Of a DNA stretch of 64,000 nucleotides, positions 1-64,000 are shown piece by piece. The stretch's first letter is position 1. Each line of letters begins with the position of its first letter. The DNA is taken from contig NC_089867.1 in the NCBI RefSeq assembly GCF_036373705.1, positions 22,875,823 to 22,939,822 of the forward strand, in the 5' to 3' direction. Below the pieces are notes generated by a model, which was given only the letters and a program-made list of their open reading frames with translations, was not told where the DNA came from and searched no databases. The stretch is from Amia ocellicauda (lineage: Eukaryota; Chordata; Actinopteri; Amiiformes; Amiidae). The position numbers and the translations under genes were made by a program.

Positions 1-1005
1 TCTGATAACTATCTTCAAGTCTTGAGAGACCCAGGGTTGTACGGGAAGCTGAGAGCGGATGACAGAGATCAAATTCAAAAGCAGCGAATGAAAGGCAGAC
101 GATATCTCGTGGTAGCAGATATAGACCCACAAGACTGGACGAGGCCTAATGCAAATGGTGCCGAAGCAGGCCAAAGCAGGACCTCAAGCAGACTCTACTT
201 TTACGATGACTATAAAGACATATGGCATCCCTTGAGCAGCCTTCCTAAAGAGGTCATATCTAAAGGATGCTCCATGTGTACTATGGACAACTATCTTTTC
301 ATCGCTGCTGGCTGCCAAGGATCTGACCTCAAGCCGTCTAGAAGCGTCTTCTGTTACAACCCTGTAACAGGTATCTGGAAGGAGATCTGCCCCCTGAATG
401 AAGCTAGACCCCAGTGCAAACTAGTGGCCTTACAGGGCTACGTTTATGCTATCGGGGGAGAGTGCCTTTACACTGTGGAGCGCTATGACCCACGTGCCGA
501 TAGATGGTCCTTTGTAGCGCCTTTGCCCAACGACACTTTTGCCGTGGCCCACCGAGCCACAGCATGCAACGGACAGCTCTTTGTCTCTGGGGGAACTTTA
601 AAATACACTCTGCTTCGCTACAACCCCAAGACAGACTCGTGGAAGGTAAGCTTGATCGTAGGGAGTAAAGAGCGAACCACAGAGATGGTGGCCATAAGAA
701 ACTTCATCTACCGCTTTGATGTCAACCCTGCTCTGGGTATCAGCGTGTACCGTTACCACGTCATAGCCCGGCTATGGTATGAATGCTCCACCAAGCGCTT
801 ACCCTACTGTGCAGCCTTCCAGTGTGCAAACATTGATAACCTGATCTACTGTATCAACCGTCAGTTCACAGTGAGGTTTGTGGCTGATGAGGTGTCTCCT
901 TTCTTCGTGGCAGATGAATTGAAAGTTCTGACAATGGCCAAGGGGATTTTGTTTCCTTTAGTTCTTGTCCTTCCGGAGAAAGAAACTCTGCAGACCAGAG
1001 TGTAA
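1..1005 (+). CDS. klhdc7a: KLHDC7A-like kelch domain protein, C-terminal part
   Basis: The frame is open from the first base of the window to TAA at 1003-1005, so the gene starts upstream and 334 C-terminal residues are visible. The first ~50 residues are a BACK-like tail (SDNYLQVLRDP at the start). Kelch repeats follow from about residue 56, with blades ending in FCYNPVTGIW, VERYDPRADRW and LRYNPKTDSW, and the motif YAIGGECLY. The C-terminus reads FPLVLVLPEKETLQTRV. From memory of the family, GGECLY and an LPPE..LQT-type C-terminus are typical of KLHDC7A/KLHDC7B rather than of classical KLHL proteins. Human KLHDC7A is in chromosome arm 1p36, like the other genes here, which favours klhdc7a. 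Kelch proteins form beta-propellers for protein binding; the partner of KLHDC7A is not known to me. No intron is seen. The other candidate is klhdc7b. Confidence 0.8.
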   Translation, partial: SDNYLQVLRDPGLYGKLRADDRDQIQKQRMKGRRYLVVADIDPQDWTRPNANGAEAGQSRTSSRLYFYDDYKDIWHPLSSLPKEVISKGCSMCTMDNYLFIAAGCQGSDLKPSRSVFCYNPVTGIWKEICPLNEARPQCKLVALQGYVYAIGGECLYTVERYDPRADRWSFVAPLPNDTFAVAHRATACNGQLFVSGGTLKYTLLRYNPKTDSWKVSLIVGSKERTTEMVAIRNFIYRFDVNPALGISVYRYHVIARLWYECSTKRLPYCAAFQCANIDNLIYCINRQFTVRFVADEVSPFFVADELKVLTMAKGILFPLVLVLPEKETLQTRV

Positions 1006-2673
1006 ACTGAGCAAGGATGCAGCAAATGTTTCATTTTCTAGGTAAATAAGCTCTGAGACCAATGTCTTATTTCTAAAAGCATTTGAGGCTTATTCTTTCT
1101 TTTCTAGATATTTCCATTCAGTGACTATACTGAAAATACATGTGTCATTACTATTATTTAAAATATTCAAACAGTTTTTAGCATTAGGAAAAATAATATA
1201 AGATGGTTTTATTTAACATGTACCCTTTAACTAATTCACTTCTGGTGCATTGTGGTTCCTTCATAAAATAAGCTAATAAGAAATATCTGGCAGCATGAGA
1301 ATTACACATAATTTGTTACTTAATTTACTCAACAGGGATGAGCGTACCAATTACAGGCTCAGTGCAGTTTCATAGCACACACTTTGTTAAAAAATTATTG
1401 GCATCAATGGACATATTTATTAATGTTTACACATATGCTCAGTGTGTACTGCACATGACTATCAATATACAATTATTAGTTTGGGCATTTCCATTAGCAA
1501 CAAGTTAATTTTTAATTAGTTATTGGCTCTAGCTTAGCCGAGGTCTGATACTGCATTCTTGAAAAGTAAACAAAGAAGGCAATGACTAGTAAAACTGGAA
1601 ATGAAACATTTCTAGGTTTCTTGGAGTATCAAGGTTGATGGGTTCGATTTTAGGAAGGAAAACAAATAAATGAATATGTTGGTCTGAAACTTGAATAGAA
1701 TTTGTAAGATTCAAATCCATGTTAAACAACAGAACGTACCGCAAATATAAACTAATCTGTATGTTTATACTCAATACATCCAGCAATAAAACCATTATTT
1801 ATTAGGTCATAAACATAACAGTGCAATTCATTAATAGATTGCTTATATTTAAAAGTAGTAGTTATAAAATTAAATCCATTGTATTTATAGTTTTATATTT
1901 CCTTTAGCCTGGTGTCCTGCTTTGGAATCAATTTTATTTATTTTATTTTATTTTTAATTCTAAACATGTTCCTGTCAATCTTTCCACATTAATCTGATCA
2001 AGCCATGACTCAATATAATAAATGAATAAGTATATAAATGTTAATAAATACAAATGTTTAGCTACCAACGAACCAGTGTTTATATTTCAGCATTTTGCTT
2101 TCAACTTAATCGCTTCTTGTGGAGTCTTTAAAAAGGATACCAGGTTGAGTTAAACTGTGAATAAAATGTGCACACAAATGTCTGTCACTAGCTAGGATGG
2201 TTACTAACCAATTGCCTTTATAGTGCAGCAAGAGCAAACATCTCCCTTATTAAATAGTGTGGTATATTTTGTTGTATTGAACATCTTTGCATAACTGCAC
2301 AGGTACCTTCTCAAAATGACAAGATTAGTTGAGCTGAATTCTGCACATAATGTTTAACCATATATTATAACAAATAAACTGCTTATTCAGCAGCAGAAGT
2401 TACATTGCATTTATTTTGTTTGTTCATATCAATAGGAATGAATAAAGCAGGATTGTGAATTTAAATACCTTATCCATATATGTATCTCCTATTGTATTCA
2501 ATGACCTGTGTAAAGTTTATATAAGAATTAAAGGAATGGCTGAAGCTGCTCAAAAATTGTTTAAGGAGTAGGAGAACTGGAAAGACTATTGATAGCTATG
2601 ATTTCTGTGTTTATGTGTGTAAAACTGCACCTTTTTCAACCAGGACAACACAGAGGTTGGAGAGGTGTGTGTG

Positions 2674-2716
<43 letters not shown>

Positions 2717-5700
2717 AGGGAACAGGATGCACTTAACACGAATTAGATGTATGGAAGGAGACACTAGTTTACCATTTTAAACAGTTTCCTCAAAAAAGTT
2801 GATGTCAGAAGGGAAACATGCTGTTCTTGAGAAACTGAATAAAATCATTTGGGAATCTGTACTGGTGGCAGTAATTGCCAAAGGAAAACTATTTGAAAGG
2901 AGGGAGAAGTAAAAAACAAAGATATCCAGAGAAGTGTGGGACTTGGTGCAGCATGTAATTCAGCCTGTAAACAATTTAAATGCAAAACCACACTGCCTGT
3001 AAATACAAAGCCTTTGCAAATATCTTGTGTCAGACAGAAATAGATTTGAATAGAGTTCTGGGACATATAGGTTCCTATTATTTTCTGATCGGAGAAGGTG
3101 TGGGGATGTCAAGAGTCTCCAACCACAGAACCAGGAAAAGATAGAGATTCTGAGTAATGATTTCAACTTCTCAACTCACTTGCAACAAAAAAAAACACAA
3201 GATTCCTTGACCTGTGAGAGCTCAGCAACCCCCCAGTTCCCAACTCATTAAAATTAAATTGTGTCTGTGAATTAACATCAGTGTTGTGTTTAAATTTTCT
3301 TTCTTCGGTGGATCTTCTTTCTCTGTGCTGTTTCCCTTGAATATTAAAATACTTCAGTACATGTTACACAGCCGGAGTCTGAGCAAAATCACCTATATCG
3401 CCGTTTCCAGCCTCATATCACAGGTATTTGCATCTCAATGTCAGGAAGCCAGTGAAATGGGTTTTGTACAAGCTGCTAGGCAAGTCAGACACCCTGCCTC
3501 AGCTGGCTAAGCATTCCAATATAAAATAAGTCAAGCTTTCTCACCAAGTAGAAACCACACCTAGATAGGGATCAAAATCAGTCACACCCATGTGAAAATC
3601 ATGGCCTTCCCTCTAAATGACTTTAATAAGGCAGAGGCAAGGCAAGCTTGTCTGTGGAGTTTGTAAAGCTCACTTTAAAATACTGTGAACCCCCCAGCAG
3701 GAACACAACCGTTTTGTAGATTGGAACTGGTAAAAGAATAACATATACAGGGGTTTGTCAATTTTGTGGCCCCAATCAAAGCTCAGTTCAGGGGCCCCGC
3801 CACCTCTACCTGTCACGACTATTTTACCATCACGACACAGGCGTCTGCCACAATCCTATGTCATTATAAGGATGGGCTACAGTATCATCAGTGCACTCTC
3901 ATTCTACCATTTGTAAATAGATGGGCTGTGTAGGGCACTTTGTATCACGGACCGAATTCAGGGGGGAAAACGGAACACATTACAAGAAAGTACATTTTAA
4001 CAAACATCATATACATCTCTATATATTTTTCAATACACTGAAATAGCACAGTGTAAAAAATGCTGCCTCTCGTGCCACTTCAGGTCAGTGGAACATCTTT
4101 CCTAGCAACAGGTTTAGCAACAACGATGCTAATAAGTGCGTTTGCTATGACATTGGGAAGCTCTGACCTGGCGTTTTAACACAGGGCATTTTAAATCCTG
4201 GTGGTTCTTTTGCGAAATGAAATCCTTCTGACCCTACCTTAAACTTAAAGTTTTCTTGCAGCTACTGTAAAACAAACAAACAAACAATATATATGTGCCT
4301 GACAGTACACAAGAACCCGCCACCAAAAAATCTGAAATCAGGAAAAACAAATCAAATGTGTATTGTTTTACTTTATCTGAGGTAATAAGGATTTTGTTGC
4401 AACTTACAATTCAGCTTGTAACACTGCTAACAGGCATCAGGGGGCCACCTAGCCCCACTGGGCCCCACACAATTGCTTGGTTTGCGTGTTGGGAAACAAC
4501 ACCCATGACAATATACATAATAATAGTAATTAAAAAGCTGAAAGTTATATTTCCAACCTTTAACAGAACACTACAGGGGGAATTCTCAAGTCCCTGTGCT
4601 TCAAAATGACATTATCATGATATATGCTTTGGTTTAAATAAACCCTTCATTAAAAAATGCTTAAGGGTATTGCTGATCTGAAATTTGCATTTTCAATTCA
4701 TTTGACTGGTTGTATATTATATGCATTCTGTGTCTGTGTGTTGCTGTCTGGGCTGAGTCTTGCTGACTAACTATTCCAGAGGAAAACACACTTCAGAAAC
4801 TGCTGTCGGTGAAGTTCATTTACAGGGGCTGATCAATAACAAAAGACTGTTTGTCAAAAGACAGATGATATTCTAGAAGAACACATAATAGCAAACACCC
4901 GTCAGAATTGAATTGAGGATGATCACATAGTCTTGATACACAGATGGACACTAAACACAAAACAGAGAAGACACTAACATAGTAATGTGTGACCAATTGG
5001 CACTGTGAATAATAGACAAAAGCCCCAGCATTAGTATTGGGTTTCTTAATCACAAAAGCTTCTACTTCAGTGTTAATCGATAAAAGAGGCATGTTTTCAC
5101 TAGACTAGATATTGCCATTTATTTTTTATAGAATGGTACTCATAATTGTGAATTTGTGTCCCATTAGGTATAAGATACTACTTTAGCTGCTTAGGACATG
5201 TTTGCAATAGCTCGCTAATGTGTACACATACTGCACTGCCAATGCACACAATCTCTAAATTGGCTCCCAAGCTGCGACATATAAATCACACTGAAATGCT
5301 GCGAAATGTGGACGGGTTTTACAATGCTGAGCATCCGTCTGATTATAGGCTATAAACGCCTTACCTCTTAGAATCGGTTATTCATTCAGTCCTGTCTCTT
5401 AAATTGAGTTGGCTTAAGGCGGCTTCATCTAAATCTATCACTGCATGTGGCATTAGCCTAGGTCTCACGGTCTAATTAAACTGAAAATTAGGGAAGATTT
5501 GATCCCATTTTGATGATGAGGATGAAGATTACTATATCTACTGTATATATTTTCAAATGATACTTTTGGATTTCTATTGCAGACCGAAGGTTCAATAAAC
5601 AGAGGTGGCCACTGCAGAAACCTATGCTACAATGCATTTTAAAGTAACAAAATTCCCTACTTAGAATGCACTGTGTGTCCACTTTCTTGATCGTCGAAGT

Positions 5701-7633
5701 ACTTGTTAACCATAGGGGTAAATAGGGATTGTTTAGAGAAAAGGCTCTCGTACACCATCCTTTTGCCTTGAGCTTGATTACTCAAAACTCCTCTGTGTCT
5801 TCAAACCTCTAGTTTCCCCGTGAATAATTAAACTTGCACCATTTTCCCACTTGAACTCTGCTACACACCTTGTTAATGCGCAACCCGCCGAGTAAACACT
5901 TAGTAGTATTAACTGCATTAAAATAGACTGGAGCTGACATGCCCACGTAGAGAGAACGCCAATCTCTGAAGGTTGGCATCTGCAGTCATTTGGATATTTA
6001 ATCTGAAGTTACACACAACTACTGCATTATATAAAGTTAGCTCAGGAGAATGGCGGTCCCTAAATACACGTGCAACTCTCTTAAGTTATCAATCTCATAC
6101 ATTTCCTCTTTTTTCTTAGACAACTATATCTCATTAACCTTCCAAGTACTAAGGAATCTCTCAGGAGCTTTCACTGAGGTCTTCAGGATTGTGAACAGCG
6201 TGAAAAAAGTAAAGAAGCAAACAGTTCATTCCCAGTTGTGTTCACTTCGGACGTTTATGTAAGCACTACTGCTGGAGCGAGAAATCACATGCAGTATGAC
6301 TTCACACAAATGCAAATCTACTCAAACTAAAAGCACAACACTTCCTGCACTTGGTGCTGGTTTATATAAGAGCCTGCAGGTCATTAAACCTGAAATAGAT
6401 CAAAATATGAGGTTTTGGGAGTCCTGTTGGCACTCCAGGCTACTCAGACCAAAGCCAGCCCAGAAACCCTGCCCAAGGCATTTTACAGAAAAACAAGAGG
6501 AGACAGGCTGAGGAAGGAAGAAATTTTACACATTTGCACTGAGAATGGTGCCTTTATTTGTGGGGGGGGGACTCTTCCTGTCATGTAGCAGAAAATACTG
6601 ATTTATTTGAGCTGGCTTGATTTACATCATCTGACAAATAAGCAACTTAAACTGGACAAGTATGAAGGGCGAGTGCTTAATATGGTCTGTAGTCACCCAT
6701 GAGTTCCCATGACCATATCATTGCTGCTGTCCGAGGTCTCTGAAACAAAATGACGGCTGTTGAATTAAAAATTAAAGCTACCTGCAGAGATAGGGACAGT
6801 TAAAAAGAGTCATGGATTTCTCTGTGAGAATTTGGTGACCAAACTGGACATGAAATGGTGCCTTTGCATTCGAGAAAATGTCAAGAAAAGCATGTTTATG
6901 TAGAAATATTAAAACCCCACAGGAAAACCTAACAGCATGCACATAATCCTGAAAGACAGTCCTTGTTATATTGGTACATCGTTTGAGCTGAACTAGAGGA
7001 CAATGAAAGGGTTAAAGTAGACTGAATTTCACATGGATCTTTTTTAACAAGAGACTAGTTAAAAAACAGTGACGCACTTGATTAAACTGCCCCAGAAAAA
7101 AACATTTTTTATGGAACGCACTGAAAATGCCATAACACCCTGGGACGTATTTCGGATTCGTCTATCTTTCCTTTATCAAACTTTGGTTTCTTAATTAAAA
7201 TTTAAACAGCTATTAATTGTGAGGTGAGTCCATCTGTTTTCCCTGTGTAATTATAATGAGTCTTTTGCTGATGATGAGCGATCCACTCATTCTGATAGGA
7301 AGTTAATTGCTCCTCCCTGATCCTATATGAATTGGTGCAATTCGTGTAAATTGTCTATTCCCCCACCTCCCAGACCGAGTTTAAAGAGCTAAGAGAGAAT
7401 TATTCTCAGTGTTTAAACCTTCATTAAGTAGATTCCTACATTAACAGTCTTTATTCTCAAATAACACTGAGATCCTATATAATTGTCTTGCATAGTGCTC
7501 ACATTCGACTGTAATACAAAATCCTGAATGTCAAAGAGATTATAGTTAAAATAAAGTATGCAAATCTTTGTGTGCAACTCTGTTTCATCTAAACATGATA
7601 CATTTTGCATATATTTTTATTGTAAATTCAGAC
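1006..7633. other. Intergenic, AT-rich, includes the klhdc7a 3' UTR
   Basis: No credible coding exon is seen. The first part must hold the 3' UTR of klhdc7a; AATAAA-type signals occur near 2018, 2384 and 2451, and I cannot choose between them. A TG microsatellite lies at 2665-2714. The stretch 3750-4600 has GGGGCC-rich pieces that look like an old repeat but match no family I can name. Short open frames here have no domain and no codon signature. Confidence 0.5.
2665..2714. repeat. TG dinucleotide microsatellite
   Basis: Nearly uninterrupted TG repeats with one GCATG interruption near the left end. It is in non-coding DNA downstream of klhdc7a. Confidence 0.95.
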
Positions 7634-8635
7634 TTTCAATTTAGCTCCATGAAGTTGCCCCCACCACTTACAGCACAAACGATAAATTGCATATTATTCA
7701 TTTGTGCTACGTTTGTGCTGGTTTGTGCTGCTTTGGTTTTGAAGATATTAACATTTATTTATTTTCGGTGAGTGATGTCACTCAGCCCCCCCACAACAAC
7801 CGATTCAAACCAAACATATCTCTTTCGTTTGTGCTACGTTTGTGCTACATTCGTGCCATTGAAAGTTTTAACCATTATGCTTTTAAAGTAATTGATGATA
7901 ATTTATAACACAAGTGACATCACTCAGCTCCCCCATAACAACCAATTCAAACCAAACACCTTTGTTTGTGATACGTCTGTGCCGGTTTGTGCCAATGAAA
8001 TCAATGTTTCAGCTATTTTACTTTTAAAAATATAACAAATATATTTATAAAACTATAATGAAATTATAATTAAATTAATAGAAGCAATTGAATATGAAAA
8101 ACAAATACCGTATTTAACAAAGTTGTTGTGTTTTTAAATTTTAAATTAAAGCTTACAAATTTTTGCAATTGCAAAAATTGTCACATTGCAATATTTCACA
8201 TTTTGAATGGGGGTGGGGGGTAAGTATTCGAATAGTCGAGGACAACAGCTGTGGAATTATCAATGATCAAAATATTTGTCATGCACATCCTTAATAACCA
8301 TAATTCTCATGCTGTGTCACCGGCACATATGAAAGAGAGGTGTTTGGTTTGAGTCTTGTTGTGGGGGGGCTGAGTGATGTCACTCATGTAATAAATAATC
8401 ATCAATAACATTAAAACCAAAATAGTTAAAACATTAGTTTCAACGGCACAAACCGGCACAAACAAAAGAGAGGTGTTTGGTTTGAATCGGTTGTTGTGGA
8501 GGGGCTGAGTGACGTCACTCACCAAAAATAAATAAATGTTAATATCTTCAAAACCAAAGCAGCACAAAACGAATAATATGCAATTTATCGTTTGTGCTGT
8601 AAGTGGGGGGGCAACTTCACAGAGCTTTTCAATTT
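7634..8635. mobile_element. 984-bp non-autonomous DNA transposon with long inverted arms and 9-bp target duplication
   Basis: The 9-mer TTTCAATTT occurs at 7634-7642 and again at 8627-8635. It exactly flanks an element (7643-8626) that begins AGCTC and ends GAGCT. The inverted termini continue inward (TGAAGTTGCCCC, then ACTTACAGCACAAACGATAA). Each arm also holds two copies of a subrepeat containing TGAYRTCACTCAG, ACAACAACC.ATTCAAACC and TTTGTGC motifs, so the element is a nested inverted and direct repeat. The middle (about 8030-8280) is AT-rich, without a coding frame. A 9-bp duplication argues against hAT (8 bp) and Tc1 (TA); Mutator-like elements are one possible source. No transposase is present, so family assignment is open. 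Confidence 0.85.
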
Positions 8636-10038
8636 CCTAAAGAGCAATTTGCTTCCTTGTTGTGATCACGGTTTCTGCTGTGACTCTGTTACTAAAGTAC
8701 TAAAGTATATATTCTCAATCCTGGAAACCTGTGTCTTGTTTACCCAAGGATATGCATACTATAACATGAAATACGTCTGCAGAGCCTTGCAAAACGGAAA
8801 TCACAGAATGCATGTATTACGGGTCCCAGCATTGAAATAGGTGTAAAATAAGTAACACAAACTGAGACTTTGTAGTAGTTGTGAGCTGAATCGGTTTAAA
8901 AATAATAATTATATAAAACTTCTGCGTTGTTTCTTATAAAGATGTTTACCAAACTTAATTTTCTACATTAAACATTCCTTCAAAAATTGCGTCTACCCCT
9001 TACAAAGATGGCCTTCCGTGCTGTTTTTCCCGCGCAGCTCTACGTCACAGCTGAAGGGGCGGCACCGGAGGGGCGTTTCTGCAGATCAAGCAGCAGAAGC
9101 CGGTCTGTCGTACTGCGCATGTGTACGATCGGCCCATGAAGGCGGGTTTACAAGGAAATGGGTCGGTGCCGAAAACAAGTCTAAACTGAGTCAGTACGTC
9201 ATCTGGACCATCTCTTAATTTTAATCATAACCCGTTTGTAACAGAGACTAAAATAAATTAAAACTCCCATATAAATCACGCACTTAAGGTCTGCTCGGCT
9301 CTGCCTGCGAGTCACTGTAAACATCCGCATTTATTTAGCATCAATGGATAAAAGTCTTTACGTTTCATTTTCAAAACGCAAACGTGAGTTTAGTTCAATA
9401 TTATTAGCACAATAACAATCCAGGCCGCATCGATATTGTTTTGGTAATGACGTTGTTTTAAACACAAATATTGCGCACTATTAGCCTGGAATATAGGTAT
9501 AGACAACTGTATACTGTTCACTTAACATTTATACAACAGAAGCATTGCTTAATTAAGAAAAAATGTAATTACTGACCTGTACAATAAGCAAACGGAGACT
9601 GTTTACTTGGTAGTGACTCGTTTATCCCCAGCAGAGGAGCGCCTGAGCCTCTCTCGCCCCCTGCTGCCCGGCGGAGGAACTGGCGGCAGGTCTCTTCTGC
9701 ATGGACTCACACCATTGCAAGCCTTTGTGACCTTTAATCCGTAATTACTGATCTCAAAAATACAATTGCTGATTCAGAAATACAGTTGTTGATATCTGAA
9801 ATTGTATTCTTCATATCAACTATTGTTTATATATATATATATATATATAAATGCATACCTAATGGACAATTCAATGTCACAACGGTATTCCATTAATTGC
9901 TGGTATCAGTAATTATGGATTAAATGTCACAACGGAAATTGAACTAGAAAAAAGAAATAGGTATAGATATGTTGTGAGCCCCTTACACATGCGACACAAA
10001 TGTTGTGTATCACACAGTTCTTGATTTGGACTCTAGGC
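8636..10038. other. Intergenic with a GC-rich CpG-containing block
   Basis: No exon is recognised. 9018-9215 is GC-rich against AT-rich surroundings. It contains TACGTCAC and CTGCGCATGTG, which resemble CRE and NRF1 sites, so it could be a promoter or enhancer. A strong CTCF-like motif lies further on, at 9651-9670. A short TA microsatellite is at 9830-9849. Confidence 0.45.
9651..9670 (-). promoter_or_regulatory. Candidate CTCF site
   Basis: Read on the minus strand this is GGCAGCAGGGGGCGAGAG, close to the CTCF core CCASYAGRKGGC. A weaker similar motif (CCAGCAGAGGAGCGCC) lies just to the left, at about 9628. This is motif similarity only. Confidence 0.45.
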
Positions 10039-10260
10039 CAGTGCTCATCAAACCTGGTCCTGGTAGGGACACACTGCCCTACAGGTTTATTCCAGCCAAG
10101 CTCCCAATCACTTAATTGAACAAATTATTTGCATGATCATTAAATATAAAATGATATAAGAAAATCAAACTTTGTGTAAGATAAACTAATTCAAAAAGTC
10201 TATTTAAGCACCTTATTAGTTCAGTTAGCCCAGGGCATAGTCTAGAGTTGAGAAGCACTG
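10039..10260. mobile_element. hAT-like MITE
   Basis: The stretch starts CAGTGCTCATCAAACC and ends AGAGTTGAGAAGCACTG, an imperfect inverted pair of the CAGTG..TCTCAA type seen at hAT-element ends. The 8 bases on either side (CTCTAGGC and CTGTAAAC) agree at 5 of 8 positions, which would fit a decayed 8-bp target duplication. It has no coding capacity. Confidence 0.55.
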
Positions 10261-10729
10261 CTGTAAACTAGGGATGAAGTGGTGTTGTAGAGAAACTGAA
10301 AAGTGTGTTTGGAAATGTCAAATTGAAGAGGTTCTTTACAGTGGAATTCTCAAATGTACTTTAAGGTAAAATTTAATCAAAGCTTTTCAACTGAGCCCTG
10401 AACACTAAGGAAAACGTCAGGCAAGTCCCCAAACAAACAGTCTCAGTTTAAACCACTTTCTAAGCTTTCAAAATACCTGCTGCTTGTTTGTTTTGTTTGT
10501 TGTGTTGTTGTTGCTAGGGTGCACACTCATATGGAGCAAGTTGTGCCTTTTGAAACAATGCAACCAAAGCAAAACAAAACCTTTGATAACTCCTTGTTGT
10601 CAACACAAAAAGAATCCAAATACAAATCAATATATTTATTTTAAGAGAATAAAATATCTGCAATTTGAAAACCTATTCTATTTAATTTTATATATATTTA
10701 AATATACATATTGTATATATATATATATA

Positions 10730-11949
10730 TACACTCACCTAAAGGATTATTAGGAACACCTGTTCAATTTCTCATTAATGCAATTATCTAACCAACCAAT
10801 CACATGGCAGTTGCTTCAATGCATTTAGGGGTGTGGTCCTGGTCAAGACAATCTCCTGAACTCCAAACTGAATGTCTGAATGGGAAAGAAAGGTGATTTA
10901 AGCAATTTTGAGCGTGGCATGGTTGTTGGTGCCAGACGGGCCGGTCTGAGTATTTCACAATCTGCTCAGTTACTGGGATTTTCATGCACAACCATTTCTA
11001 GGGTTTACAAAGAATGGTGTGAAAAGGGAAAAACATCCAGTATGCGGCAGTCCTGTGGGCGAAAATGCCTTGTTGATGCTAGAGGTCAGAGGAGAATGGG
11101 CCGACTGATTCAAGCTGATAGAAGAGCAACTTTGACTGAAATAACCACTCGTTACAACCGAGGTATGCAGCAAAGCATTTGTGAAGCCACAACACGTACA
11201 ACCTTGAGGCGGATGGGCTACAACAGCAGAAGACCCCACCGGGTACCACTCATCTCCACTACAAATAGGAAAAAGAGGCTACAATTTGCACAAACTCACC
11301 AAAATTGGACAGTTGAAGACTGGAAAAATGTTGCCTGGTCTGATGAGTCTCGATTTCTGTTGAGACATTCAGATGGTAGAGTCAGAATTTGGCGTAAACA
11401 GAATGAGAACATGGATCCATCATGCCTTGTTACCACTGTGCAGGCTGGTGGTGGTGGTGTAATGGTGTGGGGGATGTTTTCTTGGCACACTTTAGGCCCC
11501 TTCGTGCCAATTGGGCATCGTGTAAATGCCACGGCCTACCTGAGCATTGTTTCTGACCATGTCCATCCCTTTATGACCACCATGTACCCATCCTCTGATG
11601 GCTACTTCCAGCAGGATAATGCACCATGTCACAAAGGTCGAATCATTTCAAATTGGTTTCTTGAACATGACAATGAGTTCACTGTACTAAACTGGCCCCC
11701 ACAGTCACCAGATCTCAACCCAATAGAGCATCTTTGGGATGTGGTGGAACGGGAGCTTCGTGCCCTGGATGTGCATCCCACAAATCTCCATCAACTGCAA
11801 GATGCTATCCTATCAATATGGGCCAACATTTCTAAAGAATGCTTTCAGCACCTTGTTGAATCAATGCCACATAGAATTAAGGCAGTTCTGAAGGCGAAAG
11901 GGGGTCAAACACAGTATTAGTATGGTGTTCCTAATAATCCTTTAGGTGA

Positions 11950-11954
<5 letters not shown>
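10730..11954 (+). mobile_element. Complete Tc1/mariner transposon, DD36E type
   Basis: The element proper is 10732-11952 (1221 bp), with TA at both edges (10730-10731 and 11953-11954). Its terminal inverted repeats are 29 bp and identical: CACTCACCTAAAGGATTATT continues to AGGAACACC, and the exact reverse complement closes the element. It carries one uninterrupted transposase gene. It sits beside or within TA microsatellites, a target that gives many TA sites. Perfect ends and an open transposase suggest recent arrival. Confidence 0.93.
10880..11920 (+). CDS. Tc1/mariner-family transposase, intact, DD36E
   Basis: This 346-residue protein has no internal stop. The N-terminal ~115 residues carry two helix-turn-helix segments for binding the terminal repeats (for example SISQSAQLLGFSCTTISRVY). 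The catalytic domain follows, with the acidic residues at D155 (WSDESR), D246 (QQDNAPCH) and E283 (PDLNPIEHLW). Exactly 36 residues separate the second D from E, where classical Tc1 and Sleeping Beauty have 34. DD36E is the signature of the family described as Incomer, which is known from fishes and other vertebrates and is linked to horizontal transfer. The GGGG stretch (190-193) typical of this superfamily is present. The protein would act in the nucleus to cut and paste the element at TA sites. All key residues are present, but activity is not shown. Confidence 0.95.
   Translation: MGKKGDLSNFERGMVVGARRAGLSISQSAQLLGFSCTTISRVYKEWCEKGKTSSMRQSCGRKCLVDARGQRRMGRLIQADRRATLTEITTRYNRGMQQSICEATTRTTLRRMGYNSRRPHRVPLISTTNRKKRLQFAQTHQNWTVEDWKNVAWSDESRFLLRHSDGRVRIWRKQNENMDPSCLVTTVQAGGGGVMVWGMFSWHTLGPFVPIGHRVNATAYLSIVSDHVHPFMTTMYPSSDGYFQQDNAPCHKGRIISNWFLEHDNEFTVLNWPPQSPDLNPIEHLWDVVERELRALDVHPTNLHQLQDAILSIWANISKECFQHLVESMPHRIKAVLKAKGGQTQY

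Positions 11955-12029
<75 letters not shown>
11953..12029. repeat. TA dinucleotide microsatellite
   Basis: An almost pure TA tract that begins exactly at the right end of the DD36E transposon. A shorter AT tract lies at the left end (about 10714-10731), so the element probably jumped into one longer TA array. Confidence 0.95.
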
Positions 12030-12031
<2 letters not shown>

Positions 12032-12924
12032 TGTATATATAATATATTTCTCAATTAGATGGTAGTTTCCAGAACAAGATCTTACTCTACAAATGAATGT
12101 GTTTTAAAATGCTGTCTGCAAAACCAAGGCCACAGTGATGCAGCAGCAAAACCACACAACCGCTAACATCAAAACAAGCTGGTACAAAAACAGTGTCGTC
12201 CTAGTGTACTGTAGTGTTGTGTAGCAGTCCAGCAATATCTGCACACAAGATGGCAGTCAGGGAGAGACAGGTGGAGGGTCATCGGTGAGCTGACAGCAGG
12301 AGAACTGAGAGGCACAGAACTGGCCGGCATATGGACCTTTGATCCTCCTGAATTAATCACCAAGCGTACAGGGAGGTAGAGAAGTCTCTCATTCCCCTCT
12401 CGCTCTCGTAATCTGTCACCTGCTGCTCCCTCCTCATCTGTTTCAGCCAGGGCTGCGCAGACTGTCAGCGAAGACAAGCTGGACACCGCTGACACCTAGA
12501 GGCTGCTCTGTAATGGGTATTAACAGGGAGAAATGATTGCTAAAGTAGACGGCATCCAGAGAACCGTGGAGCTGAGGTGTGAAAAACACAGTTTGGGAAT
12601 CATGACATATTGAAGGGAGACCGTATCTCTTATGCCACCTTCAATTAAGGTTTTACAGAGTTGGTAAAAGTTTCTAAGTTTAGGTTATGGTATGTGTACT
12701 TTTAGTATTTATACAGCATTTCTCTCCTATATATGAATAACAATATTTAATGATGTACAGAATGCCTGTGTGTCTCTTCTGAACGAAAGGCACTATATTA
12801 ACTAATGAAGTAAAGCACAGGAATATGGCAACTGGATCCCAGGTTGAATTTCTTTAATAGTGTATTTCTAGCACAGTTCTTGACTTCTGAAAGCAATGCT
12901 GATCTCTGTGATCGATGGGTCAGT
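12030..12924. other. Region downstream of cfap107, probable 3' UTR and spacer
   Basis: No other gene is recognised. The part next to 12925 must contain the cfap107 3' UTR on the minus strand. No clear AATAAA on that strand was identified. Confidence 0.4.
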
Positions 12925-15248
12925 CTAGGCGGTGCTCTGGGCCGCAGTCCCACCCAGCGGCACACAAGGCAGGCTGTCGGGCACCTGTCGGCAGGGTCTG
13001 TCCTTCAGGTCCAGATCCTTGTTGACTCTGTTGTGGATGTGCAGGTGGCTGGAGAGCTGGCGACGGGCAGTGGCGAAGCGGGGCTGGGAGAAGGCCGCGG
13101 AGGGGTGGTGTGGGAACGAGGTCCTGTACACGCTCTGGAGCCGGAAGGGGGCCTCCTGGCGGTTCCACCGAGAGAGGCGCGACTGCAGGAGCCCGAAATT
13201 GGTAGGAGGATCTTGGAGAAATAAACGACAGGAAGGAAACACCTCTGAATCCAGTGTCTCAGCTCCCTGGCAAGACATACGTATATATGGTGCATTCAAT
13301 AGCTTTGTCCTGTTGTTTTATGGTTGGGGCTTGGCAGGGGTTGCCGCTCCCCGGGGTGCTTTCACAGAGCAGTAGGGCCAAATTCAGCCAATATGAGGCA
13401 TTGTTAGTGTCAATGGAGGTAGACAAAGCGAGCAGCTATCTCGTGCTACCTACCCTGCACGGGGTGGTCTGTCCTCTCGGGCACCCAGGCCAACTTGTCC
13501 CCATCCCAGGAGCGTAGAGGGGGCAGGGTGCAGTTTCCCTTGCGGTTATACACTTCATCATACAGAGACACCAGGTAGTGAGAGTGAGGGGGGCTGTGAT
13601 GAGAGAGAATTAGCTTCTGGGGAAGACCCTAAAAAACCCGGTAAACCCAGAAAAATCATTATTATATTTCACCAGCGGTATCCCCCACCTGTGGTTAAAC
13701 CCACAATTCTCATCTCAGGAAGCCAGAGTCCTGACCACTACACTTTTTAAATGTGACAGTCTCCTATTATGCCCTTTTGGCCAATCTGATATCTATCTGA
13801 CACGAGAGGTTCATAAATTAATTATTTTTCAGGTTCAATTTTTTGTATGACACGCATTAAAAGTTTGCATTTAAACTTTGGGTGTTGTAGAGCAACACCA
13901 AACGAAAAGGAAATCATATGTAGCCAGATTAACAGTAGAAATTTACTTTGTGTCTATTTTGTGGGTTGAGAAGACACATAAAAAGACAAAATACTTTTAG
14001 AGAAACTTTTCCTTTACCTCTGAGAAACGTCAGTTTTAAAAAAGGTAAAAGTACAATATAGAGCCAGGAGGTGCAACTTGACCAGCCACCAATTAAACAT
14101 CAGCATTTCAGGGTGGAAAGGTACAACATGACATTCCAGACAATTAACATATTCAATTGGCAAGGAATGTTGCAGAGTCTAGATGAAAGTAATTGGGGAA
14201 AGATGGGCATCTGACTGAGATAAAGGGGGTACCTCTGCTCTCCGAATGGCTGCACTCCTCATTATAGTATCGGGCCGGCTGTCTCGGTGGGGTCGGTAGT
14301 CCAGGCGGTGGCTGCTGCTGGCAGTCTGATGCTGTCGATTGAACTGCAAAAACAAAGCGAGGGAAGCGGGAGGAATGCACAGGGAGAGGGATGAGACGGA
14401 TCCCAGAGACATGACAGCTTCACTGTGTTCTCGAGCAGCACATTCACATCACATTTGTGAAACATCACTTCGCCTGAGCCCAAGACAAAACTGCAGGGTG
14501 TACTCCATCAAAAGGGCGATACTGCCAGGCCTGCTGTACCGAGGAGAGCCTGTCATTCATTTTATTTTGTTTTAACTTGAGTAAAATGCTGAGGTTCAGC
14601 TGTGCCGTGTGAATAGAAAGATCTGCATTTCACAATGTTCCCAGAAACCAAAATATTCCTCAGCAGGGAAAGATCCGAACAAGGTTTTGACCCAAAGGCA
14701 GCTGAAAGTATTGTCTGTTACCAAAAAAAAGAAACTCATAAAGGAAAATGATGGGACAGATTTACTCATTCTCATTTGAGAAGCTTAAATTCCATGTATT
14801 TGCTCATTGAGTGGTTAATGAACTGTGACATACTTTGTGTAAACACATACGGAGGGCCAAGCGATAGTGTCTAATTGGGCAGTTACAACACAACACTAAC
14901 AGCAATAAAATATCGGTAATATGCTTGCACTTTACTATGAATTAATATTAGCTGTTCAGTGCTTTGGTGTATCTTTAGATTAACCCTTCATGTTGTATAC
15001 ATATATGAAAAGACTGTAATTCCATGCGAATACACTGACATTTGTATATGTTTCTAACAAAAGAAATTTTATCACCTAAGGCTGTGTTAAAAACAAGTTT
15101 GAACACAGTCTGTCTGTACTAAAGGCATACACCATACCTGCAGCCTTTCTTCCACCCAGTTTCCAAGGAGAACTTTATTAGAATACTTCTGCTCTATTCT
15201 CCAGCCGGGCATCTTCCACTTGTGAGGGTCGCTTTGAGCTCCTGCCAT
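12925..15248 (-). CDS. cfap107: Cilia- and flagella-associated protein 107 (C1orf158 orthologue)
   Basis: There are four coding exons on the minus strand: 15138-15248, 14233-14343, 13454-13628 and 12925-13211 (stop TAG 12925-12927). All introns are GT-AG and phases close to 227 aa. The N-terminal segment GWRIEQKYSNKVLLGNWVEE matches the most conserved part of vertebrate CFAP107. The third exon (LPQKLILSHHSPPHSHYLVS, then TLPPLRSWDGDKLAWVPE) and PPTNFGLLQ at the start of the last exon also match. CFAP107 is a microtubule inner protein of the doublet microtubules in motile cilia and flagella. The protein has no signal peptide or membrane segment. The start at 15246-15248 was chosen because it gives an N-terminus about as long as the human one; an upstream in-frame ATG at 15312-15314 and a downstream one at 15210-15212 are alternatives. 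The C-terminal tail is longer than in the 194-aa human protein as I remember it. The gene is head-side to the AADACL4-like duplication, whose left edge is about 320 bp upstream. Confidence 0.9.
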
Positions 15249-15788
15249 ACCTGCCCACTGCACAACGTTAACTTCAGCCTGTTCAGAGGTGTCAATACCA
15301 GAGCTGGATTTCAAACCTATGAGTCATCAAAACTGGCAGGAAGAGATACGACTTCTTCCCACTTGTGTCTGTGAATTTAATTAGAAAAACAACAGGGTTG
15401 CCATAGACACAACAAACATCCTCCCCTGGCAACGGCATTTCTAAGCTGCGGTCAGAGGTCGAGTGAGAAGGCCTGCTGGAACTGAGCTGATGTCACTCAC
15501 GAGCGGCTCTGAATCTTCTACGTGCTCCGCAATTGTTCTATTATCGCAATTACTTTGAAATTGTAAAACCTAATTTTTGATCTTGTGTTTACTTTAGGTT
15601 TGTTGCTCTTCATTTTCATTCTATGACCCAAAGTAGATCCAAACACTTTAACTTAGTTATATGGTATTTAAAACATGGTAGAATCATGAGTCACCATTGA
15701 CTTGTGTCCCATTTCGTTCAAACTTTTTCCAAGCCAAGGTAAAGAAAATCAAAAAGTACCAGTTTGTAGATCCAGTATGTTTTTGTAT

Positions 15789-16660
15789 GTACACCGATCA
15801 GCCATAACATTATGACCACCTGCGTAATATTGTGTAGGTCCCAAAACAGCCCTGACCCATCGAGGCATGGACTCCATTAGACCTCTGAAGGTGTGCTGTT
15901 GTATCTGGCACCAAGATGTTAGCAGCAGATCCTTTAAGTCCTGTAAGTTGCGAGGTGGGGCCTCCATGGATCGGACTTGTTTGTCCAGCACATCCCACAG
16001 ATGCTCGATTGGATTGAGATCTGGGGAATTTGGAGGCCAAGTCAACACCTTGAACTCGTGATTCATCAGACCAGGCCACCTTCTTCCATTGCTCCGTGGT
16101 CCAGTTCTGATGCTCACGTGCCCATTGTAGGCGCTTTCGGCAGTGGACAGGGGTCAGCATGGGCACCCTGACTGGTCTGCGGCTACGCAGCCCCATACGC
16201 AACAAACTGCGATGCACTGTGTGTTCTGACACCTTTCTATCAGATCCAGCATTCACTTTTTCAGCAATTTGAGCTACAGTAGCTCGTCTGTTGGCCTTCC
16301 CTCCCCACGTGCATCAATGAGCCTTGGCCACCCATGACCCTGTCGCCGGTTCACCGCTTTTCCTTCCTTGGACCACTTTTGATAGGTACTGACCACTGCA
16401 GACCGGGAACACCCCACAAGAGCTGCAGTTTTGAAGATGCTCTGACCCAGTCGTCTAGCCATCACAATGTGGCCCTTGTCAAAGTCGCTCAGATCCTTAC
16501 GCTGCCCATTTTTCCTGCTTCTAACACATCAAGTTTGAGGACAAAATGTTCACTTCCTGCCTAATATATCCCACCCACTGACAGTTGCCGTGATAACGAG
16601 ATTATCAGTGTTATTCACTTCACCTGTCAGTGGTCATAATGTTATGGCTGATCAGTGTAT
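15789..16660 (-). mobile_element. Internally deleted Tc1/mariner-like transposon
   Basis: Inverted ends containing GATCAGCCATAACATTATGA occur at 15796-15816 and, inverted, at 16630-16655; TA lies at both edges. The minus strand encodes transposase remnants in several frames: a helix-turn-helix part (about 16274-16465), then VAWSDESR (first catalytic D), then a jump straight to [20 protein letters not shown] (catalytic E). The segment with the second catalytic D is missing and frames are broken, so the element is non-autonomous. The matching place in unit 2 (near 26880) has no element, so it inserted after the duplication or into only one copy. Confidence 0.88.
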
Positions 16661-16747
16661 GTTATTGCTCAGGGTGTATAGACACACTAAGGACATATTA
16701 TTATACTGGAAGTTGAATAATATATGTTACAAATAGCTAATAAGTGT

Positions 16748-18395
16748 TGCCCCTAGAAAGGTTTCTTCTCGTGGTAAACCTAAATTAGTATTTCACTGAG
16801 GTTTTTACAAAAGAAAAAACAGATAACATGCCACAGGTTAACAAACTGTCCAGTTAAACTCTAAGAGATATCAAGATAAATTGAGAGGAGGTACTAAAGG
16901 GAGCAGCAGAATTAAAAACAAACAAATCACCTGGGCCAGATGGTATATTTCCAACAGTACTTAAAGAAATTAGGGAAATTATTCATAGGCCGCTAACTAA
17001 AATATTCCAAATGACACTTAGAACAGGGGATGTGCCAACTGACTGGAAGACAGCAAATGTCAAACCAATCCACAAGAAAGGGGACAAAACTGAGCCAGGA
17101 AATTACAGACCAATCAGTCTCACCTGTATTTCTTGTACAATTTTGAAACAAATTATTAGACAGAAATTAGAAGAGCATCTTAATGAAAACCATATTCTTG
17201 GTGATAGTCAACATGGGTTTAGACGAGGAAGATCATGTCTTACTAATTTATTGGAGTTTTTTTGAACATGCAACTGCAGCTGTAGATCATGTGAAAGCAT
17301 ATGATATGATATACTTAGATTTTCAAAAAGCTTTTGATAAGGTTCACACCAAAGACTGATCCTCAAATTGGAAGCTATAGGCATTCAGGGTAATGTAAGT
17401 AGATGGATTATGAACTGGCTGATGTATGGGAAACAGAGGGTGTCGATTAGAGGAATTGCCTCTAACTGGAGTGAGGTTGTTAGTGGAGTTCCACAGGGAT
17501 CAGTACTAGGGCCCTTGGTTTTTCTAATCTATATTAATGATCTGGACTCTGGGATAGTTAGCAAACTTGTCAAATTTGCAGATGATACTAAAATAGGTGG
17601 CTCAGCAGATACAATCTTGGAAGCACAGGCTATTCAAAGGGACTTTGTGGACAAGTGCAAGGTAATACATGCAGGTAACAAAAATATCCACTATAATTAC
17701 ACTATGGGAGGTACAGATCTAGATGAAGTATCGCATGAGAAAGACCTAGGAGTCTATGTGGACTCCTCACTTTCTCCATCCAAACAATGTGGGGAAGAAA
17801 TAAAAAATGCAAACAAACTGTTAGGGTATATTGTCAGAAGTGTAGAATTGAGAACAAGGGCAGTGATGTTCAGACTGTACAATGCACTAGTTAGAGCTCA
17901 TCTGGATACTGTGGACAGTTCTGGGCTCCACACTTCAAGAAAGATATCGCTGCTCTAGAGGCAGTTCAGAGGAGAGCAACCAGACTTATTCCAGGTCTGA
18001 AGGGAATGTCCTACTGAGAGACTGAGGAACTGAAACTTTTCACCCTGGAACAGAGGAGACTAAGGGAGACTTGATTCAAGTCTTCAAAATCATGAAGGGC
18101 ATTGACAACATCAAACCAGAGGAGCTTTTCCAGATCAGCAGGGACACACGCACCCGGGGACACAAATGGAAATTGGGCTTCAAGGCATTCAAGACAGAAA
18201 ACAGGAGACACTTCTTCACACAGAGAGGCGTCACAATCTGAACAAACTCCCCAGCGATGTGTGTGAAGAGACAATTTGGGAACATTAAAAAAGAGACTGG
18301 ATAGGATCCTTGATCACTTAGTTATTAATGGACACCCAACAAGCACAATGGGGAGAATGGCCTCCTCTCGTTTGGATACTTTCTTATGTTCTTCT
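16748..18395 (+). mobile_element. CR1-type LINE fragment (reverse transcriptase and 3' end)
   Basis: The plus strand encodes reverse-transcriptase motifs in order: NKSPGPDG (about 16921), NYRPISLTC (17101-17130), DSQHGFRRGRSC (17206), YLDFQKAFDKVH (about 17313-17348), SGVPQGSVLGPL (17482-17515) and FADDTKIGG (17575-17600). Frameshifts or stops near 17265 and 17345 break the frame. The 3' end finishes in copies of an 8-bp unit (TTTCTTATGTTCTT), as CR1 elements do. The endonuclease part is absent, so the copy is 5'-truncated. The clade is inferred from motif wording; Rex1 is a close alternative. Confidence 0.85.
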
Positions 18396-18480
18396 GCTTA
18401 TTGTTCTTCGAAATCCAGTGTACATTCGTGACCGTGATGCTCATGTTTTTCCTTTAATGTGTCACTCATCTGTGTATATA

Positions 18481-20014
18481 TACTGTGGGGGAAAAAAGTA
18501 TTTGATCCCCTGCTGATTTTGTATGTTTGCCCACAGAAAAAGAAATGATCAGTCTATAATTTTAATGGTAGGTGTATTTTAACAGTGAGAGACAGAATAA
18601 CAACAAAAAAATCCAGAAAAATGTATTTCAAAAAAGTTATACATTGATTTGCATGTTAATGAGGGAAATAAGTATTTGACCCCTTCGACTTAGTACTTGA
18701 TGGCAAAACCCTTGTTGCCAATCACAGAGGTCAGACGTTTCTTGTAGTTGGCCACCAGGTTTGCACACATCTCAGGAGGGATTTTGTCCTACTCCTCTTT
18801 GCAGATCCTCTCCAAGTCATTAAGGTTTCGAGGCTGACGTTTGGCAACTCGAACCTTCAGCTCCCTCCACAGATTTTCTATGGGATTAAGGTCTGGAGAC
18901 TGGCTAGGCCACTCCAGGACCTTAATGTGCTTCTTCTTGAGCCACTCCTTTGTTGCCTTGGCTGTGTGTTTTGGGTCATTGTCATGCTGGAATACCCATG
19001 CATGACCCATTTTCAATGCCCTGGCTGAGGGAAGGAGGTTTGATGCGGTGCAGTTGTCCTGTCCCCTTAGCAGAAAATCACCCCCAAAGCATAATGTTTC
19101 CACCTCCATGTTTGACAGTGGGGATGGTGTTCTTGGGGTCATTCCTCCTCCTCCAAACACGGCGAGTTGAGTTGATGCCAAAGAGCTCGATTTTGGTCTC
19201 ATCTGACCACAACACTTTCACCTAGTTCTCCTCTGAATCATTCAGATGTTGGCAAACTTCAGACGGGCCTGTACATGTGCTTTCTTGAACAGGGGTACCT
19301 TGCGGGCACTGCAGGATTTCAGTCCTTCACGGCATAGTGTGTTACCAATCGTTTTCTTGGTGACTTTGGACCCAGCTGCCTTGAGATCATTAACAAGATC
19401 CTCCCGTGTAGTTCTGGGCTGATTCCTCACCGTTCTCATGATCATTGAAACTCCACAAGGTGAGATCTTGCATGGAGCCCCAAACTGAGGGAGACTGACA
19501 GTTATTTTGTGTTTCTTCCATTTGCGAATAATCGCACCAACTGTTGTCACCTTCTCACCAAGCTGCTTGGCGATGGTCTTGTAGCCCATTCCAGCCTTGT
19601 GTAGGTCTACAATCTTGTCCCTGACATCCTTGGACAGCTCTTTGGTCTTGGCCATGGTGGAGAGTTTGGAATCTGATTGATTGATTGCTTCTGTGGACAG
19701 GTGTCTTTTATACAGGTAACGAGCTGAGATTAGGAGCACTCCCTTTAAGAGAGTGCTCCTAATCTCAGCTCGTTACCTGTATAAAAGACACCTGGGAGTC
19801 AGAAATCTTGCTGATTGATAGGGGATCAAATACTTATTTCCCTCATTAACATGCAAATCAATGTATAACTTTTTTGAAATGCATTTTTCTGGATTTTTTT
19901 GTTGTGATTCTGTCTCTCACTGTTAAAATACACCTACCATTAAAATTATAGACTGATCATTTCTTTGTCAGTGGGCAAACGTACAAAATCAGCAGGGGAT
20001 CAAATATTTTTGTA
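18481..20014 (-). mobile_element. Tc1-like transposon with ~210-bp inverted repeats, degenerate transposase
   Basis: Long inverted repeats run from about 18483-18690 and 19823-20012 (AAGTATTTGATCCCCTGCTG near the left end), with TA at 18481-18482 and 20013-20014. The minus strand encodes a Tc1 transposase from [14 protein letters not shown] (ATG 19653-19655). It includes an intact-looking DNA-binding part, LWSDETK in another frame, and [19 protein letters not shown] with 34 residues between D and E. Stops at about 19240 and at least two frameshifts make it a pseudogene. A near-perfect hairpin lies between the transposase start and the right repeat. In unit 2 the site is empty (AATATAGCATCACAAAG near 27211), so insertion into the TA of this copy is directly visible. 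Confidence 0.92.
19698..19794. repeat. Perfect 44-bp inverted repeat with 9-nt loop
   Basis: The left arm 19698-19741 (CAGGTGTCTTTTATACAGGT...) is the exact reverse complement of 19751-19794; the loop is 19742-19750. It lies inside the Tc1-like element, upstream of its transposase start. Confidence 0.95.
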
Positions 20015-20349
20015 GCATCACAAAGTTTGCAGTTATTATAATTTTTTGTCATAACACATAGTAAGACATTCCTAGTAAGATGTATTGTATTGTATTGATA
20101 TGTAGAGTGCTGTTGGACTGTCACATTTCAAAAGTAGAATCAGTGCATTTAAACATGACCTTTGTGTCTATATATTTGTATGGGGATATATAGATATAGC
20201 AAATACTGTAATGTTCATGAGCTTCACATATTAATTTGCTAGATGATTCTTGATATATATTGACAAATCAGATAAGATATGTATCTTAAAGAGACAAATT
20301 TTTGATTAACTCTTTCCTGTTGATACCTTCAGTTCACACTGTGCCTTTT

Positions 20350-23300
20350 TCAAAGAGTCTTCACATAGTTCACAATGCTGTTCACGGCCGGTTTGGACGA
20401 AGTGATGGTCATCCAGCCCAAGTCCATCAAACTCACGATCCCATGGAAGCCATCGGAAACATGGTACCAGGAGACGGGGATGCCCAAGTCCTCCAGACGC
20501 CTCTTGAAGAGTATCCCATCATCTCTCAGCACATCATACTCGCAGGTCAGGATGAAGGCAGGTGGCATCTTGCGGATGATGGCATCTTCCGCCAGCAGAG
20601 GGGAGATGCCGGGCTCCAGGCCTGTCTTGATGATATCATAGACTTCTCCGTCATGGGAATTGACGAATTTAGGGTGAAACCCACGTGCTTTGCACTCTGG
20701 GGGGAGTCTGTTGGGGGACAGCCACTTGCGGTACTTAAGCTTAAGGTCAACGGGCACATGGTTGCCCTCTAAGATGTCCTCAGCTACAGATGTGTCACCA
20801 TTTAGGTAGTGCAGGAAGTAGAACACTGTTTGGTCCCGGGACAGGAGAGGGACAGAGTGATTCTGTTGGTAGGAGGGGAGGTTGAAATCTACTATCTGCA
20901 GACCAGGGTAGATCAGGATTTGGGCACAAGGTGAGGTGAGAGGATGTTCCTCCTTCTCTGCCAGTCGCTGGCACAGAGCAGCTGTCAAGTTCCCTCCCGC
21001 GCTGTCCCCCCCAACTGCCACTCTACGGGGATCCACTCCGAAATCCTTGTCCGCTACCTGCAGGAAGTGACAGGTGGCAGCCTGGCAGTCATCCAGCTGT
21101 GCGGGGTATCGATGTTCAGGAGTTAGCCTATACCTGCGGGATAAATAGAAGAACAAAAATTCAAGGTCTGTCCGGCCCTGAAGGGGTTCTGCTCAGTGTG
21201 TCAGGAGGACAAAAGTGTTAGAGAGGCAATACGTACAGGCACAGACCAGACAGGAGAGAAAGATAATGGAAGCTCGGTTTCTGCCTGATAACTGGTCAAG
21301 AAGACAAATATATGATCAAACCAGGGTAAAGGCGTACGTAATGTTTAATATAAGGGGTGCGATGTATGAAGTCCAAATTGTTGGTGAAAACTGTTTCTAT
21401 CAGACCCTGTTCTTCTGGATATCAGGGTTGAACTATAGCACGGTACCACAGCACAGTGAGACAGAGACAGTGACCTTGTTTACACAGACACACAGGGAGA
21501 GACATGCAGTTGTTCAAAATCTCAGTATGTCTAGTTTATTAAACTTGAGGACAAGCAAAGAAAGTCATACCACAAATTATATACAATTTTTTAGAACACC
21601 ATAATGAATTCACAGATATGTCCTTCTGTTCCTTGTGGATGTACAGTATGTTTTATATGGAGAAGTATTAAAGTACACTTACTCAACAGATACAACTGTG
21701 GTGTCAGACTGCATGGCAATGTATCTGCATAGGTCATCGTAAGTATCTGATGAAATGCAAGAGAAGATATTGGTAAAATTCCTGGGTTGAGATGCCAACC
21801 ACTGAACTATCAGTTTAATTCTGATCTCTTCAGAGTTACAGAGTGTTTACTAGGCATGACCTGGAGCCAACACTGCAGGCTTTAGTACAAAGTGTACAGA
21901 TTAGGCAAAAAGCCAATAAACATAAAAGTATTTTAGTCCAAATGCACATCTATGCCAATTTACTCAAAATAAGATATGAAGCTTAAAATATCCAGTGTGG
22001 GCTTCTATAAGAGCCTAAATCCAGAAATAAATCAAACCACTATCCAAAAGTTGTTTTAGTTTCTTTTTAAAGTTGTTTCTCTGCTGGAATACAATTTTCT
22101 CAATTATTAGGTTCTTAATTAAAAAAAAAGATAACCATGGGCTTCCTTTCACATGGATTTATTTGGAACATAAACTAATGTATGGCCAAGATCAATATAC
22201 TTTTAAATAAGTGGAGTGACTGACCGATGGACCCCATCATCCAGCCACCGCCATGGAGATACACAAGGCCCCTGCGCTTGGTGTCCGAGGGGGCTGTGGG
22301 CTCGTACACTCTGACAGGCACATTGGCGAAAGTCAGGTCTTTGATGCGCAGCCCTGGGGGAGCAGGCTTGTTCTTGATTAGCACCCGAGATCTGAACCAG
22401 CGATTGAAACTCAACTGGTTGCAAAGCCCCAACTTCTCAAGGAGTCGTCCCTGTGGAGAAGACAAGGGAAAGAAATTGGACACATTCTGGTGGAATCCAA
22501 AAATCTTGCCATGTGAATCCAGTTAGTAAACTCATGTTGGGCCTTTACTTCGTTCTGAAATCAGAAAGCAATTGTATGGTGTCATGTTGAACCGAATGAA
22601 TCAAAACATTTGCTTTCCGATTTCAGAATCGGTTAATCAAAGCATCTGTGACTTCTGCGATACATTGCAATACATTTTGATATTATTGTGAAATACCTCG
22701 TCGGTCAGCATTAAAGGTCTGTGATGGCCTGTAGGCAGACAAATGTAGCGCTGTGGTCATAGTCACAACAAGAATTGCATGATTCCTTCTGGTGGGTGAT
22801 TCTAGATCATTGTGCACAATGTCACACATATCTAAAATGGTCTGTTTGTTGAATCTGTATTTTCATAATATTGCTGCTTGTGTATAGGATTAAATAATTT
22901 TAACATTCACTAGAAATGTGACTTAGGCTACAACTCAAATTACTCTGGAACAATAAATCTAAACAGTATGATTCAGCTAGATACAGCCTTGCTTAAATTG
23001 TATTTATCCAAGACACAAACTTCACTGAAAATAAATAATTCAGTTGCACATTAACTTGTATTGACTTAACTTGGGTTCAACAAAATTCACAATAGTGACT
23101 AAAATATAGAAATTACAGTAAATGTTTGCTGAAGACTGTTGACTGAGCAAATCACAATTTCAGAATTGAATGGCTAGCCGGGAAGTTTTGCATGGGTTCT
23201 GTGTCTCATTAATGATGTAAAAAACCAAAAGGGTATCTTGTCAAAAGTGTAGAATTGAGAACAAGGGCAGTGATGTTCAGACTGTACAATGCACTAGTTA

Positions 23301-25088
23301 GAGCTCATCTGGATACTGTGGACAGTTCTGGGCTCCACACTTCAAGAAAGATATCGCTGCTCTAGAGGCAGTTCAGAGGAGAGCAACCAGACTTATTCCA
23401 GGTCTGAAGGGAAAGTCCTACTCGGAGAGACTGAGGAACTGAACCTTTTCACCCTGGAACAGAGGAGACTACATGGGGACTTGATTCAAGTCTTCAACAT
23501 CATGAAAGGTATCGAGCACATCAAACCAGAGGAGCTTTTCCAGATCAGCAGGGACACACGCACCCGGGGACACAAATGGAAATTGGGCTTCAAGGCATTC
23601 AAGACAGAAAACAGGAGACACTTCTTCACACAGAGAGGCGTCACAATCTGAACAAACTCCCCAGCGATGTGGCTGAAGAGACAATGTGGGAACATTCAAA
23701 AACAGACTGGATAGGATCCTTGATCACTTAGTTATTAATGGACACCAAACGAGCACGATGGGGCGAATGTAAACTTTCTAATGTTCTTATGTTCTAAAAT
23801 CATTTAAATATACTTCTATAAATATTTGAATCAATAGCAATGAGTACATTTACAAGGTTTTTAATTTTTCTTGGAACATAGCTGGGGTGGCAAGTGGGGT
23901 GGCACAGCTCATTTTAAGGGTGGCAGCTGCCACCCCATGCCTCCCATATGCACACGCCCCTGCTTCCAGGACCAGGTTTAGTTATGTGGTCCCCTACCCA
24001 CATAGACTGTGGGGGGTTATAACATCATGTCTTAAATCCACATGGTGAAGAGGACATAACACACATATAGCTTTTAAATCTGACCAAGAGGAAAATACAT
24101 TGTCTGTGGTTTTAAAAGTTGATGAAAGAGTCTCCAATCCCATCTATACAATAATAATTTCAGACACTACATTGATTTTCAAAATCAAGTCTTTTGAGAC
24201 TTCTTTTTCTATAATGTCTTTTTTTTCTGTAATGTACTTGTATTTTGTGTAGATTCCCGTTGCAGGCCTAAGCTTTATCTTACTTTGATTCCCTGCTCTT
24301 ATATCATTGCATGTTTAATAGTAGGTTAGTAAAAGAATAACTAAAGTGAACTTCGGAGTACAATACTCCATACGTGCAGTTTACAATCATGAAGAAAAAA
24401 CAAAGCTAGAAAACTACAGTTATGTTAGAGGCAATATGTTACATATTTGTCCTTTCCTTGAGAACAAATGTATGTGCTCTTATCTGGGCGGGTAGATACA
24501 CAATCAGTGCTCATGAGAGCAATGACAAACATAGGCGCACTAGAAATCCAAGATATTGTCTGCATCCTCTGCGCTTATAATCTACAAATCCTTTACTGTT
24601 CTTGATTACCATTACAAAATCACTTTCTTAACAGTGTTTTGTCTAACTGTATTGTGCAACATTTTTATTCCTTTCCATGTCCTTCGAAATCAATGTCTGT
24701 AATTCCTATTGAGATGTTTTGACATATGACTAGGACATATCTGACTATGCGTTTTTACGCACAGATTCAAATCAGCCATTAATCTTTAGAAATGCCAAAG
24801 ACTCTTCGTATGCAGGAAACTGTAATGACACTTTTTATAAGTTACATGATAATAATGATGAAAATGCTGATCATAAATAGAGTTTGTTTGCAATTATTAG
24901 CCCATACTCACCACTATAGCTATCCCAACCAACATACCGTGGATGAAGCGCAGTCTCCCAGGGTTGGAGACCCCGGGTGGGATCTCTGAGTTCATTAACT
25001 CTGAATAAACAATCCCAATTAGCAGTAACAGGAAAGCTGCAAACAGCGCAGCAGCCCCCGTTATTAAAATAGCCGTGCTCAACTCCAT
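20350..25088 (-). CDS. aadacl4: AADACL4-like serine hydrolase, copy A (unit 1)
   Basis: There are four coding exons on the minus strand: 24912-25088, 22225-22450, 21683-21746 and 20350-21133 (stop TGA 20350-20352). All junctions are GT-AG and phases close to 416 aa, near the ~407 aa of human AADACL4. Residues about 4-27 form one hydrophobic membrane anchor ([19 protein letters not shown]), as in arylacetamide deacetylases, which sit in the ER membrane with the catalytic domain in the lumen. The alpha/beta-hydrolase (hormone-sensitive-lipase-like) signature is complete: oxyanion-hole HGGGW at 125-129, nucleophile S200 in GDSAGG, D356 in EYDVLRDDG and H386 in DGFHG. It should hydrolyse ester or amide bonds of lipids or xenobiotics; the natural substrate is unknown. 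The start at 25086-25088 was chosen because it precedes the anchor directly; upstream in-frame ATGs (to about 25175) would add a charged leader. The region beyond 25190 that copy B keeps upstream is missing here. The exact orthologue (aadacl3 or aadacl4) is uncertain. Confidence 0.93.
23235..23800 (+). mobile_element. CR1-type LINE, 3'-end fragment
   Basis: About 560 bp almost identical to 17835-18395, ending in CTAATGTTCTTATGTTCT. It lies in the first intron of AADACL4-like copy A, in antisense orientation to the gene, and is 5'-truncated. Copy B lacks it at the corresponding place. Confidence 0.88.
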
Positions 25089-25403
25089 TAGCTCTCTCCC
25101 CACGACACCTGTAGCATGCCTTTCTGCACCTGACTGTGCTATCGCTCGGGTCCTTATCTCCTCATGAATATGCATGACATGACCCAGGGTCCATAGTAAT
25201 CAGCAGCTACAGTATCAAGGTTTTTCTAACAGACTGTAGATGTCAGTGTAGAGCCCTGATTTAGACCTCACACAAGATGTAGATTTTGACTGGAGCACAA
25301 AAACTATGGTTTGTTTGACATCATGGTAAAAGCCCAATAAAATCATGCAATTTATGCTGGGCAAGGAAGAGCTCTGGTCCAACACTAATTAGACCATCTA
25401 CAG

Positions 25404-26185
25404 CAGGAGTACTCAATTATTTTGTGTCAGGGTCCAAATTTCTTGGTCAAGGTATAGTCAAGGTCCAGACATCAGAGGGAGGGGGAGGAGGTATTCACAC
25501 CTTCAAATGCCCCTTTCCAACACACACACAATTCTGTGAATTAGTAATATAACCCGTTGCTTATATTTAGCACATTCATTTGACAAAGTACAAAAAAAAA
25601 ACGTTTAAATAAATGTAAATATTAGTACTAAAACGATTTTGATAATTGGAGACCTGAAATTTGCAATTCTGAGTCATTTCAAAATCAAAAAACATAGCTC
25701 AAAATCTCCATGAAATCAGGCAGATTTGGACTCAAACATATCTTTGCTTCACAACCACATATCAACCGAGATTATGCAGCAAACTAGACGTGGTTTCTGG
25801 TGATTGTCAATCACAAAGATCTATCAGAGATCTATTTCGGTGGGCCTCTATAATTGAAATGGGTGAGGATGCACAATTCTCGATTTGTGCGCTGCTAGAA
25901 ATATGCATCTTCATTGGAAATCAGCCGTTTCCGCCTCTGATGTAGGAGTTTCCAGGTGAACACAAGCTATGGCACCGTGCCCCCACCCACCCCTGGTCAT
26001 GTTTATGCACTTTTATATTTTGGAGGTGAGGTTGAAATATGTCCACTCGACAAACGATCTGCAGTTTAGCTGTTTATTTATGGAAATCAGGAAAACAAAC
26101 TGAATACCTGTTGTTTTTGTTTTGCTTTGTTTTGTAAAAGTGACGCTCTTGTCCCAGTCCAGAATTGCCTATTTCCTATTGTGCA
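25404..26185. other. Unit-1-specific insertion of unknown type
   Basis: Unit 1 and unit 2 align up to about 25403 (CTACAG, as at 36236) and again from about 26190. The ~780 bp between have no partner in unit 2. The left edge reads CAGGAGTACTCAATTATTTT, similar to some hAT ends, but no matching right end was found. It has no coding frame. Confidence 0.4.
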
Positions 26186-27256
26186 TGTCTAGGATGTATG
26201 TTCTGCTATAAGTGCTCAACAAGAACATTACCAATCAAATTATTTATAAACAGTTTATAATGGCCACCATAAAACAATTGTGTAACAGTTTTCATTTTCA
26301 TTGTAGAAACAAGTCATACAGCAGAGATGGACCAAGATGTGAGAAAGAGGATCATTTTATTTTATGTGACAAAGCAGAGCAATTTGAGGAATACAGGTTG
26401 GCCTCTAAAGTTTTTTTTTTTTTCCTTTCAGTGCAATCCAACTTCTGTCCTCTATCACAACCTGCTGTAATTTGGGAGATCTTAAAATACTACAATATAG
26501 CCATTGTAAGCCACTGCATTTTCTGGAAAATGCTTGCGGTTAGCACACAATTGTCCGGGGGCCAGGCCAAGAATCACAGGCTGGAACCTCCTCAAGAGTT
26601 TTTGAATAAATTTGTTTGAGAGATTTTTACAGTACTGTGGCCAAACGCAGGCACCTAAACCTAATTGTTGCTTTTGAGGCTCCTTTAGGTTTGTTGCTCT
26701 TATTTTTCATTTTTTGACAAAAGTAGATTCAAGCACTTGAATCATGAATCACCATTGACTTGAGGTCCCCAGATTGTGTCCCGTTTCATAGAAGTGCAAA
26801 CGTTTACCAAGTCAAGTTAGGGAAAAGCAAATTTTACCAAATCTCTACAGTAAAGTACCAGTACTTATAACAGTACTTGTGTATTGCTCAGAGACACACT
26901 AAGGACATATTATTATATTGGAAACAAAAGTTACAAATAGCTCATAAGTGTTCTTTTTTCTTTTCTTATTTTCCTTCTAATTCAAAATCTTGTTTTTATT
27001 TGTTATTCTTCAGTAAGAGGAATTTACATTTGAGCCAGCACTCTGTAAAGGGACCCTCAACTTTAAACAGGCTATAACGTAAAATAACATGAACAAATTT
27101 ATAAATATAATTACTTCCTGTAATGATCAGTGATTTTTTTAAAAATATATATAAAAAAATACATACATTTAAAAGACCCAAAACATAATTTAAATCATCT
27201 TGGAAGTGAAAATATAGCATCACAAAGTTTTCAGTTCAAATAACACATAGTAAGAC

Positions 27257-29338
27257 TGTAACATCGGGAACAGCCAGGGGTGGTGGACCCAGGTTAAATA
27301 CATCAAAGTGTATTTTGTAGGCACCAATAAAATGGGGATTTAACTTTTTGGAGGGGAGTCCAATGCCCCAGGTGGAAAGCCACACCTCCTGCCCTGGTCT
27401 CCGATGACGGTCTGCCTGCCAAACGTCCTCACTTTGGCGGAACCAGTCCTCTAACGCTGGAACATCTGTGGACTCTCCAAACCAAGGGGACAATGGTGGT
27501 TTGGTAGCCCAGAATGCACTGAAAGGGGGCAAGACCTTAGGAGGAGTTGATAAGGGAGTTTTGGGTGTACTCGGCCGATGGGAGAAACTTGCTCCAGTCC
27601 TGTTGGTGGTGGCTGCAGCGGATAATGGCCGATCTCCTGGTTGAATCTCTCTATCTGTCCATTGGTCTGTGGGTGATAGCCTGAGGAGAGACTGATATTA
27701 AATGTTTAAGGATCGTAAGAAGGCGGACCAGACAGTGAACTGGGGACCTCGGTCTGAGACAATGTCCTCTGGCAGCCCGTAGATCCATAATGTCCCATCT
27801 AATGGGAGCCACAATTCATGAGGCAGATTGGGTTCCATGGAGAACATAACATTGTCTGTGTCAAAATGTTGTGACAGGGTGTCTGCTTTGGTGTTTTTGG
27901 AGCCAGGATGATAGGTAAGAGTGAAGTGGTAATGTGTGAAGAATAACACCAAACGTGCCTGTCGTGGGTAAAGCCTTTTTCCGAAATGGATGTACTCCAA
28001 GTTACAATGGTCGGTGAGGACAAGAAATGGGTATCTGGAGCCCTTCAGCCAGTGTCACCATTCTTCAAATGCCAATTTGATGGCCAAGATCTCACGGTTT
28101 CCAATGTCGTAATTGCGCTTTGCGGAGCAGAGCTTCCTGGAGAAGAAGGGTAGAGCTTGGTCGATTGACCATGTTGCTGGGAAAGTACGGCTTCCACTCC
28201 AGTCTCTGAAGCATCCACCTCAACTACAAAGGGAAGAGAGATCAGGATGTTTCAAGATGGGAGCAGTAGCGAATAAGGTCTTTAGGTGGAGGAAGACATC
28301 AGTTTCTGCATCAGACCAGGAAAGGGTGTGGGCAGAACCTTTGAGAAGGGAGGTGAGGGGCGAGGCAACTGAACTGAAATTAATGAAGAGCCGTGAAAAG
28401 TTAGCAAAGCCAAGAAAGCATTGCAGTTCTTTGGGTTAGGCCAGTCATTGACAGCTCTCACCTTATACTGATACATATACACTCAGTTGGCATCAATGAT
28501 GTACCCCAGAAAACCGATGCATTGGCGGTGAAACTCGCACTTTTCTGCTTTCACATGAAGACCATTCTGTAACAGACACTGAAGGACTTGGTGGACGTGG
28601 GAGATGTGCTCTGAGAGGGTCAGGGAGTAGATAAAAATATGTTCGATGTAGATGATGACTTAACAGTTTAAGTAGTTCCTCGGCACCTCATTGACAAACG
28701 CTTGGATGACAGCGGGGGCGTTGACTAATCAAAAGGGCATCATTACATATTCATAGTGGCCACTGCTGGTAATGAAAGCCGTCTTCCATTAGTCTCCCTC
28801 TCTGTTTCGGATCAAGTTGTATGCGCTGCACAAGTGAAGCTTTGTAAAGAAGCGGGCTCCTCTGAGTTGAGAAGCAGTGGTTTCTCCAGGAAAGTATTTC
28901 TCTCCCTCCAGGAGATGGTAGGGTCATGGTGGGCAAGCCAGGGCAGTCTCAGAATTATATCTGTGCCGGGGAGTCGATCACCAGGAAAGATAGTTCCTCA
29001 GTGTGAATTAGACCTACCTGCAGGAAGATGGGGATTGTCCTCTGAGAAACTGGACTGGGACCAATGGGCTGGTTATTGATGGCTTTGACTTGGAGGCACA
29101 CAGGGAAGGAGAGGAAGTACAAGTCGTCTTACCATCGCTAGGTGCATGAAATTCCCTGCACACCCCGAGTCTAACAATGCAGACACAAACACTTTTTGAA
29201 CCCCACTTGACTTTGGCTCGAATTTTATTTTACAATCAGGTAAAGGTAAACTGAAAGCCAGGGAAAGAACATAACAAATCTGGGGCAAGGGTGACATCTG
29301 GCGGTGATCATGGAGAAGGTCGGGTTAAGGACATGACA
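27257..29338 (-). mobile_element. Ty3/Gypsy-type retroelement pol fragment with 5-bp target duplication
   Basis: On the minus strand the order is aspartic protease (LLDSGCAGNF, about 29170), reverse transcriptase and RNase H remnants (about 28000-28900; [13 protein letters not shown] near 27910), and integrase remnants ([13 protein letters not shown] near 27740, then a C-terminal part near 27257-27530). Frames are broken throughout, so it is dead. AAGAC occurs at 27252-27256 and 29339-29343; the ends read TGTAAC and ATGACA. Unit 1 shows the uninterrupted site with one AAGAC (20063-20067). No long terminal repeats were recognised, so it is an internally reduced copy. Confidence 0.88.
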
Positions 29339-29640
29339 AAGACATTCTTGTAAGATTTATTAGATTTTATTGATATAGTGTGCTGTTCAATTTGTGCGTC
29401 ACATTTGAAAAACAGGATAAGTTCAAGATCAGGCATTTAAATAATACCCAAGACCTATGAGTCTATATATTTGTATCCTCAGAGATAAACAAATACTGTA
29501 GTGTTCATGAGCTTCACATATTAAGTTGTTGGATGATCCTTTATATAAATTAACACATCAGATAAGATACTTAATTTAATTGCAAGTATTATCATGTAAA
29601 GAGACATGAGACTTAAAATTTCTGTGCACACTGTCCCATT

Positions 29641-32600
29641 TCAAAGAGTCTTCACATAGTTCACAATGCTGTTCACGGCCGGTTTGGTCGAAGGGAAGGA
29701 CAGCCAGCCTTGGTCCATGAAGCTCACGATCCCATGGAAGCCATCGGAAACATGGTACCAGGAGACGGGGATGCCCAAGTCCTCCAGGCGCCTCTTGAAG
29801 AGTATCCCATCATCTCTCAGCACATCATACTCGCAGGTCAGGATGAAGGCAGGTGGCATCTTGCGGATGATGGCATCTTCCGCCAGCAGAGGGGAGATGC
29901 CGGGCTCCAGGCCTGTCTTGATGATATCATAGACTTCTCCATCATGGGAATTCATGACTTTAGGGTGAAACCCACGTGCTTTGCACTCTGTGGGGAGTCT
30001 GTCGGGGGACAGCCACTTGCGGTACTTAAGCTTAAGGTCAACGGGCACATGGTTGCCTTCTAAGACGTCCTCAGCTACAGATGTGTCACCGTTTAGGTAG
30101 TGCAGGTAGTAGAACACCATGCGGTCCCGGAACAAGACAGGGACAGAGTGATTCTGCTGATACGACGGGAGGTTGAAATCTGCCATCTGCAGAACAGGGT
30201 AGATCAGGATTTGGGCACAAGGTGAGGTGAGAGGATGTTCCTCCTTCTCTGCCAGTCGCTGGCACAGAGCAGCTGTCAAGTTCCCTCCCGCGCTGTCCCC
30301 CCCAACTGCCACTCTACGGGGATCCACTCCGAAATCCTTGTCCGCTACCTGCAGGAAGTGACAGGTGGCAGCCTGGCAGTCATCCAGCTGTGTGGGGTAT
30401 CGATGTTCAGGAGCTAGCCTATACCTGCGGGATAAATAGAAGAACAAAAAGTCAAGGTCTGTCCGGCCCCGTCTGCTCAGCGTTGCGTTTTTCATCTCAT
30501 AATAAGATCCAGCGAGAATTCACAAATTATGTTTAGGGTAAAAAAAACTAAAACGATATATATTCTAAACCTGTTTTTGTGACTTAGTGGATCCTTTAAA
30601 CACTGACACATATTTTCAGAAGATCACAAGCACATTTTGTTCTGCAGCAAAATCACCCTCTGGATATTCTGAATTGGGAATTGTTTTGTTGACAAAAAAA
30701 AATGATAGTTAGAAAAGTTTAAAGTATGGAAGCGTATTACTGCCACCCGGGAAAAAAAAAAAAAATCCGTATTTTGGGGGCGTGTTACTGCCAGCGGATT
30801 TTTATTTTTATTTTTATTTTTTCATGTGTGTTGTTGCCACAAACAATTGTAGTCCAAGACCATTTGCAGTTCTTATGGGTAATCTCACTATACGACAGAA
30901 CTGGATAGGAAGGGTAGAAACTTAAACTGACATATTACTTGGGTGAGACACTGTAACATGACTCCTCCGCTTGAGTTTCCACAAAGCCCTGGTGAATGCA
31001 TTTTATACCCATGTAGCTTCCCATGTTTACCTATTTCTGCCACCACTAACAATGCTACTTCAAGTAAAGCTGACATGTTTTCTATTAAAACCCTTTTGAA
31101 AGTTGTCATACTGAGCACAGTTCCATTTACGTGACTCAAACATTGTAATATATCTTCATGCTTTACACCAAGGTTAAAGTAAAAGTGGACAATGTCTGAA
31201 ACACTTGCAATTCCTGTTTAGCTAGTGAAACTGGGATCATATGGTATATGAGCACGTTACAAGTGACTTAACCACTCATCCAAAAATATCTGTACAGTGT
31301 TAAGCCATGTTGTGAAACCAGTTTTTTCGGTGTAGTGGGCTTAACTCTCTACTGTGCTGGAGTGGGCGAACAGGGAACTCCGACTATACTTGCTATTAGC
31401 ATTTTGTCTGGTACATGTTTCTAATTAGTATATTTTGTGGCAGTATTTTGTTTTTGTTTCATGACGACACAACACAATGAAATAAGTCAGGCTTTTTTTT
31501 AGCACGATTCGCAGGAGCAATATAGTTTCATTTCCTGTCCAGTTCTGTCGAATCGCGATTACCCATAAGAACTACAAATGGTCTTGGACTACATTTTTTT
31601 TTTCTTCGTGGCAACAATACGCACCCCAAAAAATAAAAATATCCTCTGGCAGCAATACGCCCCCAAAATACGAAACAAAATTAATAAAATTGACATCGTC
31701 TTTAAATATCGTGCTTAGCTCAGATTGGCAAAGTAATTCACTGCAACAGAAACAGATAAAGATAATACAAGAGGCAAACTGGTTTCATCCAGATTTATGT
31801 CTTAGCAGGTCAATTTGCAAACCATAACTCTCTCAGTGCGACTAGTTTATTAAGGTTGAGGACAAGCAAACAAAGTCATGCCATTCATGAAATACACATT
31901 TTTAGAAGACCATAATTAATTCACAAATATCTCCTTCTGTTCCCTGTGGATAGACTGATTCAGACAAGCATTAAAGTACACTTACCCAACAGATACAACT
32001 GTGGTGTCAGACTCCGTGGCAATGTATCTGCATAGCTCGTCGTAAGAATCTATTGAAATGCAAGAGAAGATATTGGTAAACATGCCAACCACTGAACTAT
32101 TAAATCAAAAGACAAAGGGGTTTAATTCTGAGCTCTTCAGAGTTCGACCTGGTGCCAACACTGTTACTACAAAGTGTCCAGATTAGGCAGAAAGGCAACA
32201 CTTAAAAGTATTTTAACCATAAATACACATTCATGCCAATTTACTCAAAATCAGTTATTAAGCTTAAAATATCCAGTGTCTGGTGTGGACTTCTATAAAA
32301 AGAGCATAAATCCCCAAATAAATCAAACCTCTATCCGTGTGTTTGTTTGTTTCTTTTTAAAGTTCTTTCTCTGCTTGAATACTAATTTCTCAATTGTTTG
32401 GGTTTTTTAAGTAAATATTGGCAGACACAGTTGGTTGGTCTTCCATACTGCATGGGCTTACTCTGCCTTACTCATGGGATTATTTGTTGTGTCTGTTTTC
32501 AAAAGAAAAGTCTCTGCTCGACATAGATTAGTGTGCCATAGGTCAATATAATTTTAAATAAGTGGAGTGACTGACCGATGGACCCCATCATCCAGCCACC

Positions 32601-34399
32601 GCCATGGAGATACACGAGGCCTCTGCGCTTGGTGTCCGAGGGGGCTGTGGGCTCGTACACTCTGACAGGCACATTGGCGAAAGTCAGGTCTTTGATGCGC
32701 AGCCCTGGGGGAGCAGGCTTGTTCTTGATCAAGAGCCAAGAAGTGAACCAGCGAGTGAAACCCAACTGGTTGCAAAGCCCTAACTTCTCAAGGATTCGGC
32801 CCTGTGGAGAAGACATGGGGGAGAAATTAGACACATTGTCATGTTATCCAAAATTGACCATGCCATTTGATCCAGCTAATTTAATTCGGGTCACCCCGAA
32901 ACCCAAATTTCTAAAATTATTAAGCATTTTCAATTAGGGAAATCCATTCCTTGATGACTGGAAGGGTAGTCAGGTGTTTTTTGTTTTTTTCCAAATTATC
33001 TGCAAATTACTGAAATGACCAGGAGAGATCTATATGGCATTGCCTGATTGGTCCATATTTCAGTGTGACTGTAAGTAATATGCTGTGCAAAAGTAGTCTG
33101 ACTGCAAATACTGCACACAACGCTGGTGCTGTCCTGAACTGTTTCCTGCTCTAGCCCTGATACTCCTGTCTGTGGTCTTGCTCCTTTTCTTTCCCCAGTC
33201 TGCCGCTATGTTTCACTACATAGCAACATGTAATCACTTAGTTCTCATTCCAAAGTGCATGTATACACAAGTCATAAATACAAGAACTTGAATACCCAAA
33301 AAATCATGGAATATTAAAATAGCGATTACATTTGCTTTGATTAATTTGATTAATTATCTCAACACTAGACCAAAACACTATCTGTTTAACGGATGAGATG
33401 ATTATTTCAGGGTGACCTTTACAATCTGCTGACTTCAGGACCAAATTTGGTTATGTGGTCCCCTACCCACATGGACTGTGGGGAGTTATAACATCATGCC
33501 TTAAAGCCACAAGGTTAAGAGGACACAACACACATATAGCTTTTAAATGAGACCAAGAGGAAAATAAAATGTGTGTGGTTTTAAAAGTTGATGAAAGAGT
33601 CTCCAACCCTAGCCATTAAATAATAACAATTTCAGACACTACATTGATTTTGTCTGTAGAGTCTTTGTTTTCTAGAATTCACTTCAGAGAAAATTGTGTT
33701 TTGTGTAGATTACTGTTGAATCTTCCTTTGATTCCCTGCTCTTACATCATTGTGGACGTTTGACATCTAATAATCCATTAAATAATGCAAAATGGATGAC
33801 TGATTCAGAAGTAGGCTAGTAAAAGAATAACTAAAGTGAACTTTGGAGTATAATACTTAGACTGTTTGGGTTTCCCTTAGATTTTTTGTAACAATGTGTT
33901 TAATTTACAATCCTGAAGAGGAAAAAAGGTAGAAAACTACAGTTCTTATGTTACATATTTGTCCTTCCTTGAGAACAAATGCATGTGCTCTTATCTGGGG
34001 GGGTGGGGTAGATACACAATTACACAATCAGTGCTCAAGGGTAAGAGGAATGACAAATACGATTCGCAGCAGAAATACGAAATACAACTCATTCTCTGCG
34101 TCCTCAGCGCTAGAGAGCAAATTTACTGTTGTTTCCATTACACAACCACTTTCTTAACATCAATGTTTTGTCTAACTGAATTGTGCAACGTTTTTATTTA
34201 TTTCTACGTCCGTCGAAATCAAGGTCTATAATCTCTTACTGATAAGTTTTGACAGAGTCATGTCATCATCAAATCCCGATGCAAGCAACGCATGAAAAAT
34301 ATGCGTTTTTACGCACAGATTCAAATTAGCCGATAAGCTGGATAACTTCCAAAGAATCTTCCTGTGTTGGAAACTGTAGCGACATATTTGATCAATTGC

Positions 34400-34443
<44 letters not shown>

Positions 34444-34725
34444 AAGAAGAAGAAGAAGAATGAATGAATGAATGAATGAATGAATGAAGAATGAATGATG
34501 ATAACGATAATAGTTGCAGTTTGTCTGCAATTATTAGCCCATACTCACCACTATAGCTATCCCAACCAACACACCGTGGATGAAGCGCAGTCTCCCAGGG
34601 TTGGAGACCCCGGGTGGGATCTCTGAGTTCATTAACTCTGAATAAACAATCCCAATTAGCAGTAACAGGAAAGCTGCAAACAGCGCAGCAGCCCCCGTTA
34701 TTAAAATAGCCGTGCTCAACTCCAT
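29641..34725 (-). CDS. aadacl4: AADACL4-like serine hydrolase, copy B (unit 2)
   Basis: There are four coding exons on the minus strand: 34549-34725, 32576-32801, 31986-32049 and 29641-30424 (stop TGA 29641-29643). Each has the same length as in copy A and the protein is 416 aa. The N-terminal anchor, HGGGW (125-129), S200 in GDSAGG, D356 and H386 are all kept, so it should be a working ER-membrane esterase. Compared with copy A there are roughly thirty substitutions. They cluster in exon 2 (LGFTRWFTSWLL for [12 protein letters not shown]), exon 3 (SYDELCRYIATES for [13 protein letters not shown]), the segment VPVLFRDRMVFYYLHYL, and the stretch just after H386 (VSFMDQGWLSFPSTKP). Exon 1 differs at a single residue. 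At the exon 3/4 border this copy has G156 (VSVGYRLAPEH), closer to the usual form of the family than the E in copy A. The open frame continues upstream of the chosen ATG (34723-34725) as in copy A. Which copy is closer to the ancestral gene is not settled. Confidence 0.93.
30725..31690. mobile_element. Inverted-repeat element in intron 3 of copy B
   Basis: About 30765-30915 is largely the reverse complement of 31500-31680. Shared blocks include GTATTTTGGGGGCGT, TGTAGTCCAAGACCATTTG and GTTCTTATGGGTAATC, followed by CGACAGAACTGGA. The middle has no clear coding frame. The corresponding intron of copy A is about 550 bp and lacks it. Outer ends and target duplication could not be fixed, so the family is unknown. 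Confidence 0.7.
34401..34487. repeat. Compound microsatellite TGA / AGA / TGAA
   Basis: TGA repeats to about 34443, then AGA repeats, then TGAA repeats to about 34487. It lies in intron 1 of AADACL4-like copy B, about 60 bp from exon 1, and is absent from copy A. Confidence 0.95.
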
Positions 34726-34829
34726 TAGCTCTCTCCCCACGACACCTGTAGCATGCCTTTCTGCACCTGACTGTGCTATCGCTCGGGTCCTTATCTCCTC
34801 ATGAATATGCATGTCATGACCCAGGGTCC

Positions 34830-36040
34830 CACGTTTCTTCAAAAACAGCTGAATTGCGCCAACTGGCACCTTACCAAGACTCGCTGGGAGGCGCTTTTCA
34901 CACCAATTACAAACGCCTTGCACTTTTTTTAACACTATGAGGGGACTTTACTAGGCTGGGGGTCATGGACTGTTTATTAAGCCAAGATTTGAGTCCGTCT
35001 GTCGGTGTAAAGCTGCATCCCCAGCCGTCCCCTTGATCCAGAGATACTAGAAGAAGAACACCAGTGTGTTTGTTCAATAGGGATCTGTGAAATAAAAATT
35101 AAGTCGTTATGTCGGAAGGGTGTGTAGACTGATTCAGGCAAAAGCTTTTATAACGTGTAAACAGGGAAAACCAGTCTACTTCTCATAGCCCCTACGCAGG
35201 CAAGTATGCAAGACACAGCCAAGCTTGGCATCTCTGCCCGTCCTCTGCCAGAGGCACTGTGCGGCTGTATGGTGACCTCGGACAGGGGATGGTGGTGCAC
35301 CTTGAATTGTGCAGTCCGTGTATAATCCACATGGGTTTGGTTTCTTCTGCCTCTAGACCTATAGAGGATCTTGGCCATTTCAATGTCCTACCCAGGTGCC
35401 CAGTCTGTGACGTCAGCAAACCGTCCAGTGAAGTGGACACGACAAAAAGGACCGGGACGCAGCGGAATGGTATTGTCGCCATTGCCAATATATATATATT
35501 TTTAACACAACTGCAGCAGCAATAATATTTGTGGTCACAGTGCGGCGACAAATTACTGCTATAAATTGTTGAACTAGGCGATTGACTAGCAGTTTACATT
35601 CTTACAAGTCAACCTACAAACCACAGACATTTGTTTGTTGACTAAATACCATAATTTTACTTTGTTTTGCAGGATATTTGTTTTCCATTACAGAAAAGTA
35701 AAATGATTATTTATAAATAGTCCCAGATAAAAACTGCTGATGTACCATTTGTGTATTTTTACATAGAAAATGCTATACATTGTTTTGAAATTAAAACGGT
35801 AATTTTACCCACTTGTGGGAAAAAATAAACCTATCAACGGTATAGTGTTGTAATTTTACTGTAATGTGCATGTGAATTAATATAGTGTTTTAATATGCAT
35901 TATAAGGCCACCAAAATACTACACAACTGGGGATGTGTGGCTTTTGTGGACATACTCCGTGTTGAGAATTTAACAACAACAACAATTATTATTAAAGTAG
36001 TGTGCATTACACTGTAGCAGCATCAGTTTCAAAAGTTCTG
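34830..36040. other. Upstream region kept only by AADACL4-like copy B
   Basis: Unit 1 jumps from the equivalent of 34830 (GACCCAGGGTCC, 25184-25195) to the equivalent of about 36003, so this ~1.2 kb is private to copy B. It includes a GC-richer block (35180-35480) with an open frame on the plus strand that I do not recognise. The promoter of copy B should be here; no TATA box is obvious. Confidence 0.55.
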
Positions 36041-36773
36041 TAATAGACTGTAGATGGCAGTGTAGAGCCCTGATTTAGACCTCACATAATACACAGTGTG
36101 TGTATTTAGACTGTAGAGATGTGGGTTTTGACTGGAGCACAAAGGCTTTGGTTTGTTTGACATGGTAAAAGCCCAATATATCATGCCATTTGTGCTGGGA
36201 AAGGACAAGCTCTGGTCCAACCCTAATTAGATAAGCTACAGAAATGAAATTCAGTGTGTGTCTAGTATACATGCAATAGCAGCTCACATTTCACATATAT
36301 TTATTACACTTAAGTTCTGCTGTAGGTGCTCAACCAGAACATTAACAATCTTATGAAACAGCCACCATAAACAATTCTGTAATTGTTCGAAATTTCAATG
36401 TAGAAAAAAGTGGACCTGGATGTGAGAAATAAATCATTTTAATTTACGTGACAGAGCAGAGCAAACTGAAGAATACAGGTTGGCCTCTAACGTTTTTTTT
36501 TCCTTTCAGTGTAAGTAAACTTTTGTCCTCTCCACCACAACCCACTGTAATTTGGGGGAGCTAAAAGACTACAATATAGCCATTGTAAGACCTGTTTTTT
36601 TTGTTTTTTTTTTACCTATCACATTTTCTGGAAAGGCCTGCTTGCGGTTAGCACACAGTTGACCGGGGGCCAGGCCAAGAATCACAGGCTGGAACCTCCT
36701 CGAGAGTTTATGAATTTATTTGTTCAAGAGATATTTTTACAGCGCTTGTGCTCCATGGCCAAACGCAGTCACT

Positions 36774-39600
36774 TTGGCAGAAGCGAACTCGGCACTCTTT
36801 CACTCCATCGAGCTACAGACAGAGTGACAAGGCAGGAAACCAGACCTAATGCAGCAGACAGATGCGGAGAAGTGCGGGGGCAGAAAAAGTTGGCCTGGTT
36901 ATGCGAGAGGGAATTTCACAAAGCTTCTCCCTCGCCTATGTCAGTAATACCATTGTTTTCCTATCTGCAGAGCATCGAAATTAAATTCTACAGATGCTCA
37001 TTTTCTACTTTAGGAACCCTACTCTCATTTGTGTGTGTGTGTGTGTGTGTGTGTGTGGGGGGGGGCTCTTATATTCCCCTTATCAGTAATTTGCTGACCT
37101 GATCCTCTCACATGAGTAGGCTAAAAACCTTCCAAAGTCCATTTTAGTCCCTTTAGAGATTTTGTTTGTTGACTTGCTGGGTATGTTCAGTTGCACTGTT
37201 ATGAAACCACTGTGATGACACAAGAAAGGAGTTTTGAGGGCCAGTCCTACATTGCAGTATGCAGCAAAGTAAATGCAGGAACCTTTTTGTAAAGATATGC
37301 AGGAAGAAAAGAAGGAAAAAAATAGGTTGCATTTTCTGTCACCTTTGCATAGAAAATATACAAGTGGCAGTTGTGTGGTTATACCCTACTTCTGCATGTG
37401 CTATAATACATCTTGACCTTTCACAGCACTCAGCTTGAAGAACAGAGAAGTGGCTTATAAATTATTGATTGGAAAATAACTACTCTGTTAACTGAGCCAA
37501 GCCCATACATGCTTTTCAAGAAAATAAGCAGTAGATGGAGAACTTTAGAAGTTCTCCAATGAACAGGGGTGCCTAAAAGCTAGTTTTTAGTGCATCACAC
37601 ATTGAAATATTTTGCCCTGCAACTGTTTCAGTGCCTTTTGTTTCTAAAAAGGGATAAATACCTCTAAAGGCCTCAGATTTACACTCACAACCTTTGGTTT
37701 ATACCTGTAAATCCTCAAGGAGAATGTTACAGATTATTTTATGAAACACTGTGGCAATTACATTTTAGAGAATAATAGCTTCAATAGCTCTTGGTATTCA
37801 GAGATCAATTTGGACACTGACTGCAGAGGTCAAACTGAGAAGGGGTGACACGGCCCTTGGATCATATCAGTCAGGAATGCAATGGACAGCACTGATCTCT
37901 CCCTTGTAGGATGCTTTTAACACTGAAATGAATTAATGGAAGCACTAAATATTGATTCCCTTGTCTGATCTATTTGAATGAAGTCATTGGAGGAAGAGTA
38001 ATTTGATACATAACAAAGTGAAAAACACATCATAATACAGAACTGAACTGAACACAACCAGGATAGTTAATCAGATACCTAAATAAATGTTTGCTGTTGG
38101 AAATAAATTCTTCTTTCAACAAGAACAACAACAAAAATGTTTAGGGGGACTCAGTAATTTCAATACATCAGTGAAGTTGAAGTTTGACAAATGAACCTCA
38201 AAGGTTAAGAAGCAAAGATGAAAATCGGGGCAAAAACGTTAAATATTAAATATTAAAACAACATCTGGAACTGCGGCATTGGAAGAAACAAATGAAACAT
38301 CTGGAAAGCGTCAGTGGCCCCCTACCGGTGACTCTGCAAAGAAGCAGGTTTGAATGGCACCGTGGAAGCCGACAGCCTGTTGAGTTCCCCTCCTATCCTG
38401 GTTAAACAAATATCATTAATAAACACACACAGGCTTTGGGATAGTCGCAGCTTGCAGCATTTCTAGTAAAACTGGTCTGGTGGTATTTCGCAGTATCACA
38501 CCATTCACCATCTGAATACTTCCGTCTGTCCCAAAGCAAAGGTTGAACTAAGCAATGCAATAGAAACAAAAACAACTAAAAAATTATGAAACTATGCAGC
38601 CAGTTGTCACAGACACATCTGACCTCCTTTGGGGTCGTTGCAATACAAAACAAACGAACAAATACAAAGTGTCTGGTTTGCAAGTCCGATACATGTGCAA
38701 TGAATTAGGACACTGGAACATTTATAGACTTGTGAAATCCTAAAAAGCCCCCCATCACAAAATGTAAATTATATTTATATATAACAAAAAATATACAAAG
38801 GGCTGATTTATGCTTGTTTGTATAAATTTATTGGGCAGGATTCTGGGATGATTAATAATAAATACGTTCATTAAATGAAAGCTAGGCACAAAAGTAAAGA
38901 CAAGCATCTGATTCAAACCAAATGGGTTAATTTGAAACTGTTTCTTTCTTTCCTTTTCTGTCAACATATAAAATGAGAAACAATGCAGTCGCATCACTAA
39001 AAAAAAACCCTCCACACTGAGCCTGCTCTCCAAACAGAGGATCTGCGCAAACCTGACCATCCTCGTCTGCAAATCAAAAACTGTGAAGGAGAACACGTTT
39101 CAAAGGGAAGGAATAATACAAAAAAGACTCCCCTAAAAATCAAGTCTGGACGCGTGTGCTGCAGATTGTGCTTGCGGGGTCTGACACAACTGCAACTTAC
39201 TTTACAGGTTACCAGGCTGTAGCTTTTGGCAGCTGTTGCAAAAAACAAACCTCCGTGCAACATTTTTAAAATGCAGAGGATGTGGCACACAGACCACTGC
39301 AGGGCTACGATGACGCAGTGCAAGTTGGTTTCTGTGGCACATCCACCCAGCGCTGCCCAGACAGGTACCCGTCCAATCCTACATTTCAAACCACAGCTCA
39401 GCCTGTCCCAGTGCAGCACTGAAGTGGGGGGGGGGGGGGGGGGGTGCCTGCATGTCATTCCGAGTTGCTGCAATGCCTTTGGGGGTGGGGAAACGCAGAG
39501 AGGAAAACAGCCACTCACGGACAACACAGTAGTGCAATATTCCCAAACACTTAAACTGCCAATCAGGATTAATGGTCTATAAAAACTCCCCATCAGATCC
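36774..39600. other. Intergenic between the AADACL4-like pair and dhrs3
   Basis: No exon is recognised. It contains a TG microsatellite followed by a G run (37030-37065), a CTCF-like motif (38312-38333) and a G run of about 19 bases at 39426-39444. Confidence 0.45.
38312..38333 (-). promoter_or_regulatory. Candidate CTCF site
   Basis: Read on the minus strand it contains CACCGGTAGGGGGCCACT, one mismatch from the core CCASYAGRKGGC. It has the same orientation as the candidate at 9651-9670. Motif similarity only. Confidence 0.35.
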
Positions 39601-39619
39601 AAGTCTCCCAGACACTGAG

Positions 39620-40169
39620 AGGATGGAAAAAGACTACCGAGGAGGAGCAGCCCAGTGATCATGTCTCCAGGATAGACAGCCTGCTCCCGGCAGCGCTCAG
39701 AGCCAGCGACTCCAATACGCGGCGCACGGAGAGAGGGCTCGCTTGTTATTTCCAAACTGCACACCGTGGTGACGGGGTGCTGAAACGGGGGCTGTTTCAC
39801 TTTAAAGAGAAGAGGAGGGCAGAGCTGGTTTAGTCTGCATTGCCGCAGCAGTGTGGCGGACTTGCCTTCCTTTGACACAGGGCAAAGTTTATGTGCCACT
39901 GATCCTGCGCGCAACTTGCGAGGGCAGGCATGGATCTGTCGCTGCGGTTTATTCTGGTGCGCTTGTAACTCTGAACTGCGCTTGTAAAGCCACAGCTTTC
40001 TGGTGACATCCGCTGTGTGGCCATCACGCTGGTAAGAGAAGAAAGCCCGAGCGGAGGGCAGATCTACACGGGTGCCGGACTCGGCGGCTCTGGTGCGCTG
40101 CTTTGGTGCAACTCCACGTCTCATCCAGACCGGCTCAGTCAGCCCTTGCTCCCCGGAGCCGCAGACGAC
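39620..40169 (+). promoter_or_regulatory. dhrs3: Probable dhrs3 promoter and 5' UTR
   Basis: This GC-rich, CpG-containing stretch directly precedes the dhrs3 start codon and stands out from the AT-rich DNA to the left. No TATA box is evident near the start, which fits a CpG-type promoter. The transcription start cannot be placed. No clear DR5 retinoic-acid response element was found, although vertebrate dhrs3 is known to be induced by retinoic acid. Confidence 0.5.
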
Positions 40170-41867
40170 ATGGAGTGGAAGTGTCTGGGATCCGCGGTGC
40201 TTTTCCCCATCCAGATGATCTACTACATAGTCAAAGCTGGCGTGTGCATGTTGCTGCCGACCCGAATGAGAGACCTGAGCCGAGAGGTGGTGCTGATCAC
40301 CGGCGGGGGAAGAGGCATCGGCCGCCACCTGGCCACGGAGTTTGCGAAGCAGGGGGCTAAGAAGGTAACTCGGATCTCAGTGATGGCACGCAGTCCCGTA
40401 AGACATACCTCAGCTAGTGGTTTGTGGGGAAATGCGTGTCTCAGCATGCCATCGCCTCCACTTTACTCTATCCTTGATATTGTGTCACTCATTAATAATT
40501 TGCCTGAACTTTAGGTACGCAGTGGACAGGTTGCATGGGTAGCTTGATTGGACTGGCATCTTTAGGGAATCATCTATTTCTCTACACATCCAGACCTCTC
40601 GTTGTGCAGCTGATGATGTGATGACCTCAGCAAATGATTAGTGTGGGCAATGGGGGGAGGGAGTGATGATCCGATATTGTACTGTTGCTGTGTTTCCTCA
40701 GGTGGGACTTTACCTTTGACTGATATACACATGGCTTTCAAGGACAGTTGGTTTATCATTTGAGATACAATACCCTATGTCTACAGATACAATGGTTCAT
40801 TTACCCACAAGCGCACAAATCCTACCTAGAGCTTTAACTGCAGCTTCAGGCTGGGTCTTAAACATAAACCACACATAGAAAACACAGATACATGCATGCA
40901 TAAAACTGGAAACACTAGGTGATAAACCTCTCACGCAGCAGTAAACAGTGTATATTTTGTGACAGCTGAGAAATGCTTTAAATGCCAAGCTAATTTACCT
41001 CCATAAGATAGAAAGTAGAGTCGCAGGTTGTGAAAGCGCACTGGGGCCGGTGCCAGTTCACCTGATCACCACACTGCCGGTGAAAGAGGATCCTTGTTAT
41101 GAAACGATGATCTGCAGGATATACAGTTCCCTCCAATTATTCACATTTCTCCAGGTGTCAGTTATATTGCATACACACACATGCATGCATGCAGTGAAAA
41201 GACACGCCTCCTTGTTGCGATGTCATGGATTCAAACATAATGAAATTAGTAAGTAAATAATATGAAAGGCTTGCCAGAAGAGTCGTGTTATGTAACCCGA
41301 CGACATATTTGTGAGGGGAGTTCAGTTGCATGCGGTGCAGAAATGTGACCCCGGCACAGAACCGAGCAGCCAGGAGCAAATAAATAACGAAAAGAGCGGA
41401 GGACTATATGTAACTTGTGATAAATGTATCTATGTATAGCCTTGTAAATAGCAATATAAGCCGCCTCTCTCTCATGATCATGTAGGAAGAAAATGTTGCG
41501 CACAGAGCAGCGCTCAGCTGGCCGGGCACTAGCAGGACAAGCGCTCTTCTCTTTCCACAGCCTGGACAAGCTGCCTTTTGTGCAGTTTATCTCAGATCTG
41601 TCAGGGCTGCAGCTTGAGGCGCCTGCATGAAAGTCGTTAACTTTTCTTTCTAAATGTCCACCCACTGGACAGCTTTAGAAGACTTCTGTAAATCTGTCTA
41701 CCAAAGCATACTGCAATCCTCAAAGCACTAACTATATACCCCCTGTGATATATAAAACCAATGATTTATATATCACCATAATGATGCACCATCACTGGAA
41801 CCTGTTACTCGTGAAAAACCCCAGACCACTTCTTTGCGTGTTGGACCATGAGCCGCTCTCTTCCAGT

Positions 41868-41936
<69 letters not shown>

Positions 41937-44900
41937 CATAAATATCAGTGCTAAGGTCAAAACCTTAATGGGCTTTTTGGGAAACCTGCCAATGGGATTG
42001 CAGTGCAAAACCCTTATTTCTGGTTCAAGTTGCACAACAGTTCAGGTCAACCAGAGGGCAGATCTCAAGGAAGAAAAGGTCCTTTTTGTTCAGCTTCTAT
42101 TAATGCCGGATTATCTGACTGCTGATGTGATAGAGTCTGTGTTACATTCTGGACAAACTCTGACAATGCTCTCGGGCCTCCCACTCGAGTCAGAAGGTGA
42201 CAGGTTTTTTTGTGTCGTCCTCTCCTCCCTCCCCACAATGGGTTACTTCATCCTACTTTGAGTGTTTCAGAAAGTAGGATTAATCCCCAACTTCAAGGCT
42301 TCGCAGATGCCTAAAGTCTTGGTGAGGAGTTTTTATCATGTAGTATAAACCTGTGTGATAGTGTGAAGGAACACAAATTGTGCGAGTGACCTAGAGAAGC
42401 ATGGACACCTTTCCATGTTCATTTGAGAGTTATGATTTCCTCGCTGGACTGAACCTTTGATACTAATGAAAGTGTAGATGTGTAGATGTGTCTATGGCTT
42501 GTGTTCTTAAGCAGCATCAGTCTGGGGATAGAAAGAAATTGTAGAGAAGACAAAAGTGATTTAAAAAAAAATGGGTGTGTCGTAAGAGAATTTCAGACAG
42601 TTTTAAAAGCTGTGAGAGACACCAGATACATTATCAAAGGCTTGATCTGGTCAAAAAGCTGACTATTTCAAACCTGTTTTACACTCAAGATAGCTTTCTT
42701 TACCCCCACCCCCTTCATTTCCAAATGAGTAATGGTGTTGATAAGCTGATACAAGCTTCCTCTCCCCCGAAACAATATGCCTTGCTTTTTACATATAATC
42801 CTCTTTGGTTTCATCACAGTTGCTGTATCAAGGGGCTGAGCCGCACTACCATGTTTACTGCCTCGCCCTCAGAAAACATGCAAACTGGGCTTGCAGGCTT
42901 GTAAAAATAGCTGCACGCTGCCCCCCGACTACCCTGCACTATAGGACCTTGGCAGGGCAGACCAGTTCAGTTTTTGTGTCAAGTCAGTACCGTTGGCGTT
43001 ACCGATCACACTAACCGCAGTTCCAGTTATGAAGGTTTTGTATTTCCCTCCCAGGAGCAAGCTGAACTTTTTACACTGCAGCGTTTGGCCAGGTCTACGT
43101 TTTTTTTTCTCTCTGACAACGGCAGCCGCGATTGTATTTTTTGGAACACGTGCAATTTGGAGAAGTCTTGCACTTGTTCTTTTTTTCCCCCCATTTATTT
43201 TCTCCCTCCCTAAACTTAAATGCAGACAACTTTCAATTGTAATACTCATCTCAGGTTGTTAGTCTAAGACCTCCCATATATATATATATATATATATATT
43301 TGGAAGAATAAAAATACATGACACTGTATTGAATTATACATATCCAGTCTTTGGATTGTAAAGGAAAATTTGTGGAATGAAATCGCATGAGAGCATCAGT
43401 GCCGCTGTTAACCTCTAGGCTACACTGTCTTCAAGTACCTTCGATTGAACCACTAAAGTCGTCCAATAGCCTCTAAACTGTAGCCCCAGCTGTCTCTCTT
43501 AACATTAGACTGCACTCCCCCTAAAGACTAGCCATGTACTGGATGTCTGTTCCTCATTGAACCACTGCAACAGGTTGTCTCCAACTCTGTCCCTTCAAAT
43601 TACATCCCACTGCCGCTAAGATTCTTGCCTGTACTTGTTAATTATCAAAGTCTTGAGCAGCTTGTATGACTCAGAGCACAGGGGGAGACTGAGGATAGTT
43701 TGTAGCTGTGAAAATACTATTTTTTTTTATTCTTTCTCCTCACAAATTAGGGAAACACTGTCCAAAAAGTTATAATTTTAACATGCATTCCCCTTTGAAT
43801 AGAACACCCCTTCTGGCAGGAGTGTTTTTACAGGCCATCAATAGCCAGAAAAGTGATATTTGGGGAATATATTAAGCCTTATGTTTGCCTTCACTTTTAA
43901 ATGATCACTCAAAGCTTTTTAACATCCCCCTCCTCCCATCTTCAAAATACACCAAGACACATGTGAAATCTGCTTTTTAAATCGTAGATTGATTGCTCCT
44001 CATCTTTACCCCCGTCCTCTCAGACCGTGAATGTTACTCAAATCAGCCCAACCTGCAAGTTCCTGGAAAAAGGTGTTTTTTTCCCCCAATATGATCCACA
44101 GGACTCGCCCACTCCGGGCTTTAAGGCTGCATCTGTTTTTTAAAGAAGAGATAGTGCTAACCCACACAAACACAGGTGTTTCCTAAGCTAGCTTTCACGC
44201 CTTGACAATGCCTGACAATGGGGTGCTGACAGGCAAGAAGGCTCTCTTTGTCCAGACACAATGACGTGTGGCTTTTTAACCTACCGGCTTCCGCTTGCCT
44301 CCCTCCCCCAGGAGAAGTCAACGAAAGGTAAAGGGGAGGTGGCGTTCACATTTGGAAATGTTTTTCATTTGCGTTTGGCAGGTCTGATCTGAGCCTGCAC
44401 ACACAAACAAAAGAAAATAGAAAGGAATCAAAACATAAACCCCAAAACGGTACGAGTGCATTCCTCTCGAATCTGTGTCGCTGAATCATTGTCCAAAACA
44501 AAGCGATATTTATGTCTTGCGGACACGCTGTCTCAGCCCACACAATTGGTTAACCTGCTCTTTGTGGAAATCGAGTGTTTTCCTGAACTCCAGCTGACGG
44601 TCGGTGAACTTTATGTCTACACAGCATCCTCATGTTTGGTGGTGTACTCCTACACTAGATTTCTATAGGCATGCGAATGCATGCCTATAGAAATCTAGTG
44701 TAGGAGTGCACCACCAAAACATAAGGCTACTCCTACTCAACAACACATGCAAGCAGTCTTTTTAAAAGCAAGAATGCCGAGCAAAGCTAAAGCAAGCGGG
44801 CAAACACCAGTCCCTGCAAGCGGAGAGTGGAGCAAACAAGTAAAATAAATACCCCTTTAGGAAAACAGTTTCTTAGTCTTCTTGGACAAATACACAGATT

Positions 44901-45345
44901 TTGACTTGACACAATGCACTCCCGAGAGATAACTCCCTGGACCATATATTACAGAGAATAGTCCTGGAAGAGGAAGGGAGAGGATTAAACTGGTAGACAC
45001 GATTAACCGCTTGTATTCTGTGTGTCGGCCCTGAGTTGTGTTGCTGAAGCTGGGCTGAAACCTCGATGGATGAGGCGGCAATGAAGGCTGTGTCCCTGTG
45101 AAATCACTCCACAGGAGGCTTTTCTGTAGCTCACTCGGTTAATGTCACTGCTGCGAATGTGAGAGTGTGTGTGCGTATGTGTATGTGTGTGCGTATGTGT
45201 ATGTGTGTGCGTGTGAACGGGCAGTCAGCGGGGGTTAGGGTGTGGCAGCGTAGCACCTTGCAGATCGTTTACAGCGCCGGGTTCAACGGCAGGTCAGCCA
45301 GCTAATCTGAAAGTTGATGATGTCATCGGCGTGTTTGTGCTGCTC

Positions 45346-45378
<33 letters not shown>

Positions 45379-48300
45379 CGGAGGAAGTGGTCAGCGCAGG
45401 AGCCCGTGCAGCGACCGTCCAAAGGGGACGGAAAGATTCGCGCCGGGGGCCGTGCTTATCTGGCCACTGCACACCCCTGAAAGAGCGGGGAAAGGGAGAG
45501 AAGTCAGACAACACTCCATGTGAAATCTGCCTTAGGGGACGTCATTAGTTTTTATCTGGTTGTTTTTAAACCCAGCATTGGTTCTCCATCAGCATCAGTT
45601 ACGAAGAGTTAACAGTTGCTACTTCTTTCCTTTCTATTTGGCGCCGTTGCTAAAGGACAGAGTAAATATCTGTTATGTTTCAGTTCTTATCTCGTGTCCC
45701 ATATCTGTGTAGCCAAGACCCACAATTGGCTTTTGAAGTCGATAAAGCTGGCAAGTTGACAGCAAGTTGACTTTTAAAACGGTTGTCGTATAGTTTACAT
45801 AATTCATGTGTGAAGTATTTTCGTTGAAATTGTTAGCAGATAAGTGAAATCCAAGCATAATAATAATAATAAAAGAAAACCGTTTATAAAACAAGTAAAA
45901 GTAAAGTTGCACTTTAGGTCAAACCTTTTCTTTCCAGCACCGATGCTTGGTTGCTTTACTTTACATTTCAGTTTTCTTGTAAACTCAAGAGACTGGCTCA
46001 CAGAGGAGTGCAGTAAAGCACAGTAAAGAACAGTAAAGTACAGTCGGCTGGATGGCTTAGTGTTTATAGCCGCGTGTGCCGACATTCCCCACTTTACACT
46101 ATGACTTTGATGCCGACAGCAAGTGCCAGGGCCCAGGTTGACAGTGCCTTGATTAGGAAGTGAATCTGTATAACTGGCCGAGGGAGGGAGGTGGGGCGTG
46201 GGGGCATGCGGCTCCCAGCTGGGTGTTGGCCCGAGCCTGACCCCACTGTCTCGGCACTAATGGGACAGCGGCAGGCAACTGCCTCCTGAACTCCCAGTGC
46301 CCTCTCGACGCCCCCCCCCCCCACCCCCCCAGAGGGAGATAGCGAGAGGAGGGGTGGACAGGATTACACACAAAACCTTCACTGATAAGAAGAAGGTGGC
46401 TGTTGTTTTTTTATTTGTTTTTGTCCGTTTGCTTATGTATCTTTTCATTGACATTTGATTGAGTGTGGACGCAAGGGTAAAGCTCACCGAGGGATTTAAA
46501 TTGTGTAACAAATGGGGACTTAGATGGACAGTTATCTCTTGCTTCACACAGTCTGATTAATTTGTGTTCCCTCTCCTTTATTAGGTTATGTTAATATTGC
46601 ACTATGACACGTGATATATTCCTTAGATTCACTGAATTTTCTCGAAGATGTTTCTTCAGAGCCAAAACTACTAGGACAGAGCCCAAGACTTATACACACG
46701 GCAGCAGAGTTAAGCTCAATCTGTTCTGTGAGATATAATGAGTCTGTGAATAAGACCTTCAGGTTTTTCAGTCTGTACGTTGATCAGTAACAGGGTTGTT
46801 TTTGAAAAGCCTTATTTTGTTTTTGCCTGGACTCCATATCCATTAACTTAATTATTCATTTAAAAAATAAAACCTGATTAAAGTTTCCAAAGGATGTGGT
46901 TGTTGTTTTTGTAACCCATTTATGCAATCATATAATCATTGTTTAGGACATTGAGCGGATACTGCCACATAAATAATACTTTATCCCACCATCCTTCACA
47001 AAGACTGCATGTGTGGATGGGAGAATGACAGTTTCCTGTTGTTTGAAATGCAGATGAGGTGTGGCCCAGCATTTTACGAGTCCCGTAAAGTATACTGTAG
47101 TACTTATGGACACGAGAGCGTAATACTAATCAAGACATGCTGATGGGAATTATAATTAGTATTCAACATGCCATACTAAAGTAACTGGCAATAATTTAAC
47201 TAGAAATAACTTGTAATAAATCTTTCTGTTGTAGTCCTATTTAATATACATTAAATCTATACACACACATATCACTACAGACCATATATATGTATGAAAT
47301 TAGTTCATGATACACATGGTCAGGGTAGAAAAAACAGTGAGGCCAGTTAAAAAGAAAAACTCTGAAACAATACCAAACCATTTCCACAGTGTAATATTAA
47401 AGCACTGGTGGTTTGCCAAGTAGGGCACCAGTGATAAGAGAACTCCTGTGATATTGCTTGCCTTGCTGGGCGTTTTTTTCCAACCGATGACAGGTGACAC
47501 TGATGTATGTCTTGCCCCCTGCCCACCCCCCAAACCTGGATCACTTTCCAGAAGAGCTCCTGCACAGAGATAACCCTCGGTCACTGGCGGGCAGCCAAGC
47601 CTTCAGCTGCCCCTGCGCTGCACTCCACACACGCACTGTTTGAAACTCCCTGACCAGAAAATTGCCGGGTTCATCCGCCCAGCGAGCCGTGTAATCTCTT
47701 TCAGAGTGTGTGTGAGAGACAAGGTGGAGAAGGGGGGGTACGGACCTCTCTCTGACCCCGGCGATTGACGGGCCGACTCGCCAATCGCTATCTGCGCTTC
47801 ATACTCTTTCTTTTTGTTATATATCTATATAAAATAAATGAAGATTAATTTACACTAGGTAGGAGGCAATCATAATGCTTTGGCCTATGTAGTATGGGCC
47901 TCAACTTTGATATCTATCAGGAAACAATAATTAATTGTGAATTAACTGAGCATGGCTTAAACCGGAAAGATACATTGATTTACAGTTTTTCGTCATGTTT
48001 TTCATGTTTTCGCGCTTGAAAATAGTCACTTCACCCCTTATACAGTATCTAAAGCTGTATTTGCCTGCTATGATCTTACATTTTAAACAAACACGATTAG
48101 ACAAAGGGTTGAAAAATGAAAACACCCAATATCTCCTACAGGAACTGAGATTATATGTTGTTTGCCAGGAAATGGGATCGTTAATTCCATTGCTTGTGGT
48201 GTGACATTATGACTGTGCATTTACCTATCCAAACACGCTGTGCATTGAGTGTCTTGCAGAGAGTTGCACGCCTCTTTTGATAACGTGAAGGCCCATTTAT

Positions 48301-51300
48301 GATGAGTTAATGATTAATAATTATGAAAGATTCGAACTGGCCCTCGCTGGGTGTTGCAGCAGAGTATATTCTCCAAGTGGCTTTTTAAAATGAATTCCAG
48401 AACCCTGTTGAACATGTTAAACAGTTTAATTAAAAAACTAAAAAACAACTCTGAAGCAACAAATTCAGCTTTGAGTGAATGGTAATTGCCATTTTACTAA
48501 AACAATGAAAGGCAGGCTCTCTTGTATGCAGATTGAGTATTTAACTGGTACTCAGTTGTGGCTCTCGAAGGCAAGTTAAGTGTAAGGGTAGGTCCTTCCT
48601 AGGTTAGAGGAAGTTCTAGGGTAGTGAGTCGACAAAAGGTCTTTGTTGATCTTTAACAGAACAGGACTGAAGAGGCGTGAGTGAGTGAGTAAATGTGTGT
48701 TTGTTTGTTTGTTTGTTAAGCATGTGCCCAGCATTGCAATGACTCAGGGGTGTAAAAAGGCCTTTGTCTTGTTATAGAGGATTCTGTAATTGGAGCCGTG
48801 GGCTGGCTGCTTTGCACAGCGCGGCGATATGGATTACAGGGACCCTTACGTAAGAGGCCATTTGCCCCAGCTCTGAACTCTGCTTGACTTCAACACTTCG
48901 CTTGCGCATTGTATGTGGTTGTGGAGGTCGATTAAGCAGGGCGGAGGGGATGTGTTGGAGTAGCGGCAGCAGGGCTTCAAACTGAACGCGGAAAATGAGA
49001 AATGCTGCATGTGAATCACTCTCCTTCTGGAGGGCTTAGTGTAACACCTGTCAAGACTTAACGCAGAATAATTGGACACCAGGTGCTTCGGTTTCGCTTA
49101 TAGCCACTTCAGAACCAAAGAATGCAAAGAATAACTATTTTATACACTTTACCCATTAATTAAGTCTTTATAAAAACAAGTAGATTGTAAAACTTCAACC
49201 CACTTCGTCCTGCTTCCCACACCTTGTCCCAAATCTTTCTTTTGAGGAGTTTGGTTATGCGATTCAAGTGCAACAGTGAATATCTTTCTTCATCACAGTT
49301 CCTTCAAATGATTGACTTTGACCTCTGACCCGTCACTTCCTGTCAGGTGATCTTGTGGGGCCGCACTGAGAAGTGCCTGAAGGAGACCAGCGAGGAGATC
49401 AATCTCATGGGGACGGAGTGCCATTACTTCCTGTGCGATGTGGGGAACAGGGAGGAAGTGTACAAGCAAGCCAAGGTGGTGCGGGAGAGGGTAGGTACCA
49501 TAGAGTCAGTAGAGAGACAGACAGGACTTCACACAACATTAGTCTGGGGGAAGTGCAATGTCCTTTGAGCAGCATGGACTAAAATACATTTGTGGCATTC
49601 TTGCACTTTTCTTAAGATTGTGAACATTTGCCTCTTTCTTTCTTTTATACTGCAGACAAAAAGTATATAGGAATGTCCTAATGCATGACAACAAAAAAGT
49701 TGGTAAAAGTTGGTTATTACAACAACTGTAGGAGAAACGTTTCGTATACTTCTCAACCCTGAGAATTATGCGAGAGCTAACTAAGCTTTCATCCCTCTTT
49801 CTTTCATGTTGCTAGGTGGGAGATGTCACCATACTCGTGAACAATGCTGCAGTGGTTCATGGGAAAAGTCTAATAGACAGCGATGACGATGCCCTCCTAA
49901 AATCACAGCACATCAACACACTGGGACAGTTCTGGGTAAGAATGGGAAACATAATCCATAAATCACATGATAAAAGTAAGCCCAGTGGTGCCATAAATAC
50001 TGCCACACATCGCCCTGGGTCACAAGTCACCATCTTTTTTGAATACATAACCTTTCCTTTGAATTATTTTGATTTGCTTTGCTCTGGCATTTATTTAGAC
50101 TTGGATATTCTAGTCTTGATTGAAGTGTTATTTTCCCAAGGCAGAAAAAGTCAGCACTAAATATAGCTTAAAAAAGAACTCCAATGCAAAATAAACAGAA
50201 ACACACAAAACCGCCATAAAAATAAACCCGTTTATAAGGGCTGGCCGCACTTCAAACAAAGTCCTGCAAAACCACAGAATTCACATTCAAAATAGCAAAG
50301 TACTTACGAGCCTGGGAGCCCCCGAGAAGATCCCAGGCACAACAAATACTCTTCTTGAACTAACGGCTCTACTTTAAGTTGCATCAGCTCTTGCAGTGAG
50401 ATAGAGAGTGCCGGTAATCCTACCATAGGGCTTTTGAAAGTCTCTGCTTAATTTACCGAAACAAAGGGGGAATTCCAAGTGTGGAGATTAATGGCAGACC
50501 AGTTGTAACATCACAAGGAATGGATGGGGGGCAGAACCTGTGGTTTTTTTGCATAATTGTGGGATCTTGGCTTTACGATTTGAATCGAGATCAAACGGCG
50601 ACTTTCGAACCCTGCTCTCGGGGTGAGACTCAGACATCTGCTGGAGAAATGAAAGCCCGGAGTTGGCGGTGGTTTTTGACAGACAGGATCATGAGAAGGT
50701 TGAGATCCTAATCATTGAAGTACCACACTGCTTTTGTTGTCTTACTCTTTGAAACAATTCCAAGAGGGAAAATGGTAACGAGGCTGCCATGTAACCGTCA
50801 CGTCTCTCTAACCCCACAGACGACCAAGGCCTTTCTGCCGAGGATGCTGGAGCTGCAGAATGGCCACGTGGTTTGCATTAACTCCGTCTTATCGCTTTCT
50901 TCCATCCCTGGGGCCATCGACTACTGCACCTCCAAAGCCTCCTCATTCGCCTTCATGGAGAGCCTCACGCTGGGGTTGCTGGACTGCCCAGGCGTGGCCA
51001 CGACCACTGTACTGCCTTTCCACACCAACACGGAGATGTTCCAGGGCATGAGAGTCAGGTGGGCCTGCTCATCCCCATCCTATGTCCAAAAATAAGGGTC
51101 CCGCTCCAAAAGCACTTCAGGCACTTCAAATCAGAGATCTGCAGTCAGTGAATAGCAAGGGGTTCACACTACGTACATTCCTACTCAGTCATGTCCATGA
51201 GCAATGAAACTGAGCTTAAAAATCACTCTCGTGCAAATAATACGGGTACATTGTGCTTTCGCAGTGACAGTATTATTTAAATGGGAGTGAATTCTACATT

Positions 51301-51933
51301 AAATACAACAACTATTAATAATAATCCAAAAACAACAACAAAGGTAATACGATACCTGACCCGAGCGCACAAGCAGACAGTGGTGTCATTCGGTCTAGTC
51401 TAGAATTAAATCTTTACAAACACGTATTGTTTAGAAAACCTTTCTTGGTTCCTATGATTAGTCTAAAGTATGTATGGCATTTAGTTTGAAGCCTTTAAAC
51501 TGTAATTATTATGTATAAGTGACCATGCTCTCTCTCTGACTGCCATTTTCAGATTCCCCAATCTCTTCCCTCCCCTGAAGCCAGAGACAGTGGCCAGGCG
51601 GACCGTAGAGGCGGTACGGACCAACACAGCCTTTCTCTACCTGCCCTGGACGATGCATGCACTAGTCATACTCAAAAGGTATGCTGCCACAAACCAGTGG
51701 GTTTCATTAAAGAAGTCTAAACGAGCTGGTTGACTAGCGAAACTCGAAACTCGAAATTAGAAATTTCCAAATTCTGTTCCTTTGCAAATGCTTCGTAGCT
51801 CAAGCGGGAAAAGCTCATCTGTTTTATTCTTCCTCTTCTTCTCTGCAGCTTCATTCCACAGCAAGCACTTGAAGAAATCCACAGGTTCACGGGAACCTAC
51901 ACCTGCATGAACACCTTCAAAGGACGGACATGA
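40170..51933 (+). CDS. dhrs3: Short-chain dehydrogenase/reductase 3 (retinal reductase, retSDR1)
   Basis: There are six coding exons: 40170-40364, 49347-49490, 49816-49935, 50820-51058, 51553-51678 and 51849-51933 (stop TGA 51931-51933). All introns are GT-AG and phases close to 302 aa, the same length as human DHRS3, to which the sequence is very similar throughout. The N-terminal ~30 residues are a hydrophobic membrane segment ([20 protein letters not shown]). The Rossmann cofactor motif TGGGRGIG is at 44-51 and NNAA at 122-125. The catalytic residues are S175, Y188 and K192 (YCTSK). The C-terminus is CMNTFKGRT. The enzyme reduces all-trans-retinal to retinol with NADPH on ER or lipid-droplet membranes and limits retinoic-acid synthesis; it works as a partner of RDH10. 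Known induction by retinoic acid gives negative feedback. Intron 1 is ~9 kb. The gene is convergent with vps13d, as in human. Confidence 0.97.
41873..41935. repeat. AT dinucleotide microsatellite
   Basis: A pure AT tract of about 62 bp in dhrs3 intron 1. Confidence 0.95.
44628..44726. repeat. Near-perfect long hairpin in dhrs3 intron 1
   Basis: The arms 44628-44674 and 44679-44726 pair around a 4-base loop (GAAT). The stem is about 46 pairs, with one bulged base, one mismatch and one G-T pair. The inner arm reads CTAGATTTCTATAGGCATGC. It could be a tiny foldback element or a small-RNA precursor. It has no coding capacity. Confidence 0.9.
45347..45378. repeat. CT-rich microsatellite
   Basis: CT repeats with one TTT interruption, in dhrs3 intron 1. 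Confidence 0.9.
49319..49331 (-). promoter_or_regulatory. Candidate DR1 nuclear-receptor element
   Basis: The minus strand reads GGGTCAGAGGTCA: two AGGTCA-type half-sites in direct repeat with one spacer base, the form bound by RXR with PPAR and by HNF4. It lies 16 bp upstream of dhrs3 exon 2. The role is inferred from the motif alone. Confidence 0.4.
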
Positions 51934-52555
51934 GAGGCACATGGAGAAATTAAAGACTAACTGAGCAGCGAGAAAGCGTTAACATTAACACACGGAAAGC
52001 CACTCTTAAGGGACAAGAAAATGATGGGCAGCTTGGATTAACATTTACAGTGGGCAGAGAAGGCTGATGGACCTTTTGGAGACTCTTCCTGAGAATATTT
52101 ATGAGCCCATAACCTTGTGTTTGATTGACTGACATGTTTTTAGTTGCTGCTACAGGCATATTTCTTCCATAGATACTCACCTTTTTGGTTCATACTCTGG
52201 ATGTGCATTTTATTTCTGTTTCAATTCAAGTATTAAGATTCTGGACCGGTGTCCCCACTGGAGCTCAAAATGGAAGAAAGAAAAAGAGCATCTGTGTATC
52301 TCTGAGAATCTCCCTGGTAGCAAGAGACAATACTTTAAAACTATCAGTGGATCTGATATAAAGACATGTTTTCCAGGGTTAGTTTTAGGTAGTTCTCCAT
52401 TTTTTTTCTTTTTTTCTTTTAAATCTGTCTTTGATTTGTTTGCAGGGCTAACCTGCAACATATATGGTCTTTAACATCATTGTTTTGAATGAGTTCAGTT
52501 GAACACGTGATGTATGTCTAAATTAATTAAAAAATAAATGCATAAATAAAAATAC
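51934..52555 (+). other. dhrs3: dhrs3 3' UTR with polyadenylation signals
   Basis: Two AATAAA signals (52533-52538 and 52545-52550) follow the stop codon by about 600 bp, giving a 3' UTR of ordinary length. No other gene is seen in it. Confidence 0.65.
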
Positions 52556-55500
52556 AGGTTGAAAAAGAAGACTGAAAGTGTTGCTGCTGCCACTGAAGAG
52601 GTCCAGCACATCAGACTCACGGTCTGATCGCTGCCAGACAATAAACAGGGTTTCTCATGGTCTCTTCCACCGTTACAGTCTTGCCAATCGTGATGTCACT
52701 CTCAGTGTCAACGCTTAGCAACCTTTTCGAGATTAGCACGAATCCCACTTTATGGAGATACATGCTGCAGCGGCTTTGAGGCCACGGGGCTAATGAGACT
52801 ATTTGGGCAGGCTCTCGGATATAAACAAGCCGGTCCTGACCTCGGAGCTGGCAACGGCCGGGCCCGCTCTCCCGTCACGGTCACTGATTAGCCATTTTAG
52901 CCGTGGAGAGGGAAAAAAATCAAATTACAGTCGAAATACGCAGATGAATCGGCCTCTCCTCACCTCTGCCAATTTGGAACGGAGATCTGAGGGCCCAGGA
53001 CCTTGTGAAGTCTCATTTACGTAAATATAACCGGCAGCTGTGCTCCCTCACCCACTTTCAGTAATAAAGTAATTGTTTGGCAAACTAGGTGCTTTCAACA
53101 ACAACAACAATCCCCCCCCACCCCCGACACACACACACGCACTCGTTATCAGTCCCTCAGGTAATCTAGTGAATGACAAGTGACACAGATGCTGTACCTT
53201 ATTCCGATTTCATTTTTATGACATCATTATCATTACAACACCTCACACTCTCCATAGACATCAATAACGGTTTCCCTCCATGAGAGTTGCTTATTATTAA
53301 TCAGCCCACCATGCAGACACAATCAGACCATCACTCGTCTCGATCTTACTCGGCTGAAAAGATCCAAAAAGGTTCCTGCATTGTCAGTTGTACCAGGAAT
53401 GGGCCGTGAAGACTGGCAACCTGCTATATGCACAAAACATCACTTCCAGAAATCGGTCCAGATGTGCGGCCTTGAAGCCCTTGTGGCCAGATGTGTGAAG
53501 CCCAATCAGACACTCTGGAAATGTTACTTTGCACTATACAATTGTGTTCTTATACAGTACCTTTGTATGTGGAAACTTCTGAGTACTGTACCGTCAATTT
53601 GATTTGGTAGAAACCAGATTTTTAAATTTCCATTTAAAAACAATACGGGGAAAAAAATAAAAAATAAAAAAAATAAAAAAAAAATCAAGCCCATATTTTC
53701 CAAGACAAAACATGTTGCATTTTGTGGAAAAAAAATCAAAATGTCCCTGTGAAGGTGGGTTAGATTACTGTCTTAGTCTCAGGTCAGGCGAGTTTGTATT
53801 TAGTTATTAACTAGAGTCAGAGACCAAAATTGGAAAAAAGTACAACTTAAAGTCCAACATGTGCTTTTTCCAAATGCTTCTACGGTTTCCCAATAATCGT
53901 TGGCATTACGCAAAGCTGCTCAGACAATTTCTGACCTGGAAAGCGAACAACCCTTACTCCAATTTTATTGAATAATAAAAAGAACCCCAAAACACAGACT
54001 TCATTCCTTCCCCAACATTCCCTTCAATTGAACACAGATTATCATCTACATTTCTTTCTTACAGTCAGGCGCATGTTTTGCCTTCAAACTAGAAACCAAC
54101 CCCAGACCAAAGGAAGGATATACATTCATAAGGAGCCTTAAATATCATAAAAATGAAGCAAACGGCTCAAACGCAGCAAAATATGCAGTGATCACATTAC
54201 CCCAACGGGCCGAAGGGGAATCTTGGCGCACTGAGCTGCATCTTAATGTTTCAATAACAAGTGCAGACAGCCCCGAGCCAAACAATAACAACTGAAGGGA
54301 AAGCGGCCGACCCCTGGCGATTGAGCGAGAGAGCCCATAAACATAATTTGAATTTAAGCACACCAAAAATACTTTCCGTGCGATTACAAAGCTTTTAAGT
54401 GAGCCTCCCATGGAGAAAGGTATGTGAACTATATCGGACGGCACAGAGATGGTCAGGGTCAAGATATTAGCTGCGATTCTCCTTAAATCCTTCAGGCGGG
54501 AGTGCCACAGGGATACAAACAAACAAACAAACGTACAAAAAACCTTGGAATAAAACAGTTTCCGGGAGCGTGCATCCTACACTGTTCGAAACGGTTTCCA
54601 AATTGGACAGTGACTGTTTGCGGTATGTGTGTGTGTTTGAAGAGGCTCTGGAAGACAGCGCAGATCTCAGGGGGTGAGTTCAGAGCAAGGTTAGCCAAAT
54701 AGTGGATAAATTAGGTAAGGCTGCTAACAGACAGCTCACCCTGTGCTGAACTCTTCACCCAGGGAAACGTGCTGCTTCGTGGGCCCAAGCACAGGTGGAA
54801 AGGATGAGGCTGAGGGTGGTGGTGGTGGGGGGGATCCCAATGATACTGTTTACAGCGCTTGTCTCACGCTGTGGGAATGAACTCACTGCCTGGTGATGCC
54901 GTTACATTAACCTAACTAAGAGACTCTCTTCAAATCCCCACAAGAGATTGTTGGGGAGCAACATGGGTACAAATTAAAAAGTTTTAAAGAAAACGTGAGA
55001 TCTCTAAAATTGAAATATTTTAGTCAAGCAGAAAGCGGACGACTATAAAATAATAAAAAAGGATCAAAGGATGTCCTGGAAGAAACAACATGGTAACTCA
55101 TTAAAATGTGATGCGTCAGTTCTTTTGCTTGGTTTGTGGGTTCCTGAGGCCACAGACATTTCCAAAACTTCTAAAACATCTAATATGAACACAGAAACTA
55201 CACATTTTATTCAGTCTTTGATAGACGGTTTCTTATTTAAAATCAGTTTTCTCTTTAATTTCATTTTAACCTCATGTCTTAATTGTGGCCATGTGTAAAA
55301 ATATCCTTGCTTTGCAGCTTGTTTGTTTTTTCATTTCTGAAATCGTTCGCAAGTTATGGTAGCACTTCCGTCGTTCAAAGAAGAAAATAAGAAAAGTCTG
55401 ACCCTCGGTAAAGCAAACATGAGCAAATCACAAGCTGTCATGAAGTGACTGCAGATGGCAGCTACGAAATCAAACAAGGAAAGTCAAAAGATTACACACA

Positions 55501-58500
55501 AACTGGTATATTCCTCAGTGGGATTTAGCTAAAAGAGAACAACTAAAACAAGAAAATCACCTGATTAAAGTAGATAATCTCTTGCAATTAGTTATGGTCT
55601 TAAAAACACCTACGATAGAGATTTCATATAAGATTTAGACAGGAAAATCTGTATAAAATGGATGCACAATCAAAGGATACACCAAATAATACAACATTTA
55701 TTTCCTCACTAGAACTTTGCAGTTACTCTGAGGTAATTTTAAAGTGCTGTAGAGTACCAAAGGCTATAGTCCACAGAGGTTTTAGTATAACACCTAGATT
55801 GCTTTCATTTTAATTTAATTTCAGTTTTCTCCCATTCTGTGCTATACCAAGGGCTCTGGCACACTCTGTACTGGCCGAACCCTGCAAGCTTCTGCTCTCT
55901 CTCTCCATTGAAATACAACAGTATCACATGACGTTCCAGTAATATCCCCAGCCTGTGGAATAATTTGATATGAGGCCTTGCAGATTTGTCAGAATATGGT
56001 TTTCTTCATGTCCTCTGCGCTCCTGGATCCACAGCAGGGGCCGACAGTATCTGCAGTCAATTAGCGTGCGCAGAGATCGCACGTCCTGTGCTGGGATTGA
56101 TTTGCTTAGCATTAAATTGCAGTTACTGAAAAATCCCAAACGCCCGGGATTTGCTGGCTCCCAGATCCTCAAAGTCCAGGGACTCCTTCGACGCTGACAT
56201 TTCCTGTCTGCTAGACCTAGAGAGCTCAATTGTGTTGTGCACTGTACAGCAAACATTCAAATAATCAGAGAGTCATTTGTGTAACACAGCTTTCTGTGGA
56301 AGAGAACCCACACCTGATGAGAAGGTGGAAGTAATTCAACAAACGTCTCTGACATTAGGCACTGTTGCTCCTGCAGGGTTTCTGTGCTTTATTCTATGGT
56401 AGACAATTAATCTGAAAATATGCCATAGCAATCAAGACAATATGTAAATTGTATGCACGTAAGTAAGTCAATAATTTATGTCAATGGATGATTTCAATGC
56501 AAGCTTTGTAGGGGTCATGCTATTTGCAGATGGACCCAAACACTGCACTTTAAAGATGTAAATCTCAGTTCTTCTTTCTTCTAACCTGTTTAACCGATTC
56601 TAACCTGACATTTAGCTCCGTCATATCTCAGTCAAGTAACCAGCATCCAGAAGCAAACTCCTCTTCTCCATGTTTATGTACTTATTGATCAATGTAAATG
56701 TTCCATAACTCACAACCTGTTGCCCTCAGATCCTGGCATTACTAACGGCCCCGGCAGTGAGCCTTGCTCTTCGCTCGACCGGGTGAAGTGAGCGGAGAAG
56801 CTCCTGTTTTCGTGCCGTGTGCATCTCGAGTCAGCTGTGTCGGGAGGCCAGGCGCTGGTGAACACTTGGGCCCATTCATCACGGGTAAGCACGTGCGGGT
56901 CAGTCCTGAGACCTCAACGGGCTCTGAACTGCAACCCAGCCAGGGGCGACCCCTTGCCCTCATTAAACTGTCAATCAAAAAGAAGAATTGGATAACGTGG
57001 GGGGGTTGGGGTTGGGATTTGGGCCATGATTGTCTGCAAGCGGCCACAGCTGGCCAATGCAAGTCCGAGATCAGATCGAGCTTCTTCCCCTCCCACAATC
57101 GGAAGGATTAATTATGATCAACCAAGCACTGGAAACAAAGATCAACTTGTTTAAGAAGAGCTGCTTCAGTGCTGGTTTGTGTAAATATGTGGGGTAAAAA
57201 AAAATAAAAAATCTGTCATAGTTGCCTTATAACGTCAACTTGATGTTTAGCAAACACAGCAGAGGTTTCTGTCAGCAGATGCAAGTTACATTATATTAAA
57301 AAATGATCCAAACACATAAAACACACTTCTGTAAAGTAAGGATTTGAGAGGAATTTTGTGAAGAAACGGATGAGGAATGTCTGAGTTTGAAAACCACAGA
57401 AAAGCATTTTCTGCATTTTCCCAGATATGATGTCATACGGGAATATGTTTAAGACATGAGCCATTTCACCACATCCCAAGACATACTGTATGCATTCATT
57501 AAAAACACTAGGAGAGAAACAAACAAAAAACAAAACAAAAAAATATATATATATAATCTGAACCAATTGAGCAAACGCAAAGAAGAGAATAACCACTCGC
57601 TGTAAGAAATTGTTTAAGCATAGAAAAAGAGCAGGGTTTTTCTTTTTTAAATACATCTTGCCATTTGTTTGACTATGCATATATAGAGCTGCCTCCCTTT
57701 GTCACAAGCTTCATTGTTTTACCAGATCTTTCCTGAGGTTTTGCAATGCTAAGTTGTGTCTCAATGGGACATACAAAATAACCAAGACTGAACTATGTTG
57801 TCAGTTAGGTAAGCAATTTGCAGTGATGACACATACTCAAAAATCCTCACACACAATATATGTGCAGACATGAGTCAAAGATACCTCAAAAAAATAAAAG
57901 AAAACATCAACAGCGTTTTTTTATTTCTCAAACATTATCATGACTGTTTTGTTTGGGTGCGTCACAACAGTGTCTTTGAGGAAATGATCATTTATAAACA
58001 CAAATATGTCAAGGATTTTGGTACAGTGCTTTCAAGTGACCAAGCTTACAGAAATGAACAAAAAACCACAAACATTTCTTTTTAAAAAATACGTGATTTA
58101 GTTTTTATTAATCTTAAGTCTGTACATTCCAAAATAATAGAAAACATTTTGTTCATTTAAATCTGCGGTGTAAGCTATACAAACTTGGTTGAAATGTGGG
58201 TCAGTAGTGATATGCATCTCCTAGTAAGGTTTAGGTGAAGTCTACCGAGTCGAACCCTTTTCCCTGTGTGGATCACTGCGGTTCTGTCAACCATTACCTT
58301 GAGCAGCGACCTCAAATTTCAGTGGCCTTTAAGTTCATTCTCACCAGAAGACCCATTTATATCAGTGTAAAAAGGGTTTGTTTTTCAATCACACCACACA
58401 ATTTCCATTCTCATACCAATCTACCAAAGTTGTAGTGAACATTATCAGTACTTTCCTAGGATACATATTCTGTGCAGTGCTCTTATTGTTCCTACTAATA

Positions 58501-61230
58501 AAATGTTATGCAGCATGTGGAACAACTTGTTCGGAAAACAGGGACTTTCCACAAAGACTTCTCCCGGGATCGGAGCTGCAGCACTATCTTAAAGTCTATT
58601 GATTGAAGGCTTATCCTTCATTAAAATCTTAAAAGTCTTCATAGTGCCTTTGCTCCTCATTATTTTTGCTTCATAAAATGCTTTGCGTTTCTAAGAAGTT
58701 TCAGATCTAAGCAGAAACAACAAACCGTATTATCCACAAGACAACTGGAAATGCAAACTAGTGTGGAAGGACAGGAAAAGACACGATATTTAATTCCTCC
58801 TACATTCAGGGGGGTATTTTGTGGCTCACTGATGCTCACTGAGGCGATGAAACACAAAGATCATCGCCATTTTCGGCCTTCATATAGGGATTGTTAGTCT
58901 GAGGGCTGGGAGAATCCGTGTAGGATTTTATAGCAGGTCGCTTTGAGCAAGGTGGGGAAGGAGTTCACAAGATGAATACAAAGCTTTCATTCAACTAAAA
59001 TATGAAGGAAATAGTTGAAGGAATGGGGAAAAAAACTATGATATAGCAGCCAAAAAAAAGAGGGGGTTATAATTCAAGTTATGCTACTGGCTTCAGAGTT
59101 CAGGTTTATGTTTGCATGCGTTTCCTAATCGCACAACCCGTAAATTATCAAACTAAAGGCAAAAAAAGAGAGGCGACTAGGTTTTCACAATACAAACAAA
59201 ATCACATCCTGTATGACATCAGTGGGGCAAACTTTAGGTGCTCATGAAGTGTAGTAATTATGTCCGGAGATAGCAGAATTTAAAGCCCTGTTCTGAAATG
59301 AGCGCAAGTGCCAAATTCCTGTCTGTGATATTTATTGCTAAATTGTTTCCTCGCTGGTTGCGTAATTTCGCTGAACTCTAGTGAACTGCGCAGTATTTCC
59401 CCCTAGCTACGAACGCTAACGGAATTAAAGGCAAGCAGCTAATGGGAAAGATGTGACTCGACAGGGTTTGTCCGAGGAGACTGAGCTAATGGTTTCAGCA
59501 ACACTCTAAACAATGGGGATGTATTTAGCATCTTTCAAAAACATCTGCAATTCTGGCCATTACTTGCGCTGGATGCCAGAAGCTTTTTTTTCCATTAATT
59601 ATGACTAATTCTAAGCCTGTCATTACCTAGGGCATGAACTGCAAAGGCAATCAAAAACACTCCAAACTTTCAAACAGAAATCTGTGTTTAGTCTTTGTTA
59701 AGCAAGCGGAGGCCTGCGGCAGGGACAGGGCCTATATGAGTTCAATAAAATAAGGGAGACAGAATAGGACAAACAAGTTTACACAGACACGAGATTGTGA
59801 AGTACAGAACAAACATACAGAATATATATTGCATATTTAGCTGTATGTGGCCTGTTTCAAGAATTTCTTAAAATTTTATTTCACATATGCAGCCCGTGAT
59901 AAAATTTCAGTTGCCCACCTTTGGTTTAAAGGATGTGAGATTTTACTTCAACAAATGCGCAGTCTTTCCCAAGTACTTTCACTGATAAAATCTGTTCCAG
60001 TCCTTTGCCATGCCATTCACCGTAGCAATCTGACCTTTCGTTTGAATGGAAATAACTTCTTTCCGCGCCACAGCTTGCTTGTGCGACTATAAACGCGACG
60101 GCACTGAACCATTCTATTTTGTTGTTTTTTTGCATCCTAGCAATTGAAGTGTAACATCAATATTAAACCTGATCCCACAATCAAGCTTTGTCTCTCAACA
60201 TACTGTTTGAAACTCCAGAGAACTGCGTTTCATACAGTGGCAGTTTTATCTGCTGAAACCAACCTTTGACAGACGGGAATCATTAACACAGGCGAGTTAC
60301 CAGACAAATGTAACAATCTACGTCAATGATCACAATGTTAAAAACCTAATGAAAAACGTCTGTATATGAATACTTTCCTTCTTCCTGAATTACCACTCCT
60401 GTACTACCAACGTTAAACATAAGCTGCCAGCTAAATCAGAAATACCAGCCAAATATCAATTTCACAATTAATAATTTAAAGCCAAATCCAACAAGAGAGA
60501 CAAATGAAGGCTGTAACTGACACGCTGATCACAGTGAACTCTCGATTACACAGTCATTAAAGCTTTAGTTGGAGAATCGCAAGTGTTTTCCTACAATACT
60601 TAAGGAATTAGACTCATTGTGATTATCACGAATATTAGACATGAAAGCATGTTCATCAAGATCAGTAAAATAAAATAAATTAAGAAGTGGGAGGAAATTT
60701 TAGTGCAGCCAGAAAGTACTGGCAATATCTTGCCAATTCTAGAAAAGTACTTGTAGTTATTGATAAGACATGACCACAGAGTAAACAGACAGCCATGTTT
60801 ACTCTTTGGTTGCAAATCTAGTCAACATCCTAACAAATCTCATGGTAGCAGATGCCACTGGACAAAGCATGAAGACATTTGCATAGATGGTGCTTTTCAA
60901 ATGGTCAGATCAGTGCCTGTTGCTTAGGCTAGCATAACCTTCATTAAAGATGAATACATAAGATGAGTTACAAAACAAAACAAAAATAAAACAATGGTGG
61001 TCTCTGAATAACCACCAGCCCCTTCTATTGTTGCGTCTCCACTGTGTGTAGCAGGCATCCCATCTTTCTCAGGATACAAGATTCATTACAGTGGACTCGC
61101 ATATCAGACATATCCCCTCGCATAACCACAGAGCTAATTTAATCATTTGTCCCGTTGTTCTTTCGCTCACTCCACCCTCGGAGACGGGTCCACTAAAGCA
61201 AAAGTCACATGTTCTCCTTCTAAATCGGCA
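52556..61230. other. Convergent intergenic region between dhrs3 and vps13d
   Basis: No gene is recognised in about 8.7 kb. Two stretches of complex, non-repetitive sequence (about 52690-53040 and 59330-59640) carry homeodomain-like TAAT motifs and look like possible conserved non-coding elements. Short A/T runs and CA tracts are present (for example 53100-53150). Small open frames have no recognisable domains. Confidence 0.4.
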
Positions 61231-61238
61231 TCAGAGCA

Positions 61239-61772
61239 TTTATTCTTCTTACAGAAGCGCGTCTTTAAATGGCTCCAGTAAGCGTCCAGTGCTTTACAGA
61301 GATACACAATCCAAAAAAATCTAACAAATCTTTTAAAGGCAGTTTTATACAGCATTCGTGAATTCCTGTGCTCAGTACACACTTCCCACAGATAATTAAT
61401 CTCTATTTACATAGTGTTATATATCTTATAATTTTATAAACATCTTAGTAAAATAAAATATCTTTGCACTCCTCGTTCTCATTTCTTCCCCCGCACAATA
61501 AAATACTCTTTGCATATTTCAGTTGCAGTATCTTCAGGTGTGCTTCTCGGGTTTCTGTTAGGAAATGTGATTAAAAAACTGAATGATACACAACACTGCT
61601 AATGAAAAATGGCAACATATCTTTCTTTGTCCGCTGTTAATTCTTGTTGCTTTAAATGTCTACTGCATTTTCTTTTGGTTTTCATCAGTGATTAGCTACC
61701 TTCAGGATGTCTGACCACCGACTGGTTGCCTTGTTGAGTGGCAACAAACTTGCCTGCCTTCTGATTGGTTGG
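61239..61772 (-). other. vps13d: Probable vps13d 3' UTR
   Basis: The minus strand has AATAAA at 61239-61244, about 530 bp after the vps13d stop codon. It is the first such signal I found on that strand, so the 3' UTR probably ends near 61220. Confidence 0.45.
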
Positions 61773-62373
61773 TTAAGAATCCAGCTCCAAGTAATCTTCA
61801 TTCTCATTGGGCGGCAGCATTAGCTGCTGCTCATAATAGAGGCTCTTGGCGTAGTTGACTTCCTGTGAAATTTTGACCGCAAGGTTTTCGCTCTTCACAT
61901 GAACCTGGCACAGAAAAAAAAAAAAAGGATTTTAGCGAGAAGAATTGGCTGAAAATAACAGCATATTTAATTTAATGAAAAGCCAGTCAAATATATACGA
62001 TTAAGGTCACTCCATGCTTAGTTCTCTTCATAATCACATAATACTATCAGTTCTGTTGCTGGTTTCACCCCCCCTCGAAATGTCCATTGCAGAAACAGCA
62101 GTATGACCTTTGACCCACCCACGATGACTCACCATGGGTTTTTGGTGTGAGGGTCCAGGGATGGCCACGCCACTACTGCTGTTCTCCGCTTTCTTGGTTA
62201 GCTGCACGTACACCTTCCCATGGTCCTTCAAGACCAGGCAGTGGTAGAGGTCATCGTATTTGACCTCCAGGAAGATGGCCTCACGGTCCACGTACTCTCC
62301 CGGCTTCAGGAAGTACACCATCTTGGAGGAGATGAGCACACAGTAGGTGTCGATTGGCTCCACGGCAATGAAG
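61773..62373 (-). CDS. vps13d: VPS13D, last two coding exons
   Basis: Coding exons on the minus strand are 62133-62373 and 61773-61904 (stop TAA 61773-61775), joined by a GT-AG intron (61905-62132; donor GTGAGT). They encode the C-terminal 123 residues of VPS13D, part of the C-terminal PH-like domain, with blocks YCVLISSKMVYFLKPGEYVD, AIFLEVKYDDLYHCLV and KVYVQLTKK, and the tail NYAKSLYYEQQLML ending YLELDS. VPS13D is a very large (about 4,400 aa in human) bridge-like lipid-transfer protein at ER-mitochondria and ER-peroxisome contacts, needed for mitochondrial size control and clearance. The upstream acceptor at 62374-62375 is a clear AG after a pyrimidine tract. The remaining exons must lie beyond the right edge or were not recognised in 62400-64000. 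The gene is convergent with dhrs3. Confidence 0.95.
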
Positions 62374-64000
62374 CTGGAAAGAAACAGGAGAGGGTGAAGA
62401 CAGCTCTCATTAACACTATCACTCCATCATCTTAGGTTGGCCTAAGCAATATTGAATAAATACTTTAATAAAAGGTGACTTCTGACTGGGGTAATAAATA
62501 CACAAATAGCTATTGAATTCTCTCCAGAAGCTTACTTTAGCTTTACTACTAAACTGTCAAATCAGCCTCATGGTATCACAAAGACTATTAAATGTATAAA
62601 AAAAACAACAACAAGGGAGAAACAAATAGTTGATGGAAGATATAATCAGGGCAGATCTTCTTGATGGATTCCCTGACAAAACAGTTTCCTGGACGCCCTT
62701 CTCCAGAAATGCCTCCACGTTCCACCCTGGTGGTGCCCTGCCTTTGGTTCTGGATCACTGGCTTGGCTGTTGCAATAATATAAACCCCTAGAGATGCGTG
62801 CTCATATCACAAGGGCTGCATAAAAACACGGCTTTGAAGAGTCTCTTGCAGGACGTAGCTTCTTGGTCGAGCTTGTTAATATTCTCCAGCGTGCTGTGAT
62901 GTGACACAAATGAGAAGTTAAAAAGATCACCAGGCGTTGGCTGCCGCGGCTCATGTCAGCCACTGCCAGGACAGACTTTCAGGACACACACGCAACTCTG
63001 GAAAATGTCACGTACAGCAAACCAGTGAATCCATTGCGCGTCCTCTGCGTTCCTCCCACTGTTAATCTGCGCTGTCTAGAACAACACAAGACAAACGCAG
63101 ACACACACGTATCATCGCATGCGTGGATAGAGTCAGTGCACAAACCCTTGCATGCATCGCAGCTGCGGTCAGGCACGCGTGCACGGGGACACGCGTCCGA
63201 CAGCGACGCGTGCGCACAGCCGACGCACCAGCACACGGCCCGCGCGCGGCAGCAGTCTGCATGCACAGAAGCTGAAAGAGTAATTGCCTGTTTAACACCT
63301 CGAGGGTGAAAGGTCGGCCAGGAAGCAGGGGGTCTGCCGGCGAGGGTGACAAATGAGCTCTCTCAGACTCGGCACGGAGGATGTCTGGGAGTGTGCTGGG
63401 CAGCCAAACAATGCGTTAATGACAGATGACTCTGGATAGCCTCCGTTCACAGTTGCTGTGACCCCCCCCCCCCCCAACCCACACTCATTTTCTTTTATTA
63501 GCACGTCCTTCCTCAGCAATTTATGTTTTTTTTTTTTTTTAATGGGGTATGTTTCCCAGGTTCAGTTTCAATTTAAACATCTTAAGTTACATTTTATTTC
63601 TTTTCCTTCAAAGGAGGGCAAGAGGTAATGTTAAGACTTTCTCCTCTCCAAAGGCCAACAGGAAAAAATGCAAGATGCTTATTGTGAGCCTAATTGCGAG
63701 GGATCCGTGCAATTTGTAGAATAAAACAAATGCCAAACAGAAAGATTGTCTCACTTGACTCAAGAAGTGCTTTAGAAATATTGAATCTTAAAAGATTATC
63801 CTATTATATCTCTTGGAACCTTTAATAACACGATAGATTTAAGGATTTCCAATTGAGTTTCAGAACTATTTGATTATTTCCCGCCCCCCCCCCCATTTAT
63901 GATTGTCCATAAAAAGACCTTTCAAGATGTTTAGGAGGATCCTTTGTCTGTATAATACCTTAGAAGAGTTCAGAAAGAACAGAAAGTAGTGTTAAGCACA
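62374..64000 (-). other. vps13d: vps13d intron (partial)
   Basis: No further vps13d exon was recognised. 63100-63260 is rich in CG and alternating purine-pyrimidine steps (ACGCGTGC-type runs); C and T homopolymers occur at 63462-63474 and about 63527-63540. Confidence 0.55.

Follow-up and report, generated by a model that had tools for sequence, protein, structure and literature searches.

An apparently complete Tc1/mariner element of the Incomer (DD36E) type within a TA array

Positions 10732-11952 of the window, meaning the whole 64-kb stretch of DNA that was analysed, very probably represent an entire DD36E/Incomer transposon, autonomous by the look of its structure, that sits within a TA microsatellite. 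The reading is drawn from sequence features, which are as follows:

10732-11952, plus strand: putatively complete Incomer-type (DD36E) Tc1/mariner element, 1221 bp, defined by its ends, open reading frame (ORF) and catalytic spacing
10732-10760, plus strand: left terminal inverted repeat (TIR), 29 bp, complementary to the right end at 29/29 positions
11924-11952, minus strand: right TIR, 29 bp, pairing with the left end
10880-11920, plus strand: transposase ORF, 346 aa from ATG to stop, with D155, D246 and E283 (DD36E)
10714-10731, no strand assigned: left flank, (TA)9, including the TA at 10730-10731 that adjoins the element
11953-12028, no strand assigned: right flank, (TA)38, including the TA at 11953-11954 that adjoins the element

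The first-pass annotation had described an unbroken transposase frame of 346 codons between identical 29-bp inverted ends, and both statements hold. The two ends are complementary at every position. When the 29-bp end was searched for with up to 3 mismatches, it occurred twice in the 64-kb window, both times as the TIRs of this element, and 100 dinucleotide-preserving shuffles gave 0 matches. The longest stop-free run of the element in six frames is the 346 codons of the transposase; base-shuffling the element 500 times gives a longest run of 95.7 codons on average and 214 at most. The stop-to-stop frame begins at the same base as the ATG, so a stop codon lies directly 5' of it.

Two related Tc1-like elements, here called E2 and E3, are found downstream on the opposite strand:

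15792-16657, minus strand: E2, a related Tc1-like element, internally deleted, 866 bp, with 28-bp ends that carry 1 mismatch
18494-20011, minus strand: E3, a decayed DD34E Tc1 element, delimited by the outer ends of 190-bp inverted repeats (96.3%); its true ends may differ

E2 lacks the central part of its catalytic domain, beginning just behind the first catalytic D and extending past the second; its frame is broken, and its catalytic spacing is no longer readable. The remaining pieces show 42% (71 aa), 51% (82 aa) and 55% identity to the transposase. E3 carries 3 stops in its aligned parts, and its reading frame changes. At 19698-19794, just ahead of where the E3 transposase frame starts, lies a near-perfect palindrome of 97 nt (96.9%).

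Several further features were recorded in the window. Regions 20063-26654 and 29339-36772 are tandem copies, with matching pieces 69-96% identical; Abhydrolase_3 frames lie in them on the minus strand, with Pfam E-values of 6.4e-38 and 7.4e-39. A 540-bp direct repeat (17823-18359 and 23230-23769, 95.6% identity) overlaps the end of a reverse-transcriptase frame at 17341-17955 (Pfam RVT_1). An inverted repeat of about 300 bp (7643-7967/8332-8626, 80.6%) is perhaps a fold-back element, and an exon-like frame at 50712-51092 matches short-chain dehydrogenases (PF00106, E 1e-9).

The TA flanks noted in the first pass are present at 10730-10731 and 11953-11954, but both belong to the surrounding (TA)n. 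Because the element sits in this array, with 9 units to its left and 38 to its right, the flanks are no proof of a target-site duplication: any element located within such an array would have TA on both sides. Arrays of at least 9 units account for 99 of the 4011 TA dinucleotides of the window, and one of its three Tc1-like elements is located in such an array. We claim no preference of insertion for TA arrays from one element in three, which are too few.

The element contains zero stops, frameshifts and TIR mismatches. Taken together, the three signals limit divergence since insertion to less than 0.014-0.022 substitutions per site (95%), a bound that assumes neutrality, 0.05-0.15 indels per substitution and frame-shifting by 2/3 of indels, all of these rates being our own assumptions. 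The corresponding 95% bounds are 0.020-0.037 for stops plus frameshifts in the ORF, 0.052 for the TIRs alone and 0.065 for stop codons alone. These values point to a fairly young insertion, with about 2% neutral divergence at most on the assumed rates. The intactness of one copy bounds its age and goes no further, because missense or regulatory decay would stay invisible.

We give just short of an even chance to the view that the copy can still move, or has done so very recently, in this genome. The intact frame and ends and the combined divergence bound speak for it, and the description of Incomer by Sang et al. reasons likewise for the 33 ray-finned fishes with intact copies (PMC6875036). 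Each signal taken singly, however, gives a looser bound than the combination. Judged from the sequence features listed above, recent activity of the copy is plausible.

The first-pass annotation saw no visible decay and took this as a sign of recent or ongoing activity. Its observation stands for stops, frameshifts and TIR mismatches, but these bound the age of the copy without showing activity, and the CpG pattern leans towards decay. The observed/expected ratio of CpG is 0.32 in the element and that of TpG+CpA is 1.49, versus 0.46 and 1.27 in the whole window. The left flank gives 0.31 and 1.32, the right flank 0.49 and 1.26, and the decayed E3 0.29 and 1.34. The direction of both ratios in the element is that of CpG decay and not of a fresh copy, although the source copy may already have carried this pattern.

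It is a serious possibility, though one that we hold to be below even, that this is a dead copy, outwardly whole but disabled by a missense change or by having no promoter or poly(A) signal that works. In the first helix-turn-helix (HTH) of the transposase, residue 36 is Cys (TGC), and E2 has Arg at the aligned place. A CpG transition would be compatible with the codon context TCATGCACA, a hint that Cys36 may be a CpG-type missense in this HTH. However, E2 is 42% identical around residue 36 and therefore says little about which residue is ancestral, and Cys36 may be normal in Incomer. A GRPR-like sequence between the HTHs is reported for most, not each, of the Incomer transposases (PMC6875036). 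The sole match to a loose GRPR-like pattern here is GRKC at residue 60, and this replacement is a further point for a dead copy. A nuclear localisation sequence is among the published Incomer features, and basic runs are present in the transposase, for example RKKR at residue 130. A scan for the two signals AATAAA and ATTAAA found neither on the plus strand from 10732 to 12700, as a disabled copy might show. Against all of this stands the lack of any stop, frameshift or TIR mismatch.

The transposase matches two Pfam families above their cut-offs: HTH_Tnp_Tc3_2 over residues 71-142 (E 5.7e-17, 62.2 bits, cut-off 31.5) and DDE_3 over residues 151-295 (E 2.3e-14, 53.9 bits, cut-off 28.6). The first HTH scores 19.9 bits with HTH_23, under the Pfam cut-off of 24.6. 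With a Tc1-type HTH and a DDE_3 transposase, TIRs and TA on both sides, the element belongs to the Tc1/mariner superfamily. Among solved structures, the sole match to the transposase at E up to 0.01 is the Sleeping Beauty transposase SB100X (5cr4, E 1.1e-42, residues 119-346); raising the limit to 10 adds one match, which is unrelated (E 0.99). Residues D155, D246 and E283 align with the D, D and E of Sleeping Beauty. From this alignment and established knowledge of DDE transposases, it follows that they are the predicted catalytic residues.

A scripted count gives 36 residues between D246 and E283, and in the same alignment the spacing is 34 in SB100X and 34 in the decayed E3; the transposase has two extra residues between the second D and the E relative to both. 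The count and these alignments bear out the first-pass statement that the spacing is 36 and not the 34 of Tc1. A miscount in what is really an ordinary DD34E Tc1 element would agree with Sleeping Beauty, itself DD34E, being the sole convincing match among solved structures, but the scripted value and the two-residue gap needed against both SB100X and E3 make this very improbable. On spacing, DD34E/Tc1 in the narrow sense was likewise rejected, since it has 34 residues there and 36 were counted.

A domesticated host gene of transposase origin, which would also present an open frame, is the least credible reading and one that we effectively discount, for domesticated transposase copies usually lose their ends, whereas here perfect TIRs tightly enclose the ORF (3 bp separate its stop codon from the right TIR) and D, D and E are intact.

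The Incomer-type reading is the one that agrees with the published anatomy. Incomer (DD36E/IC) elements are described as about 1.2 kb long, with a transposase of about 346 aa, TIRs of 22-32 bp and a TA target-site duplication (Sang et al. 2019, PMC6875036). The type element in Rhinella marina has 1225 bp, 346 aa and 29-bp TIRs, and intact copies of ray-finned fish are 1169-1229 bp long and have TIRs of 24-32 bp (PMC6875036). The first-pass assignment to a DD36E, Incomer-type element is upheld as far as spacing and published anatomy go, which makes the element a candidate member of the Incomer clade. It fits Incomer by its anatomy and spacing, both compared with the published description.

In later papers, DD36E/IC is treated as a sibling clade seemingly derived from DD34E/Tc1 (PMC7731502, PMC7093834), or as seeming to belong to the DD34E/Tc1 intra-families (PMC9777934). 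'Incomer' and 'within Tc1' are therefore not exclusive, and the either/or test of the first-pass annotation, in which a place within DD34E Tc1 would count against Incomer, is not a clean one. In bees, six DD36E/IC elements are reported, a complete transposase being encoded by none according to that account (PMC8472432).

The remark in the first pass that Incomer has spread between vertebrate lineages is made by the Incomer paper itself (PMC6875036). Group 1 Tc1 elements are also reported to have moved, in this case between teleosts and lampreys (Kuraku et al. 2012, PMC3516227). All six primers given for Group 1 in that paper have a site in E3, with 0, 3, 1, 3, 2 and 1 mismatches; two of the six also have a site elsewhere, with 5 mismatches, which was the set limit. 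Judged by primer sites alone, the link between E3 and Group 1 Tc1 would be a resemblance: likeness, not membership. A fuller scenario, in which a mobile Incomer copy reached the host lineage by recent horizontal transfer and now lies within 10 kb of a decayed Group 1-type Tc1, seems to us unlikely, though well short of negligible.

Searches outside the window covered collections that hold no animal genomes and are silent on copies in fish. Within that scope, the transposase has no confirmed relative in viral contigs or prokaryote genome contigs, the element and transposase have no match in phage or plasmid collections, and the element has none in E. coli genomes. Viral spread and contamination of prokaryotic data were rejected as explanations, as none of the viral, phage, plasmid, prokaryote or E. 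coli collections yielded a confirmed relative. A short peptide pattern matched 8 and 125 stretches in genome contigs and 48 in viral contigs, none of them confirmed by tblastn, and another viral-contig search matched no stretch. The 21-base TIR string and shorter strings are not printed in any of the paper full texts searched.

For the Incomer-type copy, a route of movement can be proposed along the lines known for Tc1/mariner. The single ORF would yield the transposase, whose N-terminal HTH regions would bind the 29-bp ends. An RNase-H-like site formed by D155, D246 and E283 would then excise the element, which would be joined to another TA, as expected of TA-targeted insertion in this superfamily. 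By the same general knowledge, the TA array probably predates the insertion.

Taken alone, the element has little significance. Incomer is found mainly in ray-finned fish (132 species, 33 of them with intact copies), and intact copies are also reported from 3 frogs and others (PMC6875036). Should the copy prove able to jump, it could be put to use as a natural short-ended transposon of 1.2 kb, and the known map of Incomer invasions could gain its host.

Comparison with known systems runs from distant to close. The NCBIfam profile of IS630 (NF033545) matches residues 14-317 (E 1e-26), but its score of 94.1 bits is under the curated cut-off of 100. Sleeping Beauty, a DD34E Tc1 element, shares the catalytic core over residues 119-346, shows 38% identity in the alignment that also includes E3, and differs in its spacing (34 versus 36 here) and ends: most Sleeping Beauty and ZB TIRs are 180-300 bp long (PMC9777934), against 29 bp here. 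Group 1 Tc1 of lampreys and teleosts belongs to the same superfamily, and E3 with its primer sites lies about 6.5 kb from the element; E3, however, has a spacing of 34 and 190-bp inverted repeats and is not the element under study. With Incomer, the element shares a length of about 1.2 kb, a 346-aa transposase, 29-bp TIRs, flanking TA and a spacing of 36. It differs in having 1221 bp, whereas the type copy from R. marina has 1225 bp, and in reading GRKC where most Incomer transposases have a GRPR-like sequence. All told, it looks like an ordinary copy within the already described Incomer (DD36E) group of many fishes.
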